Below are positions 1 to 64,000 of a stretch of 64,000 nucleotides of DNA, in pieces. The stretch is from Amycolatopsis australiensis (GTDB lineage Bacteria; Actinomycetota; Actinomycetes; Mycobacteriales; Pseudonocardiaceae), in the NCBI RefSeq assembly GCF_900119165.1, contig NZ_FPJG01000006.1, positions 8,718,001 through 8,782,000 of the forward strand, read 5' to 3'. The number at the start of each line of letters is the position of its first letter. Position 1 is the first letter of the stretch. The notes under the pieces were generated by a model. The model searched no databases, was not told where the DNA came from, and worked only from the letters and a program-made list of their open reading frames with translations. The position numbers and the translations under genes were made by a program.

Positions 1-1019
1 AGCGCCTGCCGCCGCCCCGCCCCGGTGTACAACGCGTCGAGCACATGACGCGTCACCGTGTCGGCGTCCACGACCGCCTCCTCCACCGAGCCGGCGCGCC
101 CGGTGTCCCCGGCACTGTCCGGCCGCTCGAACGGGACGATCCGGCCGGCCCCCGCGGACATCGGGGCGAGCTCGGGGTGGAGCGCCCCAAAAACGTCCAG
201 CGCGGGCGCGTCTCCGATGATCTTCGCGAACTGCCGGAACGTGACGACGATGTCGGGCTCCGTTCCGGCGCGCCACCACGACCGCCCGGGCGAGCGGGTC
301 AGTCCCTGGCGCAGCCGCGCAGTCACCAGCGCGGTGACTTCCGCGAGTGGCTCGACGGGCGTTCCGGCGGCCTCGGCGACGGCAATCCGGAAGGCCGCGA
401 CCTGGCCGACGATGTCGAAGTTGCCGAAAACCGGGAACGCCGGATCCGGCCCGTTCGCCGGCTTCAGCTTCGCGCGATGCTCGGCCGCCAGGTCGTCGGC
501 CCGGGTGAGCACGGCACGCACCTTCGCCGCCGCTTCAGGCGTTTCCGGCCCCAGCCGCGCCAGCAGCCCGGCTGCCACCATGGTGACGAACATCGGCGGC
601 ACGTCGGCCGGCTCGACCTCTGCGGTGACTCGGGCCGTGGCGACGAGCAGTCCGGTCAGCGACTCGTCCTTGAGCCGGCGACACGGAATCGCCAGGTCCG
701 CGGGTACCCGCCGAGCCAGCAGTTCGTCGTGCACCTTGACGACGTTCGACACCTTCTCCTGCACGGAGGGCCCGGACCGAACGGCGAGAACGGCCGCGGC
801 CAGCAGGTCGTACTCGCGCTCCGGAAGCGCCCGCCCCCGGCGAGCGAATGATTCACTCACCGAACGGGCCCGGGTGGTCATCAGGCCGACCACCTCGTCG
901 AGCGTCCCATACCGGTCCAGCAGGACCTCGACAGCCTCGTCGGTGAGGTGTTCGATCGCCGAGACCGCACTGCGGCGGAACCGGGCCTCGCCGAACGGTG
1001 TCCGCGTGGTCGTCATCAT
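1..1019 (-). CDS. Unknown protein of AAA+ locus (3' end outside window)
   Basis: An uninterrupted minus-strand frame runs from an ATG at 1019 to the window edge, giving at least 339 residues. The start overlaps the stop of the upstream gene in an ATGA, so the two are translationally coupled. The protein begins MMTTTRTPFGEARFRRS and is soluble, Ala/Val/Arg-rich and largely helical in appearance, with no signal peptide, membrane span or catalytic motif I recognise. It is the last visible member of the co-directional locus built around the Ycf46-type ATPase, so a shared role is inferred from context only. I do not recognise the family. Confidence 0.8.
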   Translation of the reverse strand, partial: MMTTTRTPFGEARFRRSAVSAIEHLTDEAVEVLLDRYGTLDEVVGLMTTRARSVSESFARRGRALPEREYDLLAAAVLAVRSGPSVQEKVSNVVKVHDELLARRVPADLAIPCRRLKDESLTGLLVATARVTAEVEPADVPPMFVTMVAAGLLARLGPETPEAAAKVRAVLTRADDLAAEHRAKLKPANGPDPAFPVFGNFDIVGQVAAFRIAVAEAAGTPVEPLAEVTALVTARLRQGLTRSPGRSWWRAGTEPDIVVTFRQFAKIIGDAPALDVFGALHPELAPMSAGAGRIVPFERPDSAGDTGRAGSVEEAVVDADTVTRHVLDALYTGAGRRQA

Positions 1020-1777
1020 TCCTCCGTGCCGGTGCGGAAGCGGAGCGCCGGTTCGCCCGCGGACTCACCCAGCGGAAGGTCCGCCAGGAGCTCGTCTGCT
1101 TCGTCCCCGGGCTCGAACGCGATCCACCTGCCCGAGCCGTCGTCCAGCCCGGCGAACAAGCGGACCTCGCCGGCCACACGCGCCCGGACGACGATCCCGC
1201 GTGCCTCCGGCTCCGCGTAGGTTGCCCAGGCCAGCTCCGGTTCGACCCCCGCGGCCGCGGCCATCTCCGGTGGAAGCGTGAAGCTGTGCCAGACGACCTC
1301 GCCCGGCCGCCGGAAGCCCTCACCCGTCATGGCGAGCGCACCCACTGCTTCCCGCAGGTCCCGGCCGGCGACCCACGTCCACAGCTCACGGGCCCAGCTG
1401 CCGACCGAGGCCCGCGGAGGACCGGCCTCGGGAGCCAGTACCCGGTCGCGGTAAGGAGCCCAGGTGCCGGCGATCTCTTCGAGCTCGACCAGGTTCAGCC
1501 GGCCGGCTCCCGAGAGCCGGCCGGCATCGACGACCGACGTGACGAGCGTGGCCAGCCGGTCACCGAGGAGGATCCGCACGTCGTCCGTGAGGCCGCCGGT
1601 CAGCGTGAACTCGGCGAATGCGGGCGGCCCGGACGCATCGTCCTCGACGAAAGCGCAGGCCAGACCCCGGTGCAGCCGCCGGTAGATCGTCCGTTCGGCC
1701 GTCAGCAGCGTCACCTGCAGGCGAGCGGATTCGACCAGCCAGCCTAGCCGGACGTAGCCATCCCAGGTCGTGAGCAT
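1016..1777 (-). CDS. Unknown 253-aa protein of AAA+ locus
   Basis: ATG at 1777 is preceded by a purine-rich AAGGGGG ribosome-binding site. The start lies 15 nt after the stop of the AAA+ ATPase gene, and the stop overlaps the next start (ATGA). The 253-residue protein starts MLTTWDGYVRLGWLVESARL and is acidic and soluble, without signal peptide or membrane span. A Glu/Asp-rich stretch near the C-terminus is its only low-complexity feature. No family is recognised. Its tight spacing suggests a product made together with the ATPase, possibly a partner or substrate (inference). Confidence 0.85.
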   Translation of the reverse strand: MLTTWDGYVRLGWLVESARLQVTLLTAERTIYRRLHRGLACAFVEDDASGPPAFAEFTLTGGLTDDVRILLGDRLATLVTSVVDAGRLSGAGRLNLVELEEIAGTWAPYRDRVLAPEAGPPRASVGSWARELWTWVAGRDLREAVGALAMTGEGFRRPGEVVWHSFTLPPEMAAAAGVEPELAWATYAEPEARGIVVRARVAGEVRLFAGLDDGSGRWIAFEPGDEADELLADLPLGESAGEPALRFRTGTEE

Positions 1778-1792
1778 CGGACGCTGCCCCCT

Positions 1793-3334
1793 TCAGCCCA
1801 GGACGACGCGTCGAGCGCCGGCCTTCTCGGGCACATCGCGGACCTTGCCCGACGCCGGGATCGCCCGGTCGCGCAACTGCCGGACTTCGTCGATCCGTTC
1901 CGGGGCGGAACGCAGCAAGGGAACGATGTTGCGGAAGGCGCTGCGGTAGTAGTCGACCGGGACCGAGTCGTCGCCGATGCGGATCGCCTCGTAGCCGATC
2001 TCGGCGACCGCCGCCTCGACGTCCGAACCGGCGAACCCGTCGCTGAGCCGCACGAGCTCCTCGACGAGATCGTCGGGTACGGGTATCCGCAGGTACTTGC
2101 GCAGATAGATTTGGATGATCTCCCGCCGCTCCTCGGGGTCGGGCAGATCGACGAAGAACATGTCGTCGAACCGGCCGCTCCGGAGCAGCTCCTGAGGCAG
2201 GGCACGAACGTCGTTCGCCGTGGCGACGACGAACACCCGCGCACGGGATTCCTGAAGCCAGTACAGGAACTGGCCCACGAGCCGGGTCGTGACGCCCGTG
2301 CTGTCGGTGCCCGAGCCGGCGAGGCCCTTCTCGATTTCGTCGATCCACAGGACGCAGGGGGCGACCGCGTCCGCGGTGGCAAGCGCTTCACGGAACCGGC
2401 CCTCGGATTGGCCGACGTAGGTCCCGAGCACCGATCCGATGTCGAGCCGGTACAGCGGAAGCTGCCAATCGCTTGCGATCGCCTTGGCGGACAACGACTT
2501 TCCGCAGCCGGGGACGCCCACCAGCAGCACTCCCCGCGGTGGCCGCATCCCACGGTCACGCAGGTCCATGGTGAGCAGCGGGCGCTTGCGGTCCAGCCAC
2601 TGCCGCAACCCCGCGAGGCCGCCGACCGGATGGTCACCGCTGCGCACAGTGACGCGTTCGATCCCGGCCAGCTCGCTGAAGATCGAGTCCTTCGCCCGGC
2701 CGAGCTCGACAAGTTCCGCTTTCGTGATCGACTTCTTCACGACGAAGGTGGCGAGGATGTTCAGCGCCTCGATCTTCGTGACACCCGTCAGGATCGACGC
2801 TGCTTCCTCACACTCGGCGGCCCCCCATTCTATCCGGATCACCGACTCGTACTGGCGGAGGAAGTCTTCGATCGCCACCCGCATCTCGTCGACGTCGGGC
2901 AGGTCCAAGGTGACCGCCATGCCCATGCGCTGCAACGTGTTCCATGTCGGGTCGGCGGTGATCACCATGATGCATCCGCCGTGCTCCTCGGCCAGCTGGG
3001 CGAGATCGACGAACCGCCGCGAGATGTCGTTGTCCTCGCCGAGGTGCTGGACGTCGGTGAAGACGACGGTCAGGTTCGCGCGCGACTGGAACCACTCACC
3101 CGCCAGGTCGAGTGCGCCGAGGAGCGACTTGTCCTCGGAGACGATCTGCTTGCTCCGCAGATCCCGCAGGCCCTGGCTCAACGTGTGCACGATGACGTCG
3201 AGCTGCTTTTCCTTGGCGAGCTCGCCGAGCATCTCCAGCGCGCGGCCGCGTTCGACCGTGCGCACCGACACGAACGGGATCCGGGCGAGCAGGTAGGACT
3301 CGATCCGGGCCTTGGTCTCAGCCCCGTTGGGCAT
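1793..3334 (-). CDS. Ycf46-type AAA+ ATPase
   Basis: A 513-residue ATPase. I chose the ATG at 3334 because GAAAGG lies just upstream; the longer frame upstream lacks coding character. Residues 1-200 form an N-terminal module like that of the Ycf46 family. The AAA+ core follows: Walker A GVPGCGKS at about 273-280, Walker B CVLWIDEIE at about 327-335, sensor-1 Asn in VVATAND (about 374), and an arginine-finger segment LLRSGRFDD (about 384-390). The block RLDIGSVLGTYVGQSEGRFR is typical of Ycf46 proteins. ATP-driven remodelling of a partner is expected for AAA+ proteins; the substrate is unknown. It sits mid-locus, 13 nt after one small gene and 15 nt before the next. Family call is strong, cellular role unknown. 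Confidence 0.9.
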   Translation of the reverse strand: MPNGAETKARIESYLLARIPFVSVRTVERGRALEMLGELAKEKQLDVIVHTLSQGLRDLRSKQIVSEDKSLLGALDLAGEWFQSRANLTVVFTDVQHLGEDNDISRRFVDLAQLAEEHGGCIMVITADPTWNTLQRMGMAVTLDLPDVDEMRVAIEDFLRQYESVIRIEWGAAECEEAASILTGVTKIEALNILATFVVKKSITKAELVELGRAKDSIFSELAGIERVTVRSGDHPVGGLAGLRQWLDRKRPLLTMDLRDRGMRPPRGVLLVGVPGCGKSLSAKAIASDWQLPLYRLDIGSVLGTYVGQSEGRFREALATADAVAPCVLWIDEIEKGLAGSGTDSTGVTTRLVGQFLYWLQESRARVFVVATANDVRALPQELLRSGRFDDMFFVDLPDPEERREIIQIYLRKYLRIPVPDDLVEELVRLSDGFAGSDVEAAVAEIGYEAIRIGDDSVPVDYYRSAFRNIVPLLRSAPERIDEVRQLRDRAIPASGKVRDVPEKAGARRVVLG

Positions 3335-3347
3335 GCCAGTCCTTTCG

Positions 3348-3866
3348 TCACTTGAGGATGACCCGGCGCCGGGTCGGCGAGCCACCGGACGGCCGGGCAG
3401 CGGCGGTCCGGGCGAGGGCGGGCACCAGGCTGTTCTGCCGTATCGCATTCCGCAGTTCGGCCGGTGCGTCCCGGGCCGAATCCTCGAGGCTCTGCTGGGA
3501 CGATCGCACCGTCTCCTGCAACGCGGCAGTCAGGCTTTCCTTGAGGTCCGCCGGCAAAGCGGGGTGAGTGGTCAGCGCGACGAGCGGGCCCAGCCGCTTC
3601 CGCGCATCGGCCATGATCACCGCGATCGCCGTCACTGCGCGCGCGGGATCCGCGAGAAGCATCTGCTGATCTCGGATCAGGGCGTCACTCCAGCGCCGCT
3701 GGCGTGCGTGGAACGCCTCGGCCAGGTGGCGAGACAGCCGTTCCAGCATCTGCGGGCCCAGCTCGATCCCGACGGCGACCAGGTGCGCCGAGGGCAGGTC
3801 CTCGCCACGGCCGAAGGCTTCGAGCCAGCGGACCCAGGCCGCGTACGGGCCGGGAGCGCGGTACAT
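3348..3866 (-). CDS. Unknown 172-aa helical protein of AAA+ locus
   Basis: ATG at 3866 sits behind GGGAGGTGAGGCGG, a strong site, 5 nt after the stop of the preceding small gene. The protein begins MYRAPGPYAAWVRWLEAFGR and appears mostly helical (long Ala/Leu/Arg/Gln stretches), with a basic C-terminus ending RRRVILK. There is no signal peptide, transmembrane span or known catalytic motif. It directly precedes the AAA+ ATPase gene with 13 nt between them, so a regulatory or adaptor role for that ATPase is plausible but is only inference. Confidence 0.82.
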   Translation of the reverse strand: MYRAPGPYAAWVRWLEAFGRGEDLPSAHLVAVGIELGPQMLERLSRHLAEAFHARQRRWSDALIRDQQMLLADPARAVTAIAVIMADARKRLGPLVALTTHPALPADLKESLTAALQETVRSSQQSLEDSARDAPAELRNAIRQNSLVPALARTAAARPSGGSPTRRRVILK

Positions 3867-3871
3867 CCGCC

Positions 3872-4036
3872 TCACCTCCCGCGATGGCGTTCGATGAACT
3901 CGGCAGGGGGAAGCAGGTCCCACTCGGGCAGTTCGAGTGCCACCTCCTCGTCCTTCAGGACGCGCGCGGGACGCGAGTCGACCGGGACGAGCGGCCGATG
4001 TCCGTCGCCGGGTTGTGGCTCGATGGGTTTCGGCAC
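3872..4036 (-). CDS. 54-aa proline-rich small protein of AAA+ locus
   Basis: A short gene using GTG at 4036, supported by GAGGAG seven bases upstream. The stop of the large upstream gene lies only 2 nt before the start, and its own stop overlaps the Shine-Dalgarno of the next gene. The product starts VPKPIEPQPGDGHRPLVPVD, has a charged middle (LKDEEVALELPEWD) and a basic tail. It has no membrane span. Such a short acidic/proline peptide could be an adaptor between locus proteins; no family is recognised. Confidence 0.7.
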   Translation of the reverse strand: MPKPIEPQPGDGHRPLVPVDSRPARVLKDEEVALELPEWDLLPPAEFIERHRGR

Positions 4037-4038
4037 GT

Positions 4039-5778
4039 TCAGGCTCCTCGTCTCTGATCCGGCGCCGGGCCGGCGAACGCCGCGCTGGTCAGCCCGTTCA
4101 GATAGGTCCGCAGGCTCTCCGCCGATGCGAGCTCGCGCTCCCACTCCGTCCGCAGGTCGACGAGCTCGGCGATCCCGCCCCGCAGCTGCGCCACCGCGAC
4201 CGCTTTGCGCTGTTCGCCTTGCCTGCGCAGCTCGACACGGCGCGCGGGGAGGCCGCGCGCCTGGTAGCCGGACCAGGCGCCGGCCAGCCCGGCGCCGACG
4301 AGCAGTACGACTGCGAGCCCCACGTTGTGGGCGAGCCCGGACCAGAGTGCGAAGATCAGGCCGAACCCGGCGACGATCGCGGCGGTCAGCGGTGGACCGA
4401 CGAACCTCACCCGCGCGACGGCCGCTTCCGTCTCCGCGTCGATGTGGGCCGCGAGGCCGGCGACGAGGTCGTCCTCGCGTGTGGTGGCGTCGATCCGATC
4501 GGTCCAGCCTTCGACCTCGAGTTCGACGGCAGCGGGCTGAGCCGACAAGTTGGCCGCTTCGAGCCGTCCGGCGCCCTGCACGATCCAGTCCTTCGCCAGC
4601 GCGACGGCGAACCGCCGGGTTCCGAGCGACGCGCCGGATGTGCCGGAGCCGACGGCTGCGTTGCTGATCAACGTGAGGAAGTCGACGGTGTTCTCGTGCA
4701 GCGGAGCTGCCGCCTGGACGGCTTTCGCGGCGACGTCCTTGTCGCCCTCGGCCTTGACGATCTCCTGCAGCTCGTGTTCCCTGCGTCGCAGCGGCGCCTC
4801 TTCGACGTCGTATCCGGTGACGAGCCCGTTGAGGATGTCGTCGACGCGTTCACGCAGATCATCGCTCTGCGGCACCGGCCCGGTGAACATCGCGCGGAAC
4901 TTCTGCTCCGCCTCGCTGTGCACCGTCGCGCCCTCGTAGAGTTCCTTCAGCTGCGGCCAGGTAGGGCTGATCTCGGCCAGGATCGTGTACCGGGGGTCGA
5001 TGCGCCGCCGGTAGGTGTCGAGCAGTTCGGCCCAGCGGCCGACCTGCCTGTCGACGGTTTCCCGGTCGCCGGACAGCCGCTCGTACCAGCCACCCATCTG
5101 GGCCATGACCAACGGCTTCGACTCGTGGCCGAAGGCGCCCTGGCTCACCGCGTCGAGGATCACCGTGAACTCGCGGGACAGCTTCGCCGGGTTCTGGCGC
5201 GCGGTGTACTGCCGCAGCCACCGGGCGGTGGCCTCGTTGCGCCGGTTCCGGCGCAAGATCAGTGCGAAGAACAGGGCCGCTTTGTCGTTGTCCCGGCGAG
5301 TCGCCTCGGCCAGTGCCTTCTGCGCAAGCGCCGGGTCGTCGCGGATCCAGGCAGCGACGGCCACGAGCGCCGGCGCCAGCCAGTACCTCGGGGTCTGCAG
5401 CATGAGTTCTTCGGTGAGGCTGCGCATCGTGCCGTGCGTGACGATGCCGACGTCGAGGGCCTGCAGCGTGCCGGTGGCCAGCCGCCGCACCTCGCCGAAG
5501 TGGCCGTAGTCCGTCTCCAGTTCCTGCCGCACCTGGATGATCTCGGTGTGCGCGACCTGCAGGTTGTGCCGCAGCTCGTCGCGCCGAAGGTAGTCGTGGA
5601 ACTCCCGGCGCAACTCGAGCAGCTCCTGCTTGGTCTGGTCCTGCGCGTCGGCGACTTGCCCGATCGAGGACTGCAGCAAGTCCTGCTTGCGGTGCAGGAC
5701 TTCTTGCGCGTCGGCCACTTGACCGATCATCCGGCCGAGTTTGCTGAGATCCCCCGAATCCACCTGGACCAGGTTCAT
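4039..5778 (-). CDS. Large coiled-coil protein with C-terminal membrane hairpin
   Basis: 579 residues from ATG at 5778, overlapping the preceding stop (ATGA). The N-terminal about 90 residues contain a near-repeat (IGQVADAQ occurs twice, about 20 residues apart) followed by Glu/Arg/Gln heptads, suggesting a coiled coil. A long helical, TPR-like middle follows. Two hydrophobic segments at roughly residues 455-510, joined by a short loop (SGLAHN), form a membrane hairpin, followed by another charged helical tail of about 65 residues. There is no signal peptide, so both ends are probably cytoplasmic. It is the largest member of the locus and could anchor the AAA+ ATPase to the membrane. The family is not recognised. 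Confidence 0.88.
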   Translation of the reverse strand: MNLVQVDSGDLSKLGRMIGQVADAQEVLHRKQDLLQSSIGQVADAQDQTKQELLELRREFHDYLRRDELRHNLQVAHTEIIQVRQELETDYGHFGEVRRLATGTLQALDVGIVTHGTMRSLTEELMLQTPRYWLAPALVAVAAWIRDDPALAQKALAEATRRDNDKAALFFALILRRNRRNEATARWLRQYTARQNPAKLSREFTVILDAVSQGAFGHESKPLVMAQMGGWYERLSGDRETVDRQVGRWAELLDTYRRRIDPRYTILAEISPTWPQLKELYEGATVHSEAEQKFRAMFTGPVPQSDDLRERVDDILNGLVTGYDVEEAPLRRREHELQEIVKAEGDKDVAAKAVQAAAPLHENTVDFLTLISNAAVGSGTSGASLGTRRFAVALAKDWIVQGAGRLEAANLSAQPAAVELEVEGWTDRIDATTREDDLVAGLAAHIDAETEAAVARVRFVGPPLTAAIVAGFGLIFALWSGLAHNVGLAVVLLVGAGLAGAWSGYQARGLPARRVELRRQGEQRKAVAVAQLRGGIAELVDLRTEWERELASAESLRTYLNGLTSAAFAGPAPDQRRGA

Positions 5779-6233
5779 GAGTCACTCTCCATGATCACGA
5801 TCGAACCGTCGGCACGGGCGCAGACCATGCGGTCGGGATACACCTCGACGGCAAGATAGGCGGGTGACACGGCCAATGCCCGTGCTCGTTCGAGACCACC
5901 CGGCAGAACCTGTCCCCGGTGATAGTGCTCGAGAATCGCGCCGTCAAGCGCCAGCGTGTGCACCTCGAACGGTTCACCCAGATAACACTTCCCGACGATC
6001 CCGACTGGAATGCTGCAGTACCTGTCGGCAAATTCCTTCCGGATCGCGTCGACGAACTCGTCGACATCCACCGCGCCGAGACTGCCCGAGCCGTCGAGCG
6101 CGCGCAACGCCTTTCGATAGTTTTCCGAACGATTTCCGTCATGCAACCGGCCACCGGCGCCGGTGGAGTTCCTGCGCACCGGAACAGATCTCGCGAATGC
6201 ATCGTTACGGCGGTTGGTCATCGGTCTCGGCAC
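5775..6233 (-). CDS. Unknown 152-aa protein of AAA+ locus
   Basis: I prefer GTG at 6233, which has GGGAGA eight bases upstream; an in-frame ATG at 6221 lacks a good site and would give 148 residues. The basic N-terminus (about 45 residues, Arg/Asn/Ser-rich) looks disordered. The remaining about 100 residues form a compact alpha/beta-looking domain including VDEFVDAIRKEFADRYCSIP and the tail IVIMESDS. The stop overlaps the start of the coiled-coil/membrane protein gene (ATGA), implying stoichiometric production. No catalytic motif and no recognised family. Confidence 0.75.
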   Translation of the reverse strand: MPRPMTNRRNDAFARSVPVRRNSTGAGGRLHDGNRSENYRKALRALDGSGSLGAVDVDEFVDAIRKEFADRYCSIPVGIVGKCYLGEPFEVHTLALDGAILEHYHRGQVLPGGLERARALAVSPAYLAVEVYPDRMVCARADGSIVIMESDS

Positions 6234-6291
6234 GCCGCCGTCTCCCTGGATTCCGTCGTTTCCGCTGTAGTCGTCCTTGAGCCGGAAGCCG

Positions 6292-7047
6292 TTACCGGAT
6301 CGAGGCGACCAGGAGCGCGCACGCCGTCGCGGCCCAGACAGCCACCGCCGCGCATTCGGCCGCACGTTGGAGCCGGCAGGCGATCGGGGAACGAGGTGTC
6401 ACGATGTCGCCGGTACCTGCGGAAACCAATTGACGCACAACGATCTTGCCCACTCGATCGCGTCGGCCGTACACCTCGACCATGGCGCCGGCGGCCGGCG
6501 GGCGAGGAACGAACGTGCCCCGCGCCACACAGGTGTGTTCGGCGCCTTCGACATCCTTCACCACGATGGACGAAACCGGTCCGGTGTCCGCCCCTGCCGC
6601 AGGGCGCAACGGCAACGTCCACGGCCAGCCAGGGCCGCCCGCCGAACGCCGGACCGACGCGGACATCGAGGACCGCAGCAGGATACCGGGCACGAGCAGC
6701 GACACGGCAGCACCACCCAGCACCAGCAGCAGCTCACCGGCCGGCGCCCGCGCGGCGACGGCCGGCACTACGGTCAGCGCGGTGAGCACCGCAGCTATCC
6801 GTGCGGCCCACAAGAAGTTCCGGCTCATGATCGGTTCATGACGGACGACGGCGCTTCGCACCACCGTCCCGGTCGCGACCCGGCCGGGCACGCTGGACGG
6901 TGGTCCGTCATTCACCGGTGCCGCGGAGACCAGAACCCGGCGCGGCGGCGGTTCGGCGGACGTCTGCCCTGCCTGAGTACCGCACGCCGGACAGTGGGTG
7001 TCCGCGCTCCCCAACGGTACCCGGCACGAAAGACAGAACGTGTTCAT
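6292..7047 (-). CDS. Zinc-ribbon membrane protein, first gene of AAA+ locus
   Basis: 251 residues from ATG at 7047, with GAAGGAC upstream. The N-terminus is a compact zinc ribbon: CLSC at residues 5-8 and CPAC about ten residues later. A Pro-rich linker follows, then two hydrophobic segments (about 80-120), an exposed domain of about 80 residues containing a Cys, and a final hydrophobic segment near the C-terminus. The arrangement suggests a membrane protein with a cytoplasmic metal-binding head. Being the first gene of the minus-strand set, it probably lies next to the main promoter in the 7048-7181 gap, which it shares with a divergent gene. Function unknown. Confidence 0.8.
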   Translation of the reverse strand: MNTFCLSCRVPLGSADTHCPACGTQAGQTSAEPPPRRVLVSAAPVNDGPPSSVPGRVATGTVVRSAVVRHEPIMSRNFLWAARIAAVLTALTVVPAVAARAPAGELLLVLGGAAVSLLVPGILLRSSMSASVRRSAGGPGWPWTLPLRPAAGADTGPVSSIVVKDVEGAEHTCVARGTFVPRPPAAGAMVEVYGRRDRVGKIVVRQLVSAGTGDIVTPRSPIACRLQRAAECAAVAVWAATACALLVASIR

Positions 7048-7181
7048 GATCGGAAGTCCTTCACCTTGAACCGAAACGAAACGCGGACCATCGGCGATTG
7101 TGTCGGGTGCCGGCATGTTGCGGAAGTCTCGATCCGAAAACGTTCCACCTCCCTCGCCGGCGAACGCGAAAGGTGTCAGCA

Positions 7182-8066
7182 GTGGATGGCTCCCCGGAAT
7201 CCAGCGGTTCAGGAAAACCTCCCGCACCAGGGCGTTCGTTGTGGGGTCCGGCGCGCGTCGCCGGTGATTGCCCCGCGCCACCGGTAATCGACGGACCGCC
7301 GGACCCTCCGCCGGCCGAGGACCCGCCGCCGGTTTTCGGCCCGGGCGAAACATCGGCAAGCACCGAGCGGGAGGCGCGGCGACCATACGCTGCCATGGCC
7401 GCCGTCGGGGCCGGCATCGCCGCATTCGTCGCCGTGACCGTCGTGGTTGTCGCCGCTGGCCGGGACACCGGCACGCCGCTTGCCACCTCGGCGGACGGTG
7501 CCGATCCGCTCGTCGCCACGACCTATCCCACGGTCATTCCGACCGCCACGTCTACTTCGACGTACTCGGCCACGACACCCACCGACACGTCCCAGGCGAC
7601 CGGCAGCCGGCTGTCTGCCGGATCGGTACCGTCCGGATACCGGAGAATTTCCGGCCCGGCGGGGATCGAAGTGACCATTCCGGAGGACTGGCCGGTCAAG
7701 ACGGGCAGCATCCCGTCGAACGACCAAGCCGACGCACCCGACGGCTCTGGCACGTTCCTCCGGTACGGCGGCACGCCGACGCCGTCGATGGCGTTGCAGG
7801 ACGCGGTGGCTCAGAACGAAGTCACGAACACCGGCATCCGTGCCGGTTACCAGCGGCTGCGGCTGGACTCCGTGCCCAACGGCGGTACCGAAACGGTCGT
7901 CTGGGAGTTCTTGTTCACCAAGAGCGGCCAGCAACGTCACGCTCTTGGCTGGTTCTGGCGGGCGAACGGCTACGACTACGTCGCGTACGCCTCGGCCGCG
8001 GATTCACGCTGGAACCAACTGCAGCCCGTCTTGGACGTCTTCACCCAAACCGCCGGACCTCGCTGA
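7182..8066 (+). CDS. Single-pass membrane protein with C-terminal extracytoplasmic domain
   Basis: GTG at 7182 is preceded by GAAAGG with an 8-base gap; the product is 294 residues. The first about 75 residues are Pro/Ser/Gly-rich and cytoplasmic. One hydrophobic span follows (AAVGAGIAAFVAVTVVVVAA), then a Thr/Ser-rich wall-crossing linker. A C-terminal domain of about 145 residues begins IEVTIPEDWPVKTGS and contains several Trp/Tyr residues. This plan resembles the extracellular half of actinobacterial Ser/Thr kinases and related sensors, but no kinase domain is present. It diverges from the AAA+ locus across a 134-bp gap, so it may be co-regulated with it. A perfect hairpin follows the stop. 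Confidence 0.8.
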   Translation: MDGSPESSGSGKPPAPGRSLWGPARVAGDCPAPPVIDGPPDPPPAEDPPPVFGPGETSASTEREARRPYAAMAAVGAGIAAFVAVTVVVVAAGRDTGTPLATSADGADPLVATTYPTVIPTATSTSTYSATTPTDTSQATGSRLSAGSVPSGYRRISGPAGIEVTIPEDWPVKTGSIPSNDQADAPDGSGTFLRYGGTPTPSMALQDAVAQNEVTNTGIRAGYQRLRLDSVPNGGTETVVWEFLFTKSGQQRHALGWFWRANGYDYVAYASAADSRWNQLQPVLDVFTQTAGPR

Positions 8067-8070
8067 CGTG

Positions 8071-8102
8071 CTTGGCCCGTCACCCGAAGGTGACGGGCCA
8101 AG
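8071..8102. terminator. Perfect 14-bp stem terminator between convergent genes
   Basis: CTTGGCCCGTCACC at 8071-8084 pairs perfectly with GGTGACGGGCCAAG at 8089-8102 around a CGAA loop. It lies 4 bp after one stop and 6 bp before the stop of the convergent small gene, so it can serve both strands. There is no T-run, as is common in actinomycetes. Confidence 0.85.
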
Positions 8103-8108
8103 TCGTGA

Positions 8109-8237
8109 TCAGCTGTCCAGCCACCGCCGCAGCAGCGTGATGATCGCCGCGATCAGAGCGGCGATCCGCCCCAACGCCTGCAGCACGGTGGCCCGGCGTC
8201 GCTCCCGGTCGCCCGGACGCTCTTCGTCCTCGTTCAT
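8109..8237 (-). CDS. 42-aa charged/hydrophobic microprotein
   Basis: ATG at 8237 follows GGAGGAGAAACCG, an excellent ribosome-binding site. The product begins MNEDEERPGDRERRR, then has one hydrophobic helix (about residues 18-36, rich in Ala/Ile/Leu) and ends RRWLDS. It looks like a small single-span or amphipathic membrane peptide with an acidic/basic cytoplasmic head. It converges on the membrane protein gene at 7182-8066, with a shared hairpin between. No family recognised; the strong translation signal is the main support. Confidence 0.6.
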   Translation of the reverse strand: MNEDEERPGDRERRRATVLQALGRIAALIAAIITLLRRWLDS

Positions 8238-8261
8238 CGGTTTCTCCTCCAGGAGCAGCGG

Positions 8262-8297
8262 TCAGGTGTTCGGGTCGTCCTCGTCGCCACCGCGCAT
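8262..8297 (-). CDS. Possible 11-aa leader peptide
   Basis: ATG at 8297 has GGAGGTGG 5-6 bases upstream and opens a frame of 11 codons (MRGGDEDDPNT) ending in TGA. The next start, of the 42-aa gene, lies 24 bases after this stop, with its own strong site between. It could be a leader peptide coupling translation of the microprotein, or simply a second microprotein. Very short, so chance cannot be excluded. Confidence 0.35.
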   Translation of the reverse strand: MRGGDEDDPNT

Positions 8298-8525
8298 CGA
8301 AACCACCTCCGTCTGGCTCGGGGGCCCCGGGGCCCGTCCGGTCGGTTACGACCGGATGGGCTGCGGCGTGATCGGCGGCCGGCTGTTCGCGAGGCACGGA
8401 CCGTGGGCACGCACCTCGGCATCGACGTCGACCGGACGATCATCTCGACGCTTCAGCTGTGGGTTGGCTTAAGAACCGCCTCCGGGCCTCGCGCCCGCCC
8501 GGGGGTGGCGCGCACCATCGGGTGC

Positions 8526-9827
8526 ATGGTGGTGCTCTCCGAACGCGCGGCCGTCCGGCGGCTGCACGACCGCCTCGGGTTCGGGCCGCGGCCCGGCGAT
8601 CTCGACCGCGGGTTCGCCGAGACCCGGGACCGGCTGCTGGCCGGTGGACCCGACGCCGGGGCGGCCGCGACGCCCATGCCCGGCTTCGGCCCGCCGCCCG
8701 GCAACCCCGGCAAGAACGCCGATCAGGCCGCGAAGCAGCTGGTCCGCAAGCAGGTGCAGGCGCAGGCGACGCAGGCCGTCGCCTGGTGGCTGGACCGGAT
8801 GGCCGCCGCCGACGTCGCCTCCGTCGAACGGCTCACCTGGTTCTGGCACGGCCACTTCGCCACCGGCGAGCAGAAGGTCCGCAGCCCGGGGCTGATGCTC
8901 GCGCAGAACCAGACCCAGCGCGACCACGCCCTCGGCAGCTTCACCGACCTCGCCAAGGCGATGATCGTCGACCCGGCGATGCTGCTCTGGCTCGACGGCA
9001 ACAGCAACAAAGCGGGCAAACCCAACGAAAACCTCTCCCGCGAGTTCATGGAGCTGTTCGCGCTCGGCGTCGGCCACTACACCGAGGACGACGTCCGCGA
9101 AGCCGCCCGCGCCCTCACCGGCTGGACGGCCAAGCGCGACGCCGCCGGTGCGCAGCTGGTCGCCAAGCGGCACGACGACGGCGTGAAGCGGATCCTCGGC
9201 GCCAGCGGCGACTTCGACGCGCAGTCCTTTGTGGACATCGTGCTCGGCAGGCCGGAGTCGGCGCCGTTCGTGGCCGGCCGCGTCTGGTTCCGGCTGGTGT
9301 CCGCGACACCGCCGCCGCCCGACACGCTCAACCGGCTCGTCGCCGCCTACGGCAGGAGCCGCGACATCCGCGCGCTGCTGCGGGCGATCACCGACGAACC
9401 GGCGTTCCACGACAGCGGGACGTCGCTGGTCAAACAGCCCGTCGAATGGCTGGCCGGGCTGCTGCGGGCGCTCGGCGTCCGGCCCGGCGGGCTCGACGAC
9501 AAGACCCGCACGCAGCTGCTGGCGGCGTTGCGCGGGATGGGGCAGGTGCCGTTCCAGCCGCCGAGCGTCGGCGGCTGGGCGGCCGGCGGCGCCTGGCTGA
9601 CCACGTCGGCGGGCGTGGCGCGGCTGCACGCGGCCCAGCTGGTCGCCGCGCACGCGGACCTCGGCGCGGTGGCGAAGGCGCGGGACAAGGTCGCCGCGAT
9701 CGGCGACCTGCTCGGCGTCGATGCCTGGTCGGACCGGACCCGCGCCGCCCTGGCCGGCGTCGCGGGCGACGTCCGTCAACTGTCCACAGTGGCCGCTTGT
9801 GCCCCCGAATACGTAGTGAGCGGGTGA
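8526..9827 (+). CDS. DUF1800 family protein
   Basis: 433 residues from ATG at 8526 (MVVLSERAAVRRLHDRLGFG). No Shine-Dalgarno is visible, so the mRNA may be leaderless. The DUF1800 signature is clear: an early HDRLGFGPRPG segment, LTWFWHGHFATG in the first third, NENLSREFMELFALGVGHYTE in the middle, and a late LGQ/GQVPFQPPSVGGWA block. Such proteins are almost always encoded next to a DUF1501 protein, as here, where the next start overlaps or nearly abuts the stop. Their biochemical function is not established. No signal peptide is visible on this member. Confidence 0.92.
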   Translation: MVVLSERAAVRRLHDRLGFGPRPGDLDRGFAETRDRLLAGGPDAGAAATPMPGFGPPPGNPGKNADQAAKQLVRKQVQAQATQAVAWWLDRMAAADVASVERLTWFWHGHFATGEQKVRSPGLMLAQNQTQRDHALGSFTDLAKAMIVDPAMLLWLDGNSNKAGKPNENLSREFMELFALGVGHYTEDDVREAARALTGWTAKRDAAGAQLVAKRHDDGVKRILGASGDFDAQSFVDIVLGRPESAPFVAGRVWFRLVSATPPPPDTLNRLVAAYGRSRDIRALLRAITDEPAFHDSGTSLVKQPVEWLAGLLRALGVRPGGLDDKTRTQLLAALRGMGQVPFQPPSVGGWAAGGAWLTTSAGVARLHAAQLVAAHADLGAVAKARDKVAAIGDLLGVDAWSDRTRAALAGVAGDVRQLSTVAACAPEYVVSG

Positions 9828-9832
9828 CGATC

Positions 9833-11026
9833 ATGCAGGTGAACCGGCGCAGGTTCCTCACCGCGACCGGCGTGACGGCCGCCGCGGCGCTCGCCGCCGG
9901 CGCCACGCAGGTCGACTGGGACCGGCTCCTGTCGGCGGCGCAGGAGAACCCGCTCGACCCCGGCGCGGGCGTGCTCGTCGTCGTCACCCTCTACGGCGGC
10001 AATGACGGGCTCAACACCGTCGTCCCCGCGAGCGATCCGGCGTACCGGAACGCCCGCCCGGAGCTGGCGTACGAGCCGCACGAGGTCCTGGACCTCGGCG
10101 AAGGCCTCGGGCTGAACCCGGGCATGAAGGGCCTCAAGGGCCTGTGGGACGCCGGCCGGCTCGCCGTCGTGCGCGGGGTCGGCTACCCGAAGCCCGACCA
10201 CAGCCACTTCCGGTCGATGGCGATCTGGCAGACGGCCTCGCCCGAGACGTCCGTGCCGACCGGCTGGCTCGGCCGCTGGCTGGACGTCACCGGCGACGAC
10301 CCGCTGCGCGCGGTCTCGGTCGACCCGGTGCTGCCGCCCCTGCTGGCGGGCGAGCGCACGGCGGCGGCGTCCCTGCCGGTCGGCGGCCTCAAGCTCCCGG
10401 ACGGCGCGCTCGGCAAGGCGTTCCAGGACCTCGGCGCGGCCCAGCCCGGTGAAGGCTTCTGGCAGGCACGCGCGGCGCAGTCGGTCTCCGATCTGCACCG
10501 CGCCGTGCAGACCCTGCGCGCGCCCGGCAAGACCGAGCCGCGCAAGGGCGAACTGGCGGCGCAGCTCGACGTCGTGGCGGGGCTGATCGAGGCGGGCGTG
10601 CCGACTCGCGCGTATTCGGTGTCGCTGGGCGGGTTCGACACGCACGCCGACGAGCGCGGCACCCAGCAGCGGCTGCTGACCGAGCTGGACGGCGCGCTGA
10701 CGCCGTTCGCGCAACGGCTGGCGAAGTCCGACCGCGGCAAGCAGGCGACGGTGCTGGTGTACTCGGAGTTCGGCAGGCGTGTGACGGCGAACGCGAGCCA
10801 AGGCACCGACCACGGCACGGCCGGGCCGGTGTTCGTCCTCGGCCCGCGGGTCAAGGGCGGTTTCCACGGCGCGGAGCCCAGCTTGACCGACCTGGACGAC
10901 GGCGACCTCAAGCTGACCACGGACTTCCGCGACGTCTACGCCTCGCTGCTGGAGAACGTGCTGGGCACGGACGCGGGCAAGGTCCTGCCCGGCCACGCGG
11001 GACGGCTGGACGGCCTGTTCGCCTGA
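9833..11026 (+). CDS. DUF1501 family protein with Tat signal
   Basis: 397 residues from ATG at 9833; a GTG at 9824 overlapping the previous stop (GTGA) is the alternative. The N-terminus MQVNRRRFLTATGVTAAAAL is a twin-arginine signal. The mature part has DUF1501 (sulfatase-like fold) features: LYGGNDGLNTVVP early, YPKPDHSHFRSM, a SLGGFDTHADE block, and near the C-terminus VYSEFGRRVTANASQGTDHG. It is translationally linked to the DUF1800 gene, the usual pairing. The export signal places it outside the membrane. Substrate unknown. It ends 6 bp from the stop of the convergent kinase gene. Confidence 0.93.
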   Translation: MQVNRRRFLTATGVTAAAALAAGATQVDWDRLLSAAQENPLDPGAGVLVVVTLYGGNDGLNTVVPASDPAYRNARPELAYEPHEVLDLGEGLGLNPGMKGLKGLWDAGRLAVVRGVGYPKPDHSHFRSMAIWQTASPETSVPTGWLGRWLDVTGDDPLRAVSVDPVLPPLLAGERTAAASLPVGGLKLPDGALGKAFQDLGAAQPGEGFWQARAAQSVSDLHRAVQTLRAPGKTEPRKGELAAQLDVVAGLIEAGVPTRAYSVSLGGFDTHADERGTQQRLLTELDGALTPFAQRLAKSDRGKQATVLVYSEFGRRVTANASQGTDHGTAGPVFVLGPRVKGGFHGAEPSLTDLDDGDLKLTTDFRDVYASLLENVLGTDAGKVLPGHAGRLDGLFA

Positions 11027-11032
11027 CGCGGG

Positions 11033-12337
11033 CTACGGCGCCGGCGGCAGCCCGGCCAGCCGGAACCGCGCTCCCCCGCCCGGCGCGGCCTCGCACCACA
11101 GGTCCCCGCCGTGGGCACGGGCGAACCCGCGGGCGATCGGCAGCCCCAGCCCCGATCCGCCCTGGCCGCGGGCGGTGTCCAGCCGGACGAGCCGGTCGAA
11201 GATCCGTTCCCGCTCCGGCCCCGGCACGCCCGGTCCCGTGTCGGTCACCGTGACGCCGTCGCCGGTGACCTCCAGGGTGAGCGTGCCCCGGCCCGCCATC
11301 GCGCGGACCGCGTTGCCGGTCAGGTTGGCCAGGATCTGGGTGAGCCGCGCGCGGTCGCCGAGGACGACCGTGTCGGGCCCGGTGACGTCGACGGTGACGT
11401 CCGGCGCGGTCAGCCGCACCTGCTCGGCCTGCGCGGAAGCCAGCTCCCGCAACGGAACCGGGGTCCGCTCCAGCTCGGCGCCCGCGTCGAGCCGGGCCAG
11501 GTCCAGCAGGTCGGCGACGAGCCGCCCGGCCCGCTGCGACTCGCGGATGACCAGCAGCTCCAGCTGTTCCCGTCGCTCGTGCGGCGCGTCCGGGGGCTGC
11601 TGCAGCAGCGCCTCGGCCGCCGCCTGGACGCCCGCCAGCGGAGTCCGCAGCTCGTGGGCCGCGTCGGCGACGAACTGCCGGGTCCGCTCCTCGGAAACCC
11701 GCGCCGCCCGCTCCGCGCCTTCGAGCGCGTCGAGCGCGGAGTCGAACGCCGCCGCCACGCGTCCCAGCTCGGTGCCGGTCCGCTCCGGCGAGAGCCGGCC
11801 ACCCCGCTCGCCGGAGACGATCGAGCGTGCCAGCCGCGTCATCGCGTCCAGCGGCGCGAGCGCGAACCGGACGGCCAGCAGCAGCGCGACGGCGGCGACG
11901 ACCAGCGCGGCGACGCCGGTGCCCAGCAGGACCAGCCGCAGGCTCTGCTCGGCGGCCGCGATCAGCGACTCGTCCGCGGTGAGGGTCAGCTTCGCGCCGT
12001 TGATGCGGGCCGGACCGGACAGCGTCGCCCGCACCTGGCGGATCCGGGTGTCCGGCGGCAGGCCGGCGGCGCCGACGAACGTCCCGTCGGGCAGGGACAG
12101 CGAAGCCTGCACGCCCCGCGTCTCGACGCGGCGCACCAGTGCCGGCGGCGCCACGTTCTGCTTGGCGAGCTGCTGAGCCAGCTGGACCCGGGCGGTGAGC
12201 ACCGCGTTGACGTCCCGCTCGGCCTGCGCGCGGAACACCGCGTCCACCACCAGGCCGACCGCGACGAGCACCACGGCCAGCACCGCCAGCACGGTGACGG
12301 TGACCCGCCGGCGCAGCGACGCGGTCTTCAGGCTCAT
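11033..12337 (-). CDS. Sensor histidine kinase
   Basis: About 434 residues from ATG at 12337, overlapping the regulator's stop (ATGA). Transmembrane segment 1 is at about 12-35 and segment 2 at about 134-158, flanking an extracellular sensor of about 100 residues; a HAMP region follows. The H-box is FVADAAHELRTPLAG (His about 228), the N-box ILANLTGNAVRA (about 334-345), and the G-boxes VTDTGPGVPG and GGSGLGLPIARG (about 392-403). It should autophosphorylate and pass phosphate to the OmpR-family regulator encoded just upstream. The signal is unknown. The pair resembles actinobacterial TCS kinases such as TcrY/MprB in layout only. Confidence 0.94.
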   Translation of the reverse strand: MSLKTASLRRRVTVTVLAVLAVVLVAVGLVVDAVFRAQAERDVNAVLTARVQLAQQLAKQNVAPPALVRRVETRGVQASLSLPDGTFVGAAGLPPDTRIRQVRATLSGPARINGAKLTLTADESLIAAAEQSLRLVLLGTGVAALVVAAVALLLAVRFALAPLDAMTRLARSIVSGERGGRLSPERTGTELGRVAAAFDSALDALEGAERAARVSEERTRQFVADAAHELRTPLAGVQAAAEALLQQPPDAPHERREQLELLVIRESQRAGRLVADLLDLARLDAGAELERTPVPLRELASAQAEQVRLTAPDVTVDVTGPDTVVLGDRARLTQILANLTGNAVRAMAGRGTLTLEVTGDGVTVTDTGPGVPGPERERIFDRLVRLDTARGQGGSGLGLPIARGFARAHGGDLWCEAAPGGGARFRLAGLPPAP

Positions 12338-13014
12338 GGCGCACCGCGCAGGACGTACCCCTGGCCGCGCACGGTGTGCACGACGCGGGGTCCGTGCGCT
12401 TCGAGCTTGCGCCGCAGCGTGCTGACGTTGACTTCGACCAGGTTCGGCGCGGAGTCGCCGTAGCCCCACACCGCGGTGAGGATCTGCGTCTTGGAGACGA
12501 CCCGGTCCCGGTGCTGGGCCAGGTAGAGCAGCACCTTCCACTCGGTGGAGGTCAGCTCGACGTCCGCGGTGCCGTAGCGGGCCCGGCCGCCCTCGACGTC
12601 GATCACGAGGTCGCCGACTTCGACCGCCGGCCGGGTGCGGCCGGTCCGGCGCAGCACCGCGGTCACCCGCGCGACCAGCTCGGCGAGGACGAACGGCTTC
12701 ACGACGTAGTCGTCGGCCCCTTCGCCGAGCCCGCGCAGGCGGTCTTCGACGCCGTCCCGCGCGGTCAGCATCACCACGCCGGCGGCGCAGGTCCGCCGGA
12801 TCACCCGCAGCAGTTCGAACCCGTCCCGGCCGGGCAGCATCACGTCGAGCACCACCAGGTCGGGCCGGAGGCGGACGAGGTCGCGCTCGAGACCGGTGCC
12901 GTCCGGCAGCGAGCGCACCGAAAACCCCGCGTCGGCCAGTGCCGACTCGACCGGCACGCGGATCGCGTCCGCGTCTTCGATCACCAGGATGCGCGGCGGC
13001 GCCGGGTCCTCCAC
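12334..13014 (-). CDS. OmpR-family response regulator
   Basis: 226 residues. Receiver domain at 1-120, with acidic pocket ED at 13-14, phospho-acceptor Asp57 (LVVLDVMLPG) and Lys106 in VVKPF. A winged-helix DNA-binding domain occupies about 130-224, with LTSTEWKVLLYLAQH and VVHTVRGQGYVLR. It is the first gene of a two-gene operon with its kinase (4-nt overlap). The 100-bp gap upstream to the dead GH62 gene holds an operator-like palindrome nearer that gene. Confidence 0.95.
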   Translation of the reverse strand: MEDPAPPRILVIEDADAIRVPVESALADAGFSVRSLPDGTGLERDLVRLRPDLVVLDVMLPGRDGFELLRVIRRTCAAGVVMLTARDGVEDRLRGLGEGADDYVVKPFVLAELVARVTAVLRRTGRTRPAVEVGDLVIDVEGGRARYGTADVELTSTEWKVLLYLAQHRDRVVSKTQILTAVWGYGDSAPNLVEVNVSTLRRKLEAHGPRVVHTVRGQGYVLRGAP

Positions 13015-13112
13015 GGGCTCCAGCCTAGAGGCGTCCCGCGCCGCGGCATCCGCTGGGCGAAACCGGCGACACTCCTTGACCCCGCCATTGGCAGTCCTTC
13101 ACAGGCCAAGAA

Positions 13113-13128
13113 CTGTTAGCGGTAACAG
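13113..13128. promoter_or_regulatory. LacI-type operator palindrome upstream of dead GH62 gene
   Basis: CTGTTAGCGGTAACAG is an inverted repeat with 6-bp arms and a 4-bp centre, 19 bp before the pseudogene ATG. The core TGTTA-N4-TAACA resembles operators of LacI-family sugar regulators. The ribosome-binding site GGGGAAAGG also survives at about 13134-13142. Confidence 0.6.
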
Positions 13129-13146
13129 AGGCCGGGGAAAGGAACG

Positions 13147-13760
13147 ATGCGATGCCGGCTGGGTTTGCGCGCACCGCGAGACGGCGTCGCCGGTGGCCCC
13201 CACCGCGGCGTCGGCCGCCACAGTGGACACCACCGCCTGGCATGTCCTGCTGAACCGCAACAGCGGCAAGGTGGTCGGCGCGCAGGGCGCGTCGACGGCC
13301 GACGGCGCCGCCGTGGTGCAGTGGAGCGACGGCAACAGGGGCGACCAGCAGCGGCGGCCGCACGCTGCCCTCGACGTACCGCTGGAGCTCGACCGAGCCA
13401 CCCCGAAATCGGGCCGGGTCTCGTTCAAGGACTTCACGAACGTCGTCCACAACGGCAAGCACGTCGTCTACGCCACGACGCACGACACCGGGTCGAGCTG
13501 GGGATCGATGAGCTTCACGCCCTTCACGAACTGGTCCGACATGGTGTCCGCGGGTCAGAACACGCAACGTCTGGGTGCTCGCGTACCAGCGGGCCCGACG
13601 ACCTTCTCCTACCGCACCTCCGGTGAGCCCATCGACCCAACGGCTGGTCGACCGCGCAGACGCTGTTCACGGGCAGCATCCCGGCGGCGCCCCTCTTCGA
13701 AGCGGTCGAGGCGGACATGGTCCAGGGGGACCCCGCAGGCGGCCACGGAGCGCGTGCTGA
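13147..13760 (+). pseudogene. Decayed secreted GH62 arabinofuranosidase with ricin-type lectin domain
   Basis: Recognisable segments lie in different frames, in the order expected for a secreted GH62 enzyme. A start with GAAAGG upstream is at 13147, and a signal-peptide end (ASAAT) comes near 13215. A ricin-B piece, WHVLLNRNSGKVVGAQGAS, runs at about 13230-13350. GH62 pieces follow: LPSTYRWSSTEPP (frame 3, 13365), PKSGRVSFKDFTNVVHNGKH through NWSDMVSAGQNT (frame 2, 13403-13565), NVWVLAYQ (frame 3, 13566), GPTTFSYRTS (frame 2, 13592), and NGWSTAQTLFTGSI then LFEAVEADMVQGDP (frame 1, 13639-13735). At least four frame changes and at least two internal deletions are needed, and the C-terminal catalytic half is missing. 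GH62 enzymes remove arabinose from arabinoxylan. It is clearly non-functional as sequenced. Confidence 0.85.
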
Positions 13761-13967
13761 CATTGCAGCGCCAGCCCGGTGAGCGGGCGGGCCCGGCGTG
13801 GTGCCGGATCCGCCCGCGCTCGTTCTTGATCGTTCCGACGGATACGGCCGGAACGGCGAACCGGTTGTCTCGGACCGATAACGAATGTCTTTCTGTTGCC
13901 AGGTTTACAAGTGCGGCTGGGATTTCTAGTATTCCGCGAATGTTTCCTGGGACAGGGAGGTTCCGGC

Positions 13968-14819
13968 ATGGCGCGCGCCCAGCGGCGACGGGCTGATCGG
14001 CTCTCGGTCGAGGATCTGGTGCGGCGCGCCCGGGCGATGCGTGACGGCCGTCCAGATTCCGTCGTGGCGCCGGTGAAAGCGGTTTCCGATCCGGACGAGC
14101 ACCGGCTGCTGCTCGAACGCCGGGCGCGGGAAGCGGCGTCCGCGCAGCTGCGGGCCGGCGCGTGGATCCGCTGGATCGCCGGTGTCGTGGCGGGCGCGGT
14201 GGTGGCGGTCAGCCTGGTCCTGCTGGCGACGATGCCGCACAGTGCGCCGCCTCGGCAGGCGGCCCTGTCGTCGGTCCCGCTGCTGCCCGCCACCACGCCG
14301 CCTCGGCGGCCGGTCCCGGCCGAGCCGGCGACGGCCGTCACGCCACCGAGCACGTCGAGCACCCCGGCACCGACGCCGACGCCGACGCCGGCCCGGTCGA
14401 GCGTCGCGCAGCCGCCGGTCGTCCCGGTCGCCGACCGCTGCCCGAACCCGCGCACGGCCCGGCTCAACGACGACGCGCCGGGCATCGGCTACGACGGCCC
14501 CTGGAAAGTCAGCCGGAACCGCGGATTCGGCGACTTCGCCGACGACGTGCACTTCACGACGACGGACGGCGCATCCGTACGATTTTCCTTCACCGGCACG
14601 GGAATCGCGCTGTTCAGCGAAACCAACGGCGACGAGGGCCGCATCGACATCTACGTCGACGGCACGTTCCGCCGCACGGTCGACGCGTCCGCGGCGACGA
14701 GGACGGCACAGCAGGCGGTGTTCAGCACGTGCGGCCTGCCACCGGGCAGCCACGATCTCCGGGCGGTGAAGCGTGGCGGCCAGTACCTGCTGGTCGACCG
14801 CATCGACGTCACACCCTGA
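13968..14819 (+). CDS. Membrane-anchored protein with C-terminal beta-sandwich (CBM-like) domain
   Basis: 283 residues from ATG at 13968, preceded by GGGAGG. A basic cytoplasmic head of about 60 residues precedes one transmembrane span (WIRWIAGVVAGAVVAVSLVL), then a Pro/Thr-rich linker. The last about 120 residues form a beta-sandwich module of the kind attached to carbohydrate-active enzymes: IGYDGPWKVSRNRGFGDFAD, FSFTGTGIALFSETNGDEG, VYVDG-like IDIYVDGTF, and GSHDLRAVKRGGQYLLVDRI. The module probably binds a polymer outside the cell; no catalytic domain is attached. The 207-bp gap upstream (13761-13967) holds a lower-GC stretch that probably contains its promoter. Confidence 0.82.
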   Translation: MARAQRRRADRLSVEDLVRRARAMRDGRPDSVVAPVKAVSDPDEHRLLLERRAREAASAQLRAGAWIRWIAGVVAGAVVAVSLVLLATMPHSAPPRQAALSSVPLLPATTPPRRPVPAEPATAVTPPSTSSTPAPTPTPTPARSSVAQPPVVPVADRCPNPRTARLNDDAPGIGYDGPWKVSRNRGFGDFADDVHFTTTDGASVRFSFTGTGIALFSETNGDEGRIDIYVDGTFRRTVDASAATRTAQQAVFSTCGLPPGSHDLRAVKRGGQYLLVDRIDVTP

Positions 14820-14857
14820 CCGCGCTTTGCCCGCGCCGCCACGCCGGTGCCGCCGGC

Positions 14858-15328
14858 TCAGCTGTTCGGCATCCCGCTCCCGGGCCGCGGCTGCGGGGCC
14901 GGCCCGCCCGGGCCCGGCTGGGAGTAGCCGGAAGCGGGGCTCGGGTAGCCCGCTTGCGCGGGCGCCGGGTACGCGGGCGAGGCGAACCCGGGTGACGGGC
15001 GACGGCCACTCCGGACGACCGCGAGAGCGACCAGCAGCCAGGAGAGCACCGCGGCGGCGTCGAGCGGAAGACCCACGCCCAGGAAGATCAACTGGATCTC
15101 GTCGGCCGTCAGGTGGCTGGACGCACTCCACGACGCCGCGTTCAACGACACGAACTGCCAGACGACGCCCGCCGCCGTCGTGACGAGCATGACGACGAAG
15201 GCACCCACCATCAAGCCGGAGACGCCCCTGGCGCGCCCCTTGATCGAAAAGACCAGGCCCAGCAGACCCACCACGAGCTGGAGCAGCCGCGGGAGGACTC
15301 CGATGCTCGCCAGGGTGAGGGGTGTCAC
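14858..15328 (-). CDS. Small multi-span membrane protein with proline-rich tail
   Basis: 156 residues from GTG at 15328 with GGAGG five bases upstream. Three or four hydrophobic segments fill residues about 12-115 (LLQLVVGLLGLVFSIK; LMVGAFVVMLVTTAAGVVW; IFLGVGLPLDAAAVLSWLLV). A cytoplasmic tail of about 45 residues follows, rich in Pro, Gly, Tyr and Ser. Such tails are frequent in small actinobacterial membrane proteins of unknown role. It converges on the CBM-like protein gene. No family name can be supported. Confidence 0.78.
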   Translation of the reverse strand: MTPLTLASIGVLPRLLQLVVGLLGLVFSIKGRARGVSGLMVGAFVVMLVTTAAGVVWQFVSLNAASWSASSHLTADEIQLIFLGVGLPLDAAAVLSWLLVALAVVRSGRRPSPGFASPAYPAPAQAGYPSPASGYSQPGPGGPAPQPRPGSGMPNS

Positions 15329-15439
15329 GGAAACCTCCACAGCTGTTCGCCGGCGATCAAGACGTCCCGACCACGACGGGCCGATCTTATTCGGCGGCAC
15401 CGCCCCGCGCGGCGTTTTCGGCGACGAACGCACCACCCG

Positions 15440-16147
15440 CTACGACGGCAGGTGGTCGATGATCAGCCCGATCGTGAACTCGAACCGGTCGTGCCCGGTG
15501 CCGGACGTCAGCTCCGCCGCGTGGCGGCGGGTGTGCGGAAACCGGTCGGCCGGCAACGCCGAGAACCGCTCGATCAGCTCGTCGCGGCCGAGGACCCAGC
15601 TGTCGTCCTGATCCCGCTGTCGCTTTTGGACCAGGGAACGTTCCAACGCGTACGCGCAGACGTAGAGCGTGAGCGAATCGAGGGCCCAGGCGGCCGTCTG
15701 CGGGTCGATGCCGCCCGCGAGGAGGATCGCCAGGATTCCTTCGCTCACCCGCAGCGTCTCGAGGTGCGTCGGGACCATGGCCAGCGCGGCCCGGGACACG
15801 CCCGGGTAGGCCAAGTACACGTCACGGAGCTGGGCGTAGACCTCCAGCACCTGCGCTCGCCACCGGGCCGGGTCCGGCTCGGGCAGCCGGATACCCGCGC
15901 AGAGCCTGCCGATGATCAGGTCGTCGAGGTCCTCCTTGCTGACGATGTGCGCGTAGAGCGACGACGGCCCGGTGCCCAGCACGGCCGCGACCCGGCGGAT
16001 CGTCAGCGCGTCGTAGCCCTCGGTGGCGATGACCTGCAGTGCGGCATCGGTGATCCGGTCGGGCGTGATCGGCGGCTTCCGGGGTGTGGCCGACGCGGGG
16101 TCCGGGGCGTGGCGGGCCGCGCGGCGCTGCCTGGGGTCGGGGGGCAT
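15440..16147 (-). CDS. TetR-family repressor of adjacent MFS exporter
   Basis: 235 residues from ATG at 16147. After a basic leader of about 25 residues the helix-turn-helix reads ITDAALQVIATEGYDALTIRR then LGTGPSSLYAHIVSKEDLDD, typical of TetR proteins of the tetracycline-repressor C-terminal type. It is divergently transcribed from an MFS exporter gene, and the 52-bp gap holds two of three near-identical operators. The obvious model is repression of the exporter, and possibly itself, relieved by the exported drug-like ligand. Confidence 0.93.
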   Translation of the reverse strand: MPPDPRQRRAARHAPDPASATPRKPPITPDRITDAALQVIATEGYDALTIRRVAAVLGTGPSSLYAHIVSKEDLDDLIIGRLCAGIRLPEPDPARWRAQVLEVYAQLRDVYLAYPGVSRAALAMVPTHLETLRVSEGILAILLAGGIDPQTAAWALDSLTLYVCAYALERSLVQKRQRDQDDSWVLGRDELIERFSALPADRFPHTRRHAAELTSGTGHDRFEFTIGLIIDHLPS

Positions 16148-16162
16148 GCCCGCCAGCCTACC

Positions 16163-16221
16163 TTGACACGAACTAAGTTCGTCGCCTAGAACTTAGTTCG
16201 TGAATGTAGAACTTAGTTCGT
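16163..16221 (+). promoter_or_regulatory. Promoter with three TetR operators
   Basis: TTGACA (16163-16168) and TAGAAC (16187-16192), 18 bp apart, form a sigma-70-like promoter whose start would fall at about 16199-16200, on the GTG codon of the exporter. Three 15-bp sites overlie it: ACGAACTAAGTTCGT at 16168-16182 (perfect palindrome around one base), and TAGAACTTAGTTCGT at 16187-16201 and again at 16207-16221. The last two are exactly 20 bp apart, and the third lies inside the coding sequence. Confidence 0.8.
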
Positions 16222-17639
16222 CCGAGCGGCCGCGGGCCGCACCCCTTCCCCTCCCCCGGGCCTGGCTCGTCCTGGTCGTCGTGGTCGTCGCCGAGCTCAT
16301 GGACCTGATCGACACCAGCGTCGCCAACCTCGCCGGTCCGGCCATCCGCGCCGACCTCGGCGGCGGCGACATGACGCTGCAGTGGGTGCTGTCCGCCTAC
16401 ACCGCGGCCTTCGCGCTCGGCCTGGTCATCTCCGGCCGCCTCGGCGACCTGCTCGGCCGCCGCCGGCTGTTCCTGCTCGGCATGACCGGCTTCACCCTCG
16501 CCTCGCTGGCCTGCGGCCTCGCGCCCGGCGCCGGGTTCCTCATCGCCGCCCGGCTGCTGCAGGGCCTGTCCGGATCGGTGCTGATCCCGCAGGGCATGGC
16601 GCTGGTGAAGATCGTCTTCCCGCCCGAGCACCTGCGCAAGGCGCTGATGCCGATGGGCCCGATCATGGGGCTGGCCACGGTCGCCGGGCCCGTCCTCGCC
16701 GGCTGGCTGCTGCACCTGGACCTGTTCGGCAGCGGGTGGCGCTCGATCTTCCTGATCAACGTCCCGTTCGGCGTCCTCGCCGCCGCACTCGGCCTGCGCG
16801 TCCTGCCGCGCCACGGCGGCGAAGACCGCGACGCCCGCCTCGACCTGCGCGGGGCCGGCCTGCTCACCGCCGGTTCGGCGTTGCTGATCGTGCCGCTCAT
16901 CCAGGGACGCGAGCTGGGCTGGCCCGCGTGGACCTACGCGATGCTGGCCGCCGGGCTGGCGGCGTTCGGCCTCTTCGCCGTCTCCGAACGCCGGAGCCGC
17001 CACCCCGTCATCACCCCGTCGCTGTTCGGCAGGCGCGGGTTCGTGGCCGGCCTGCTGGTCGTCGGCGGGTTCTACGCGGCGCTCAGCGCGTTCGTCCTGG
17101 TCGTCAACCTGCTGCTCCAGTCGGGCCTGGGCTGGACACCGCTGCGCACCGGCTTCGCGCTGCTGCCCTGGGCCGCGGGCACCGCGGTCGCGACGCTGGC
17201 CTCCGGCATGGTGCTCGCCGAGCAGCTCGGCCGCGCCGGCCTGCGCTGGGGGCTGGCCATCGCCGTCGCCGGCCTGCTCGGCCTGTGGTGGTCCGCCGCC
17301 CACCGGGGTGCCGCGATCACCATCGGGGAACTGGCCCCCGCGCTGGCGGTCACCGGTTTCGGGTCCGGCCTGCTGTTCATCCCCCTGTTCGACTTCATCC
17401 TCGGCGACGTCACCCCCGAAGAGGCCGGCACCGGCGCCGGCGTGCTCAACGCCGCCCAGCAGTTCGCCGGCGCCATCGGCGTCGCCGCGCTCGGCACCGT
17501 GTTCTTCGCCCGCGTGGGAGAGCCTTCGACGTCGTCCTATTTCTCCGCCGCGGAGCTGGTTTTCGGTGTCTGCGCGGGACTCTGCGGCGTCGCGCTCGTG
17601 CTGGTCGGGTTCCTGCCCCGGCACGCCGGTCGCCCGTAG
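16200..17639 (+). CDS. MFS drug exporter, DHA2 (14-span) type
   Basis: 479 residues from GTG at 16200. This coincides with the predicted transcription start, so the mRNA is probably leaderless; the in-register ATG at 16204 is followed at once by TAG. The protein is hydrophobic throughout, with about 14 spans. DHA2 motifs include LMDLIDTSVANLAGPAIRAD in span 1, GRLGDLLGRRRLF after span 2, and SGSVLIPQGMALVK. It should export drugs or metabolites using the proton gradient. Divergence from a TetR gene and triple operators support inducible efflux. It ends 4 bp from the stop of the convergent sigma factor gene. Confidence 0.93.
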   Translation: MNVELSSSERPRAAPLPLPRAWLVLVVVVVAELMDLIDTSVANLAGPAIRADLGGGDMTLQWVLSAYTAAFALGLVISGRLGDLLGRRRLFLLGMTGFTLASLACGLAPGAGFLIAARLLQGLSGSVLIPQGMALVKIVFPPEHLRKALMPMGPIMGLATVAGPVLAGWLLHLDLFGSGWRSIFLINVPFGVLAAALGLRVLPRHGGEDRDARLDLRGAGLLTAGSALLIVPLIQGRELGWPAWTYAMLAAGLAAFGLFAVSERRSRHPVITPSLFGRRGFVAGLLVVGGFYAALSAFVLVVNLLLQSGLGWTPLRTGFALLPWAAGTAVATLASGMVLAEQLGRAGLRWGLAIAVAGLLGLWWSAAHRGAAITIGELAPALAVTGFGSGLLFIPLFDFILGDVTPEEAGTGAGVLNAAQQFAGAIGVAALGTVFFARVGEPSTSSYFSAAELVFGVCAGLCGVALVLVGFLPRHAGRP

Positions 17640-17643
17640 GCGG

Positions 17644-18879
17644 CTACCGCAGCTGGTCGCGGCGGCGGGTCAGGTACGCGGTTTCGGCGGTGTTGCCCGC
17701 CAGCTCGATGGCCTTGTCGTAGGCCGCGCGGGACTCCTGGCTCCGGCCCAGCCGGCGCAGCAGGTCGGCGCGGGTCGCGTGGTACGGGTGGTAGCCGGCC
17801 AGCTTCGGCTCGAGGCCGTCGACGGCCGCCAGTGCCACCTCCGGGCCGTCGATTTCGGCGACGGCGACGGCCCGGTTGAGGGCGACGACCGGCGACGGGT
17901 CGACGCGGACGAGCTGGTCGTAGAGGGCGAGCACCTGCGACCAGTCGGTGTCGCGCACGTCGCGGACCGAGGTGTGCACGGCGTTGATCGCGGCCAGGAT
18001 CTGGTAGCGGCCCGGCGCCGCCCCGGCGACGGCCGCGGCGAGGCGCTCGCGCACCAGCCGATGCCCCTCCGCGATCAACGCCGTGTCCCACGCTCCGCGG
18101 TCCTGCTCGGCGAGCGTGACCAGCTCGCCGCCCGCCGAGAGCCGGGCGGGTCGGCGGGCCTCGATGAGCAGCATCAACGCCAGCAGCCCGGCCACCTCGC
18201 CGTCGTCCGGCAGCAGGGCGCGGATCAGCCGGGTGAGCCGGATCGCCTCGGTGGTCAGGTCCTGGCGCACCGGGTCGGTGCCGGGCCCGGTCGCCAGGTA
18301 GCCCTCGTTGAACACCAGGAACAGGACGGTGAGCACGCCGGAGACGCGTTCCGGGAGATCCTCGGCGGACGGCACGCGATACGGGATGCGCGCCGCCTTG
18401 ATCTTCGTCTTCGCGCGGGTGATCCGCCGGCCCATGGCGGTCTCCTGCACGAGGAAGGCGCGCGCGATCTCCGGCACGGTCAGGCCGCCGACCATGCGCA
18501 GCGTCAGGGCCACCCGGGTCTCCACCGCCAGCGCCGGGTGACAGCAGGTGAAGATCAGCCGGAGCCGGTCGTCGCCGATGGCGCCGGGAGGCTCGGGCGG
18601 GTCGTCGTCGTACCCCATCCGGGCCTCCTTCTGCTTGTCGTCGCGCTTGTTCTCGCGCCGGATCCGGTCGATGGCCTTGCGGGTGGCGGTGGTGGTCAGC
18701 CAGGCACCGGGGTTGGGCGGGACGCCGTCGGACGGCCACCGCTCGACCGCGACCGCGAACGCCTCCGCCGCCGCCTCCTCGGCGACGTCGAGGTCGCCGA
18801 ACCGCCTGGTCAGCGCGGCCACCACCCGCGCCCACTCCGCGCGGTGGGCACGGGTCACCGCCTCGTCGACGTCGCTCAC
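17644..18879 (-). CDS. ECF sigma factor, ECF42-type with C-terminal TPR-like extension
   Basis: 411 residues from GTG at 18879, overlapping the DGPF gene's stop (GTGA). Sigma region 2 is at about 10-80 (FGDLDVAEEAAAEAFAVAVE, ATRKAIDRIRRENKR) and region 4 at about 105-165 (LTLRMVGGLTVPEIARAFLV, MGRRITRAKTKIK). A helical extension of about 230 residues follows, including FLVFNEGY and ADLLRRLGRSQESRAAYDKA. Long ECF sigma factors of this kind that lack an anti-sigma gene and sit beside a DGPF/YCII protein define the ECF42 group. Its target promoters are not identified here. Confidence 0.92.
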   Translation of the reverse strand: MSDVDEAVTRAHRAEWARVVAALTRRFGDLDVAEEAAAEAFAVAVERWPSDGVPPNPGAWLTTTATRKAIDRIRRENKRDDKQKEARMGYDDDPPEPPGAIGDDRLRLIFTCCHPALAVETRVALTLRMVGGLTVPEIARAFLVQETAMGRRITRAKTKIKAARIPYRVPSAEDLPERVSGVLTVLFLVFNEGYLATGPGTDPVRQDLTTEAIRLTRLIRALLPDDGEVAGLLALMLLIEARRPARLSAGGELVTLAEQDRGAWDTALIAEGHRLVRERLAAAVAGAAPGRYQILAAINAVHTSVRDVRDTDWSQVLALYDQLVRVDPSPVVALNRAVAVAEIDGPEVALAAVDGLEPKLAGYHPYHATRADLLRRLGRSQESRAAYDKAIELAGNTAETAYLTRRRDQLR

Positions 18880-19199
18880 CGGAACGGCCGCACCTCGATC
18901 TTGCGGTCGCAGACCTTCGACGCCTCGGTGGCGAGCTTGAGCGCCACGTCCAGGTCGGGGACGTCCCACACCCAGAAGCCGGCGAGGTACTCCTTGGACT
19001 CCACGAAGGGCCCGTCGGTGAGCACCGCCTGCTCGCCGCGGTTGTCGACGACCGTGGCCGCGTCGGTGTCCGCCAGCCCGCCCGCGAAGACCCAGTAGCC
19101 CTCGGCGATCAGCCGTTCGTTGAACTCGCTGATCACCGGCTGCCGGTCCGTGCTGCCGGGGTTGCTCTTGTCGTCGATCACGGAAACCAGGTACTGCAT
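18876..19199 (-). CDS. DGPF/YCII-family protein linked to ECF42 sigma factor
   Basis: 107 residues, starting MQYLVSVIDDKSNPGS. The family signature LTDGPFVESKEYLAGFWVWD is at about 60-79, giving the DGPF name. The fold is a ferredoxin-like dimer related to YCII. It is the first gene of a two-gene operon with the ECF42 sigma factor (4-nt overlap), a conserved association. The biochemical role is not settled, and here it probably belongs to the same stress response as the sigma factor. Confidence 0.93.
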   Translation of the reverse strand: MQYLVSVIDDKSNPGSTDRQPVISEFNERLIAEGYWVFAGGLADTDAATVVDNRGEQAVLTDGPFVESKEYLAGFWVWDVPDLDVALKLATEASKVCDRKIEVRPFR

Positions 19200-19245
19200 C
19201 AGGGGATCCTCTCCGGTCGGCTCGGGTTCGGGGTCATCGGGTGGG

Positions 19246-19848
19246 TCAGGCCGTGGCGTACCGCGGGCGCCCGGCCGGGCGGTGCACCTGGATCGTCACG
19301 CCCTTCGAGTCGACCCACGACTCGAGCAGGTCCAGCCGGCGGTCCGGGCCGTTCTCCGGGAACAGCCGCGCGCCCTGGCCGAGGATCACCGGGACCACGA
19401 GCAGGATCATCTCGTCGACGAGGTCGTACGCGAGCAGCCACCGGGTCAGGGTGCCACTGCCGTGCACCTGCAGCTCGCCGCCGGGCTTGGCCTTCAGCTC
19501 GCGGACGGCCGCCGCGAGGTCACCGCGGAGCACGGTCGTGCCCGCCCACTCCGGCGTGGCGAGCGTGGTCGAGGCGACGTACTTGGGGGCCGCTTCGAGG
19601 GCCGCGCCGATGGGGTGGCCGGGCAGGACGCCCCACGAGCCGGCGAACAGGTCGTAGGTGCGCCGTCCGAACAGGAACGCGTCGGCGCGCTGGTAAATCC
19701 GCGTGATGAACGCCCGGGTCGCGTCGTCACCGGCGCCCTTGACCCAGCCGCCGCGGTCGAACCCGTTCCGGCGGTCTTCGTCGGACGCGCCGCCGTTGCC
19801 CTGCACGACGCCGTCGATGGTCAGCTGCGTCACGGTGGTCAGCTTCAT
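19246..19848 (-). CDS. Dihydrofolate reductase-like (RibD C-terminal) protein
   Basis: 200 residues from ATG at 19848 with AGGGAA upstream. RibD_C/DHFR-fold motifs include MKLTTVTQLTIDGVVQGNGG at the start, ADAFLFGRRTYDLFAGSWG (about 55-73), a nucleotide-binding GELQVHGSGTLTRWLL and DEMILLVVPVILGQGARLF. These stand-alone proteins are NADPH-binding reductases of unknown substrate, not the housekeeping DHFR. It is co-directional with the DGPF/ECF42 operon (46-bp gap) and may be co-transcribed with it; such proteins often accompany DGPF genes. Confidence 0.88.
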   Translation of the reverse strand: MKLTTVTQLTIDGVVQGNGGASDEDRRNGFDRGGWVKGAGDDATRAFITRIYQRADAFLFGRRTYDLFAGSWGVLPGHPIGAALEAAPKYVASTTLATPEWAGTTVLRGDLAAAVRELKAKPGGELQVHGSGTLTRWLLAYDLVDEMILLVVPVILGQGARLFPENGPDRRLDLLESWVDSKGVTIQVHRPAGRPRYATA

Positions 19849-19999
19849 GGTCGCGGTTCCCTTCGCTCGGGTGGTCTCACCCCTGCTACGAAGACCTCCG
19901 CGCCGATCCGACACCGCGTCCGGGATTTTTTCGCACGACTTCCGGGCCGCCGTTCTGCTACCCCTTCCGGGAGCGCCGTCACTCCCGAAAGGCACGACC

Positions 20000-20722
20000 A
20001 TGCGATTCACCGACGAACAGCACCTCGACGGCGACGTCCGCGAGCGCGGATTCACGCTCGGCGAGATCCCCGGCATCCTGTGGACCCCCACGTCCACGCC
20101 GGCCCCGCTCATCCTGCTGGGCCACCCGGGCGGGCTGGGCAAGATGTACCCCCGGCTGGCGGCCAGGGCCCGGCAGGCGGCAACGGCGGGTTACGCGACG
20201 GCCACGATCGAGCTCCCGGGAAGCGGCGACCGCCCCCGGTCGGCGACGGCCGAGCGGGCCCGAGCCGACCTGCACCGGGCGCTGGCGGACGGCCAGCCGG
20301 TCGGCGAGATCGTCGAGCGGCTGGTCCTGCCCCTGGTCGAAACGGCGGTCCCGGAGTGGCGGGCCACCCTGGACGCGCTCCTCGAGCTACCGGAGATCGG
20401 CGGCCCGGTGGGTTATTCGGGCGGAGTACTGGCGATCGGCACCCGGCTGGCGGCGGTCGAGCCGCGCATCTCGGCCGCGGCGCTGTTCGCCGGCAGTTTC
20501 GTGCCCCAGAGCACGTTCGAGGAGGCCCGGCGGGTGACGATCCCGCTGCTGGTCCTGCTGCAGTGGGACGACGAAGGAAACGACCGGCAGCAGGCCCTGG
20601 AGCTGTTCGACGCGTTCGGGTCGAAGGAGAAGACGCTGCACGCCAACATGGGCGGCCACACCGGCGTCCCCCGGTTCGAAGGGGACGACGTGAACCGCTT
20701 CTTCGCCCGGCACCTGAAGTAG
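20000..20722 (+). CDS. Alpha/beta hydrolase
   Basis: 240 residues from ATG at 20000 with GAAAGG upstream. The oxyanion loop is LLGHPGGLGKMYPRL (about 40-54), the nucleophile elbow is GYSGG (about 139-143), and the C-terminal His lies in ANMGGHTGVPRFE. An acidic residue in QWDDEGND probably completes the triad. There is no signal peptide, so it is cytoplasmic. The substrate cannot be deduced, though dienelactone-hydrolase-like enzymes are nearest in layout. It is divergent from the DHFR-like gene and ends at a strong terminator. Confidence 0.88.
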   Translation: MRFTDEQHLDGDVRERGFTLGEIPGILWTPTSTPAPLILLGHPGGLGKMYPRLAARARQAATAGYATATIELPGSGDRPRSATAERARADLHRALADGQPVGEIVERLVLPLVETAVPEWRATLDALLELPEIGGPVGYSGGVLAIGTRLAAVEPRISAAALFAGSFVPQSTFEEARRVTIPLLVLLQWDDEGNDRQQALELFDAFGSKEKTLHANMGGHTGVPRFEGDDVNRFFARHLK

Positions 20723-20727
20723 CGGGC

Positions 20728-20762
20728 GGGGAGGCCGGCGTGTGCCGGCCTCCCCGCGTTTT
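20728..20762. terminator. Bidirectional terminator between hydrolase and xylanase genes
   Basis: GGGGAGGCCGGC at 20728-20739 pairs perfectly with GCCGGCCTCCCC at 20744-20755 around a GTGT loop, followed by GCGTTTT. It sits between two convergent stops. Confidence 0.92.
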
Positions 20763-20773
20763 CCGCTCCGCGC

Positions 20774-22288
<1,515 letters not shown>

Positions 22289-22328
22289 TCACTTTCCGCG
22301 AGCAGCACAACACGCTACTTCGGTGCCA

Positions 22329-22356
22329 GGCAAAAACTTTCGGTCAACTTTCGAAA
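22329..22356. promoter_or_regulatory. Putative xylanase operator upstream of GH10 gene
   Basis: GGCAAAAACTTTCGG at 22329-22343 is followed by AACTTTCGAAA at 22346-22356, so TTTCG occurs twice 11 bp apart and the second copy is part of the palindrome TTTCGAAA. A 14/15 match to the first element lies upstream of the GH11 xylanase gene at 36153-36167. Confidence 0.55.
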
Positions 22357-22797
22357 TCACGCGGAACCGGCCGGCGGTGCCGCGTTCAACGCGGCGAAGA
22401 TCCGCGTCAGCGCGGCGATGTCCGCGCGGTCGAGCGCGGCGAGGGCCGGCGGCGGGTCGGTGAGGATGCGCCGGGCGGCTTCGGCCGCGCGGAGTCCGGC
22501 GTCGGTCAGGTGGACCAGCCGGCGGCGCTTGTCTTCCGGGTGCGGCTGCCGCCGGACCAGGCCGCGCCGTTCGAGCCGATCGACGGCGACGGTCGCCGCC
22601 GACGGGTCCACTTCGGCGGCTTGCGCGATCTCCCGCAGGGTCATCGGCGCCCGCGCCAGCTTGATCAGCAGTTCCGCTTTGCCCACGCCGAGGTCCAGCT
22701 CGAGCCGCAGGGCGCGGAGCCGGTCCTGGCCCGTGATGAAGGCGACCATCTCCGTCCAGGCACGCGTCGCCGATGCGTTGTCGGATCCGGGGTTCAT
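22357..22797 (-). CDS. MarR-family regulator
   Basis: 146 residues. A winged helix reads ELLIKLARAPMTLREIAQAAEVDPSAATVAVDRLERRGLVRRQPHPEDKRRRLVHLT (about 42-98): recognition helix, then the basic wing with the DKRR motif. It is downstream of, and probably co-transcribed with, an MFS exporter gene (12-bp gap). It may repress that operon through the palindrome at 24233-24251. The ligand is probably a phenolic or drug-like compound (family knowledge). Confidence 0.92.
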   Translation of the reverse strand: MNPGSDNASATRAWTEMVAFITGQDRLRALRLELDLGVGKAELLIKLARAPMTLREIAQAAEVDPSAATVAVDRLERRGLVRRQPHPEDKRRRLVHLTDAGLRAAEAARRILTDPPPALAALDRADIAALTRIFAALNAAPPAGSA

Positions 22798-22809
22798 CGG
22801 GCCACGTCC

Positions 22810-24225
22810 TCACTCGCGGTTCAGCAGCCGGCCGCTGCGCTCGGCGCGGGCGCGCGCCCAGCGTCCGGTGGAGACCAGGCCGAGCAGCACGGTCGCGACG
22901 CCGCAGCCGGCCAGCACGGTCCAGGCGGCGCGGCTCGCCCCCGCCGACCCGGCCGCCACGATCGAACCACACACGGCCACGCCGATCGCCCCGCCGGTCT
23001 GGCGGCACGTCGAGGCGATCGCGCCGGCGACACCGGCCTGGTCGCGCGGCATCCCGGACAGCGCGGCGTTCGTCATCGGGGTCCCGACGAGACCGAAACC
23101 GGCGCCGAAGACGACGTAGGCGAGCACCAGGTAGCCGACACCGGTCTCGCGCCCGGTCCCGGCGAGCAGGGCGGCGCCCGCCGCCAGCAGCAGCCCGGCC
23201 AGCACGAGCGGCAGCCTCGCGCCCCGGGCGGCGACGATCCGGCCGGAGATCATCGCGAACGCCGCGCCCGTCGCAGCCATGGGGATGGTGAGCAGGCCCG
23301 CGTGCAACGCGCTGTAGCCGCGGACGTCCTGCAGATACAGCGTATTCAGGAACAGGAACCCGCCCACGGCCAGCAACGCGACCACCGCGACGACCGCCGC
23401 GCCGGAGAACGCCGGGCTGCGGAAGAACCGCAGGTCCACCAGCGGGTCGGCGCGCCGCGACGCGGTCACGGCCAGACCGGTCACCGACACGGCGGCCACC
23501 ACGAACAGCGTGACGATCAGCGGTGAGCTCCAGCCGTGCCGCGGCCCTTCGATGACGGCGGCGGTGACCGGCCCCAGGAACGTGAGGACGAGCAGCTGGC
23601 CGAGGGGATCGAACCGCTTCCCGCGCGCCGCACGGGATTCCGGGACGAACCGCCGGGTCAGGAGGACGGCCGCGACGCCGATCGGCACGTTGACCCAGAA
23701 GACGGAACGCCACCCGAGGCCGCTGACCAGCAGGCCGCCCAGCACCGGGCCGCAGGCGCCGCCCAGCCCGGCCACCGCGCCCCAGGTGCCCACAGCGCGA
23801 GCGCGTTCGGCCGGGGCGGCGAACGTGGTGGCGATGATCGACATCGCCACCGGGTTCAGCATCGCCCCGCCGACCGCCTGGAGCGCGCGGAAGGCGACCA
23901 GGCTGCCGAGCGACGGCGCGAGCCCGCAGAGCAGCGAGCCGAGCGAGAACAGCCCGAGCCCGGCCTGGAACACCCGGCGCCTGCCGAACCGGTCGGCCAC
24001 CGACCCGGCGAGGATCACCAGGCAGGCGAGGACGAGCGTGTAGGCGTCGACCACCCACTGCAGGCCGCTGACCGGCGCGTGCAGGGCCTGCCGGATCGAC
24101 GGCAGCGCGACGTTGGCGATGGTGGTGTCCAGCCCGGCGACGACCACGCTCAGGCAGCAGGTCAGCAGCACGACGGTCCGGCCACGCGGCGACAGGACGG
24201 GCGGAGTGCCGGCGGCGACGCGCAC
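22810..24225 (-). CDS. MFS exporter, DHA2 type
   Basis: 471 residues from GTG at 24225. There are about 14 hydrophobic spans; motif A is SVADRFGRRRVFQAG, motif C-like GAVAGLGGACGPVLGGLL, and an early VVVAGLDTTIANVALPSIRQ. It should export drugs or metabolites by proton antiport. It is the first gene of an operon with the MarR regulator. No clear Shine-Dalgarno precedes the start, and the operator palindrome ends 8 bp upstream, consistent with a leaderless or very short leader. Confidence 0.93.
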   Translation of the reverse strand: MRVAAGTPPVLSPRGRTVVLLTCCLSVVVAGLDTTIANVALPSIRQALHAPVSGLQWVVDAYTLVLACLVILAGSVADRFGRRRVFQAGLGLFSLGSLLCGLAPSLGSLVAFRALQAVGGAMLNPVAMSIIATTFAAPAERARAVGTWGAVAGLGGACGPVLGGLLVSGLGWRSVFWVNVPIGVAAVLLTRRFVPESRAARGKRFDPLGQLLVLTFLGPVTAAVIEGPRHGWSSPLIVTLFVVAAVSVTGLAVTASRRADPLVDLRFFRSPAFSGAAVVAVVALLAVGGFLFLNTLYLQDVRGYSALHAGLLTIPMAATGAAFAMISGRIVAARGARLPLVLAGLLLAAGAALLAGTGRETGVGYLVLAYVVFGAGFGLVGTPMTNAALSGMPRDQAGVAGAIASTCRQTGGAIGVAVCGSIVAAGSAGASRAAWTVLAGCGVATVLLGLVSTGRWARARAERSGRLLNRE

Positions 24226-24232
24226 GGAAATG

Positions 24233-24251
24233 ATTGTTGCACATCAACTAT
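24233..24251. promoter_or_regulatory. Putative MarR operator
   Basis: ATTGTTGCACATCAACTAT has 7-bp arms (one mismatch) around a 5-bp centre, the size expected for a MarR dimer. It lies just upstream of the exporter start, where it would block the promoter. Confidence 0.6.
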
Positions 24252-24329
24252 TGACTTCGGCGGCGGTCCGGCGCCGGCGCTCCGGCCCGCGGGCTCTAGG
24301 CTTTCCGGTTCCCGCTCTTGGAGGTTTCG

Positions 24330-25364
24330 TTGGAACGTCCGGTCCCCGACGTCACCGGGTTCGAGCCGGCACTGGCCGGCCGCATGCTGGCCACCGCCGC
24401 CTGCACCGACGCCGACGCCATCCCGAAGGTCGCCGACGCCGGCACCTGCCGCGAGCACGACGGCCGGCGCGTGCAGGTCATGCACAACGGCCTGCTCGTC
24501 GAAGAAGGCGGCTACTACGGCGCCTGGATGGCCGAGGTCATCCGTGCCCTGCGCGGCCACCACGAACCCCAGGAAGAGATCGTCTTCCACCGCATCCTCG
24601 AACGCCTCGCCGCCGACGGCGGAGCACCGGCCATGATCGAGTTCGGCAGCTTCTGGATGTACTACGGCCTCTGGTTCTGCCACGCCATCCCGGCCGGCCA
24701 CGCCGTCGGGCTCGAACCCGACCCCGCCTGGCTCGACGTCGGCCGCCGCAACGCCGCCCTCAACGGCTACCAGGACCGCGTCCGGTTCGTCCAGGCCGCC
24801 ATCGGCGCCCAGCCCGGCCGGCCATTGGCCTTCACCGCCGAAAGCGACGGGCGGATCCACGACGTCGTCCAGCACGATCTCGCGTCCCTGATGGCCGAAA
24901 CCGGGCTCGACCACGTCGACCTCGTCCTGGCCGACGTCCAGGGTGCCGAGACGGTCCTCATCGACCGCGCCCGCGGTGACCTCGAAGCCGGCCGCGTGCG
25001 GTTCCTCGTCGTCTCGACCCACCACCACACCATCTCCGGCGACCCGCTCACCCACCAGAACGCCCTCGAGCAGCTGGTGGCCGCCGGCGCGCACGTCATC
25101 GCCGAACACTCCATCGGCGAATCCGTCAGCGGCGACGGCCTCATCGCCGTCTCCTTCGACCCGCGCGACAAGGACTTCACCGTCCCGGTCACGCACGCCC
25201 GCTACTGCGATTCCTTCGCCGGCGAAGTCGAATACGACCTCGCCCGCGTCACCGCCGAACGCGACCACCTGCGAGCCGAGCTGGACCGCGTCCACGCCAC
25301 CAAACTCTGGCGCTGGGCCAGGAAACCCCGCGAGGTCTACGCACGCCTGACCCGGCGCAGCTGA
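24330..25364 (+). CDS. FkbM-family SAM-dependent methyltransferase
   Basis: 344 residues. I chose TTG at 24330 because GGAGG lies exactly five bases upstream, whereas an in-frame TTG at 24318 has no site. The SAM-binding region IEFGSFWMYYGLWF is at about 107-120, followed by GLEPDPAWLDVGRRNAALNG, and the FkbM-type VLADVQGAETVLIDRA is at about 197-212. The C-terminus carries a short coiled coil and a basic tail. FkbM enzymes O-methylate sugars or natural products. It stands alone, divergent from the MFS/MarR operon; target unknown. Confidence 0.9.
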   Translation: MERPVPDVTGFEPALAGRMLATAACTDADAIPKVADAGTCREHDGRRVQVMHNGLLVEEGGYYGAWMAEVIRALRGHHEPQEEIVFHRILERLAADGGAPAMIEFGSFWMYYGLWFCHAIPAGHAVGLEPDPAWLDVGRRNAALNGYQDRVRFVQAAIGAQPGRPLAFTAESDGRIHDVVQHDLASLMAETGLDHVDLVLADVQGAETVLIDRARGDLEAGRVRFLVVSTHHHTISGDPLTHQNALEQLVAAGAHVIAEHSIGESVSGDGLIAVSFDPRDKDFTVPVTHARYCDSFAGEVEYDLARVTAERDHLRAELDRVHATKLWRWARKPREVYARLTRRS

Positions 25365-25435
25365 CCACCCGGTCACGAGTCGTGGCCGTTGTTGGTTGAA
25401 GTTCCACGACGTGCCCGATACCCTGATGCCTGCAC

Positions 25436-25449
25436 TGGGAGCGCTCCCA
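25436..25449. promoter_or_regulatory. CebR box upstream of LPMO remnant
   Basis: TGGGAGCGCTCCCA is the perfect 14-bp palindrome bound by CebR, the cellobiose-responsive LacI-family repressor of cellulolytic genes in streptomycetes. It lies 42 bp before the start of the AA10 LPMO remnant. Confidence 0.85.
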
Positions 25450-25491
25450 CATGGATCACCCATCGCTCATCCCGAGAATGGCGGCCCATCC

Positions 25492-25894
25492 ATGCGTATG
25501 CGCAGCAGCTCCAGGCCCGTCACCCGACGGCGGAGCGTCCTCCCGCTGATCTCGCCACCCTGGCCGGCATGTTCGTCCTGGTCCCGGCGGCTTCGGCGCA
25601 CGGCACCATCGTCAGTCCCGCCACGCGCGCTTACCAGTGCTGGCTGGACTGGGGCAGCCAGCACACGAACCCGGCCATGCAGCAGCAGGATCCCATGTGC
25701 TGGCAGGCTTTCCAGGCCAACGCCGACACGATGTGGAACTGGATGAGCGCCCTGCGGGACGGGCTCGCCGGCAACTTCCAGGGCACGACCCCCGACGGTC
25801 AGCTGTGCAGCAACGCCTTGGCGCGCAACGACTCCCTCAACACGCCTGGCCCGTGGAAGACAACCAGCCTCGGCAGCACGTTCTCGATGCACCT
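25492..25894 (+). pseudogene. AA10 LPMO, N-terminal part (scrambled gene)
   Basis: The signal peptide begins MRMRSSSRPVTRRRSVLPL at 25492 but shifts frame before LATLAGMFVLVPAASA. The mature AA10 sequence then starts with the copper-ligand His1 in HGTIVSPATRAYQCW and continues through NPAMQQQDPMCWQAFQANAD and DGQLCSNA to PGPWKTTSLGSTFSMHL. At 25894/25895 the sequence changes to an inverted piece of the same gene, so the frame ends in a false TGA at 25900. AA10 enzymes oxidatively cleave cellulose or chitin. A CebR box upstream fits a cellulose role. Confidence 0.9.
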
Positions 25895-26047
25895 CCGGTG
25901 AACGTGATGTCCGTGGCGGGGGCGTACTTGCCCGTCTGCGTGATGAAGTCCAGGTTGCCCCAGCCGAGCCGCTGGGTGGTGGGGTCGAACCCGTTCTTGC
26001 TGACGTAGCCCCGGAAGAAGTCGGCGCCGTGGCTGGCCTGGTCGTAC
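25895..26047 (-). pseudogene. AA10 LPMO, middle part, inverted (segment A)
   Basis: Read on the minus strand, this 153-bp segment encodes YDQASHGADFFRGYVSKNG through TQTGKYAPATDITFTG, the middle of an AA10 LPMO including the second copper His (SHG). Flipped in place, its left end joins the upstream part in frame (CAC CTG TAC GAC) and its right end joins segment B in frame. Confidence 0.88.
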
Positions 26048-26158
26048 AACGCCGCATCTGGGAACTGACCGGCGTGTCCCCGGGGCCGGGCCTGGCCCCG
26101 CGCCTCGCGGAGGCGGCGGGCTGGTACCGCGAGGCACTGGACCTGTCTGTCCCATGAG
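26048..26158 (+). pseudogene. NDP-sugar epimerase, C-terminal fragment (segment B)
   Basis: The plus strand encodes RRIWELTGVSPGPGLAPRLA then EAAGWYREALDLSVP and a stop. The pattern of GxSP, then a basic/acidic helix, then a WYR motif is typical of the C-terminal end of extended SDR sugar epimerases/dehydratases. It is separated from the matching upstream fragment at 26451-26653. Placed directly after that fragment it continues in frame (ACC GAA CGC CGC). Confidence 0.65.
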
Positions 26159-26174
26159 GACGTGAGCCGAGGCC

Positions 26175-26206
26175 GGCCCGGCGCCCGTGTAGGCGGGTGC
26201 CGGGCC
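26175..26206. terminator. Hairpin terminator inside segment B
   Basis: GGCCCGGCGCCCG (26175-26187) and CGGGTGCCGGGCC (26194-26206) form a 13-bp stem with one G-T pair. In the reconstructed order it would sit between the convergent ends of the LPMO and epimerase genes. Confidence 0.75.
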
Positions 26207-26327
26207 GGGGGCATCTCCCAAGCCGAAGTTCACGTCGCTGCACCACATGTACGTCTGGTCCTGGTGGGACGCCTGCCAGATCGTGAACACGACGTGGTGG
26301 CCGCCGTAGGCGCCGGACGTCTGGACT
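26207..26327 (-). pseudogene. AA10 LPMO, C-terminal part, inverted (segment B)
   Basis: The minus strand encodes GVQTSGAYGGHHVVFTIWQA then SHQDQTYMWCSDVNFG, the classic C-terminal block of AA10 LPMOs. The block precedes no clear stop, so the true end may be shifted. Flipped in place, the 26327 edge joins segment A in frame (ACC GGA GTC CAG ACG), giving a native-looking loop. Confidence 0.88.
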
Positions 26328-26450
26328 CTGGGCGACGACGTCGGGGTCGATCGCCGAGCCGCCGCCGGCCACCCGCCGGACCGCCTCCCAGGAAGTCCGC
26401 GACGTCGGCGACGCGCTCCTTCGGCAGGTAGTCCTCGCCGAGGCCGCGCG
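26328..26450 (-). pseudogene. NarL-type regulator, receiver-domain fragment, inverted (segment C)
   Basis: The minus strand shows GEDYLPKERVADVADFL then, after one extra G, EAVRRVAGGGSAIDPDVVAQ. This is the end of a NarL-family receiver domain. The N-terminal receiver half with the phospho-Asp is absent. Flipped in place, GCC CAG joins ATG CTG TCC CGC at 26654 in frame, continuing into the DNA-binding part. Confidence 0.8.
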
Positions 26451-26653
26451 GGCGGGCACCGCGGGCGTGCTGTTCCTCAGCACGTGCGCGGTCTACCGCG
26501 ACGGAGTCCACTGCGGCGTGGCGGAGCCGTCGGACGGGCCGGGGCCGGCGACGGACCCGGCGTGGGCGGCGGGTGGCGAGGCGGTCGCCTCGGTGGTGGC
26601 GGTGGCCGACCTGGCGGCGGCGATCACGGCGTCGGCGCTCGGCCCCCGGACCG
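26451..26653 (+). pseudogene. NDP-sugar epimerase, internal fragment (segment C)
   Basis: The plus strand encodes AGTAGVLFLSTCAVYRDG, the beta-strand plus S-x-AVY motif of extended SDR epimerases. A shortened stretch ending VADLAAAITASALGPRT follows. The Rossmann N-terminus and much of the middle are missing. Its 3' edge at 26653 fits in frame onto the C-terminal fragment at 26048. Confidence 0.6.
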
Positions 26654-26896
26654 ATGCTGTCCCGCAACCGCGACCCGCTGCACGCGCTGACCGCCCGCGA
26701 GACGGAGGTCGTCGGGCTGATGGCCCAGGACCTGTCGAACGCGGCGATCGTGAAGCAGCGGGCGGTCACCCAGGGCGCGGTGGAGAACCACATCAGCAAC
26801 ATCTTCGCCAAGCTCGGCCTCGAGGCCAGCCGCGACGAGAACCGCCGCATCCGCGCGGTGCTGACCTACCTGGACAGCACCGCCGTCCGGGGCTGA
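26654..26896 (+). pseudogene. NarL-type regulator, HTH part
   Basis: An in-frame piece MLSRNRDPLHALTARETEVV then LMAQDLSNAAIVKQ, VTQGAVENHISNIFAKLGLE and RAVLTYLDS forms a complete LuxR-type helix-turn-helix ending at TGA 26896. The ATG at 26654 is probably an internal Met rather than a true start, because no ribosome-binding site precedes it. Without a receiver the product would be an unregulated DNA-binding domain, if it is made at all. Confidence 0.8.
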
Positions 26897-26902
26897 ACCA
26901 GG

Positions 26903-27628
26903 TCAGACGCGGACGATGCCCAGGTCGGCGGCCAGCCGGCGGAGGATCGCGTCCTGGTGGCGGGTGAGGAAGAAGTGGCCGCCGTCCAGCGGGACCAGCT
27001 CGAAGCCGCCCGCGGTGTGCCCGGCCCAGTCGGCGACCTCGTCGAGGGTGGCCATCGGGTCTTCGGTGCCGGTGAAGGCCACGATCGGCGTGGCCAGCGG
27101 CTTGCCGGGCACGTGCCGGTAGGTCTCGACGGCCCGGTAGTCGTTGCGCGCGGCGGGCAGGATCATGCGGACGACGTCGTCGTCGCCGAGCAGGCCGGTC
27201 TCGGTGCCGCTCAGCCGCCGCAGCTCGGCGAGGACGCCCTCGTCGGGTCCGGGTGTGCACGCTCTCGTCCCGCACCCGCGACGGCGCGCGGCGCCCGGAG
27301 ACGAACAGTCCCGCGACCGGTACGCCGTCCCGCTCCGGCCGCCGCGCGGTCTCGTAGGCACCATCGCGCCCATGCTGTGCCCGAACAGGGCCAGCGGACG
27401 GCCGTCCGGCGCCCGCAGCGCGTCGATGCTGGTCAGGAAGGGTTCGTGCCGCCGGTCCTGCCGCCCGGGGTACTCCACGGCCAGCACCTCGACGTCCGGG
27501 GCGAGCGCCTTGGCGACGGGGAAGTAGAAGGTGGCCGAGCCGCCGGCGTGCGGCAGGCAGACCAGCCGCGCCCGCGCGCCGGGTGACGCGGCGAACCGGC
27601 GGAACCGGTTCTCCTCGGTGTGGTCCAC
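26903..27628 (-). CDS. Type II thioesterase with a frame-shifted internal stretch
   Basis: 241 residues from GTG at 27628. LVCLPHAGGSATFYFPVAKA (about 22-41), VEYPGRQDRRHEP, nucleophile GHSMGAM (Ser85), FTGTEDP and DGGHFFL give a complete TEII triad. TEII enzymes clear mis-primed carrier proteins of PKS/NRPS lines. However, from about 27255 to 27375 the frame reads as nonsense (PTRPRGGRSG...). The expected AYETARR... sequence ending in VRDESVHT is in another frame, so two compensating indels have replaced about 38 residues. No PKS/NRPS is in the window. It may be inactive or contain sequencing errors. Confidence 0.75.
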   Translation of the reverse strand: MDHTEENRFRRFAASPGARARLVCLPHAGGSATFYFPVAKALAPDVEVLAVEYPGRQDRRHEPFLTSIDALRAPDGRPLALFGHSMGAMVPTRPRGGRSGTAYRSRDCSSPGAARRRGCGTRACTPGPDEGVLAELRRLSGTETGLLGDDDVVRMILPAARNDYRAVETYRHVPGKPLATPIVAFTGTEDPMATLDEVADWAGHTAGGFELVPLDGGHFFLTRHQDAILRRLAADLGIVRV

Positions 27629-27842
27629 GGGGGCGACCGCCTTTCCCTGTTTCGCGGCCACGGTCGCCAGGGGGCGAACGGCCAGGGCACCCCTAACACC
27701 CCCCAACCGTCCGTCCACACTGGACTGACGGGTGGTACCGGTGAATCGCCCGATCGGACGAGTAAACGTCGCCGAACCGGGTAAGCCCGACCCGGAGAAT
27801 GCCGCGTCCGTGGGGGAGCGCGGCGGCAGGAGGAGTCGCACC

Positions 27843-28250
27843 GTGCGCGTGAGCTGGAACGGAGCCGACCAGGCCGGGTGGCACGTACTCGACGTCGCCG
27901 GCACCGACCGGACGGGCCTGAGCGCCGCCCGCCGGTGGGCCGAGGCCAAGCTGGGCACACTGCGGGAGACGGACCTGATCGACACGCTCATCGTGATCGG
28001 CGAGCTGCTGGAGAACGCCTACGTCCACGGCGGCGGTCCCCTGCAGCTGCGCCTCCACCACGAGCACGCCCCCTGCCGGGTGACGGTGGCGGTGGCCGAC
28101 GTGGGCAAGGGCGAACCCCGCAAGCGGGTCCCGGACCGCGGCGGCGGCCGCGGCCTGATGCTGGTCGACCAGCTCTGCCTCGACTGGGGCGTCAGCCACC
28201 ACGACGACGGCAAGCTCGTCTGGGCCCGCGTGGAGTGCGAAGAGGACTAG
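27843..28250 (+). CDS. HATPase_c anti-sigma-type ATP-binding protein
   Basis: 135 residues from GTG at 27843, with AGGAGGAG seven bases upstream. The GHKL ATPase fold is marked by the N-box GELLENAYVHGGGP (about 57-70), a G1-like VADVGKGEPRKR and a G2-like GGGRGLMLVDQL. It lacks a His-phosphotransfer domain, so it is of the SpoIIAB/RsbW-like regulatory class common in actinomycetes. Its partner is unknown. It is divergent from the thioesterase gene. Its TAG overlaps, on the other strand, the stop of an IS481 transposase remnant. Confidence 0.88.
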   Translation: MRVSWNGADQAGWHVLDVAGTDRTGLSAARRWAEAKLGTLRETDLIDTLIVIGELLENAYVHGGGPLQLRLHHEHAPCRVTVAVADVGKGEPRKRVPDRGGGRGLMLVDQLCLDWGVSHHDDGKLVWARVECEED

Positions 28251-28375
28251 GTGTACTGACCTGCGAGGTCGGGGACGCGACTGGCGGGTGGTTGGCCTGC
28301 GGGTGCGGTGTGGCCGCGGTGGTGGTTGCAGGTGTGCAGCCGGTGCGGCAGGGCGCGGCGGCGTTCGGGGAGGCC
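28247..28375 (-). mobile_element. IS481-family transposase remnant (C-terminal end)
   Basis: The minus strand encodes HTCNHHRGHTAPAGQPPASR then VPDLAGQYT and a stop. This is the conserved end of IS481-type integrases (YNHHRGHTALGG-PPASRV). About 40 codons remain and everything upstream is lost. No terminal inverted repeat pair was found. It marks former IS activity at the edge of the rearranged zone. Confidence 0.85.
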
Positions 28376-28392
28376 GCACATCACGGCCCAGT

Positions 28393-28428
28393 GGACCGGG
28401 AGGCCCCGGCGTGGCGGCCTCCCGGTCC
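28393..28428. terminator. Strong terminator after phosphoesterase gene
   Basis: GGACCGGGAGGCC (28393-28405) pairs perfectly with GGCCTCCCGGTCC (28416-28428) across a 10-nt loop, just past the stop of the minus-strand phosphoesterase gene. Confidence 0.9.
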
Positions 28429-28436
28429 GTGCGGGA

Positions 28437-31181
28437 TCAGCCGTCCGACTCCGCGGACGGCAGGTACGCGCCCGGCACCCGGTCCGGGGTGTACACCTGG
28501 TTCTCACCCGGGTACGGCTGCTGCCAGCCGTGCGTCTGGTACCACGTGAAGTGGTTCATCTGCGCCGGGTTGGCGTAGTCGGCCACCGCGTCCGGGCCGG
28601 TCAGCCGCTGGTGCGTGGTCCACTCCTGCCACTGCGCCGCGATCTGCTTCTTGTCCGCGGGCACCGCCGACGACGGCACCGGCGCCGCGGCCGGGTTCGC
28701 CGGGGCCGGGGTGTCCGGGCCGCACGACGGCTGGGTCTTCAGCCCGTCCGTCAGTGACGTGCGGTTCGGCAGCGCCGTGAACGGCGTGAAGTCCGGCTTC
28801 TGCTGGAACGCCGCACTCATCGGCGTCGCCGCGCTGTCCTTCTGGTTCATCGGCTTGATCCCGAGGATCTGCTCGATCGTGCGGATCATCGTGATCTGCG
28901 AGTAGTAGTGGCTGTCGACGACGCCGTGCCGGGCGTACGGGCTGATGATCTGCACCGGCGCCCGGTGCCCGTCGACGTGGTCGAGACCCGCCTGGGAGTC
29001 GTCCTCGACGACGAAGATCGCCGAGTCCTTCCAGTACTGGCTGTGCGAGATCTCGTCGACGATCCGGCCGACGGCGAGGTCGTTGTCGGCGACCTGGGCG
29101 GCCGCGTTCGGCGGGCCGCCGGTGTGGTCGCTCGACAGCCAGAACATGTTCAGGTCGGCCGGCCCGTTCTTCTCGAAGTCGTTCTTCCAGATCTGGTACC
29201 GGTAGACGTCCGGCACCGACGTGTCGAACTTCGGGAAGCCCGGCACCGACACGTTGTTCAGCGACGGGATCGGCGACGACGACACCAGCGGGTAGGCCGT
29301 CGGCTCACCCGTGGCCGCCATGTTCCTGGCGTCGCAGTACAGGTTCTGCCAGCTCGCCCCGGCGGGCTTGGTCAGGAACTGCTGGAACTCGCCGAAGTCC
29401 CGCACCGACTTGCCGGCCGCCTGCGCGCCGGTCCACAGGAACCCGCTGCTCTGGTGGCCGAGGGCGTCGTCCTCGGTGTCGTAGCTGCGCAGGTACTCCC
29501 CCGCCGACGACTCGGTGTACTCCGGGTTGTCGGCCTGCATGAGCCAGTTGTGGCCCTCGGCGGAGTTCGTGCCGATGTCGTAGGTGTTGTCGTACAGCCC
29601 GAACTGCCGGGCCAGCGCGTGCTGGTTCGGCGTCACGTTCTCGCCGAACTGCGTGACCGACGGGTCGCCGTTGCCGCGCGGGTCGTCGCCGAACACCTGG
29701 TCGTAGGTCCGGTTCTCCTTGACCAGCAGGAAGACGTGCTTGATGGTCGACGGGTCGCCGAGCCGCGCCGGGACCGGCACCGGGCTGCGGTGGCCGTGGT
29801 CGGTGGCCACCTGGACCGAGTCGTGGGTCCAGCCGTTCTGCTTGAACACCTGAGCGGTGTACCCGCGGACGGCGCGGTCGTCCGGCAGCCGGAACTTCTG
29901 CACGCTCGAGGTCGTGTCGTGGGTGCCGTGCCCGGCCGCCGTCGTCGGGCGGCGGGCGTCGATCCCGCGGGTGTTGGACACCACGACGTCCGGGCCCACC
30001 GTGGTGATCGCCGTCGGGAAGTAGTCGGTCGGCAGCAGCCCGACGTAGCTGACCGGCTCCTGCGCCCGGCTGTAGCGGTACACCGCGACGGCGTTGGCGC
30101 GGCCGAGCGTCACCAGCAGGTGCCCGTCCCCGGTCAGGGTCACGCCGTCCGGTTCGTAGCCGACCGACGCTTCCGGCCACGGCTGGGTCGCGATGGTCTG
30201 GACGACCTGGTCGCGGGCGGTGTCGATGACCGAGACGGTGTTGCTCGCGGTGTTCGTGACGAACAGCGCGTCCTTGCCGACGTACACCGCGGTCGGGTGC
30301 AGGCCGACGTCGATGCTCTTCGGCGTCGCGGCCGCGTTCGCCAGGTCGATGACGCTGACCGTGCCGCTGGTCGTGGCGCCGGTGAACTGGCTGGCCGGCA
30401 CCTGCGTGTTGTAGGAGTTCAGCGTCGGCTCGCCGGGCTTCGCCGGGCGGCCGCCCTCGTTGCTGACGTACAGCTTGGTGCCGACGCGGACCAGGTCACG
30501 CGGGGCGTTGCCGACGGCCCAGCTCTGCTTGATCGCGCCCGTCGCCGCGTCGAGGGCGACGACGCGGTTCTGGCCGTTGACCGCCGAGTACACGGTCGAG
30601 CCGTCGGGCGAGAACACGGCCTGGGCGACCAGCGCGTGCTTCGCGCCGTCCGCCGGGATCTTGACCGGCACCGGAGCGGCGACCGTGCCGTCGGGGTTCA
30701 CCGTGAACTTGGTGTAGCCGTCGGTCTGGGCCAGCCACAGCGTCTTGCCGTCCGGGGAGTACGACGGGCCTTCCTGGCCGACGTCGTTGCCCGCGATGCG
30801 CAGGTTCGCCGTCGCCGAGTTGCCGACGAGCTGCTGCACCTTCCAGTTCTTGAGGTCGACGATCGTGAGCGCGATCCCGCCGTCGGTGGTCAGCGCGGCG
30901 AGGTGGCCGCCGTCCGGGCTGACCGAGGACGCCATGATCTTGCCGTTGTTCACCACCAGCCGGTCGCCGATCGGCTTGAGGTACTGGTCGGCGGAGACGA
31001 CCTGGCCGTTCTCGGTGACCTGGCCGACCTGGTCCTCGCCGAACTGCTGCGTCGACGCGACACCGACACCGGTGCCGGTGGCGACCAGCACGAGCGCGGC
31101 GGAGCCTGCCGTGGCGTAGCGCAGCCGATGGCGGCCGGGCCCGCGCTTCGCGGCACGCCGTCTGCGGCGTGTTACCTGCAT
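28437..31181 (-). CDS. YncE-like beta-propeller fused to phosphoesterase
   Basis: 914 residues from ATG at 31181, with GAAGGGA upstream. A basic N-terminus and hydrophobic stretch (YATAGSAALVLVATGTGVGV) suggest export or anchoring. Residues about 60-440 form a YncE/YVTN-type propeller with repeated VSPDG, FSPDGSTVYSAVNGQNRVVA and VIDTARDQVVQ elements. Residues about 490-810 form a phosphoesterase domain (PF04185-like): HVFLLVKENRTYDQVFGDD, IGTNSAEGHNWL, FWLSSDHTGGPP and FVVEDDSQAGLDHVDGHRAP, which hold metal-binding Asp/His and a catalytic Thr/Ser. The substrate is unknown. It is the third gene of an operon behind an ABC transporter, starting 4 nt after the permease stop. Confidence 0.92.
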   Translation of the reverse strand: MQVTRRRRRAAKRGPGRHRLRYATAGSAALVLVATGTGVGVASTQQFGEDQVGQVTENGQVVSADQYLKPIGDRLVVNNGKIMASSVSPDGGHLAALTTDGGIALTIVDLKNWKVQQLVGNSATANLRIAGNDVGQEGPSYSPDGKTLWLAQTDGYTKFTVNPDGTVAAPVPVKIPADGAKHALVAQAVFSPDGSTVYSAVNGQNRVVALDAATGAIKQSWAVGNAPRDLVRVGTKLYVSNEGGRPAKPGEPTLNSYNTQVPASQFTGATTSGTVSVIDLANAAATPKSIDVGLHPTAVYVGKDALFVTNTASNTVSVIDTARDQVVQTIATQPWPEASVGYEPDGVTLTGDGHLLVTLGRANAVAVYRYSRAQEPVSYVGLLPTDYFPTAITTVGPDVVVSNTRGIDARRPTTAAGHGTHDTTSSVQKFRLPDDRAVRGYTAQVFKQNGWTHDSVQVATDHGHRSPVPVPARLGDPSTIKHVFLLVKENRTYDQVFGDDPRGNGDPSVTQFGENVTPNQHALARQFGLYDNTYDIGTNSAEGHNWLMQADNPEYTESSAGEYLRSYDTEDDALGHQSSGFLWTGAQAAGKSVRDFGEFQQFLTKPAGASWQNLYCDARNMAATGEPTAYPLVSSSPIPSLNNVSVPGFPKFDTSVPDVYRYQIWKNDFEKNGPADLNMFWLSSDHTGGPPNAAAQVADNDLAVGRIVDEISHSQYWKDSAIFVVEDDSQAGLDHVDGHRAPVQIISPYARHGVVDSHYYSQITMIRTIEQILGIKPMNQKDSAATPMSAAFQQKPDFTPFTALPNRTSLTDGLKTQPSCGPDTPAPANPAAAPVPSSAVPADKKQIAAQWQEWTTHQRLTGPDAVADYANPAQMNHFTWYQTHGWQQPYPGENQVYTPDRVPGAYLPSAESDG

Positions 31182-31185
31182 CGGG

Positions 31186-32532
31186 TTATCCCTTCGGGGT
31201 GGAGGAGAGCAGCTCGACGTTGCCGTCGAACTGCCAGAGCGGGTTGGGTTGGTCCCCCGCGGGGGTCCGCACCTGGAAGTAGCCGTTCACTTCCTTCGGT
31301 CCGTCGCCGTCGGCGACGTACCGCCCGTCCGAGGTGATGTCCAGCTGGTAGATCGCCGATCCCGTCGCCGCGACGTCCGGCAGGTGCCAGGAGACGACGC
31401 ACCGCCAGTCGTTGCCGGGCCCTTCGGGCTCGACCAGGCCGTCGCCCTTGGTGCACGCGGCCGTGGCGCCCAGCTGCGCCTCGGTGACGTCGGGCCGGTT
31501 CAGCTGCCCGGCCTGCAGCCGGTAGAGGTGGGCGAACGCGGTGGCGACCGACCGCTGGACCTTGTCCAGCTCGATGCCGGACCCGGTGGCCGGCGTGGCC
31601 ACGGCGACGACCCCGGCCGTCGCGGCGAGCAGGCCCACGAGCGGCAGGACACCGAGGGTGAGCGCGCGGCGGCCCGAGCCGTCGTGCGCCGGGTTCGTGA
31701 AGTCGCGGCGCACGAACAGCACGTAGGCCAGCGCGGTCGCGGCCACGGCCCAGGCCAGGCCGACACCGACCGCGATGAGCAGCGGGCCGAGCTGGACCGG
31801 GTCGGTGAACAGGCCGTTCCACGCGATGAAGGCGTAACTGGGCAGGGCGAGGCGCACGGCGACGGGCAGCGGCAGCAGCTGGGCGAGCGCCATCGCGAGG
31901 GCGACGACGGCGGGCAGCAGCAGGCCCATCGGCGAGCGGCCCCAGGCGACCGACCCGAGGAGGCCGAGCGCGGCCAGCGCCAGCGTCGGGGCGAGCACGC
32001 AGACCCACGCGAGCAGGACCTGCGTGGCGGCCTCGCCCGGCGTCAGCGAGTGGCCGTCGAGCCCCACCAGCGGCCGGCTGCCCGCGGCGAGAACCCCGCC
32101 GGCGGCGCCGGACACGGCCATCCCGGCCACGAGCACGACGATCACGGTGAGGCTGGCCAGCGCTTTCGCCGCGAAGATCCGCCGGGGCGAGCGCACCGCG
32201 ACCAGCAGGTGGCGCCAGGTCCCGAGCCGGTCTTCGGCGGCGAAGACGTCACCGGCCACCACCGACGTCAGCAGCGGGAGGGCGTAGGTGCCGGCGAACC
32301 CGAGCATGACCAGCGGCCCGGCCCAGCCCGTGGCATTCATCCACCGGCCGAACAGCGTGTCGACCGGCAGCGAGCTCTGCTCGCCGACCACGGCGACGAA
32401 CAGCGCGGGCGCGATCCAGCAGGCCAGGACCAGCAGGCGGATCCGCCAGGCGGCGAACAGCTTGACCAGCTCGAAGCGGTAGCCGCGGGCCACCGGCACC
32501 GGCCGGGCCGCTTCGGCGACGGTCGCGGTCAT
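31186..32532 (-). CDS. ABC transporter permease with C-terminal extracellular domain
   Basis: 448 residues from ATG at 32532, overlapping the ATPase stop (ATGA). About six hydrophobic spans lie between residues 25 and 325 (for example LLVLACWIAPALFVAVVG, GPLVMLGFAGTYALPLLTSVVAGD). A final span (LGVLPLVGLLAATAGVVAVA) leads to a C-terminal domain of about 125 residues outside the cell, with two Cys (TAACTKG, DWRCVVSW) that could pair. It forms an ABC-2-type exporter with the upstream ATPase and is co-transcribed with the propeller/phosphoesterase gene. Confidence 0.9.
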   Translation of the reverse strand: MTATVAEAARPVPVARGYRFELVKLFAAWRIRLLVLACWIAPALFVAVVGEQSSLPVDTLFGRWMNATGWAGPLVMLGFAGTYALPLLTSVVAGDVFAAEDRLGTWRHLLVAVRSPRRIFAAKALASLTVIVVLVAGMAVSGAAGGVLAAGSRPLVGLDGHSLTPGEAATQVLLAWVCVLAPTLALAALGLLGSVAWGRSPMGLLLPAVVALAMALAQLLPLPVAVRLALPSYAFIAWNGLFTDPVQLGPLLIAVGVGLAWAVAATALAYVLFVRRDFTNPAHDGSGRRALTLGVLPLVGLLAATAGVVAVATPATGSGIELDKVQRSVATAFAHLYRLQAGQLNRPDVTEAQLGATAACTKGDGLVEPEGPGNDWRCVVSWHLPDVAATGSAIYQLDITSDGRYVADGDGPKEVNGYFQVRTPAGDQPNPLWQFDGNVELLSSTPKG

Positions 32533-33443
32533 CGGCCTGCCTCCCGGTCGGTGAGGGCGAGGAACGCGGCTTCGAGCGGGGACACGACGGGCGCGAGCTC
32601 GCGCACCGCCACGCCTTCCCGCGCCAGCCGCAGCACGAGGTCGTCGAGCGCGGGGGTCAGTGCCCGCACCACGAAGACGTCGGCGTCCGGGCCGGCGAGC
32701 CGGACGCCCGGGGCGCCGGCGACCAGGGCACGCGCCCTGTCCGGGTCCGAGGTGCGCAGCCGGTAGTCGAGTTCGCCGTTCTCGGCCGACAGCTTGGCCA
32801 GCGGGCCGGTGAACACGACGCGGCCGGTGGCGAGGATGGTGACCTCGGCGCACAGCGCTTCCAGGTCGTCCATCCGGTGGCTGGAAAGCACGACGGCGGT
32901 GCCTCGGCCGGCGAGCCGGCCGAGGACGCCGTGCACGTGCTGCTTGCCGGCCGGGTCTAGGCCGTTGGCCGGCTCGTCGAGCACCAGGAGCCGCGGCTCG
33001 GCGAGCAGGGCGGCGGCGAGGCCGAGCCGCTGCCGCATGCCGAGGGAGAAGCCGCGCACCCGGTCGTCGGCGACGTCGGTGAGCCCGACCTCGCCGAGCG
33101 CGTCGTCGATCGCGGACGTCTTCCGGTCGCGGCCGCGCAGCGCCAGCAGCGCGGCGAGGTTCTGCCGGGCGGTGAGCGACGGGTAGAGGCCGGGGCCGTC
33201 GACGAAGCCGGCGACACCGCCGAGGGGCCGCCCGGCCGGCGCGCCGAGGATCTCGAGGGTGCCCTCGTCGGCGACGGCCAGGCTCAGCAGGAGGCCGAGC
33301 AGGGTGGTCTTCCCGGCGCCGTTGGGGCCGACCAGGCCGTGGATCTGCCCCGGCGCCACGTCGAGGTCGACACCGTCGAGGGCGACGACGTCACCGAAGC
33401 ACTTGGTGATCCCGCGGGCTCTCACTGCCAGGGGTGCGTCCAT
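32529..33443 (-). CDS. ABC transporter ATP-binding protein
   Basis: 304 residues from ATG at 33443, with GAAGGG upstream. Walker A is GPNGAGKTTLL (about 40-50), the signature is FSLGMRQRLGLA (ABC-2 variant of LSGGQ), Walker B is LLVLDEPANGLDP, and the switch His is in LSSHRMDDLE. The C-terminal about 90 residues form the extension common in DrrA/CcmA-like exporters. First gene of a three-gene operon. Confidence 0.95.
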   Translation of the reverse strand: MDAPLAVRARGITKCFGDVVALDGVDLDVAPGQIHGLVGPNGAGKTTLLGLLLSLAVADEGTLEILGAPAGRPLGGVAGFVDGPGLYPSLTARQNLAALLALRGRDRKTSAIDDALGEVGLTDVADDRVRGFSLGMRQRLGLAAALLAEPRLLVLDEPANGLDPAGKQHVHGVLGRLAGRGTAVVLSSHRMDDLEALCAEVTILATGRVVFTGPLAKLSAENGELDYRLRTSDPDRARALVAGAPGVRLAGPDADVFVVRALTPALDDLVLRLAREGVAVRELAPVVSPLEAAFLALTDREAGR

Positions 33444-33716
33444 GGGTCCCTTCACCTTCGTCGCCTGCGGGAAAAACTTAGGGACCGCAAATGAAGGCGG
33501 CGGGCGAGCGGGGTGAACGCTGCCCGAACGGGAGCCGACCGGCGGCTGCCACGGTGGTGAAATGTCTGATTTAAGCCGGGGTATTACGCCGGGTTAACCG
33601 CGGGCTTAAGTTGTCCACAGTGGATCTCCACCCGCGTCTCCACCCCGCGGAGGTGCCACTCCACCCGGGTGCCGCCCTAGCGTTCCCGGTGTCGGAACAC
33701 AGGGAGGAAAACGGCC

Positions 33717-33908
33717 ATGGGTGAAGTCATGCAGTTCATGCTGCTGCGGTTCGCATTGATCGGCGGCGGCGTCCTGCTGCTGGTGATCGTGCTCGGGGTG
33801 ATCGCCGTCGCCCTCAAGAAGGCGGGGCGGTACGACCAGGCGAAGCGGGCGGTGGAGCCGATCGTGCGCGAGCGGCTGGAGCGGTACCGGAAGCGGGACG
33901 ACGGCTGA
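33717..33908 (+). CDS. Small single-span membrane protein
   Basis: 63 residues from ATG at 33717, behind AGGGAGGAAA. One hydrophobic helix (LIGGGVLLLVIVLGVIAVAL, about 14-33) is followed by a highly basic cytoplasmic tail (RYDQAKRAVEPIVRERLERY). The 272-bp gap before it separates it from the divergent ABC operon. No family recognised; the strong site and clean codon pattern support it. Confidence 0.75.
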   Translation: MGEVMQFMLLRFALIGGGVLLLVIVLGVIAVALKKAGRYDQAKRAVEPIVRERLERYRKRDDG

Positions 33909-33913
33909 CCGGG

Positions 33914-34579
33914 TCAGCCGGCCAGGCCACGCCGCGCGGCGTAGCGGGCCGCCTCGACGCGGTTGCGCACGCCGATCTTGGCGAAGGCGTTGTTGATGTG
34001 GGTCTTCACCGTCGCCTCGCCGATGAACAGGCGGGCCGCGATCTCGGCGTTGCTCAGCCCGGTGGTGATCAGGCCGAGCACCTCGGCCTCGCGGGCGGTG
34101 AGCCCGTCGGGCAGGCTTTCCTCGCGCGGCAACGGTTTCGCGGAAAGCGAGCCGGCGACCTGCCGTGAGACATCGGCCCCGAAGGTAAGCTGCCCGGCGA
34201 CGACGGCCTGGAGCGCGGCACCGATCTCCCGGCGCCCGGCATCCTTGGTGAGGTAGCCGCGCGCACCGGCGGCGAGCGCCCCGGCAATGGATTCATCATC
34301 CGAATAGGTGGTGAGAACGAGAACCGCGACACCGGGGTGCGCGCGCGTGACGCGTTCGGTGGCTTCGACGCCGTTCAGGACGGGCATGTTGAGATCCATG
34401 AGCACGACATCGACCTGGCCGAGCCGCTCGAGCAGGGCGAGGGCCTGGGCCCCGTCGGCGGCGGAGCCGGCAACCTCGACGTCGTCGAGCAGGTCGAGAA
34501 GGGCAACGAGTCCCTCACGGACCACCTGCTGATCATCGACGACAACGACCCGAATCGGCTGCGGCTCACCGGTGTCCAT
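33914..34579 (-). CDS. NarL/FixJ-family response regulator (orphan)
   Basis: 221 residues from ATG at 34579. The receiver has DD at 15-16, phospho-Asp62 (VVLMDLNMPVLNG) and Lys in GYLTKDAG. A LuxR-type helix-turn-helix follows at about 155-215 (LTAREAEVLGLITTGLSNAE, EATVKTHINNAFAKIGVRNR). No kinase gene is adjacent, so it is an orphan here; NarL kinases are usually next door. No Shine-Dalgarno is obvious before the chosen start. Confidence 0.93.
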   Translation of the reverse strand: MDTGEPQPIRVVVVDDQQVVREGLVALLDLLDDVEVAGSAADGAQALALLERLGQVDVVLMDLNMPVLNGVEATERVTRAHPGVAVLVLTTYSDDESIAGALAAGARGYLTKDAGRREIGAALQAVVAGQLTFGADVSRQVAGSLSAKPLPREESLPDGLTAREAEVLGLITTGLSNAEIAARLFIGEATVKTHINNAFAKIGVRNRVEAARYAARRGLAG

Positions 34580-34734
34580 GATCAGAGTGTGCCGCATGCG
34601 ACGGTCGCCCGCCTCCGGCCCCGGCAGCCTCAGCCGAGGCCGGGCTCGGCCCACCACGCACCAGCCGGAACAGCGGCGCAGGCGGCCCGGGACCTCCGCA
34701 CCACCCGCCCGGCCGGTCGCCACCAGCCGGGAAC

Positions 34735-34767
34735 GGTGGCGCGGCGGCCCGGATCCGCCGCGCCACC
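34735..34767. terminator. Terminator of xylanase/deacetylase operon
   Basis: GGTGGCGCGGCG (34735-34746) and CGCCGCGCCACC (34756-34767) form a perfect 12-bp stem around a 9-nt loop, just past the deacetylase stop. Confidence 0.85.
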
Positions 34768-34775
34768 CGGATGCC

Positions 34776-35429
34776 TCAGCCCGGGGCCACCGCCCGGCCC
34801 GTCTGAGGCGAAATCATTCCCGCGCACAGCCCGCGGCTCGCCAGCGTCTGCGCGATCCGCGGGATCGCCGTCAGCGTGTTCGCCGGCCATTCGTGCATCA
34901 GGATGATCTGGCCGTTGCCGAGGCGGGCGTTCGCCTGGACGATCGCGTCCACGCTCGCGCCGTTCCAGTCCTGCGAATCGACGTCCCAGATGATCTGGCG
35001 GAGCCCGTACTTCGCTTCCACCGCCTGCAGTGTCGCGTTCGTTTCGCCGTACGGCGGGCGGAACAGCCGGGGCGTTCCGCCGCCCGCCGCCGCGATCGCC
35101 TGCTGTGTCCGGGAAATCTCCGAGTCCATCTGGGACTGGCTCAGCTGCGTCAGGTGCGGGTGCGTGTAACTGTGGTTGCCCACCCACATGCCCGCGCCGA
35201 CCTCGGCCCGGACCTGGGCCGGGTACGCCGCCGCGTACTGGCCCTCGTTGAACATCGTGGCCCGCAACCCGTTCTGCCGCAACGCGTTGAGCAGCGCCGG
35301 GGTGTGCGTGTTCGACGGCCCGTCGTCGAAGGTCAGGCCGACGTACCCGCCGCAGGACGCCGCGTGCGCCGGGGCCGCGGCCACCACGCCGGTCACCGCC
35401 ATCGCGGCGGCCAGAATCCACGGACGCAT
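34776..35429 (-). CDS. Secreted CE4 polysaccharide deacetylase (acetyl-xylan esterase type)
   Basis: 217 residues from ATG at 35429. A signal peptide at about 1-24 ends AHA-AS. The NodB domain has motif 1 TFDDGPS (Asp35, Asp36), motif 2 HSYTH (His86, His90), motif 3 RPPYGE, a later DVDSQDW and the motif 5 His in LMHEW, so the metal triad and catalytic residues are all present. The gene follows the GH11 xylanase gene with only four bases between stop and start, so they are translationally coupled. The same GH11-CE4 pairing is known from Streptomyces lividans, where the esterase removes acetyl groups from xylan. Confidence 0.95.
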   Translation of the reverse strand: MRPWILAAAMAVTGVVAAAPAHAASCGGYVGLTFDDGPSNTHTPALLNALRQNGLRATMFNEGQYAAAYPAQVRAEVGAGMWVGNHSYTHPHLTQLSQSQMDSEISRTQQAIAAAGGGTPRLFRPPYGETNATLQAVEAKYGLRQIIWDVDSQDWNGASVDAIVQANARLGNGQIILMHEWPANTLTAIPRIAQTLASRGLCAGMISPQTGRAVAPG

Positions 35430-35433
35430 GGCC

Positions 35434-36093
35434 TCAGCCCACCGTGATGTTCGAGTTGCCACTGCTCTGGTACCCCTCGGTCGCGAGGATCATGTAGTAG
35501 TTGAAGCTGCCCAGCCGCATGCCGGCGCGGGCCCACGCGTCGAAGTGGTTGCCGGTCGTGATGCTGCCGCCGGTCCGCTTCTGCTGCCGGACGCTCCAGT
35601 ACTGGTTGAACGTCTTGGTCCCCTCGACCGAAGGCGCGTTGTACCGCGTGGTCTGGTAGATGTCGTAGGTGCCGCCGTCGGTCGTCACCGTGCCCTTGTA
35701 CGTGCCGGTCGGCCGGTAGCTGCCCCAATTGTCGACGATGTAGTACTCGACCAGCGGGTTCGACGTCCAGCCGTAGAGCGACAGGTAGCCGTTGCCCGAC
35801 GGGTTGAAGCTGCCGGAGTAGTTCACGGTCCGCCTGCTGCCGTTGCCCCATCCCTTGCCGGCGACGAAGTTGTTGGCGTTGCTCCAGTTGACCCGGTAGT
35901 TCCCGCCGGAGCCGAGCGTCATCGAGACCGAGCCGCCGCCGGCGGTCCAGAACGAGTAGTAGTACCCGTTGTTGTACCCGGTCTGGTTCGTGGTGATGAC
36001 GGTGTCGGCCCGCGCCACCCCGGGCACCAGCGCGGCGATCACCGCGAGCGCGGCCCCGCCGGCGAACACCCTGAAGCGGTTCTTGGTGCGCAT
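35434..36093 (-). CDS. Secreted GH11 endo-xylanase
   Basis: 219 residues from ATG at 36093 with GAGGAGGAAGC upstream. The signal peptide at about 1-29 ends ARA-D. The jelly-roll GH11 core has nucleophile Glu116 ([12 protein letters not shown]) and acid/base Glu206 ([11 protein letters not shown]), plus the thumb region [14 protein letters not shown]. It has no carbohydrate-binding module; the protein ends directly after the catalytic domain. It is the first gene of the xylanase/deacetylase operon, under a putative shared xylanase operator. Confidence 0.97.
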
Positions 36094-36152
36094 GCTTCCT
36101 CCTCGTCGAGGCTGCCAGGATGGCGAAAGCATGCGATCACCGGCCGTGGTCG

Positions 36153-36175
36153 GGCAATAACTTTCGGAATGTTTC
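36153..36175. promoter_or_regulatory. Putative xylanase operator upstream of GH11 gene
   Basis: GGCAATAACTTTCGG (36153-36167) differs by one base from the element before the GH10 gene and is likewise followed by a second TTTCG (36171-36175). Confidence 0.55.
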
Positions 36176-36182
36176 GCCGGGC

Positions 36183-38321
36183 CTACTCCCGCAGCCCGAT
36201 GGCGTCGATCGGACGCGCCCGCAGCGTCACCCACGTCGACACGCCCAGCGCCACCAGGCCCAGCAGCGCCGCGCCGCCGATGACTCCGATGTAGACGGAC
36301 CACGGCCCCGACGGCCACGGGCTGCCCCGCAGGCCCACGTTGAGCAAACCCAGCGGTACCAACGCGACCAGCGTCCCGAGCACCACCGCGATCCCGACCG
36401 TCACCAGTGCCTCGAGGCGCATCATCCGGGTCACCTGCCGACGGGTCGTGCCGACCAGCCGCAGCAACGCGAACTCGCGCGACCGCTGCGCCGTCGTCAG
36501 CACCAGCGTGTTGGCCACCGAAATCGCCAGGTACCCGACGATCACGCCGACCGCCACCAGGTTCAGGGCGAACTGCGCCTGGCGGTCGCCGCCGTCCGGG
36601 GCCGCCGCCGACGCCGCCGGGGCGACCGTCAAGCCCGGGTACGGCAGCGCACGGAGAGCCGCGGCCACGGCCGCCGGATCGGCGTCCACCGCGCGCCGGA
36701 CCAGCACCGAGTCGTCCAGGCGGCCGCCCGTGTGCTCGCGGGCCGGCTCCACCGGCAGCACGAAGTCGCCGAACGCCAGGTCGTGCGTGTACGTCGCCAC
36801 CAGGCGCAGCTTCGCCGGGGCGCCGTCGCCGAAGTAGAACGACACCTCGTCGCCGATCCGCTTGTCCAGCCAGTCGGCTTCCGGCCGGCTCAGCGCCACC
36901 GTGCCGGCCGCCAGGTCGGTGATCCGGCCCTGGTCGACGCCCAGGTCGAGGGCGCCGCGGACCTGGCCGCCCGCCAGCCCCTGCGCGGGTTTGCGCTGGA
37001 CGTCCATCGTGTCCCCCTGCGACGTCGCGACGATCACCGACGTCCGCACCACCGGCGTCGCCGCCGCCACGCCCGGCAGCCCGCCGGCGGCCGTCGCGAC
37101 CTCCGGGGACACCCCGGCCGGGCCGCTGAGCACGTAGTCGGCCGTCGTCGACCGCGCCGCCTGCTCCGCCGCGGCCGCCGTGCTCGACGTCTGGCTGTAG
37201 AACGTCGCCAGCGCGAACGCGACCGACAGCAGCAGCGGGGTCACCGCCGCGGCGAGCCGCCGGGTGCCGGCCTGCGCGTTCGCCGCCGCCAGGTACCCGC
37301 TGATCCGCCAGACCCGCGCCAGTACCGGCGCGAGCACCCGCACCACCAGCCCGGTGACCTGCGGGCCGACCACGGCCAGCCCGATCACGACCACCAGCGT
37401 CGCCATGGTGGAGATCGCCGTCGCGACGTCGCCGCGGAGGAACAGCGGCACCAGCGCGCCGCCGAACCCGGCCACCACCAGCGCCCAGCCGGTGACCAGG
37501 CGACCGCGCCCGAGTGCCCGGCGTTCGACCGCGGCCTCGCCCAGCGCCTCGACCGGCCGGATCGCCGACGGCCGCCGCGCCGCCACCCACGCCGCCAGCC
37601 GGGCCGCGCCCAGGCCCAGCACCACCGCGGCGAGCGGTGGCAGCGGGCCGATCGCCAGCCGGAAGTCGGCCGGGACGACGCCGATGGCGGCGAACGCGTC
37701 CCGCAGCCCGGCCGCCACCGCCAGGCCGAGCGTGCCGCCGAGGACCCCGGCGGCGAGCGCGACCAGGGTCGTCTCGACGCCGATGAGCTTGCGGATCTGC
37801 CGGGGCGTCGCCGCGACGGCCCGCAGCAGGGCGAACTCGCGGCGGCGCTGGTTGATCGTCAGCGCGAGGGTGCTCGCCACCACGAACACGGCCACGAGCA
37901 GCGCGAACCCGCCGAACGAGCCGGCGATGGCGAGCAGCAGCGTGCGGGTCTGGCCGACGTCGGGGAACTCGACGGCGCTGCGCTCGACCCCCGTGGCGAC
38001 CTCGGCGGGGCCGGTGACGGCGGCGACACGCCCGGCGAGGGTCTCCGGCGTCACGCCGGGTCCGGCGAGGACGCCGACCGCGTGCGCGCGGCCCGGCGTT
38101 CCGGCCAGCTGCGCGGCCTTCGCCGGGGTGAAGAACAACGCCGACTGGCGCGACGGGCTGCCGACGACGCCGCTGACCTTGAACGTCTCCGGCACGGACC
38201 GGGTCGTGATCCGCACCTGGCCGCCGATGCCGACGTCCGCCCGGCGCGCGAGATCGGCGTCGAGCACGACCTCGCCGTCGGCCGCGGGTGCGTCGCCGCC
38301 GCGCAGGGTGAAGGGCGCCAG
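36183..38321 (-). pseudogene. FtsX-like ABC permease lacking its N-terminus
   Basis: The frame encodes about 710 residues of a MacB/FtsX double-domain permease: periplasmic part, core FtsX domain ([35 protein letters not shown] style), several middle spans, a second periplasmic part, and the last FtsX domain ending [12 protein letters not shown]. At about 38321 the homology stops abruptly and an unrelated MFS gene begins in another frame. The first transmembrane helix, the true start and any partner ATPase are missing. Translation could begin at an internal GTG, but the protein would be topologically incomplete. Confidence 0.85.
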
Positions 38322-38641
38322 ACGACGGCGGCGACCAGCCGCGAGGTGAGCAGGACGGCGAACGACGTCGTCAGGCCGCCGGCGACGTGCGCGATCGCGA
38401 AGGCGGCCAGGAAGCCGAGCAGCGCGGTCCGCCTCGGCCACGCCCGTGCGAGCGCGGCCATCAGCGGAGCACCGGCGACCATGCCGGCGGCGAAGGCGGA
38501 GGTCAGGTAGCCGGCCTGGGCGAGCGAGACGTCCAGCGCGCCGGCGATGCCGGGGACGAGCCCGGCGAGCATGAATTCGGACGTGCCCATGGCGAACACG
38601 GCCAGGGCGAGGAAGAACAGCACGGAAACTCCAGGGATCAC
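38322..38641 (-). pseudogene. MFS exporter N-terminal fragment (chloramphenicol-efflux Cmx/CmrA type)
   Basis: From ATG at 38641 the protein MIPGVSVLFFLALAVFAMGT then SEFMLAGLVPGIAGALDVSL, AFAAGMVAGAPLMAALARAW and [14 protein letters not shown] matches the first 3-4 spans of Cmx-type MFS exporters. After about 107 codons it runs out of frame into the FtsX gene. About 290 residues are missing, so it is not functional. A deletion between two genes created the joint. Confidence 0.85.
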
Positions 38642-38698
38642 GAAAATCGGCGGACGACTTCGTGGTCACCCCGGAAACCCGGGAAGCGAGGTCTTACC

Positions 38699-38723
38699 GG
38701 GCTGCCGGGACGACCGGCAGCCC
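38699..38723. terminator. Terminator after GlxA-type regulator gene
   Basis: GGGCTGCCGG (38699-38708) pairs perfectly with CCGGCAGCCC (38714-38723) around GACGA, downstream of the minus-strand regulator stop at 38788. Confidence 0.8.
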
Positions 38724-38787
38724 TGCCCTGGACGCTTCGGGGCTCGACATGCCCCCGACCCTACCGGCGCACCCGGCGGTCCCGGAG

Positions 38788-39732
38788 TCAGCCCACGGGG
38801 GCGCGGAAACTCGCGCGGTAGGCCTGCGGGCTCGTGCCCACCACCCGCTTGAACCGCTCCCGGAACGCGCCCGGCGAACCGAAGCCCACCTCGGCCGCGA
38901 TGCGGTCCACCGGCTCCGTGGTCGCCTCCAGCAGGTGCTGTGCCCGCCGGACGCGGGCCCGCAGCAGCCACTGCAGCGGGGTCGTGCCCGTCTGCTCGCG
39001 GAACCGGCGGTTCAGCGTGCGGGTGCTCATCCCGGCCCGCGCCGCGAGATCCGGCAGCGTCAGCTCGCGCGCGCAGTTGTCCTCGATCCACGCCAGCACC
39101 GGCTCCAGCTCCGACCCGCGCGGCGTCGGCGGCGGGTCGTGGGCGATGAACTGGGCCTGCCCGCCCTCGCGTTCCAGCGGCATCACCGACAGGCGGGCCG
39201 CGTCGGCCGCCACCGCCGAGCCGTGGTCGCGGCGGATCAGGTGCAGGCACAGGTCCAGGCCCGCCGCCGCGCCCGCCGAGCTGAGGATCTGCCCGTTGTC
39301 GACGTAGAGCACGCCCGGGTCGACGTCCACCGCCGGGTAGCGCCGGGCCAGCTCCGGCGCCGCCGCCCAGTGGGTCGTCGCGCGCAGGCCGTCCAGCAGC
39401 CCGGTCTCGGCCAGGACGAACGCCCCCGAGCAGATCGACGCGATCCGCGTGCCCCGCGCCGCCGCCGCCCGCAACGCCGAGACCACGACGCCGGGCAGCG
39501 GCGGGTTCGACGAACGCCCCGGCACGATGACCGTGTCGGCGTCCGCGAGCCCCGACAGGTCCCACGGCGGCCGCAGCCGGAACGCGCCGGCGTCGAGGTC
39601 GCCGGTGCCGCAGATCCGGACCTCGTAGGCCGGTGCCCCGCCGGGGAGCCGGGTCCGCGAGAAGACCTCGATGGGCGTCGCCAGGTCGAACGGGACGACC
39701 TGGTCCAGCGCGAGGACCGCAACGATGTGCAT
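38788..39732 (-). CDS. GlxA-type AraC regulator with DJ-1/PfpI domain
   Basis: 314 residues from ATG at 39732. The DJ-1/PfpI domain at about 1-165 includes ASICSGAFVLAETGLLDGLR with the nucleophile-elbow Cys, and a following THW motif. The AraC DNA-binding domain at about 215-310 has two helix-turn-helices (LTLPDLAARAGMSTRTLNRR, VDRIAAEVGFGSPGAFRERF). Such regulators sense small nitrogenous or quaternary-amine ligands in some bacteria, but the ligand here is unknown. The adjacent MFS remnant may have been its target. Confidence 0.94.
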   Translation of the reverse strand: MHIVAVLALDQVVPFDLATPIEVFSRTRLPGGAPAYEVRICGTGDLDAGAFRLRPPWDLSGLADADTVIVPGRSSNPPLPGVVVSALRAAAARGTRIASICSGAFVLAETGLLDGLRATTHWAAAPELARRYPAVDVDPGVLYVDNGQILSSAGAAAGLDLCLHLIRRDHGSAVAADAARLSVMPLEREGGQAQFIAHDPPPTPRGSELEPVLAWIEDNCARELTLPDLAARAGMSTRTLNRRFREQTGTTPLQWLLRARVRRAQHLLEATTEPVDRIAAEVGFGSPGAFRERFKRVVGTSPQAYRASFRAPVG

Positions 39733-39753
39733 GCCACCACGATAGATCGTCCA

Positions 39754-40320
39754 CTAAGGACGGAGGCTGCGCAGCATGAGGTTCGCGAAGTGCTCCCCCA
39801 CCTGTTCCCCCGACAGCGGCCCGTCCGCGTGGTACCACATGCCGAGCCGGTGGATGGCGCCGAAGTGGTAGTTGATCACCAGGTCGGCCGGGACGTCGGC
39901 GCGGAAGATCCCCGCCCGCTGCCCTTCGGCGACCAGGTCCCGCACCCGCTCGTGGTAGGTGCGCCGCTCGGCCCGCACCTGCACCTGCTTGGACTTCTCC
40001 AGCAGCGGGAACGACTGGAAGAACACCGTCGCCGCGTCGAGGTCGGCGATGCTGGTGACCACGACGTCGACGATGATCGCGTGCAGCCGCTCCGGCAGCG
40101 GCAGGTCGGACTCGGCGATCGTCACCATCCGCCGCGTCTGCATCCGCAGCATCGCCGTGTAGATCTCGAAGAGCAGGTCGTCCTTGGACTCGAAGTAGTG
40201 GTACAGCCCGCCCTTGGTCACGCCGGCCTCTTCGACGATTTCGCGGACCGTCGTGGCCTCGAACCCCTTCTCGGCGAACAGGCGCACCGCCGCCCGCACG
40301 ACCCTGTCCTTGACCGTCAT
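39754..40320 (-). CDS. TetR-family regulator
   Basis: 188 residues from ATG at 40320. The helix-turn-helix is KGFEATTVREIVEEAGVTKG then GLYHYFESKDDLLFEIYTAM, and the C-terminal domain resembles the KstR2/FadR-type TetR group that binds acyl-CoA-like ligands. It lies downstream of the Liv-type operon, past a strong hairpin, in the same direction. It may control that operon, though no operator is proven. Confidence 0.92.
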   Translation of the reverse strand: MTVKDRVVRAAVRLFAEKGFEATTVREIVEEAGVTKGGLYHYFESKDDLLFEIYTAMLRMQTRRMVTIAESDLPLPERLHAIIVDVVVTSIADLDAATVFFQSFPLLEKSKQVQVRAERRTYHERVRDLVAEGQRAGIFRADVPADLVINYHFGAIHRLGMWYHADGPLSGEQVGEHFANLMLRSLRP

Positions 40321-40336
40321 GTCGCCACCCTAGGAA

Positions 40337-40365
40337 GGGGCCGGGCCGGGGCCCGGCCCGGCCCC
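40337..40365. terminator. GC-only hairpin after Liv operon
   Basis: GGGGCCGGGCCGGG (40337-40350) is inverted at 40352-40365 with one base between, a perfect 14-bp repeat. It follows the binding-protein stop and precedes the TetR start. Confidence 0.8.
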
Positions 40366-40369
40366 CGCC

Positions 40370-41683
40370 TCACTTGCCCAGCAGGGCGATCTGGTCGGGA
40401 GTGGCCCGCGCGCCGGTGTACGGCGTGATCGCGCCGGTGCCGCGGTCGGTGACGGCAGGCGGCTGGATCACCGTCGTCGTGGTGTCCGGGTTGATCTTGA
40501 ACACGTACGCGCCGGTGTAGCCGGAGTGCGACTCCTTCGAGAACCCGAACGGCGTCAGGCCCGGCCCCTTGAGCGCGCCCGAGCTCATCGCGTCGACGAT
40601 CTTCTGCCGCGTCGGGTCCGGTCCGGCCGCTTTCAGCGCCTGCGCGAACGTGTAGGCCTGCACCATGCCGTAGAACAGCGTGTTGGTGAACGGCTCTTTC
40701 GGGATGTACTTGTCGTGGATGCCCTTGAAGTAGGCCACCCACGGGTCGGACGTCTGCGCGACGTCGGGCAGGTAGCCGGTGCCGATCAGCCCGGCCAGCA
40801 GCTGGGCGCTGGAGACGCTGGCCCCGCCGCGCTTGGCGAAGTCCTGCAGCAGCCCGGACAGCGTCGCCGGGTCCGCGCCGATGCTGCTGACCACGAACTG
40901 CGGGTGGTAGCCGATCTTGGCCGCGGCCAGGATGGCGAGCGCGGTGAACGCCGGGATGCACTCGCAGACGACGACCTCGGCGCCGGCCGCCTTGAGCGCG
41001 GAGAGCTGAGGCGTGACGTCGGTGTTGGCGCTGTCGTAGCCCTGCCGGGCCACCGTCTGGTCCTTGACGAACTGGTCCAGCCCGGCCTGCGTGTCGCGGC
41101 CGACGTCGTCGTTCTGCGTGAAGTAACCGATCTTCTTGCCGGCGAAGCCGTCCTTGAGGTATTTGCCCTGGATCTTGCCTTCGCGCGTGTAGTCCACCTG
41201 GTAGCCGAAGGTCATCGGCGCCTTCTGCGGGTTGTCCCAGGCGAGCGCGCCCGAGGACACGAGCAGGTCCGGGACGCCTGCGGAGTTGAGGTAGTCGACC
41301 ACCTTCGAGTGCGTCGGCGTGCCGAGGCCGCCGACGATCGCGAACACCTTGTCCTGCAGGACCAGCTTCTTCACGACCTCGACGGTCTTCGTCGGGTTGT
41401 AGCCGTCGTCCTCGACCTTGTAGTCGATCTTCCGGCCGTTGATCCCGCCGCCGTCGTTGATCGCCTGGAACACCGCGCGGGCGCCGACGGAGATCTTGCT
41501 GTACCCGGGCGCGGCCGGGCCGGTGAGCGGCTGGTGGGTGCCGATGACGACGGTGTCCTTCGTGACGCCGGCGGCGGAGTCGGCGGCCTGCTGCCCGCCG
41601 CCGTCGCTCTCGCCCGCGCCGCCGCACGCGCTCAGCGCCAGCGCGAGGGCGAGGAATCCCGCGCCGTACCTAGTGCTTCTCAT
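40370..41683 (-). CDS. Branched-chain amino acid-type ABC substrate-binding lipoprotein
   Basis: 437 residues from ATG at 41683, behind AAGAAGGAG and overlapping the permease end by 14 nt. The lipobox LALSACGG puts the lipidated Cys at about residue 20. The periplasmic-binding-protein type I fold of the Leu/Ile/Val family shows VVIGTHQPLTGPAAPGYSKI, INDGGGINGRKIDYKVEDDG, KIGYFTQNDDVGRD and IGADPATL. The ligand could be an amino acid, amide, urea or an aromatic/short-chain acid; sequence alone does not decide. It is the last gene of the Liv-type operon. Confidence 0.94.
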   Translation of the reverse strand: MRSTRYGAGFLALALALSACGGAGESDGGGQQAADSAAGVTKDTVVIGTHQPLTGPAAPGYSKISVGARAVFQAINDGGGINGRKIDYKVEDDGYNPTKTVEVVKKLVLQDKVFAIVGGLGTPTHSKVVDYLNSAGVPDLLVSSGALAWDNPQKAPMTFGYQVDYTREGKIQGKYLKDGFAGKKIGYFTQNDDVGRDTQAGLDQFVKDQTVARQGYDSANTDVTPQLSALKAAGAEVVVCECIPAFTALAILAAAKIGYHPQFVVSSIGADPATLSGLLQDFAKRGGASVSSAQLLAGLIGTGYLPDVAQTSDPWVAYFKGIHDKYIPKEPFTNTLFYGMVQAYTFAQALKAAGPDPTRQKIVDAMSSGALKGPGLTPFGFSKESHSGYTGAYVFKINPDTTTTVIQPPAVTDRGTGAITPYTGARATPDQIALLGK

Positions 41684-42740
41684 GGTTCTCCTTCTTTTCG
41701 GCGGGTCGACGGAGAAGGTGGCGCAGCTTCTGGAAACCGCCCTGGATGCCACGCGGGAAGGCGAGCACGACCACGATGAGGATCACGCCGTACACCGCCA
41801 GCGGGAGGTTGTTGGCCACGTCGGTGTTCAGGTGCAGGACGTCGGCGAGGTCTTCGGACCAGGCCTGGAAGTAGACGAGCGCGACCGCGCCCCACAGCGC
41901 GCCCCACAGGGATCCGAGGCCGCCCAGCACGACCGCGGCCAGCAGGCTCAGCGACAGCGCGGGCGTGAACGAGCCAGGCGCGGCGGTGCCGAGCAGGAAC
42001 GCCTGCAGGCCACCGGCGAGCCCGCCGCACACCGCGCTCACCAGGAACGCGAGGATCTTCGTGCGGCCGACGGCGATCCCGCTCAGCGACGCGGCGACCT
42101 CGTCGTCGCGCACCGCGCGGAAGTCACGGCCGAGCCGGCCGCGGACGATGTTGACCACCAGCACCAGCGCGACGAGCACGCTGAGCCAGACGATCCAGGT
42201 CTGCCAGCGCAGCTCGGGAACGGCCACTCCGGACGGTCTGCTGTGGACGGTGAAGCTCAGCCCGTTGCTGCCGCCGAGGAAGTCCTGGAACCGGCGGGTC
42301 AGCGCGGGCAGCCCGACGGCCAGCGCCAGGGTCGCCCCGGCGAGGTACGGGCCGCGCAGCCGGGCCGCGGCGGCCCCGGCCAGCAGTCCGGCGAGCCCGC
42401 CGGCCGCGCTGGCCAGCAGCAGGTCGGCCCACAGCGGGAACGACGGGACGCGCCGCACCAGCAGCGCCACGGTGTACGCGCCGATGAACATGAACGCGCC
42501 GTGCCCCAGCGAGACCTGCCCGGTCAGGCCGGTCAGCAGGGTCAGCCCGGCGACCGCGATCAGGTAGTAGCCGATGGTCGCGATCCGCAGGTTGGTGAAC
42601 TCGTCGGTGACCAGGGTCAGCAGGACGACGACGGCGAACGCGGCCAGCGCGAACAGCGTGTGGCGCAGCAGCGGCGGCAGGGTCCGCGTCTTCGGGGAAG
42701 TCTCCACGCGGGTTTCCGGGAGGCTCGTGCGCACCGTCAT
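41670..42740 (-). CDS. livM: LivM-type permease
   Basis: 356 residues with about nine spans. The signatures LTLLTGLTGQVSLGHGAFMF then IGAYTVALLV (about 64-94) and the EAA-like FRAVRDDEVAASLSGIAVGR define the LivM family. The C-terminal tail is basic (LRHLLRRPAEKKENHEKH). The start overlaps the LivH stop (ATGA), and the end overlaps the binding-protein start. It forms the channel with LivH. Confidence 0.95.
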   Translation of the reverse strand: MTVRTSLPETRVETSPKTRTLPPLLRHTLFALAAFAVVVLLTLVTDEFTNLRIATIGYYLIAVAGLTLLTGLTGQVSLGHGAFMFIGAYTVALLVRRVPSFPLWADLLLASAAGGLAGLLAGAAAARLRGPYLAGATLALAVGLPALTRRFQDFLGGSNGLSFTVHSRPSGVAVPELRWQTWIVWLSVLVALVLVVNIVRGRLGRDFRAVRDDEVAASLSGIAVGRTKILAFLVSAVCGGLAGGLQAFLLGTAAPGSFTPALSLSLLAAVVLGGLGSLWGALWGAVALVYFQAWSEDLADVLHLNTDVANNLPLAVYGVILIVVVLAFPRGIQGGFQKLRHLLRRPAEKKENHEKH

Positions 42741-43588
42741 ACCCGCCTCACCTTCGCCCGGCCGAACAACCCGCTTGGCCGCACGATCAACACGACGACG
42801 AGGATCGCCAGCGCCGCGATCGTCACCATCTCCGGTCCGAAGTAGCCGGACACATAGGACAGTCCGACGCCCAGCACGAACCCGCCCGCGATGGTGCCGA
42901 GCGGGTTGTCCAGGCCGCCGAGCACCGCGGCCGTGAGGGCGTAGACGAAGACGCCGTCCAGCACGTTCGGGAAGAGGAACGGCGGGGTGGCGAGCAGGCC
43001 GGCCAGCGAGCCGACGGCCGCCGCCAGCCCCCAGCCGACGGTGAGCATCAGCCCGACGCGCACGCCGAGCGTGCGCGCCACCTCCGGGGCGAACGCGGCC
43101 GCGCGCATCCGCAGGCCCAGCGGCGTGTACTTGAAGACCACCAGCACGAGCGCGGCGATGACGAGCACCACGAGGACGACGAACAGGTCGTTGGCGGAGA
43201 ACCGGCCGCGGAAGTCGAACGCGTACGGGAACGCCAGCGGCTCGTTGGACCAGATCATGCCCGCGACCGCCTGCAGCACCAGCAGCAGCCCCAGCGTGAC
43301 GATGATCGAGCTCAGCTCCGAGCGGTGCCGCAGCGGCCGGATCAGCAGGCGTTCGGTGGCGACGCCGAGCACGGTGCCGGCCACGATGGCGACGGCGAAG
43401 CCGAGCCAGTAGCTGCCCGTCGCCTTCGTCACCGAGTACGCGAGGTACGTCGAGATGAGGGCGAGGGCGGGCTGGGCGAAGTTCACCACCCGGGTGGCCC
43501 GGTAGATGATGACCAGCGCGAGCCCGAGCGCCGCGTAGACCGCGCCGGCCGAGATCCCGCCGAGGGTCAGGTCGAAGAAGTCCCGCAT
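42737..43588 (-). CDS. livH: LivH-type permease
   Basis: 283 residues from ATG at 43588. About eight spans; family signatures IYRATRVVNFAQPALALIST and LGLRMRAAAFAPEVARTLGV (EAA loop) plus AAVLGGLDNPLGTIAGGFVL. It follows LivF by 22 nt and overlaps LivM by 4 nt. Confidence 0.95.
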   Translation of the reverse strand: MRDFFDLTLGGISAGAVYAALGLALVIIYRATRVVNFAQPALALISTYLAYSVTKATGSYWLGFAVAIVAGTVLGVATERLLIRPLRHRSELSSIIVTLGLLLVLQAVAGMIWSNEPLAFPYAFDFRGRFSANDLFVVLVVLVIAALVLVVFKYTPLGLRMRAAAFAPEVARTLGVRVGLMLTVGWGLAAAVGSLAGLLATPPFLFPNVLDGVFVYALTAAVLGGLDNPLGTIAGGFVLGVGLSYVSGYFGPEMVTIAALAILVVVLIVRPSGLFGRAKVRRV

Positions 43589-43610
43589 ACCGGACCTTCC
43601 TGGTGGGTGG

Positions 43611-44318
43611 TCAGAAACCGAGGTAGGCGTGGCGGAGGCCGTCGTCGGCCAGCAGCTCCGCCGCGGTGTCGACGGCGACGACCTTGCCCAGCGCCAGGAC
43701 GTAGCCGCGGTCGGCGATGGACAGCGCGCTGTGCGCGTTCTGCTCGACGAGGACGACGGTGAGCCCGGTGGCGGCGCGCAGGTCACGCAGGATGCCCATG
43801 ATCCGGGCGGTGATGAGCGGCGCGAGGCCGAGCGAGGGCTCGTCGAGCAGCAGCAGCCCGGGCCGGCTCATCAGGGCGCGCCCGATGGCCAGCATCTGCC
43901 GTTCGCCGCCGGAGAGCGTCGCGGCGGGTTTCGCCGCGCGTTCTTCGAGAGCGGGGAAGAGCTGGTACATCTCCCGCCGCGCGGCGGCGCGGTCGGCGCG
44001 GTCACGCCGCCACAGCGCGCCGAGCCGGAGGTTTTCGTCGACGGTCAGCTCGGTGATGACCCCGCCGCCTTCGGGCACGTGCGCGACGCCGCCCCGCGCG
44101 ATGCGATCGGGCGCCAGGCCGGTGAGTTCCGTGCCGTCCCAGGTGATCCGGCCGGCGCGGGCGGGTTGCAGGCCGCTGATGGTGCGCAGCAGCGTGGTCT
44201 TGCCGGCCCCGTTCGCCCCGAGCACGGCGGTGATCCCGCCGCGTTCGACGCGGAGGCCGACACCGTCGAGCGCCCGGACGGCGCCGTAGGAGACGGAAAG
44301 CTCGTCGATCTCAAGCAC
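43611..44318 (-). CDS. livF: LivF-type ATP-binding protein
   Basis: 235 residues from GTG at 44318 with AGGAGGTG upstream. Walker A GANGAGKTTLL, signature LSGGERQMLAIGRAL, Walker B LLLLDEPSLGLAP and the LivF-like VVLVEQNAHSALSIADRGYV identify it. The upstream 103 bp include a duplication of its own start region (see repeat at 44303-44433), so it no longer overlaps livG. Confidence 0.95.
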   Translation of the reverse strand: MLEIDELSVSYGAVRALDGVGLRVERGGITAVLGANGAGKTTLLRTISGLQPARAGRITWDGTELTGLAPDRIARGGVAHVPEGGGVITELTVDENLRLGALWRRDRADRAAARREMYQLFPALEERAAKPAATLSGGERQMLAIGRALMSRPGLLLLDEPSLGLAPLITARIMGILRDLRAATGLTVVLVEQNAHSALSIADRGYVLALGKVVAVDTAAELLADDGLRHAYLGF

Positions 44319-44433
44319 CGGGCACCTCCTGAGCGGAGTGCGCAGCGAGGCCGGCCCGATGACGCCACCCCGGCGCCCGGGCCGCCCCCGAAGCCACCGG
44401 AAACCCGTCGATCTCAAGCACCGGGCGCCTCCT
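44303..44433. repeat. 28-bp direct repeat around the livG/livF junction
   Basis: CGTCGATCTCAAGCACCGGGC occurs at 44303-44323 and 44406-44426, each followed by (a/g)cctcct, 103 bp apart. The first copy carries the live livF GTG and ribosome-binding site. The second carries livG's stop and a vestigial, out-of-frame copy of the livF start. The simplest reading is a duplication or insertion that pulled apart two formerly overlapping genes. Confidence 0.85.
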
Positions 44434-45220
44434 CGGCCGGGTCACCGAGGTAGGCCTCCGCCACCTTCGGGTCGGCCTGGATCTCCGCCGGGGTACCCGC
44501 CGCGATGACCTCGCCGAAGTTGAGCACGACCACGCGGTCGCAGACCTGCATCACCAGGTCCATGTGGTGCTCCACCAGCACCACCGCCATCCGCTGCCGC
44601 AGCGACAGGATCAGCGTCGCGAGTTCGGCCAGCTCCGCGGCCGAGAGCCCGCTCGCCGGTTCGTCCAGCAGCAGCAGATCCGGCTCGGCCACCAGCGCCC
44701 TGGCCAGCGCCACGCGTTTTCGGACCCCGTAAGGCAAAACTCCGGGCAGCCGGTCGGCGAGGTCGGCGATGCCCAGCTCGCCGAGCGTCTCGCGGGCGCG
44801 GCGGGCCAGGTCGGACTCGTCCCGCGCGGAGCGTCCGGCGCCGACGAGCGCGGGAAGCGCTCCCGTGCGAGCGTGCCGGCCCGCGCCGGCCATCACGTTC
44901 TCCAGCACCGTCAGCCCGGCGAACAACCCGAGCCCCTGCAGGGTCCGGACGATCCCGAGCCGGGCCAGGTGCTCCGGGCGGTGCCGGACGAGCGGCTCCC
45001 CGCGCCACAGCACGCGGCCGGACTGCGGCCGGACGAACCCGCAGACGACGTTGAACAGCGTGGTCTTCCCGGCACCGTTCGGCCCGATGACCCCGACGAC
45101 GGTCCCGGCGCCGACGCTCAGCCGGACGTCGTGCAGCGCGGTGAGCCCGCCGAACCGCACGGTGAGCCCGTCGACCACGAGCAGGTCCTCGCCGGACGGT
45201 GCCTCCCCAACGAGTGTCAT
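44414..45220 (-). CDS. livG: LivG-type ATP-binding protein
   Basis: 268 residues from ATG at 45220 with AGGAGAG upstream. Walker A GPNGAGKTTLFNVV, Walker B LLLLDEPASGLS, the LivG-like VVLVEHHMDLVMQVCDRVVV, and the ABC signature replaced by LPYGVRKRVALARAL. First gene of the operon livG-F-H-M-binding protein; the promoter must lie in 45221-45392. Confidence 0.94.
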   Translation of the reverse strand: MTLVGEAPSGEDLLVVDGLTVRFGGLTALHDVRLSVGAGTVVGVIGPNGAGKTTLFNVVCGFVRPQSGRVLWRGEPLVRHRPEHLARLGIVRTLQGLGLFAGLTVLENVMAGAGRHARTGALPALVGAGRSARDESDLARRARETLGELGIADLADRLPGVLPYGVRKRVALARALVAEPDLLLLDEPASGLSAAELAELATLILSLRQRMAVVLVEHHMDLVMQVCDRVVVLNFGEVIAAGTPAEIQADPKVAEAYLGDPAEEAPGA

Positions 45221-45392
45221 CGATGACTCTCCTGTCTCACCATGTGGACCAGGCCGTACCGCGCGGTCGGTATGAAGAGGGTGGGGTGCCGCGCCGGTCG
45301 TGTCAAGGTGTGAAAGGGAGATACCGGGATCTTCGCCACCGGTCCGAAAATCCCGGACGGCCGGCCGGAACAGGAAAGTACTGGCGGAACGG

Positions 45393-45424
45393 AAAAAGGG
45401 CAGGTGCGCGAGGCACCCGCCCTT
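45393..45424 (-). terminator. Rho-independent terminator after orphan binding-protein gene
   Basis: On the minus strand AAGGGC-GGGTGC pairs with GCACCTGCCCTT across CTCGC and is followed by TTTCC: a stem with a T-run, 18 bp past the stop. Confidence 0.85.
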
Positions 45425-45441
45425 CCGGTCTTCCTTGCCGC

Positions 45442-46416
45442 TCAGCCGGTACTGGCCTGCGGGGCGATCATCGAGGACGCGTCGATCTTCGTCTGGACCA
45501 CGTCCAGCTGCTGCAGCAGGTCCGGCACCCGCTGGATGCGCCGGGCGTCCAGGGTGGACCCGAACGCGGGCATCACCATCAGGCTCGCGATGTCCACGTC
45601 CACGTGGGCGTTGCGGACGACCAGCGGCTCGATCCGGGACCGGTCCACCGCGGCGCGCGTGGCGTTGAGCATCGCGCGCTGGAACGCGAGCATCGTCTTC
45701 GGGTGGTCCTGCACCCACTTCGCCGTGGCGCCGTAGCCGGTCAGCGGGAAGGCCTGGGTGCTGCCGCTCGCCGCGTCGATGACCGGGTACGCGCCGGCGA
45801 TCTTGGCTGCCTGCGTGAGGAACGGTTCCGGCTGGTAGGCGGCGTCGACCCGGCCCTGCGCCAGCGCCGTGGCCATGTCCGGCAGCGGCATCGGCACCCA
45901 CTGCACCTTGGCGAAGTCGACGCCGTGGTCCCGCATCACCGAGCGGGTCAGCACGTCGGAAGCGGCGTTCTTCGAGCTGATGGCGATCCGCCTGCCCGCC
46001 AGGTCGCTCACGGTCTTGACCGGCGAGTTCGGCACGGTGACGACCTCGTTGCTGCGCGGGCTGGCCGAGGTGGCGTCCGCGATGAGCTTCAGGTCCGTCC
46101 CGCTGTTCTTGGCCAGGAAGAACAGCGTGTAGGTGGAGATCGCGAGGTCGTCCTGGCCGCTGGTCATGCGGCTGAGCGACTCCTGCCCGCTGGCGGCGAC
46201 GTCGGCCTGCACCTGCAGGCCTTCGGCCGCGAAGTAGCCGCCGTCCTGGGCCAGCCAGAACGTGGCGAGGTCGACGGCGGAGAAGATCGCGACCCGGATC
46301 GCCGGCTTCTCGACGGGGCCGCCGGTGCCGGACGCGCCGCGCTGGCTGCACCCGCTCACCAGGGCGACGACGAGCGCGAGCACGGCGAACCGGCGCGTCG
46401 AGGCGCGTTTGGGCAT
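45442..46416 (-). CDS. NMT1/SsuA-type substrate-binding lipoprotein (orphan)
   Basis: 324 residues from ATG at 46416. Lipobox LVSGCS places the lipid Cys at about 23. The NMT1/THI5-like fold shows FWLAQDGGYFAAEGLQVQAD, DLAISTYTLFFL, DLAGRRIAISSKNAASDVLT and GRVDAAYQPEPFL. Relatives bind sulfonates, nitrate or thiamine precursors. No matching permease or ATPase gene adjoins it. It precedes the Liv operon in the same direction but is closed off by a terminator, so the partner transporter is elsewhere or it borrows one. Confidence 0.9.
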   Translation of the reverse strand: MPKRASTRRFAVLALVVALVSGCSQRGASGTGGPVEKPAIRVAIFSAVDLATFWLAQDGGYFAAEGLQVQADVAASGQESLSRMTSGQDDLAISTYTLFFLAKNSGTDLKLIADATSASPRSNEVVTVPNSPVKTVSDLAGRRIAISSKNAASDVLTRSVMRDHGVDFAKVQWVPMPLPDMATALAQGRVDAAYQPEPFLTQAAKIAGAYPVIDAASGSTQAFPLTGYGATAKWVQDHPKTMLAFQRAMLNATRAAVDRSRIEPLVVRNAHVDVDIASLMVMPAFGSTLDARRIQRVPDLLQQLDVVQTKIDASSMIAPQASTG

Positions 46417-46460
46417 GCCACTCCTCGGAAAAGATTCTGCGGAACGGGAAATCCGGCTTC

Positions 46461-46628
46461 TCACCAGCCGTTGTCGGCGGGACTGTAGATGACGATTTCC
46501 CGGTCCGCAAACACCTCGGCGAGCCGGCCGGACCGGCCGCCGAACGGGTAATCCACCCACCGCAGGGCGATCACCAACGGAAACAAACCCACGAGAAACC
46601 GGCACACAGCGTGATCGTCATCCGCCAA
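46461..46628 (-). other. Possible 55-aa open frame; otherwise empty 46417-46738 gap
   Basis: The 322-bp gap has lower GC than its surroundings. One minus-strand frame from TTG at 46628 encodes LADDDHAVCRFLVGLFPLVI and then ALRWVDYPFGGRSGRLAEVF, ending NGW, with one hydrophobic stretch. No ribosome-binding site or family supports it. I see nothing else in the gap. Confidence 0.2.
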
Positions 46629-46738
46629 CCGGCCCAGCGCACTGCGGCGGATGATCCATCGGGATCCGGATGGCGGACAGCGCGGTGAACAAGGGAAACC
46701 CGATTCCGGCGCCACCATTTCGGGCGACCCGAATTCGC

Positions 46739-47722
46739 TCAGCCGAATCGGAACTCGAGCACACTCCGGCCACTCAAATCGGTCACCGCGTCGAGAACCA
46801 TCCCGTGGGCGGAGGCGAGCGCTTCGAACTCCCCGACCCGCCGTTCCCGGCCACCGAAGATGACGAGCATGGCCAGGTCCATGTCGGTCCCTGCCTGCCG
46901 CCCGCCGACCGGCTCGACGATCAGGACGCGCCCGTCCGGGCGGGCCGCTTCCGCGCACCGGGCCAGGATCCGGTGGGCGTGCTCGTCGTCCCAGTCGTGG
47001 AGGATGTCGCACAGCAGGTAGGCGTCCGCGCCCGCCGGGAGCGGGTCGAAGAAGCTGGCCGCGATCGCCTCGGCACGGTCACCGACGCCGTACGCGGCGA
47101 ACGTGGCGGCGGCTTCGCTCGCGGTCGGGTCGAGGTCGACCAGCTTGCCCCGCAGTCCCGGGTGGGCCGCCAGGATCGCCGCGAGCAGCGCCCCGCGGCC
47201 ACCGCCGACGTCGGCGATCGTGGCGAACCGGCCCCAGCCGTAGCCGGCGGCCAGCCGCGGGATCTGCTCGCGGAGCCGGTGCGCCATCTGCCGGTCGAAC
47301 GACTCCCGCAGGTGCGGGTGCTCGGCGAGGTCCGCCCAGAAGTCCCGCCCGTACCGGCGGCCGTACCCGGGCTCCCCGGTGGTGACGCTGTGCAGGAGCT
47401 CCACGAACGCCAGCTCGGCGCGCCCGCCCGCGGTGCCCAGGTCCAGCAGGACGGTGACCAGGCTGTCGCCGCAGAGGTGCGCGCCGAACTCAGTGGTCCG
47501 GTAGCCGGTGGCCGTCCGCTCGAAGAAGCCGAGGCTCGTGAGGTGCCCGAGCAGCTGCCCGAGCGGAACCGGCGCGACGCCGAGCTCCCCGGCCAGCTCG
47601 GCGACTCCGGCTCCGGCCCCGCGCAACCGGTCCGGCAGGCCCAGGGTCACCGCCACGCGCAGCGCCATCGGGGTCGCGAGACCGGCCATGCGCAGGATCG
47701 TGGTCACGTCGTCGCCGCCCAT
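46739..47722 (-). CDS. SAM-dependent O-methyltransferase (Methyltransf_2 type)
   Basis: 327 residues from ATG at 47722. An N-terminal dimerisation/winged-helix region (about 1-100; ATPMALRVAVTLGLPDRL) is followed by the Rossmann core with the SAM motif IADVGGGRGALLAAIL (about 168-183), the acidic VDLDPT, the motif ILHDWDDEHAHRIL with a candidate catalytic His, and RVLIVEPVG. Family members methylate hydroxyl groups of polyketides and other natural products. It is 14 bp downstream of a SnoaL-like gene in the same direction, a typical tailoring pair. Confidence 0.93.
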   Translation of the reverse strand: MGGDDVTTILRMAGLATPMALRVAVTLGLPDRLRGAGAGVAELAGELGVAPVPLGQLLGHLTSLGFFERTATGYRTTEFGAHLCGDSLVTVLLDLGTAGGRAELAFVELLHSVTTGEPGYGRRYGRDFWADLAEHPHLRESFDRQMAHRLREQIPRLAAGYGWGRFATIADVGGGRGALLAAILAAHPGLRGKLVDLDPTASEAAATFAAYGVGDRAEAIAASFFDPLPAGADAYLLCDILHDWDDEHAHRILARCAEAARPDGRVLIVEPVGGRQAGTDMDLAMLVIFGGRERRVGEFEALASAHGMVLDAVTDLSGRSVLEFRFG

Positions 47723-47736
47723 GACGGCCGATCCTG

Positions 47737-48165
47737 TCAGCCGGGGAACATCGTGTCGCGCGAAATCGCGTCGTTCCCGTCGAGCAGCAGGACTTCCAGG
47801 CCACCCCCGGCGACCTCGCCGTCGGCGACGCGCACGGTGCTCCACTCGAACTTGACGACCGGCCCGAGCCGGACGGCCGTGCCCCGGGTCCGGAAGGTGA
47901 ATTCGCCGGTGGCGACGAACCGCTCGTAGCTGCGGCGCACCCGCGTCTCGATGGCCGCGTGACCGCGCGCCTCGAAGACAGGCGAGCCGAAGCCGAGCTC
48001 CGCGGCGACCCGCACCACCTCGGCCGGGGGCAGCAGGACGTGGACGCCGCCGGGCGCCCACAGCTCGTGGATCGCGGCCCGCCGGGCCTGCTCGCCGGGT
48101 TCGGTCCAGAGGGCGATGTAGCGGTCGGCCAGCGCCTGCGGGCCGAGCTTCGAGGATGTGCTCAC
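47737..48165 (-). CDS. SnoaL-like (NTF2-fold) protein
   Basis: 142 residues from GTG at 48165; no clear ribosome-binding site. Features of the cone-shaped NTF2 fold: ALADRYIALWTEPGEQARRA at the N-terminus, ELWAPGGVHVLLPPAEVV, then GHAAIETRVRRSYERFVATG, and a C-terminal beta sheet (VVKFEWSTVRVADGEVAGGG). Relatives are polyketide cyclases, isomerases or hydroxylases. It pairs with the O-methyltransferase gene; substrate unknown. Confidence 0.82.
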   Translation of the reverse strand: MSTSSKLGPQALADRYIALWTEPGEQARRAAIHELWAPGGVHVLLPPAEVVRVAAELGFGSPVFEARGHAAIETRVRRSYERFVATGEFTFRTRGTAVRLGPVVKFEWSTVRVADGEVAGGGLEVLLLDGNDAISRDTMFPG

Positions 48166-48330
48166 GCCGCGATCGTCGGCCACCGGGCACCGGCCGCCAA
48201 TTCCCCGCGGGGAATCACCGCGCCTCCACAAGGGACAGTCGGTGACCGGATGACCGCTGCGGGCAAAGGGAAGCGGATCGGAAGCCGGGTGCGGCAAGAT
48301 CGGCGGCACCCGAACCTGAGGAGTCCCGCC

Positions 48331-48519
48331 ATGAGAGCCCGTTTCGTCCAGGCCGTCATCGGCACGGCCTTCCTGGGCGCCCTCGTCCTCGCGCCCGCCG
48401 CCCAGGCGAGCGAGCCGCCGCCCCAGAACGGTCCCACCATCGGCGGCGGGCCCTACATCGGCGACGGCAAGCCGTTGGCCACGCCGCCCGCGGGCACGGC
48501 CAAGGCGGCCACCAGGTAG
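48331..48519 (+). CDS. Small secreted peptide
   Basis: 62 residues from ATG at 48331, preceded by GAGGAG. A signal peptide (MRARFVQAVIGTAFLGALVL then APAAQA) leaves a mature, Pro/Gly-rich peptide of about 36 residues (SEPPPQNGPTIGGGPYIGDG...). No Cys or known antimicrobial motif. It runs directly into the pseudogene region. Role unknown. Confidence 0.65.
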   Translation: MRARFVQAVIGTAFLGALVLAPAAQASEPPPQNGPTIGGGPYIGDGKPLATPPAGTAKAATR

Positions 48520-48539
48520 GCCGCGCGCAGGACGGCGTC

Positions 48540-48890
48540 GCGCAGCAGGGCGGCGCTGTCCCGCGCGCGGGCCGGGGCGAGCACGAACCCCGCGGTGGTG
48601 TGCTCCCCCCAGCCGGCCATCACCTGCGGCTCGCCGAAGCCGCGGATCGGGCACGGCAGCGGCGGCGCCGCCGGCACGTGCGCGTCGCCGGCCGGCAAGC
48701 TCACGTCGGCGCGCGCCGCCTGCTCCGGCACCGCCCGCGCGGCCCGGCCGGGCGGCGCCTGGTGCGCCACGACGAGTGCCCGCGGGACCCCCAGTCCCGC
48801 GGCCACCCGCCGCTGCGCCACCCGGTAGGCGACCAGGGCGCCGAGGCCCGCGCCGAACAGCACGTGGGGCCGCGAGGCGGCCGACGCGAT
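48540..48890 (-). pseudogene. Type II thioesterase fragment
   Basis: The minus strand encodes RPHVLFGAGLGALVAYRVAQ, in which the expected GHSLG elbow is changed to GAGLG so the catalytic Ser is gone, then PRALVVAHQAPPGR and PIRGFGEPQVMAGWGEHTTA. There is no N-terminal HAGG part and no C-terminal GGHFF part. A second thioesterase, more complete but also damaged, lies at 26903-27628. Confidence 0.75.
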
Positions 48891-48904
48891 CGACCGGTCC
48901 CTGA

Positions 48905-49469
48905 CGGGGTTCCGCGACCTCGGGTCGAGCTTCGGCGAGGCAACGGCCCTCACGGCGTTGAGCGCGTTGCAGAACGCCCGCGGCGGACACACGGAGGCGG
49001 CCAGGACGGCGGAAGCGGCACTGGCCCAGGTCCGCCGCGACGGCGACCGCCAGGTGGAGGCGGCGGCCCTGATAGCGCTGGGCCGGCCCTCGGAGGCCGC
49101 CGGCGACCTCGCGACAGCGGAGCGGGTGCTGAGCGAAGCGTGGCAGCCGGCGGCGGATTCGGGGCTGCGCGGCCGGCTGGCGGAGGCATCGGCAACGCTG
49201 GCCTGGGTGCTGGCGGCGGCGGGCCGGGTCCGGAAGCGGGCGAGAAGGCGAGAACGGCCCTGGACGCGGCCCGCGCGGGCGGCTACCGGCTGCTGGAGGC
49301 CCAGGCCCTGCTCGGCCTGGCGGCGGTGGAAGGAGCGGCGGGCCGTTCGACGCTGGCCACCGGGACGGCGCGCGAGGCGCGGGGGCTGTACCGGTCCGCC
49401 GGGCACGTGACGGGAGAGGCGTTGGCGGAGCGGTTCCTGACGGAGCCGGCCGGCCGCGCGACCGGCTGA
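48905..49469 (+). pseudogene. TPR C-terminal fragment of an AfsR/LuxR-type large regulator
   Basis: TGFRDLGSSFGEATALTALS, TEAARTAEAALAQVRRDGDR and SEAAGDLATAERVLSEAWQP run in one frame. After a frameshift near 49230 come KARTALDAARAGGYRLLEAQ and AREARGLYRSAGHVTGEALA. These are tetratricopeptide-like repeats from the C-terminal end of SARP/AfsR or LAL regulators. The DNA-binding and ATPase parts are missing. Confidence 0.72.
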
Positions 49470-49563
49470 ACCGGTTGCGGTCCAGAGCGGCCGGGGCGCC
49501 GGCCACCTCAAGGCCTGCCCCCAAAGGGTGAGGCCGCCTTCACCCACCACGCCCGGCCGCGGC

Positions 49564-49579
49564 GGGACATACTTGTCCC
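49564..49579. promoter_or_regulatory. Palindrome abutting the GntR start codon
   Basis: GGGACATACTTGTCCC is a perfect inverted repeat (6-bp arms, TACT centre) whose last base touches the GntR ATG at 49580. It may be an autoregulatory operator over the transcription start of a short-leader mRNA. Confidence 0.5.
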
Positions 49580-50347
49580 ATGCCCCGCCCGAAACACGTC
49601 GCCGCGAGCGATCTCCGGCTTCCGGACGCTCTGCAGCCCGGGCGGCCCAAAGGCGACCAGCTCCGGGAGATCCTCGAAACCGCCGCCGTCGAGGCCGGTC
49701 CCGGACGGCTCATGCCGTCCGAGCGGTTTCTCGCCGAGCACTTCGGGGTCGCTCGCGGGACCGTGCGCCAGGAGGTGAACCGCCTGGTCGCCGACGGTGT
49801 CCTCTACCGGCGGCACGGCACCGCCACCTTCACCGCCGAGCGCCAGGCCGCGCACATCGACATGCTGACCTCCTTCACCGAGGACATGGAGGCCCGCGGC
49901 GTCGTCCCCAAGACGAAGGTCCTGCACGCCGAGGTCGAGCGCGCCGGCGCGCGGCTGGCCGGGCGGCTCAACGTGCCTCCCGGCGCCCGCGTCTTCCGGC
50001 TGGAACGGCTGCGCTACGTCGACGACGAGCCCTTCGCCGTCGAGCGCACCAACCTCTCCGTCGACCGGTTCCCCGGCATCGAGCTGTTCGACTGGGAGAC
50101 GCAGTCGCTGCACCGCACCATCGAGGAACGCTGGGGCGTGCACGCCGAGTGGAACGACACCGCGATCTCCGCCGTCCTGCCCGACGCCGGCGACGCCGCC
50201 CTGCTCGGCATCGAGACCAGCCAGCCCTGCCTGATCATCGAAGGCACCCTCCACGACCAGAGCGGCGGCGTCATCGAGGCGGGCCGGTCCCTCTACCGCG
50301 CGGACCGCTACACCGTCTTCACGCAGGCGCGCCGGAACCCGCGCTGA
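49580..50347 (+). CDS. GntR/HutC-family regulator (UTRA domain)
   Basis: 255 residues from ATG at 49580. The winged helix at about 20-85 (QLREILETAAVEAGPGRLMP, SERFLAEHFGVARGTVRQEV) is followed by a UTRA ligand domain (about 95-250; SFTEDMEARGVVPKTKVLHA, VFRLERLRYVDDEPFAVERT). HutC-type members such as DasR respond to phosphorylated sugars. It converges with the PTS/ceramidase operon (29-bp overlap of 3' ends). The operon's far upstream region holds a perfect DasR-like box, so it is the likely regulator. Confidence 0.93.
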   Translation: MPRPKHVAASDLRLPDALQPGRPKGDQLREILETAAVEAGPGRLMPSERFLAEHFGVARGTVRQEVNRLVADGVLYRRHGTATFTAERQAAHIDMLTSFTEDMEARGVVPKTKVLHAEVERAGARLAGRLNVPPGARVFRLERLRYVDDEPFAVERTNLSVDRFPGIELFDWETQSLHRTIEERWGVHAEWNDTAISAVLPDAGDAALLGIETSQPCLIIEGTLHDQSGGVIEAGRSLYRADRYTVFTQARRNPR

Positions 50348-51641
50348 CGTGGTGCTTCCGGAGCAGCTTCAGGCAGTGCTCCACCAGCACGTCGGCGGCG
50401 TCGGGGCCGAAGAGCGTCACGTACGATTCGTACACCCGCTCGCGGTGCCCGTCGGCGTCCGGCAGGTACCCGAGGTAGCCGTCGGTGTAGCCGATCACCC
50501 GCGTGTGCCGGAACGGGCTGCCCCGGCGGATCCGCAGCCCCAGTGACGCGAACAGCTCGAACGGCGTGTGCAGCCACGCGATCTCCCCCAGCGACACGAC
50601 GCTGACGGGCACCTCCGCGCAGCCCGTCGGCCGGTCGGTGGCCGCCATCGCCGCGAGCATCGCGCAGCCTTCGTAGCGGGTCTGCGCGATCCGGACGGCC
50701 GGGTGGTCCTCGCCGTGGCAAGCCAGCTCGCGCTGCCACTCGCGCTCGGCCGTCTGTCGCAGCTCCAGGCTGTCCTCGAGCGACGGCACGTCCCGGTAGG
50801 GCAGGTGCAGCGCCGACCGCGAGAGCCGGACCGGGCCGGTTTCGGCCGTGGCCGGGGCCGCCGCCAGCGTGCGCGCGATCGACGTCGCCAGGTGGCCGCC
50901 GAGCGTGCGGACCTCGTCGTGGCCGCGGCCGCGCCGGACGAACCGGGAGCTCGCGTCACCCGCCGCGCCCTGCAGGAACGCCGCGACCGGCTGCCCGATC
51001 AGCGCCGCCAGCTCGCGGCGGGTCGCGCCCGGCCAGTCCGCCGACCAGGCCAGGTTGTCGGGGCCGAGCACGGTCGGGTGGCTGGCGTAGTCGAACAGCA
51101 GCGCCGCCGGGGTGCCGTCGTCGCGGCGCAGCTCCAGCACGCCGAACGACGGGTCGTGCGGCCCGTCCGGCCGGTAGCGGTTGCTGCCGACGGCTTCGGT
51201 CGACCCCGCGTGCCAGCGGGCCCGCACCCGCCCGCGGCCGGCGCGCAGCCGCAGCGCGGCGCCGGCGACCGTCTCGGCCATCCGCCCGACCAGGCCGGCG
51301 TCGCGCTGCCCGGGCAGGCCCGGGTGCAGCGGGCCGGTCCAGCCCTCGGGCCCCGAATGCGTGTGCGACGCGCAGACCAGCACCCGCGCCGGGTCGATGC
51401 CGACCGCCGCGGCCACGGCGTCGGCGAGCGTGCGGGTCAGCCCGGCGTCGGCCGCGAGCGCGTCCAGTGCCAGCCACAGCACCCCGGGGTCGTCTTCGGT
51501 GGACAGCCAGATCAGCGACGCCTCGAGGTCGTCGTGCGTGCCGGTCGCGACGCCGTGCCGCGCCAGGTAGCCGCCGAGCGGGTGCCCGGGTCCCGGCGTG
51601 ATCCGGACGTCCTGCGCGGCCAGCAGGAGCGGGGCGGTCAC
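50319..51641 (-). CDS. Neutral/alkaline ceramidase-fold hydrolase, no signal peptide
   Basis: 440 residues from GTG at 51641, overlapping the EIIA stop (GTGA). N-terminal ceramidase-like signatures: DVRITPGPGHPLGGYLARHG, the Zn motif CASHTHSGPEGW (His93, His95), LLFDYASHPTVLGPDNLAWS with a further Zn His, and GAAGDASSRF in the position of the NxGDxSP nucleophile motif. A true ceramidase is secreted and longer (about 650 aa); this one is short and cytoplasmic. Being the last gene of a PTS operon, it more likely hydrolyses an amide or ester in an imported, phosphorylated sugar compound (inference). Confidence 0.85.
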   Translation of the reverse strand: MTAPLLLAAQDVRITPGPGHPLGGYLARHGVATGTHDDLEASLIWLSTEDDPGVLWLALDALAADAGLTRTLADAVAAAVGIDPARVLVCASHTHSGPEGWTGPLHPGLPGQRDAGLVGRMAETVAGAALRLRAGRGRVRARWHAGSTEAVGSNRYRPDGPHDPSFGVLELRRDDGTPAALLFDYASHPTVLGPDNLAWSADWPGATRRELAALIGQPVAAFLQGAAGDASSRFVRRGRGHDEVRTLGGHLATSIARTLAAAPATAETGPVRLSRSALHLPYRDVPSLEDSLELRQTAEREWQRELACHGEDHPAVRIAQTRYEGCAMLAAMAATDRPTGCAEVPVSVVSLGEIAWLHTPFELFASLGLRIRRGSPFRHTRVIGYTDGYLGYLPDADGHRERVYESYVTLFGPDAADVLVEHCLKLLRKHHVSAGSGAPA

Positions 51642-52027
51642 CAGGTGGATTCCAGGACGTCGACGACGCCGTCGCGGCCGGCGGCGCGGGCCACCCCGGC
51701 GAGCTCGGCGACGTCGCCGGTGGTGTGCAGCAGGACTTCCAGCAGCATCGGCAGGTTCAGCCCGGAGACCAGCTGCAGGCCCGGGCGCGTGGCCGCGAGC
51801 GCGCGGACGGCGTTGAACGGCGACCCGCCGTGCAGGTCGGCGAGCACCAGCGCCTCGGTGGCGTCGCCGAGCAGCGCGAGCAGCCGGACGCCGAACTCCT
51901 CCGGGCTGTCGCGCGGGCTCAGCTCGCAGACCTTCAGCCGCGACTGCGGGCCGAGGATCATTTCGGCCGCTTCCCCCACGCCGGAGGGCAGGCGGCCGTG
52001 CCCGGCCAGGACGATCGGGACGGACAT
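51638..52027 (-). CDS. PTS EIIA component, mannose/sorbose family
   Basis: 129 residues starting MSVPIVLAGHGRLPSGVGEA; His10 is the phosphorylated residue of the EIIA-Man fold. LVLADLHGGSPFNAVRAL is the family's second signature. It takes phosphate from HPr and passes it to the EIIB encoded upstream. It lies 9 nt after the EIICD stop. Confidence 0.94.
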   Translation of the reverse strand: MSVPIVLAGHGRLPSGVGEAAEMILGPQSRLKVCELSPRDSPEEFGVRLLALLGDATEALVLADLHGGSPFNAVRALAATRPGLQLVSGLNLPMLLEVLLHTTGDVAELAGVARAAGRDGVVDVLESTW

Positions 52028-52036
52028 GGCGGACTC

Positions 52037-53656
52037 CTAACTCTTCGCCGGGGCCGCCGGCGCGAACCAGCCGAGCCACCCCAGGACGACCCCGGCCACG
52101 ACGACGACGGCGATGATCCAGACCGGCCGCAGCCGGGCCTTGACCGTGAGCAGGTAGACCCCGGCGGTGACGAGCACCGGCAGCAGGAACGGCAGCAGCT
52201 CGTCGAGCCGGTCCTGGATCGCGACCGACTGGGTCACCGGCTGCCCCTGGACGGTGGTGGTCTGCCGGTAGGTCAGCGTGGTGACGACCTTGACGATCGA
52301 CGGGATGAACCCGCCGAGCACGACGAACCCGAGCACGGTCGCGCCCTGGGCGACGCGGGCGAGCGCCCCGGCGGCGAGGTGCCCGGCCAGCCGTTTCCCT
52401 TCCCGGTAGGCGAAGCCGAACTGCCAGCGCCGCACGAGCGCGTACGGCACGAGCACCATCACCGCGGCGAAGGCCGGGCCGAGCCAGTTGCCCTGCAGCG
52501 CCCACGAGGCACCCATGGTGAAGACGATGCTGTTGTACAGCGCGAAGACGACCGTGTCGCCGATGCCGGCCATCGGGCCCATCAGCGCGACCTTGGTGCT
52601 CGCGGCCGACTGCGGCGTGCCCGCCTCCTCCAGTGCGACGGTGGAGCCGAGGATCAGCGGGCCGCCGATGAGCACCGAGGTGTTGAAGAACTGCAGGTGC
52701 CGCTGCAGGCCGGCGGCGTAGCCCGCCTGGTCCGGGTAGAGCCGGCGCAGCGCCGGTTCCATCGCGTACGCGAACCCGAGCGCCTGCATCCGCTCGTAGT
52801 TCCAGGAGATCTGGCTCGCCCAGAAGTACCGGCGGAACACCCGCCGCAGGTCCTGCTTGGTCAGCCGGGAGTCCACTGTGGACTCCTCGGCGGTGCTTTC
52901 CGGGACGGCGATCGCCGGCTCGTCGCGCTTGAGCGTCACGTACAGCATCGCGACCGCGACGCCGACCAGCGCGATCCCGAGCAGCGGAAGGTGCAGGTAG
53001 GCGAACGCGACGAACCCGATCAGCAGCAGGTACCAGTACCGCGACAGCTCCATCATGCCGAGCAGCAGCGCGAACCCGACCGCGGGCAGCAGCGCGCCGG
53101 CGAGCGTCATGCCGTGCACGAACCCGGCCGGGATGCTCGCGGTGATGTCCTTGACCAGCCCGCCGGACGCGGCGAGCGCGGCGAGGAACGTCGGGATCGC
53201 GCGCACCGCGACCCACGGCACCAGGCTGATCCAGTGGATCGCGGCCAGGCCGCGCGCATTGCCTTCGGCGGCGTAGCCGTCGGCCCGGTGCACCAGCGCG
53301 GTGGTGATGATCTTGCCGACCGGGTCCAGCGTGGACAGCAGGATCGCCGCCGGCAGCCCGACGCCGATCCCGATCGCCGCCTGCGCGGCCGGTTCGCCGG
53401 CGGCACCGGCGGCCAGCGCGGTGCCGACGATCGCGCCGGTCTGGTAGTCCGGGATGGTCGCGCCGCCGTAGGTGTAGACGCCGAGCGAGGCCAGCTCCAG
53501 CGTCGCGCCGACCAGCAGGCCGAGCAGCGGGTGCCCGACGATCAGCCCGGCCACCGAGCCGGCGATCAGCGGGCGCTGGGCGTAGATGAGGAACGGGCCG
53601 AGCCCGTCGTAGGTGCAGTAGATCGCCCAGAGGGTCAGGGCCAACGCGACGAGCAT
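52037..53656 (-). CDS. PTS EIIC-EIID fusion, mannose/sorbose family
   Basis: 539 residues from ATG at 53656. Residues about 1-250 are the EIIC channel part (YAQRPLIAGSVAGLIVGHPL, GATLELASLGVYTYGGATIP). A charged linker (about 250-262) leads to an EIID domain (LRRVFRRYFWASQISWNYER, STKVALMGPMAGIGDTVVFA) and C-terminal spans. In most mannose-class systems EIIC and EIID are separate proteins, so this is a natural fusion. It lies between EIIB (7-nt gap) and EIIA. The sugar is unknown. Confidence 0.94.
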   Translation of the reverse strand: MLVALALTLWAIYCTYDGLGPFLIYAQRPLIAGSVAGLIVGHPLLGLLVGATLELASLGVYTYGGATIPDYQTGAIVGTALAAGAAGEPAAQAAIGIGVGLPAAILLSTLDPVGKIITTALVHRADGYAAEGNARGLAAIHWISLVPWVAVRAIPTFLAALAASGGLVKDITASIPAGFVHGMTLAGALLPAVGFALLLGMMELSRYWYLLLIGFVAFAYLHLPLLGIALVGVAVAMLYVTLKRDEPAIAVPESTAEESTVDSRLTKQDLRRVFRRYFWASQISWNYERMQALGFAYAMEPALRRLYPDQAGYAAGLQRHLQFFNTSVLIGGPLILGSTVALEEAGTPQSAASTKVALMGPMAGIGDTVVFALYNSIVFTMGASWALQGNWLGPAFAAVMVLVPYALVRRWQFGFAYREGKRLAGHLAAGALARVAQGATVLGFVVLGGFIPSIVKVVTTLTYRQTTTVQGQPVTQSVAIQDRLDELLPFLLPVLVTAGVYLLTVKARLRPVWIIAVVVVAGVVLGWLGWFAPAAPAKS

Positions 53657-53663
53657 GCTCCGG

Positions 53664-54140
53664 CTACAGCCCTTTCCGGTCGAGCAGGGGAACGAATTCC
53701 GCGGGTTTGTCCTGGGGCATCAGCTGCGTGACGAGCGGGACGCCCGCCGCCGCGAGCTTGCGGTAGCCGTCGGCCTCGTCCGCGGTGACCGCGATCGAGC
53801 GCGTGACCATCGTGTAGGCGGTGCCCGGCCGGGGCGCGACGTTGCCGACGTTGACGATCTCCGGCCGCAGCCCGCCGTCGACCAGGCGGAAGGCGTCTTC
53901 GGGGTGCTTCGCCAGGATCATGACGTCCGCGGCCACCGGCGCGGCCAGCGTGGCCTCGACCGTCAGCACCTCGGTGGGCAGGCCGCGCGCGGCCTGCGGG
54001 AGCAGCATCCGCTGCAGGTCGTCGGCGGCCACTTCGTCGTTGCAGACGAGCAGCCGGCGCACGCCGAGCCGCCGGGTCCACGCGACCGTGACCTGCCCGT
54101 GGATCAGCCGGTTGTCGATCCGGACGTGTGCCCCCGCCAT
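53664..54140 (-). CDS. PTS EIIB component, mannose/sorbose family
   Basis: 158 residues from ATG at 54140. RIDNRLIHGQVTVAWTRRLG has the phosphorylated His14; LVCNDEVAADDLQRMLLPQA and VNVGNVAPRPGTAYTM follow the family pattern. First gene of the operon EIIB-EIICD-EIIA-ceramidase-fold hydrolase; GGGAGGAG precedes the start. Confidence 0.95.
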   Translation of the reverse strand: MAGAHVRIDNRLIHGQVTVAWTRRLGVRRLLVCNDEVAADDLQRMLLPQAARGLPTEVLTVEATLAAPVAADVMILAKHPEDAFRLVDGGLRPEIVNVGNVAPRPGTAYTMVTRSIAVTADEADGYRKLAAAGVPLVTQLMPQDKPAEFVPLLDRKGL

Positions 54141-54165
54141 AGTTCTCCTCCCGGCCAGGAGACAG

Positions 54166-54181
54166 ACTGGTGCGTACCAGT
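54166..54181. promoter_or_regulatory. DasR-like operator upstream of PTS operon
   Basis: ACTGGTGCGTACCAGT has the perfect half-sites ACTGGT and ACCAGT around 4 bp, the pattern bound by HutC-type GntR regulators such as DasR. It is 26 bp before the EIIB start. A related GGTATATACC palindrome lies at 54312-54321. Confidence 0.8.
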
Positions 54182-54219
54182 ATCTGTGTCAACACTGCCC
54201 GTGACCGGGGGCCGGAACC

Positions 54220-54284
54220 GGGGCTTCGCGCGGCCGACGGAAGGACCCCTCAGACCTTCCGTCGGCCCGCGTACGCGAAGCCCC
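54220..54284. repeat. 65-bp long imperfect inverted repeat between divergent genes
   Basis: GGGGCTTCGCG then CGGCCGACGGAAGG (54220-54244) pair with CCTTCCGTCGGCCCG and, after a short bulge, CGCGAAGCCCC (54255-54284). The result is about 25 bp of stem with a 10-nt loop (ACCCCTCAGA). It lies upstream of both flanking genes, where terminators are not expected. Confidence 0.85.
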
Positions 54285-54307
54285 CTCGATTCACCCGGAC
54301 CCTCCCA

Positions 54308-54326
54308 TAAAGGTATATACCAGTAT
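54308..54326. promoter_or_regulatory. Second GntR half-site palindrome and AT-rich promoter-like stretch
   Basis: AAAGGTATATACCAGTATG contains the palindrome GGTATATACC with one extended ACCAGT arm; it is unusually AT-rich for this genome. It may be a second regulator site or a -10 region of the PTS promoter or of the divergent gene. Confidence 0.45.
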
Positions 54327-54481
54327 GGACGTCCGGGTTCGGCTGTCAAGACCCGTACCGCTCAGCGGATCGGAAGATCGTTTTCGGTCGTGTGATCGAA
54401 AAATGTGCCGGGTGCCGCCGGGAAACGCGCAACCTGCCCGCGCCCCCGTCGTTAACGGTGCGTCAGTTCAGGGGAGGAACC

Positions 54482-55426
54482 ATGCCTGCCGTCAGATCGA
54501 ACATCGTCCCGCTGCGGCACGCGCGCCCGGGAGTGGTCGCGTACGTGAAGAGCCCGGCGGAGTGGTTCGTCTCGAACTGCGGCTGGATCCAGGGCAGCGA
54601 GGGCGTGGTCCTGGTCGACACCTGCGGCACCGAGCAGGCGACGCTGGAGCTGGTGCGCGACGTCCGCAAGTACGCGGGCGAGCAGGAGCTGACGGTCGTC
54701 GTCACGCACGCGCACGGCGAGCACCACAACGGCGTCGGGGTCGCGCTGCGCGACGGCGGGACGGCGCTGGCCGCGCCCGGCAGCGTCGAGCTGGTCAAGG
54801 CCGGCCCGCAGACCTACGGCAACGTCTTCACCTACACCCAGTGGGGCGTGCTGGAGCCGCCGGAACCGTCGGCGGTCCGCGCGGTGCCGGGGTGGCGGCG
54901 GCTGGACCTCGGCGACGCGGTCGCCGACGTGGTGGCGGTGCCCGGCGTCGCGCACACCGCGGGCGACCTGGTGGTGCACGAGCCGCGCTCGGGCACGCTG
55001 TTCACCGGCGACCTGGTGTCCATCGGCGACACGCCGCTGGCGGTGCACGGCTCGGTCCCCGGCTGGCTCGACACGCTCGACTGGCTGCAGGACACCTTCC
55101 GCCCGCGCACGGTCGTGCCCGGCCACGGCCCGGTGGCGACCCCCGGCCACAGCGCACTGCACGCGATGCGCGTCTACCTGGAGTGGCTGCTGGAGATGAC
55201 CGCGCGCCAGCGGGACTTCACGAAGCTGGCGCACCAGGCGTCGCTGCGCTGGCCGTCGTGGCGCAACCCGGAGCGGCACATCGGCAACCTGATGCGCGCG
55301 TACGCGGACCAGCACGGCCGCAAGCTCGACGTGGATCTGGCGATCGACGCGGTCCTCGCCGCGGCGGGCGGCCGCATCGACCTGGACTGCGTGCTGGGCG
55401 GCGAACCGGTCCGCCGCATCTCGTAA
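54482..55426 (+). CDS. Metallo-beta-lactamase-fold hydrolase
   Basis: 314 residues from ATG at 54482, behind GGGGAGGAACC. The metal motif is THAHGEHHNG (His76, His78, Glu80, His81): the usual Asp of HxHxDH is Glu. Further ligands are GVAHTAGD, FTGDLVS and PGHGPVA. There is no signal peptide. Relatives include SdsA-like, lactonase and quinoprotein-relay-type hydrolases, so the substrate is open. It is divergent from the PTS operon across 341 bp. Confidence 0.9.
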   Translation: MPAVRSNIVPLRHARPGVVAYVKSPAEWFVSNCGWIQGSEGVVLVDTCGTEQATLELVRDVRKYAGEQELTVVVTHAHGEHHNGVGVALRDGGTALAAPGSVELVKAGPQTYGNVFTYTQWGVLEPPEPSAVRAVPGWRRLDLGDAVADVVAVPGVAHTAGDLVVHEPRSGTLFTGDLVSIGDTPLAVHGSVPGWLDTLDWLQDTFRPRTVVPGHGPVATPGHSALHAMRVYLEWLLEMTARQRDFTKLAHQASLRWPSWRNPERHIGNLMRAYADQHGRKLDVDLAIDAVLAAAGGRIDLDCVLGGEPVRRIS

Positions 55427-55470
55427 CCGCTTCACACCCGCGCGGCGGGGCCGGGGGTCATCATGGATCC

Positions 55471-56277
55471 GTGCGGATCACGGCCTGGTGGCGCGGCATC
55501 AGCCCGCGACGGCGGCTGCTGCTGAGCGGTGCCGGCGCCGCCGTGGTGACCGTGCTCGTCGCGGCCGTCGCCGCCACCACCGGGACCAGTGCCGCGCCGC
55601 GCACCGGCGTCCCCGACCAGAGCCGGCCCGGCCCGGTGCTGCTCGTCCCCGGCTACGGCGGCGGCCAGGGCGGCCTCGACGTGCTCGCCGCCCGCATCCG
55701 GCAGGCCACCGGCCGCAGCACCGAGGTCCTCACCCTGGCCGGCGACGGCACCGGCGACCTGCTCGAGCAAGCCGGCGTTCTGGCCGAAGCCGTCGAACGG
55801 GCGTACGCACGCGGAGCGCCTTCGGTCGACGTCGTCGGCTACTCCGCCGGCGGTGTCGTCGCCCGGCTGTGGGTCAGCCGCGAAGGCGGTGACCACCAGG
55901 CCCGCCGGGTCGTGACGCTCGGCGCGCCGATGCACGGCACCGGCCTCGCCGCGGCGGGCACCGCGCTCGACCCGGGTGCCTGCCCCGTCGCGTGCCGCCA
56001 GCTGGCGCCCGGCAGCTCGCTGCTGCAGGAGCTGGCGAAGGAGCCGATCCCGGCCACCCTGCCGTGGCTGTCGGTGTGGACCGAACGCGACGAGACCGTC
56101 ACCCCGCCGGACTCGGCCCGGCTCGACGGCGCGGTCAACGTCGCCCTGCAGCAGGTCTGCCCCGGCAACCAGGCCCGGCACGGCGACCTGCCGACCGACC
56201 CCGCCGTCACCGCGCTGGTCCTGCAAGCCCTCGGCACCACGCCACTCGAAGCGCCGGCCGGGTGCCTCAGCTCGTGA
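55471..56277 (+). CDS. Secreted lipase/esterase (alpha/beta hydrolase)
   Basis: 268 residues from GTG at 55471. The N-terminus VRITAWWRGISPRRRLLLSG then AGAAVVTVLVAAVAAT acts as signal or anchor. The lid-less lipase core starts PVLLVPGYGGGQGGLDVLAA; the nucleophile elbow is VVGYSAGGVVARLWV, with an Asp in WTERDETVTPP and a C-terminal His in QARHGDLPTD. Two Cys (GACPVACRQ) may form a bond, with others near the end. It resembles class-2 actinobacterial lipases. The end overlaps the convergent ABC permease by 11 bp. Confidence 0.88.
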   Translation: MRITAWWRGISPRRRLLLSGAGAAVVTVLVAAVAATTGTSAAPRTGVPDQSRPGPVLLVPGYGGGQGGLDVLAARIRQATGRSTEVLTLAGDGTGDLLEQAGVLAEAVERAYARGAPSVDVVGYSAGGVVARLWVSREGGDHQARRVVTLGAPMHGTGLAAAGTALDPGACPVACRQLAPGSSLLQELAKEPIPATLPWLSVWTERDETVTPPDSARLDGAVNVALQQVCPGNQARHGDLPTDPAVTALVLQALGTTPLEAPAGCLSS

Positions 56278-57109
56278 CGTCCTTCGTCGCGAAGTTCGCC
56301 CACGCGGCCCCGAAGAACACGACGATGTAGCCGGCCTGCAGCAGCAGCCCGTGGTCGATGTTGCGCCACAGCACCGGATCGCGGAAGAAGTCGATCCAGG
56401 ACAGCCAGTAGTGCGTCGGCAGGTACGGCTTCACCGACGCCGCCGCGTCCAGGGTCTCCAGCACCGAGCTGGTGATCAGCACGGCCAGCCCGCCCAGCGC
56501 GGCACCGAGCGCCGAGTCGGTCAGCGTGGAGAGGAACACCGTGATCGCGGCGAACCCGAGCATCGACACGACGATGTACGAGACGGCGCCCAGCAGCCGC
56601 AGGCCCAGCGCGGACGAGCTGAGCGACTGCCCCGACAGCGACGTCACGCCGCTCGGCTGCCCGCCGGGCCCGGCGACCCCGGGCGTCCCGCCGGTGCCGA
56701 ACAGGATCACTCCGAGCACGAGCGACGTCAGCACGACGATCACGATCGCCGCCGTCACGTAGACCGCCAGCGCCACCAGCTTCGCGCCGAGCAACCGGGT
56801 CCGGCCGACCGGGCGCACCAGCAGGTACCGCAGCGTGCCGCCGGACGCCTCGCCGGCGATCGCGTCGCCCGCGACCACCGCGACCGCGATCGGCAGGAAC
56901 AACGGCAGCACCAGCGCGAGCGCGGCCGCCGGGAACAGCGCGCCGTCGCTCACCACGGCCGAGAGGAACGCCCCGCCCTGACCCGGCGGCGGCGCGAAGT
57001 CGGCCGTCGCCAGGAAGACGCCGACGATCGCGGGCAGCAGGCACAGCAGCAGCACGCTGACCCACACCCGCGGCCGCAGCGCGAGCTTCCGCAGCTCGAC
57101 GCCGATCAT
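56267..57109 (-). CDS. ABC-2-type permease
   Basis: 280 residues from ATG at 57109, overlapping the ATPase stop (ATGA). It begins MIGVELRKLALRPRVWVSVL, the usual ABC-2 start, and has six spans including a GDAIAGEASGGTLRYLLVRP VGR loop typical of the family. A Gly/Ser/Thr-rich loop near residues 140-165 is probably outside. It forms an exporter with the ATPase. Third gene of a three-gene operon. Confidence 0.93.
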   Translation of the reverse strand: MIGVELRKLALRPRVWVSVLLLCLLPAIVGVFLATADFAPPPGQGGAFLSAVVSDGALFPAAALALVLPLFLPIAVAVVAGDAIAGEASGGTLRYLLVRPVGRTRLLGAKLVALAVYVTAAIVIVVLTSLVLGVILFGTGGTPGVAGPGGQPSGVTSLSGQSLSSSALGLRLLGAVSYIVVSMLGFAAITVFLSTLTDSALGAALGGLAVLITSSVLETLDAAASVKPYLPTHYWLSWIDFFRDPVLWRNIDHGLLLQAGYIVVFFGAAWANFATKDVTS

Positions 57110-58017
57110 CCGGCCGCGCCGAACCGGTCCGACCCCGGACCCGTCACGTCGAGGACGACCTGTTCGAGCGTCCGCTGTTCGGCCTGGATCGACCGCACGC
57201 GCACGCCGGCTCCGACGAGCAGCGCGTTCAGCGCCGCCGGGTCGCCGTGCCGGATGACCAGGCGATCGCCGTCGCGGGACTCCAGCTGCCCGTCGAGCAC
57301 CGTGGCCGCCGCCGCCGCGTCCGGCGTGCCGACCAGCACCCGGCCGGTCGCCGCCCGCAGCGTGGCCAGCTCTTCCTCCAGCACGAGCCGGCCGCGGTCG
57401 ACGACCCCGACGCGCGTGCACAGCTGCTCGACCTCGGCCAGCAGGTGGCTGGACAGGAACACCGTGGTGCCGGCCCGGTTCAGCTCGGCCAGCAGCTCCC
57501 GGATCTCCTTGATGCCCTGCGGGTCGAGGCCGTTCGTCGGCTCGTCGAGGACCAGCAGCCGGGGTTGCCGCAGCAGCGCGCCGGCGAGCCCGAGGCGCTG
57601 CCGCATGCCCAGCGAGTACGCCTTCACCGGCCGCCGGTCGACCCCGCCCAGCCCGACCCGGTCGAGGGCCTCCTCGATCCGGCGCCGCCGGGTCCGCCGG
57701 CCACCACCGCGCCCGGCGGCGTCGAGCAGCGCGAGGTTCCGCCGTCCGGACAGGTGCGGGTAGGCGGCCGGGCCCTCGACGAGCGCGCCGACGTCCGGCA
57801 GCACTTCGGCGACCCGCTTCGGCACCGGCTTGCCCAGCACCTCGATCTCCCCGCTGGTCGCGTAGACCAGGCCGAGCAGCATCCGGACGAGCGTGGTCTT
57901 GCCCGAGCCGTTCGGGCCGAGGAAGCCGTATCGATCGCCTTCGCGGACGGCCAGGTCGACGGCGTCGACGGCCACGGTGGTCCCGTAGCGCTTGGTCAGC
58001 GCGCGCGTGACGATCAT
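57106..58017 (-). CDS. ABC transporter ATP-binding protein
   Basis: 303 residues from ATG at 58017. Walker A GPNGSGKTTLV, signature YSLGMRQRLGLAGAL, Walker B LLVLDEPTNGLDP, and SSHLLAEVEQLC with the switch His. The C-terminal extension (about 215-303) is of the type found in bacitracin/drug exporters. The start overlaps the preceding gene's stop (ATGA). Confidence 0.95.
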   Translation of the reverse strand: MIVTRALTKRYGTTVAVDAVDLAVREGDRYGFLGPNGSGKTTLVRMLLGLVYATSGEIEVLGKPVPKRVAEVLPDVGALVEGPAAYPHLSGRRNLALLDAAGRGGGRRTRRRRIEEALDRVGLGGVDRRPVKAYSLGMRQRLGLAGALLRQPRLLVLDEPTNGLDPQGIKEIRELLAELNRAGTTVFLSSHLLAEVEQLCTRVGVVDRGRLVLEEELATLRAATGRVLVGTPDAAAAATVLDGQLESRDGDRLVIRHGDPAALNALLVGAGVRVRSIQAEQRTLEQVVLDVTGPGSDRFGAAG

Positions 58018-59141
58018 CGGCCGCTCCGGCGCGGCCGGGACAGCTCGTCGGCGACCGTCTTCAGCACTTCCGGTGTCACGGTCCCGGCCAGCAGGTACGT
58101 GCGGCGGTAGACCGGCGAGCGGACGATGGCCAGCGACAACGGCGTGATCGACAGCTGGACCACGCTCCCGGCGGCCAGCTTGACCTGTACCGCGCCGGCC
58201 TTCCCGGCGGCTTCGGCCGCCGCGTTCCCGACCGCGCGGGGCACGGCCACCACCGCGAACGCGGCCAGCCCGGTGCCGTAGAGGGCGGCGCCCTCGACCC
58301 CGCCGAAGTCCGAGGACACCACCGGGCGGCCCGCCAGCGTCGGCGGCAGCTCGACCTGGCCCAACGCGCCGAGGACGGCCGAGACGTCCGGCGCGCTCGC
58401 GACGGTGAAGCCCGAGCCGGGCACCGGCCGCGGCGCCTCGACGACCGGGGCCGTCTGCGCCAGCTGCCGGAACTCGGTGACGAGGATCGGGGCGCGCTGC
58501 CCGCGGGCGCTCACCTCCACGCGCACCGGCAGGCCGGTCGCGGGATCGGCCCAGACGTCGACCTGCCCGATCGTCGTGGCCGGGTCGGCGGGCACGAGCC
58601 GCAGCCCGGACGCGGCGACCCCGGCGACGTTCCGCCCGGGCAGCGCGGTCACCGGGTCGCCCTGCGCCGCACGGAGGATCCGGCGCGCGAGCTCGGGCGG
58701 CAGCAGGTCGCCGGCGCGCGGCAGCCGGACGGCGGGCTCGCCGATCAGCTCGGTCAGCGTGTCGTCGCCGTAGTCCCAGGTGTATTCGCCGTCGGGCAGC
58801 CGGGAGACGTCGTGCTCGCCGGCGGTGCCGAGGATGTCGACGCGGTAGCGGTCGGGCCCGGCGTACCACGCGCGCATCGGCGTCCGCATCGAGAACAAGG
58901 CGGTGACCGGCGCGAGGTTCGGCAGCTCCGGCAGGGCGAGCGAGCCGGCGCTTTCGGCGTAACCCTGGTAAGGCCGTCCGGCGGACTGCAGCACCAGTGC
59001 CCGCAACCGCGCGGGGTCGACGGACGCACCCGCCGGCGCCAGCGCGGCGACGACCGACGGCAAGGCCACGAGCACCACGGCCACGGCGGCGACGACCGCC
59101 CACCGGCGCCGCTTTTCGTGCCGCACCACCGAGGGCGTCAT
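58014..59141 (-). CDS. Exported MucB/LolA-like protein linked to ABC exporter
   Basis: 375 residues from ATG at 59141, chosen because GAGG sits 8 bases upstream; GTG 59150 and ATG 59147 are alternatives. The basic head and span RRRWAVVAAVAVVLVALPSV are a signal-anchor. The body resembles the LolA/MucB beta-barrel half: RPYQGYAESAGSLALPELPN, a central Tyr/Asp-rich AWYAGPDRYRVDILG and WDYGDDTLTELIG, then VDVWADPATGLPVRVEV. It may bind a lipid or monitor the exporter's cargo. First gene of the operon. Confidence 0.85.
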   Translation of the reverse strand: MTPSVVRHEKRRRWAVVAAVAVVLVALPSVVAALAPAGASVDPARLRALVLQSAGRPYQGYAESAGSLALPELPNLAPVTALFSMRTPMRAWYAGPDRYRVDILGTAGEHDVSRLPDGEYTWDYGDDTLTELIGEPAVRLPRAGDLLPPELARRILRAAQGDPVTALPGRNVAGVAASGLRLVPADPATTIGQVDVWADPATGLPVRVEVSARGQRAPILVTEFRQLAQTAPVVEAPRPVPGSGFTVASAPDVSAVLGALGQVELPPTLAGRPVVSSDFGGVEGAALYGTGLAAFAVVAVPRAVGNAAAEAAGKAGAVQVKLAAGSVVQLSITPLSLAIVRSPVYRRTYLLAGTVTPEVLKTVADELSRPRRSGR

Positions 59142-59159
59142 CGGCATCACCTCTTCGTC

Positions 59160-59590
59160 CTTTGTACGCCATGGTCGCGGGCACCGGCTGGGTCAGCCGC
59201 TCAGGACTTCCCGCGCACCCCGCACCTCGCGCCGGCGACCGCCTCGCCTTCTTCCACGGAACCGCCTTGCTGTGGCGGGCGGCTACCCGGCCGCCCGGCG
59301 GTTACTCGACGCGGGTGAACCGGCGGATTCTCCCGCCACCGCCGGACGACCACGTCGACTACCGCGCCGCTGCCCTGGTCTACATGCGCGCCGGCACCTC
59401 ACCCGGGCGGCGAGGGGTGGCTGGCGCTGCCGGACCTCGCGGAACACCACGGCCTGCGCACGCGCGACGAACTGCCCGGCTGACCGCGGCGGCGGGACTG
59501 CGCGTGGTGACGCGGGCGGACACGCCGCCACTGCACCCCCGCGCGCTCGACCCGCCGACCCGCTGCACCGGGCCAGGGCCGCGGAAGTGA
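59160..59590 (+). other. Degenerate 430-bp stretch, no confident gene
   Basis: Short plausible segments occur in different plus-strand frames (LAFFHGTALLWRAA; YPAARRLLDAGEP; DDHVDYRAAALVYMRAG; EGWLALPDLAEHHGLRTRDE then LPG and a stop). They suggest a frameshifted remnant of one protein. I cannot name the family. Confidence 0.35.
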
Positions 59591-59605
59591 CGTCGCACTG
59601 GCGGC

Positions 59606-60484
59606 TCAGTCCTTAGTGGACACCAGGCCCGCGACCGCCTCGACGGCTTCCCGTGTCTCGCGGACGTTGTGGGCGCGGAAGACCGCGGCACCGGCGTGCG
59701 CCGCGATCGCCGTCGCCGCGAGGGTGCCCGCGAGGCGGTCGTGGGCTTCGACGTCGAGGGTCTCGCCGATGAGGTCCTTGTTCGACAGCGCGACGAGCAC
59801 CGGCCAGCCGGTCGCCACCAACCGGTCGAAGTGCCGGAGCAGCTCCAGGCCGTGGCGGGTGCTCTTGCCGAAGTCGAAGGTCGGGTCGACGAGGATGCCT
59901 TCGCGCGGTACGCCGGCCGCGACGGTCCGCTCGGCGGCCGCGGTCAGCTCCGCGACCACGTCCGCGACGACGTCGTCGTAGCGCGGCCAGAACGGCCGCT
60001 CCGGGGTCGGCGCGGGGTACGGGTCGGTCCGCACCGGCATGCCTCCGACGTGCGAGCACACGTAGCCCGCGCCGAACTCGGCGGCGACCTCGACCAGCTC
60101 CGGGTCGGCGCCGGCCCAGGTGTCGTTGAGCAGGTCGGCACCGGCCTCGCAGACCCGGCGGCCCACCTCGTGCCGCCACGTGTCGACGCTGATGACCAGG
60201 CCCGGGTGGCGTTCCCGCACCTCGGCGACGAACGGCACGACCCGCCTGCTCTCCTCGTCGACGTCGACTTCGGGGCCCTCGCCCGCCTTCACCCCGCCGA
60301 TGTCCACGATGTCGGCGCCCGCCTCGACCGCGCGGTCGACCGCGTCGCGGGCGGCGTGCCCGGCGAAGGTCGCGCCCTTGTCGTAGAACGAGTCGGGGGT
60401 GCGGTTGACGATGGCCATGACCAGCGCGCGGTCGCCGGGCATGCGACGGCCGCGGAAGACCATCTCCGGCCGGTGTGACGTCAT
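59606..60484 (-). CDS. FolP2-like dihydropteroate synthase homologue
   Basis: 292 residues from ATG at 60484, with AGGGTGAG upstream. The TIM barrel carries IVNRTPDSFYDKGATFAGHA (substrate loop), VDIGGVKAGEGPEVDVDEES, LISVDT-like VISVDTWRHEV, LLNDTWAGADPELV and LVDPTFDFGKSTRHGLELLR. The GGVKAG variant (classical DHPS has GGESTRPG) matches the second actinobacterial paralogue FolP2, which in Mycobacterium tuberculosis lacks DHPS activity. A role outside folate synthesis is therefore likely; no folate genes adjoin. Confidence 0.92.
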   Translation of the reverse strand: MTSHRPEMVFRGRRMPGDRALVMAIVNRTPDSFYDKGATFAGHAARDAVDRAVEAGADIVDIGGVKAGEGPEVDVDEESRRVVPFVAEVRERHPGLVISVDTWRHEVGRRVCEAGADLLNDTWAGADPELVEVAAEFGAGYVCSHVGGMPVRTDPYPAPTPERPFWPRYDDVVADVVAELTAAAERTVAAGVPREGILVDPTFDFGKSTRHGLELLRHFDRLVATGWPVLVALSNKDLIGETLDVEAHDRLAGTLAATAIAAHAGAAVFRAHNVRETREAVEAVAGLVSTKD

Positions 60485-60632
60485 GCCACTCACCCTGCCA
60501 GGTCACGACCGGGCCCGGAACGGCGCCCGCCGTCACCCGGCCGCCTCATCGGTGACTCACAGGCTCTGTGAAGTCACTGTGGATCGGCGTTCCCGTGCTG
60601 CCGGATCGCCGCCGCTGTGGTGATCTGGACGG

Positions 60633-61493
60633 GTGGCGATCAAGTTCCTGAGGTCCGCGTTCGCGGCCGGGGCGACCGTGCTGGCGCTGGGCGCCGGCCT
60701 GGTCGCCGGCACGGGCACGACCGCCGACGACGCCTACGCCGAGGGCGTCCCGGCCACCACCACCGCGCCGGCTCCGGCCGCCACCGCGGCCGCGCAGTCT
60801 TCCCCGGCCGCGCAGTCTTCCCCGGCCCCGGCCGCTTCCGCCGTCCCGCAGTCTTCCCCGGACCTGGCTTCCTCCCCGGCACCGGCGCCCGCCTTGGCTC
60901 CGGCGAAAACCGTTTCCCCGGTCGGCGCGCTGTTCGCGAACGGAAGCCATTTCTGCACCGCGAGTGTCGTCCATTCACCCGGCGGCGACCTGGTACTGAC
61001 GGCCGCGCACTGCGTCCGGGACGGAATGTCCTTCGCCCCGGGATATCACGACGGAATCGCGCCGGCAGGAATGTGGACCGTCACCGCCGTCGCCGTCGCG
61101 AGCGGCTGGACCGCCTCGGCCGACCCGGATCTCGATTTCGCGTTCCTGACCGTCCGGCAGCCCGGCACGACGGCGTCGCTGGAAAGCCTCACCGGCGCGA
61201 ACACGCTCGGCGTGAACCGCGGATTCGAGCACCGGATCACCCTCACGGGCTACCCCGACACGACCGATTCCCCGGTCGTCTGCACCGGCACCACGACCCG
61301 GTCCGCCCCCTACCAGCAGCGCGTGGCGTGCCCCGGTTTCCCGGACGGCACCAGCGGCGGCCCGTGGGTGACCGGCGGCGAGGTCATCGGCGTCATCGGC
61401 GGCTACCAGCTCGGCGGCGACACCCCGGACGTCTCCTACAGTCCCTACTTCGACGACGACATCGCGAAGCTGTACGCCTCGGTCACCGGCTGA
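60633..61493 (+). CDS. Secreted trypsin-like serine protease
   Basis: 286 residues from GTG at 60633. A signal peptide covers about 1-35. A low-complexity pro-region (about 36-92) is rich in Ala/Pro/Ser with repeated AQSSPA units. The chymotrypsin-fold domain has His126 (LTAAHC), Asp168 (DPDLDFAF) and Ser241 (DGTSGGP), and four Cys likely paired. It is short-loop like actinomycete S1 proteases. The adjacent hairpin ends its transcript. Confidence 0.93.
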   Translation: MAIKFLRSAFAAGATVLALGAGLVAGTGTTADDAYAEGVPATTTAPAPAATAAAQSSPAAQSSPAPAASAVPQSSPDLASSPAPAPALAPAKTVSPVGALFANGSHFCTASVVHSPGGDLVLTAAHCVRDGMSFAPGYHDGIAPAGMWTVTAVAVASGWTASADPDLDFAFLTVRQPGTTASLESLTGANTLGVNRGFEHRITLTGYPDTTDSPVVCTGTTTRSAPYQQRVACPGFPDGTSGGPWVTGGEVIGVIGGYQLGGDTPDVSYSPYFDDDIAKLYASVTG

Positions 61494-61501
61494 AAACGCG
61501 G

Positions 61502-61539
61502 ACCGGGCCCGCGTCCCTGGCGGAGGACACGAGCCCGGT
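61502..61539. terminator. Bidirectional terminator
   Basis: ACCGGGCCCGCGTCC (61502-61516) and GGACACGAGCCCGGT (61525-61539) form a 15-bp stem with two mismatches between convergent stops. Confidence 0.75.
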
Positions 61540-61557
61540 TCACCTCTTCGCGGACCT

Positions 61558-62424
61558 TCAGCAGGTCACGATGAGCCCGGTGAGCGCCGAGCACGTCTTG
61601 GCGGCGCTGTCGTTCGCGGCGTTGGGATCCGCCGGCGAACTCGCCGTGCGCTGCACGGTGGTGGCGTAGGAACCGAGGGCCAGCAGGCCGCCGTTGAGCG
61701 AGAACTTCGCGGTCGTCGAAGCACCCGAAGCCAGCGAAGCGACGTCGCAGTTCAGCGTCCGCGTGGTACCGGCAGTGGCACATCCCGTCCCGCCGGCGAA
61801 CGACAGCCCCGGCGGATACGTTGCCACGACCCGGATTCCGCTCGCCGCGGACGGGCCGTCGTTCGTCACGGTCAGCGTGTAGTCGATCCGCGCGTTCAGC
61901 CCGCCGTGCCCGGACGCGGCCAGCGCCACCTTGACGTCGGCGTTGGTCGCCGGGTTCGCGATCGTGACCAGCGGCCCGCCGAGGATCTCGAAGGCGTAGT
62001 TGTCGCCGACGAACTGGTGCTGCAGCGTGAACTGGCCCGGCGTCGCGGTGTCCTTGACCCGCAAGGTGAACACCGCCGTCCGGGTGCCGCCCGGCTCGAG
62101 GTTGCCGAAGGGCGCGCGGTAGCTGCTGCCGGCCTGGAAGCAGCCGAGCTCCGTCACGCCGGTGCAGGACACGAGGTCGGCGATGTCGGTGATCGGCGTC
62201 GGCGAGCCGTAAATGGCGGCCTTCGCATACGACACCGTGAAATCGCGGTCGTTGTAAATGGTTTCGGAGACGGTGAAAGTCTGTCCCGGAAGCAGGGTGG
62301 TGGGACTGATTTCGACCGAACTGGACGGCGGCACCGCCTGCGCGGCGGGTGCCATCGCGATGAACGCCGTGGCCAGTGCGGCCACCGCAGACAGAATCGT
62401 GGTCCGTCGCCAGCTTCGTTGCAT
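61558..62424 (-). CDS. Secreted DUF11-type beta-domain protein
   Basis: 288 residues from ATG at 62424. Signal peptide MQRSWRRTTILSAVAALATA then FIAMAPAAQA. Two Ig-like domains follow: residues about 35-165 (SVEISPTTLLPGQTFTVSET) and a DUF11/CARDB-type domain (about 170-285; LTVTNDGPSAASGIRVVATY, TLNCDVASLASGASTTAKFS). Cys residues occur as pairs. It is an extracellular protein of unknown role, ending two residues after a Cys. Confidence 0.85.
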   Translation of the reverse strand: MQRSWRRTTILSAVAALATAFIAMAPAAQAVPPSSSVEISPTTLLPGQTFTVSETIYNDRDFTVSYAKAAIYGSPTPITDIADLVSCTGVTELGCFQAGSSYRAPFGNLEPGGTRTAVFTLRVKDTATPGQFTLQHQFVGDNYAFEILGGPLVTIANPATNADVKVALAASGHGGLNARIDYTLTVTNDGPSAASGIRVVATYPPGLSFAGGTGCATAGTTRTLNCDVASLASGASTTAKFSLNGGLLALGSYATTVQRTASSPADPNAANDSAAKTCSALTGLIVTC

Positions 62425-62561
62425 AGTCGTGATCTCGCTGTTCCGGTCCGGGGAATGCCGCTCTGACGGGTACTGCACGGTCTTTGTGGACATCCGACGC
62501 TGATCAGTCGTCGCACTCCCGGAATTCGTTACCGCCATCCGGACGTCGCCGCGCACCGCCG

Positions 62562-63191
62562 TCAGGACGGACGCCAGCGGCCGTTCATCTCACCGGGCCG
62601 CGGCGGCGGGCCCGGCAGGTCCGGCCCCTCGCCCGCCGCCAGCCCGCCGACGAGCATCGCCAGGTACCGGCGGCGCAGCTCGGCGGTGCGGTCCGGGTCG
62701 TCGACGCGGATCGCCGCGCAGCACTCGAGGATCATGCCGAGGTCCTCGGTGACGGCGTCGTGGCGCAGCCGCCCGGTCTCGCGCGCCCGCTCGACCAGGC
62801 GCGCCGACAGCTCACCCGCCCGCCGCGCGTCGTCGCCCATCTCGGCGGTCGGGGTGAACGTGCCGGCGAGGTGGACGGTCAGCGAGTGCACGTCGGCGTC
62901 CACCACCCGGCCGAGGAACTCCGTGAGCGCCTTCCAGCCGTCGGGCTCCTCGGCGGCCGCCTCGGCTTCGGCGATGTAGCGGCGCAGGCCGTCGTGGCAG
63001 AGCCGGCTGAGCAGCGCCTCTTTGCTGGGGTAGCGCCGGTAGAGGGCGCTGATGCCGACCCCCGCGCGCTCGGCGACCTGGGAGATCGGCGCTTTCGGAT
63101 CGCGGAGGAAGACCTGGCGGGCGGCGTCGAGGATGACGGAGTCGTTGCGGGCGGCCTGGGCGCGGCGGCCCGGCAGGGCGGTCTCGGGCAT
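62562..63191 (-). CDS. TetR-family regulator of epoxide hydrolase
   Basis: 209 residues from ATG at 63191. Helix-turn-helix: ARQVFLRDPKAPISQVAERA then GVGISALYRRYPSKEALLSR. It is divergent from an epoxide hydrolase gene across 87 bp that contains two identical-pattern operators, so it is almost certainly its repressor, and probably autoregulated. Confidence 0.94.
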   Translation of the reverse strand: MPETALPGRRAQAARNDSVILDAARQVFLRDPKAPISQVAERAGVGISALYRRYPSKEALLSRLCHDGLRRYIAEAEAAAEEPDGWKALTEFLGRVVDADVHSLTVHLAGTFTPTAEMGDDARRAGELSARLVERARETGRLRHDAVTEDLGMILECCAAIRVDDPDRTAELRRRYLAMLVGGLAAGEGPDLPGPPPRPGEMNGRWRPS

Positions 63192-63208
63192 GCGCCGAGA
63201 GTAACACT

Positions 63209-63253
63209 GGAACGGATCATTCCGCTCTGCTACAGTTCGGAACGAAGCATTCC
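63209..63253. promoter_or_regulatory. Tandem TetR operators
   Basis: GGAACGGATCATTCC (63209-63223) and GGAACGAAGCATTCC (63239-63253) share the palindrome GGAACG-N3-CATTCC and are exactly 30 bp apart, on one face of the helix. Confidence 0.85.
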
Positions 63254-63278
63254 GTTCCATCATCACGAGGAGCCAGTC

Positions 63279-64000
63279 ATGACGGTCCCCGCCCTTCGCC
63301 CCTTCCGCGCCGAGATCCCGCAGTCCGCCCTGGACGACCTGCAGGCGCGGCTGCGCCGGGCGCTCTGGCCGGACGACCTGCCCGCCGAATACGGCGTCAC
63401 GAACGAGCGGGTCCGCACGCTGGCCGAGTACTGGCTGACGGAGTTCGACTGGCGGGCGTTCGAGGCGCGGCTGAACGCGTACCCGCAGTTCGTCACCGAG
63501 ATCGACGGCGAGACGATCCACTTCCTGCACGTCCGGTCCTCCCGCGCCGGCGCGACGCCGCTGGTGCTGACGCACGGCTGGCCGGGCTCGGTCGTCGAGT
63601 ACCTCGACGTCATCGGCCCGCTCACCGAACCGGAGTCGCCGGACGCGCCGGCGTTCCACCTGGTGATCCCGTCACTGCCGGGCTTCGGCTTCTCGGGCCC
63701 GGTCCGCTCGGCGGGCTGGGACCGCTACCGCACCGCGCGGGCGTGGGCGGAGCTGATGGACCGGCTGGGTTACGAGTCGTACGGCGCCGTCGGCAACGAC
63801 GCCGGGTCGATGATCTCGCCGGAGATCGGCAGGCTGGCGCCGGAGAAGGTCCTCGGCGTGCACGTCACGCAGCTGTTCTCGTTCCCCTCCGGCGACCCGG
63901 CGGAGCTGGCGGACCTGAGCGAGGCCGACCAGGCCGCGCTCGCCCACCTCCAGTGGTTTTACGAGAACATGTTCTCCTTCAACCAGCTGCACAGCCAGCA
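63279..64000 (+). CDS. Epoxide hydrolase (EHN family), 3' end outside window
   Basis: At least 240 residues from ATG at 63279, with GAGGAG upstream. The N-terminal EHN domain (FRAEIPQSALDDLQARLRRA LWPDD) is followed by the alpha/beta hydrolase core: the oxyanion HGWPGSVVEYLDVI, then IPSLPGFGFSGP, and the nucleophile Asp in AVGNDAGSMISPE. The acid and His are beyond the edge. It hydrates epoxides or related substrates. The adjacent TetR and operators suggest induction by a substrate-like compound. Confidence 0.93.
   Translation, partial: MTVPALRPFRAEIPQSALDDLQARLRRALWPDDLPAEYGVTNERVRTLAEYWLTEFDWRAFEARLNAYPQFVTEIDGETIHFLHVRSSRAGATPLVLTHGWPGSVVEYLDVIGPLTEPESPDAPAFHLVIPSLPGFGFSGPVRSAGWDRYRTARAWAELMDRLGYESYGAVGNDAGSMISPEIGRLAPEKVLGVHVTQLFSFPSGDPAELADLSEADQAALAHLQWFYENMFSFNQLHSQ

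What the first reader, a model, noticed from the sequence alone, without database searches (positions are those of the whole stretch)
25895..26653. Three abutting segments each look inverted in place; flipping them back rejoins three genes in frame
The region holds pieces of an AA10 LPMO, an NDP-sugar epimerase and a NarL regulator on alternating strands. If segment A (25895-26047, 153 bp), B (26048-26327, 280 bp) and C (26328-26653, 326 bp) are each reverse-complemented where they stand, all junctions heal in frame. LPMO: CAC CT|G TAC and ACC GG|A GTC. Regulator: GCC CAG|ATG CTG. The epimerase, read on minus, joins C to B as ACC G|AA CGC. No base is gained or lost, and the hairpin at 26175-26206 then lies between convergent LPMO and epimerase ends. 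Ordinary inversions rarely stop at each other's edges. Possible causes: shufflon-like recombination, replication template switching, or assembly error. I see no recombinase gene and no long inverted repeats at the edges, only a shared GATGC near three of them. Separate indels (LPMO signal peptide, regulator receiver) remain after repair.
Basis: seen in the sequence. Interest (0 to 1): 0.85.

Follow-up and report, generated by a model that had tools for sequence, protein, structure and literature searches.

The report
Scrambled scar of a lost gene cluster
In this soil bacterium (Amycolatopsis) broken pieces of three genes lie in flipped order at the spot where some relatives carry an ~85 kb polyketide gene cluster; it looks like a rough DNA-break repair scar and not a genetic switch, although an assembly error cannot be ruled out without the raw reads.

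Summary
The flipped pieces are really in this assembly. In 108 of 108 relative LPMO loci the pieces lie uninverted and contiguous; in 13 of 13 regulator loci the two regulator pieces abut within 0-6 nt. But "all junctions heal, no base gained or lost" fails: after flipping, the epimerase still lacks its start, 204 bp at the B/C joint and 144 bp inside C, and the LPMO joint has 3 extra nt.

Context explains the spot. Rightwards the region is collinear with relative G067 for 267 kb with no other reversed piece found. In G029 and G075 (and by coordinates G067) epimerase and regulator lie 83-86 kb apart, around large ORFs of which the two tested are type I polyketide synthases; the parts of that cluster I tested are absent here. 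Segment C contains the fusion across that loss.

No edge repeats, no shared core, no nearby resolvase or integrase: not shufflon-like. Joints with little homology and Ku/LigD genes resemble end-joining scars in Streptomyces (PMC5869714). Assembly error remains the main rival.

The parts
25492..25894 (+). AA10 LPMO, 5' part (signal peptide has a 1-nt deletion)
   Evidence: relatives match LPMO_10 PF03067 (P0009)
25895..26047 (-). Segment A: next 153 bp of LPMO, inverted
26048..26157 (+). Segment B, left: epimerase 3' end with stop codon
26175..26206 (-). Hairpin following the LPMO 3' end (terminator-like)
   Evidence: similar hairpin-like sequence after LPMO in L043 and L053 (by eye)
26220..26327 (-). 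Segment B, right: LPMO 3' end, inverted; native stop codon lost
26328..26431 (-). Segment C, left: regulator receiver/linker piece, inverted, one extra nt
26432..26653 (+). Segment C, right: epimerase middle part with an internal 144-bp deletion; joined to the regulator piece across the 83-86 kb loss
26654..26896 (+). NarL-type regulator, linker and DNA-binding part
   Evidence: GerE PF00196
26903..27725 (-). Thioesterase with a +1/-1 frameshift pair, next to the lost cluster in relatives
   Evidence: PF00975

Best explanation
The stretch is a dead, scrambled repair scar. An ancestor carried LPMO (+), epimerase (-), an ~85 kb type I polyketide cluster, NarL-type regulator (+), thioesterase (-) and then the conserved chromosome (inferred from relatives). 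The cluster was lost, fusing a stump of the epimerase to a stump of the regulator (the fusion is shown in the sequence; breakage and non-homologous end joining is inferred). In the same event or in later breaks at this spot, three fragments (153, 280 and 326 bp) were rejoined flipped, with 0-3 nt added at LPMO and regulator edges and 204 bp of epimerase lost between B and C (inferred). The LPMO, epimerase and regulator remnants are very probably non-functional; nothing here looks like a switch.
For: Genes uninverted and contiguous in 108 of 108 LPMO and 13 of 13 regulator loci. The scar lies where synteny with G067 begins: 267 kb collinear to the right, 0 reversed matches near the diagonal. 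Epimerase and regulator 83-86 kb apart in G029 and G075, about 85 kb in G067, around large ORFs in G067, two of two tested being type I PKS. About 32 of ~85 kb of the G067 interval used as query finds only paralogues (mostly 64-76%) and short stretches, plus the epimerase remnants. LPMO is in a usual neighbourhood: the gene upstream in G050 and G077 is also upstream here, and the block from w28394 lies 6-9 kb downstream of LPMO in 4 of 15 loci of 20 kb. Regulator|epimerase joint 0-2 nt homology; LPMO cut 1 flush; LPMO cut 2 with 3 extra nt. Three Ku and three LigD_N matches over cut-off. Streptomyces NHEJ scars: 1-6 nt microhomology in 50%, additions of one non-templated nt or 1-4 nt fill-in in 40%, deletions of 191-23,591 bp, three small insertions, two of them from nearby DNA (PMC5869714 section 5).
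Against: Three abutting, order-keeping flips need at least four breaks within ~760 bp; the passages of PMC5869714 that I read describe no such scar. LPMO has few substitutions of its own (1, 3, 4 at codon positions 1-3 among 415 conserved sites), so little sign of long decay, while single-nt indels cluster in the same 2 kb, which would also suit poor local sequence. LPMO next to the epimerase was seen in no relative, so the ancestral order is inferred. The 144-bp epimerase deletion has 5-7 nt microhomology and may be ordinary slippage. In-frame sizes (204 and 144 bp) are not explained. Only the neighbouring 267 kb was checked for other flips.
Confidence: 0.6

Rival explanations
1. Assembly error: the loss of the cluster is real, but the small fragments were put in the wrong orientation (or the spot was badly assembled), so the flips do not exist in the cell.
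For: Four single-nt indels in about 2 kb and few substitutions suit poor local sequence; the fragments are short (153-326 bp); the strand-flipped order heals LPMO and regulator almost exactly; no second strain or protein with the same joints was found.
Against: Flipping does not restore the epimerase (204 + 144 bp and N-terminus missing); LPMO has a lost stop codon and a signal-peptide lesion outside the joints; 3 extra nt at a joint are not expected from mere misorientation; no run of N in the window and no other flip in 267 kb.
Confidence: 0.25
2. Stepwise decay: the cluster was lost by a simple deletion, and the flips and small deletions came later and separately, by replication template switching or slippage in DNA no longer under selection.
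For: 5-7 nt microhomology at the 144-bp epimerase deletion; several independent lesions in LPMO, regulator and thioesterase.
Against: Flips abut with almost no loss or duplication at LPMO and regulator edges; edges have no inverted repeats beyond chance; few substitutions in LPMO.
Confidence: 0.12
3. Site-specific, shufflon-like inversion of three segments.
For: Adjacent segments with shared edges; GATGC near three of the four edges.
Against: No edge repeats, no core shared by all edges, GATGC sharing expected by chance; no resolvase or integrase-family gene over cut-off within 90 kb (transposase families not searched); 0 of 108 relative loci inverted; the segments cut through broken genes.
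Confidence: 0.03

Closest known systems
NHEJ repair scars in Streptomyces ambofaciens after I-SceI breaks (Hoff et al. 2018, PMC5869714; outline with abstract, found passages and section 5 read)
   Same: High-GC actinomycete with Ku and LigD genes; large deletions, joints with little homology, 1-4 nt additions, small fragments of nearby DNA at some joints
   Different: Here three abutting fragments keep their order but are flipped, and the loss is ~85 kb; I saw no flipped fragments described in what I read
Shufflons and other invertible DNA segments (recalled, no call)
   Same: Adjacent segments inverted between shared edges
   Different: No repeats, no core site, no recombinase of the two families searched nearby, broken genes
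Chromothripsis-like local shattering (eukaryotic term, recalled)
   Same: Clustered breaks, short fragments rejoined in altered orientation with losses
   Different: Gene-sized, order kept, bacterial; a single event is not shown

Membership tests
Ku/LigD end-joining scar | Ku and LigD genes in the genome | tested here: met
   3 Ku (PF02735) and 3 LigD_N (PF13298) matches, all over cut-off
Ku/LigD end-joining scar | Joints with at most ~6 nt homology or short additions | tested here: inconclusive
   LPMO and regulator edges and the 83-86 kb fusion fit; the 144-bp deletion has 5-7 nt; the A/epimerase and B/C joints cannot be read exactly since this species' native sequence is unknown
Ku/LigD end-joining scar | Formation depends on Ku/LigD | not testable with these tools
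   needs strains
Shufflon / site-specific inversion | Inverted-repeat recombination sites at segment edges | tested here: not met
   longest inverted repeat 5 nt within 20 nt of the edges, as by chance
Shufflon / site-specific inversion | Common core at all crossover points | tested here: not met
   no 4-, 5- or 6-mer shared by all four edges within 15 nt; sharing by three is expected by chance
Shufflon / site-specific inversion | Recombinase gene close by | tested here: not met
   PF00239 at 2.0 and 6.7 Mb only; nearest PF00589 match at 8.654 Mb, below cut-off; other families not searched
Shufflon / site-specific inversion | Both orientations in one population | not testable with these tools
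   no reads held
Assembly misorientation of otherwise intact genes | Turning the pieces gives the genes as in relatives | tested here: not met
   LPMO and regulator nearly, but the epimerase lacks 204 + 144 bp and its N-terminus; LPMO has other lesions
Assembly misorientation of otherwise intact genes | Raw reads contradict the joints | not testable with these tools
   no reads held
Template-switch (microhomology-mediated replicative) rearrangement | Microhomology at the joints | tested here: inconclusive
   5-7 nt at the 144-bp deletion; 0-2 nt or extra bases at the LPMO, regulator and fusion joints

The most novel reading that the evidence does not exclude
A single local shatter-and-rejoin event in a bacterial chromosome: several breaks around one spot released the polyketide cluster and small fragments, and end joining put three fragments back in order but flipped, leaving a gene-scale chromothripsis-like scar.
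Probability: 0.25. Interest if true: 0.6.

Novelty: new variant of a known kind. Interest (0 to 1): 0.35.

Why it matters
If the joints hold up in reads, this is a readable natural example of how a large biosynthetic gene cluster can leave an actinomycete chromosome through error-prone repair, with far more rearrangement at the joint than a clean deletion, and it shows that abutting small inversions can arise without a recombinase. If the joints fail, it is a useful example of an assembly artefact at a real deletion.

Tried and rejected
Shufflon / invertase: rejected. Whole-block inversion (25895-26653 flipped as one): leaves LPMO, epimerase and regulator pieces interleaved and needs as many further steps (reasoning, no call). 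Genome-wide habit of small inversions: none in the adjacent 267 kb (matches of at least 40 nt within 2 kb of the expected place; masked stretches not seen); the rest of the genome was not examined. Same scar in another strain: no sign among protein hits (7 hits, none covering more than 78% of the query; 471 hits, best 120 listed, best identity 91%; hit sequences were not read one by one). Plasmid collection: 44 records, best places 60-80% identity in 43 and 80-90% in 1, none covering 80% of the query. Old decay of LPMO: codon-position counts do not show it (23 of 28 loci gave a usable frame). Paper searches: micro-inversion in bacteria, chromothripsis and NHEJ in bacteria, template switch with short inversion (0 papers) gave nothing on point; of PMC2483231 I saw two passages only. 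One search gave PMC5869714, read in part. (Amycolatopsis comparative genomics) was seen as a listing only.

Full report
What is there. The window is G000:C6:8718001-8782000, in a 9.3 Mb genome of 10 contigs. Its LPMO relatives by name are mostly Amycolatopsis, a soil genus. I compared each piece of 25.4-26.9 kb with relatives. LPMO: 25435-25894 (+), 25896-26048 (-) and ~26221-26326 (-) match consecutive stretches of one gene. Over 108 loci (28, 80; several genomes twice) 108 of 108 are uninverted and contiguous. Regulator: rc(26328-26430) and 26654-26890 are contiguous within 0-6 nt in 13 of 13 loci, and the full protein of G067 is a receiver plus LuxR-type DNA-binding protein. Epimerase: pieces 26432-26563, 26552-26653 and 26048-26157 follow each other on one strand in G056, G075, G029 and G067, but with 204 bp missing between the last two (G056, G075, G029) and 144 bp missing inside the C part (G056, G075; the linker is longer in G029 and G067), and without the N-terminal part.

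LPMO gains 3 nt at the A/B joint and the epimerase is not restored. LPMO also has a 1-nt deletion in the signal peptide and has lost its stop codon. The regulator piece has one extra base, and the thioesterase next door has a +1/-1 pair.

Context. From 26653 rightwards the window and its continuation follow G067 in order and orientation; over 267 kb a search for reversed matches near the expected place (E 1e-4, at least 40 nt) found 0. Left of the spot there is no such collinearity with G067. In G029 the epimerase is at 794996-795891 (-) and the regulator at 881567-881914 (+); in G075 they are at 4563773-4564433 (-) and 4647845-4648199 (+). Between them in G067 lie very long ORFs (a mechanical ORF list); the two tested are type I polyketide synthases. 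With 20 kb of the PKS part, 5.7 kb near the right end and 8.5 kb around the epimerase from G067 as queries, this genome returned paralogues at about 64-76%, short stretches at up to 98%, and the epimerase remnants at the scar. LPMO lies in a usual place: the gene block upstream (w22.4-24.2 kb, an MFS-transporter-like ORF by my reading) is also directly upstream in G050 and G077, and the block from w28394 is 5.9-8.8 kb downstream in 4 of 15 loci of up to 20 kb. The simplest history is that an ancestor had the cluster between LPMO and the conserved block and lost it. LPMO next to the epimerase is inferred; no examined relative shows it.

How it arose. The edges have no inverted repeats beyond 5 nt (random positions mostly give 5-6) and no core shared by all four; GATGC near three of them is expected by chance. 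No resolvase- or integrase-family gene over cut-off lies within 90 kb. The joints that can be read are flush (LPMO cut 1), carry 3 nt (LPMO cut 2; perhaps a duplicated base plus added bases, ambiguous), or have 0-2 nt homology (the regulator|epimerase fusion); the 144-bp epimerase deletion has 5-7 nt of microhomology depending on the relative. The genome has three Ku and three LigD_N matches over cut-off. Streptomyces scars attributed to this pathway show single-nucleotide additions or 1-4 nt fill-in in 40%, 1-6 nt microhomology in 50%, deletions of 191 bp to 23.6 kb, and three small inserts, two from nearby DNA (PMC5869714, section 5). Flipped fragments at such a joint are an extension of that. 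Whether one event or several made the scar cannot be told.

Against. Three flips in order are a special outcome for any one event. LPMO has few substitutions of its own (1, 3 and 4 at codon positions 1-3 of 415 conserved sites; 23 relatives), while single-nt indels are dense here compared with the neighbouring 165 kb of aligned coding sequence, which has 41 unbalanced indel clusters in all, in either genome and many of them complex. Both facts would also fit a badly assembled spot. No reads and no second strain were available, and no protein with the same joints was seen. I therefore keep an assembly error at about one in four.

Noticed in passing
window 24318-25364: A methyltransferase-like ORF (label recalled; no Pfam match at 1e-8) sits between the MFS-like gene and LPMO here, but its relatives lie 3-17 kb upstream of LPMO in G028, G038 and G064: further local rearrangement left of the scar.
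   Followed up: partly
window 26903-27725: The thioesterase has a +1/-1 frameshift pair about 115 bp apart, as if decaying along with the lost cluster.
   Followed up: partly
G000:C6 3.80-3.92 Mb and 7.08-7.20 Mb: Two large stretches of PKS-like matches elsewhere in this genome.
   Followed up: no
G000:C6, about 8.83, 8.95 and 8.96 Mb: Pairs of opposite single-nt frame changes 70-115 bp apart in coding sequence versus G067: sequencing errors or compensated frameshifts, polarity not resolved.
   Followed up: no
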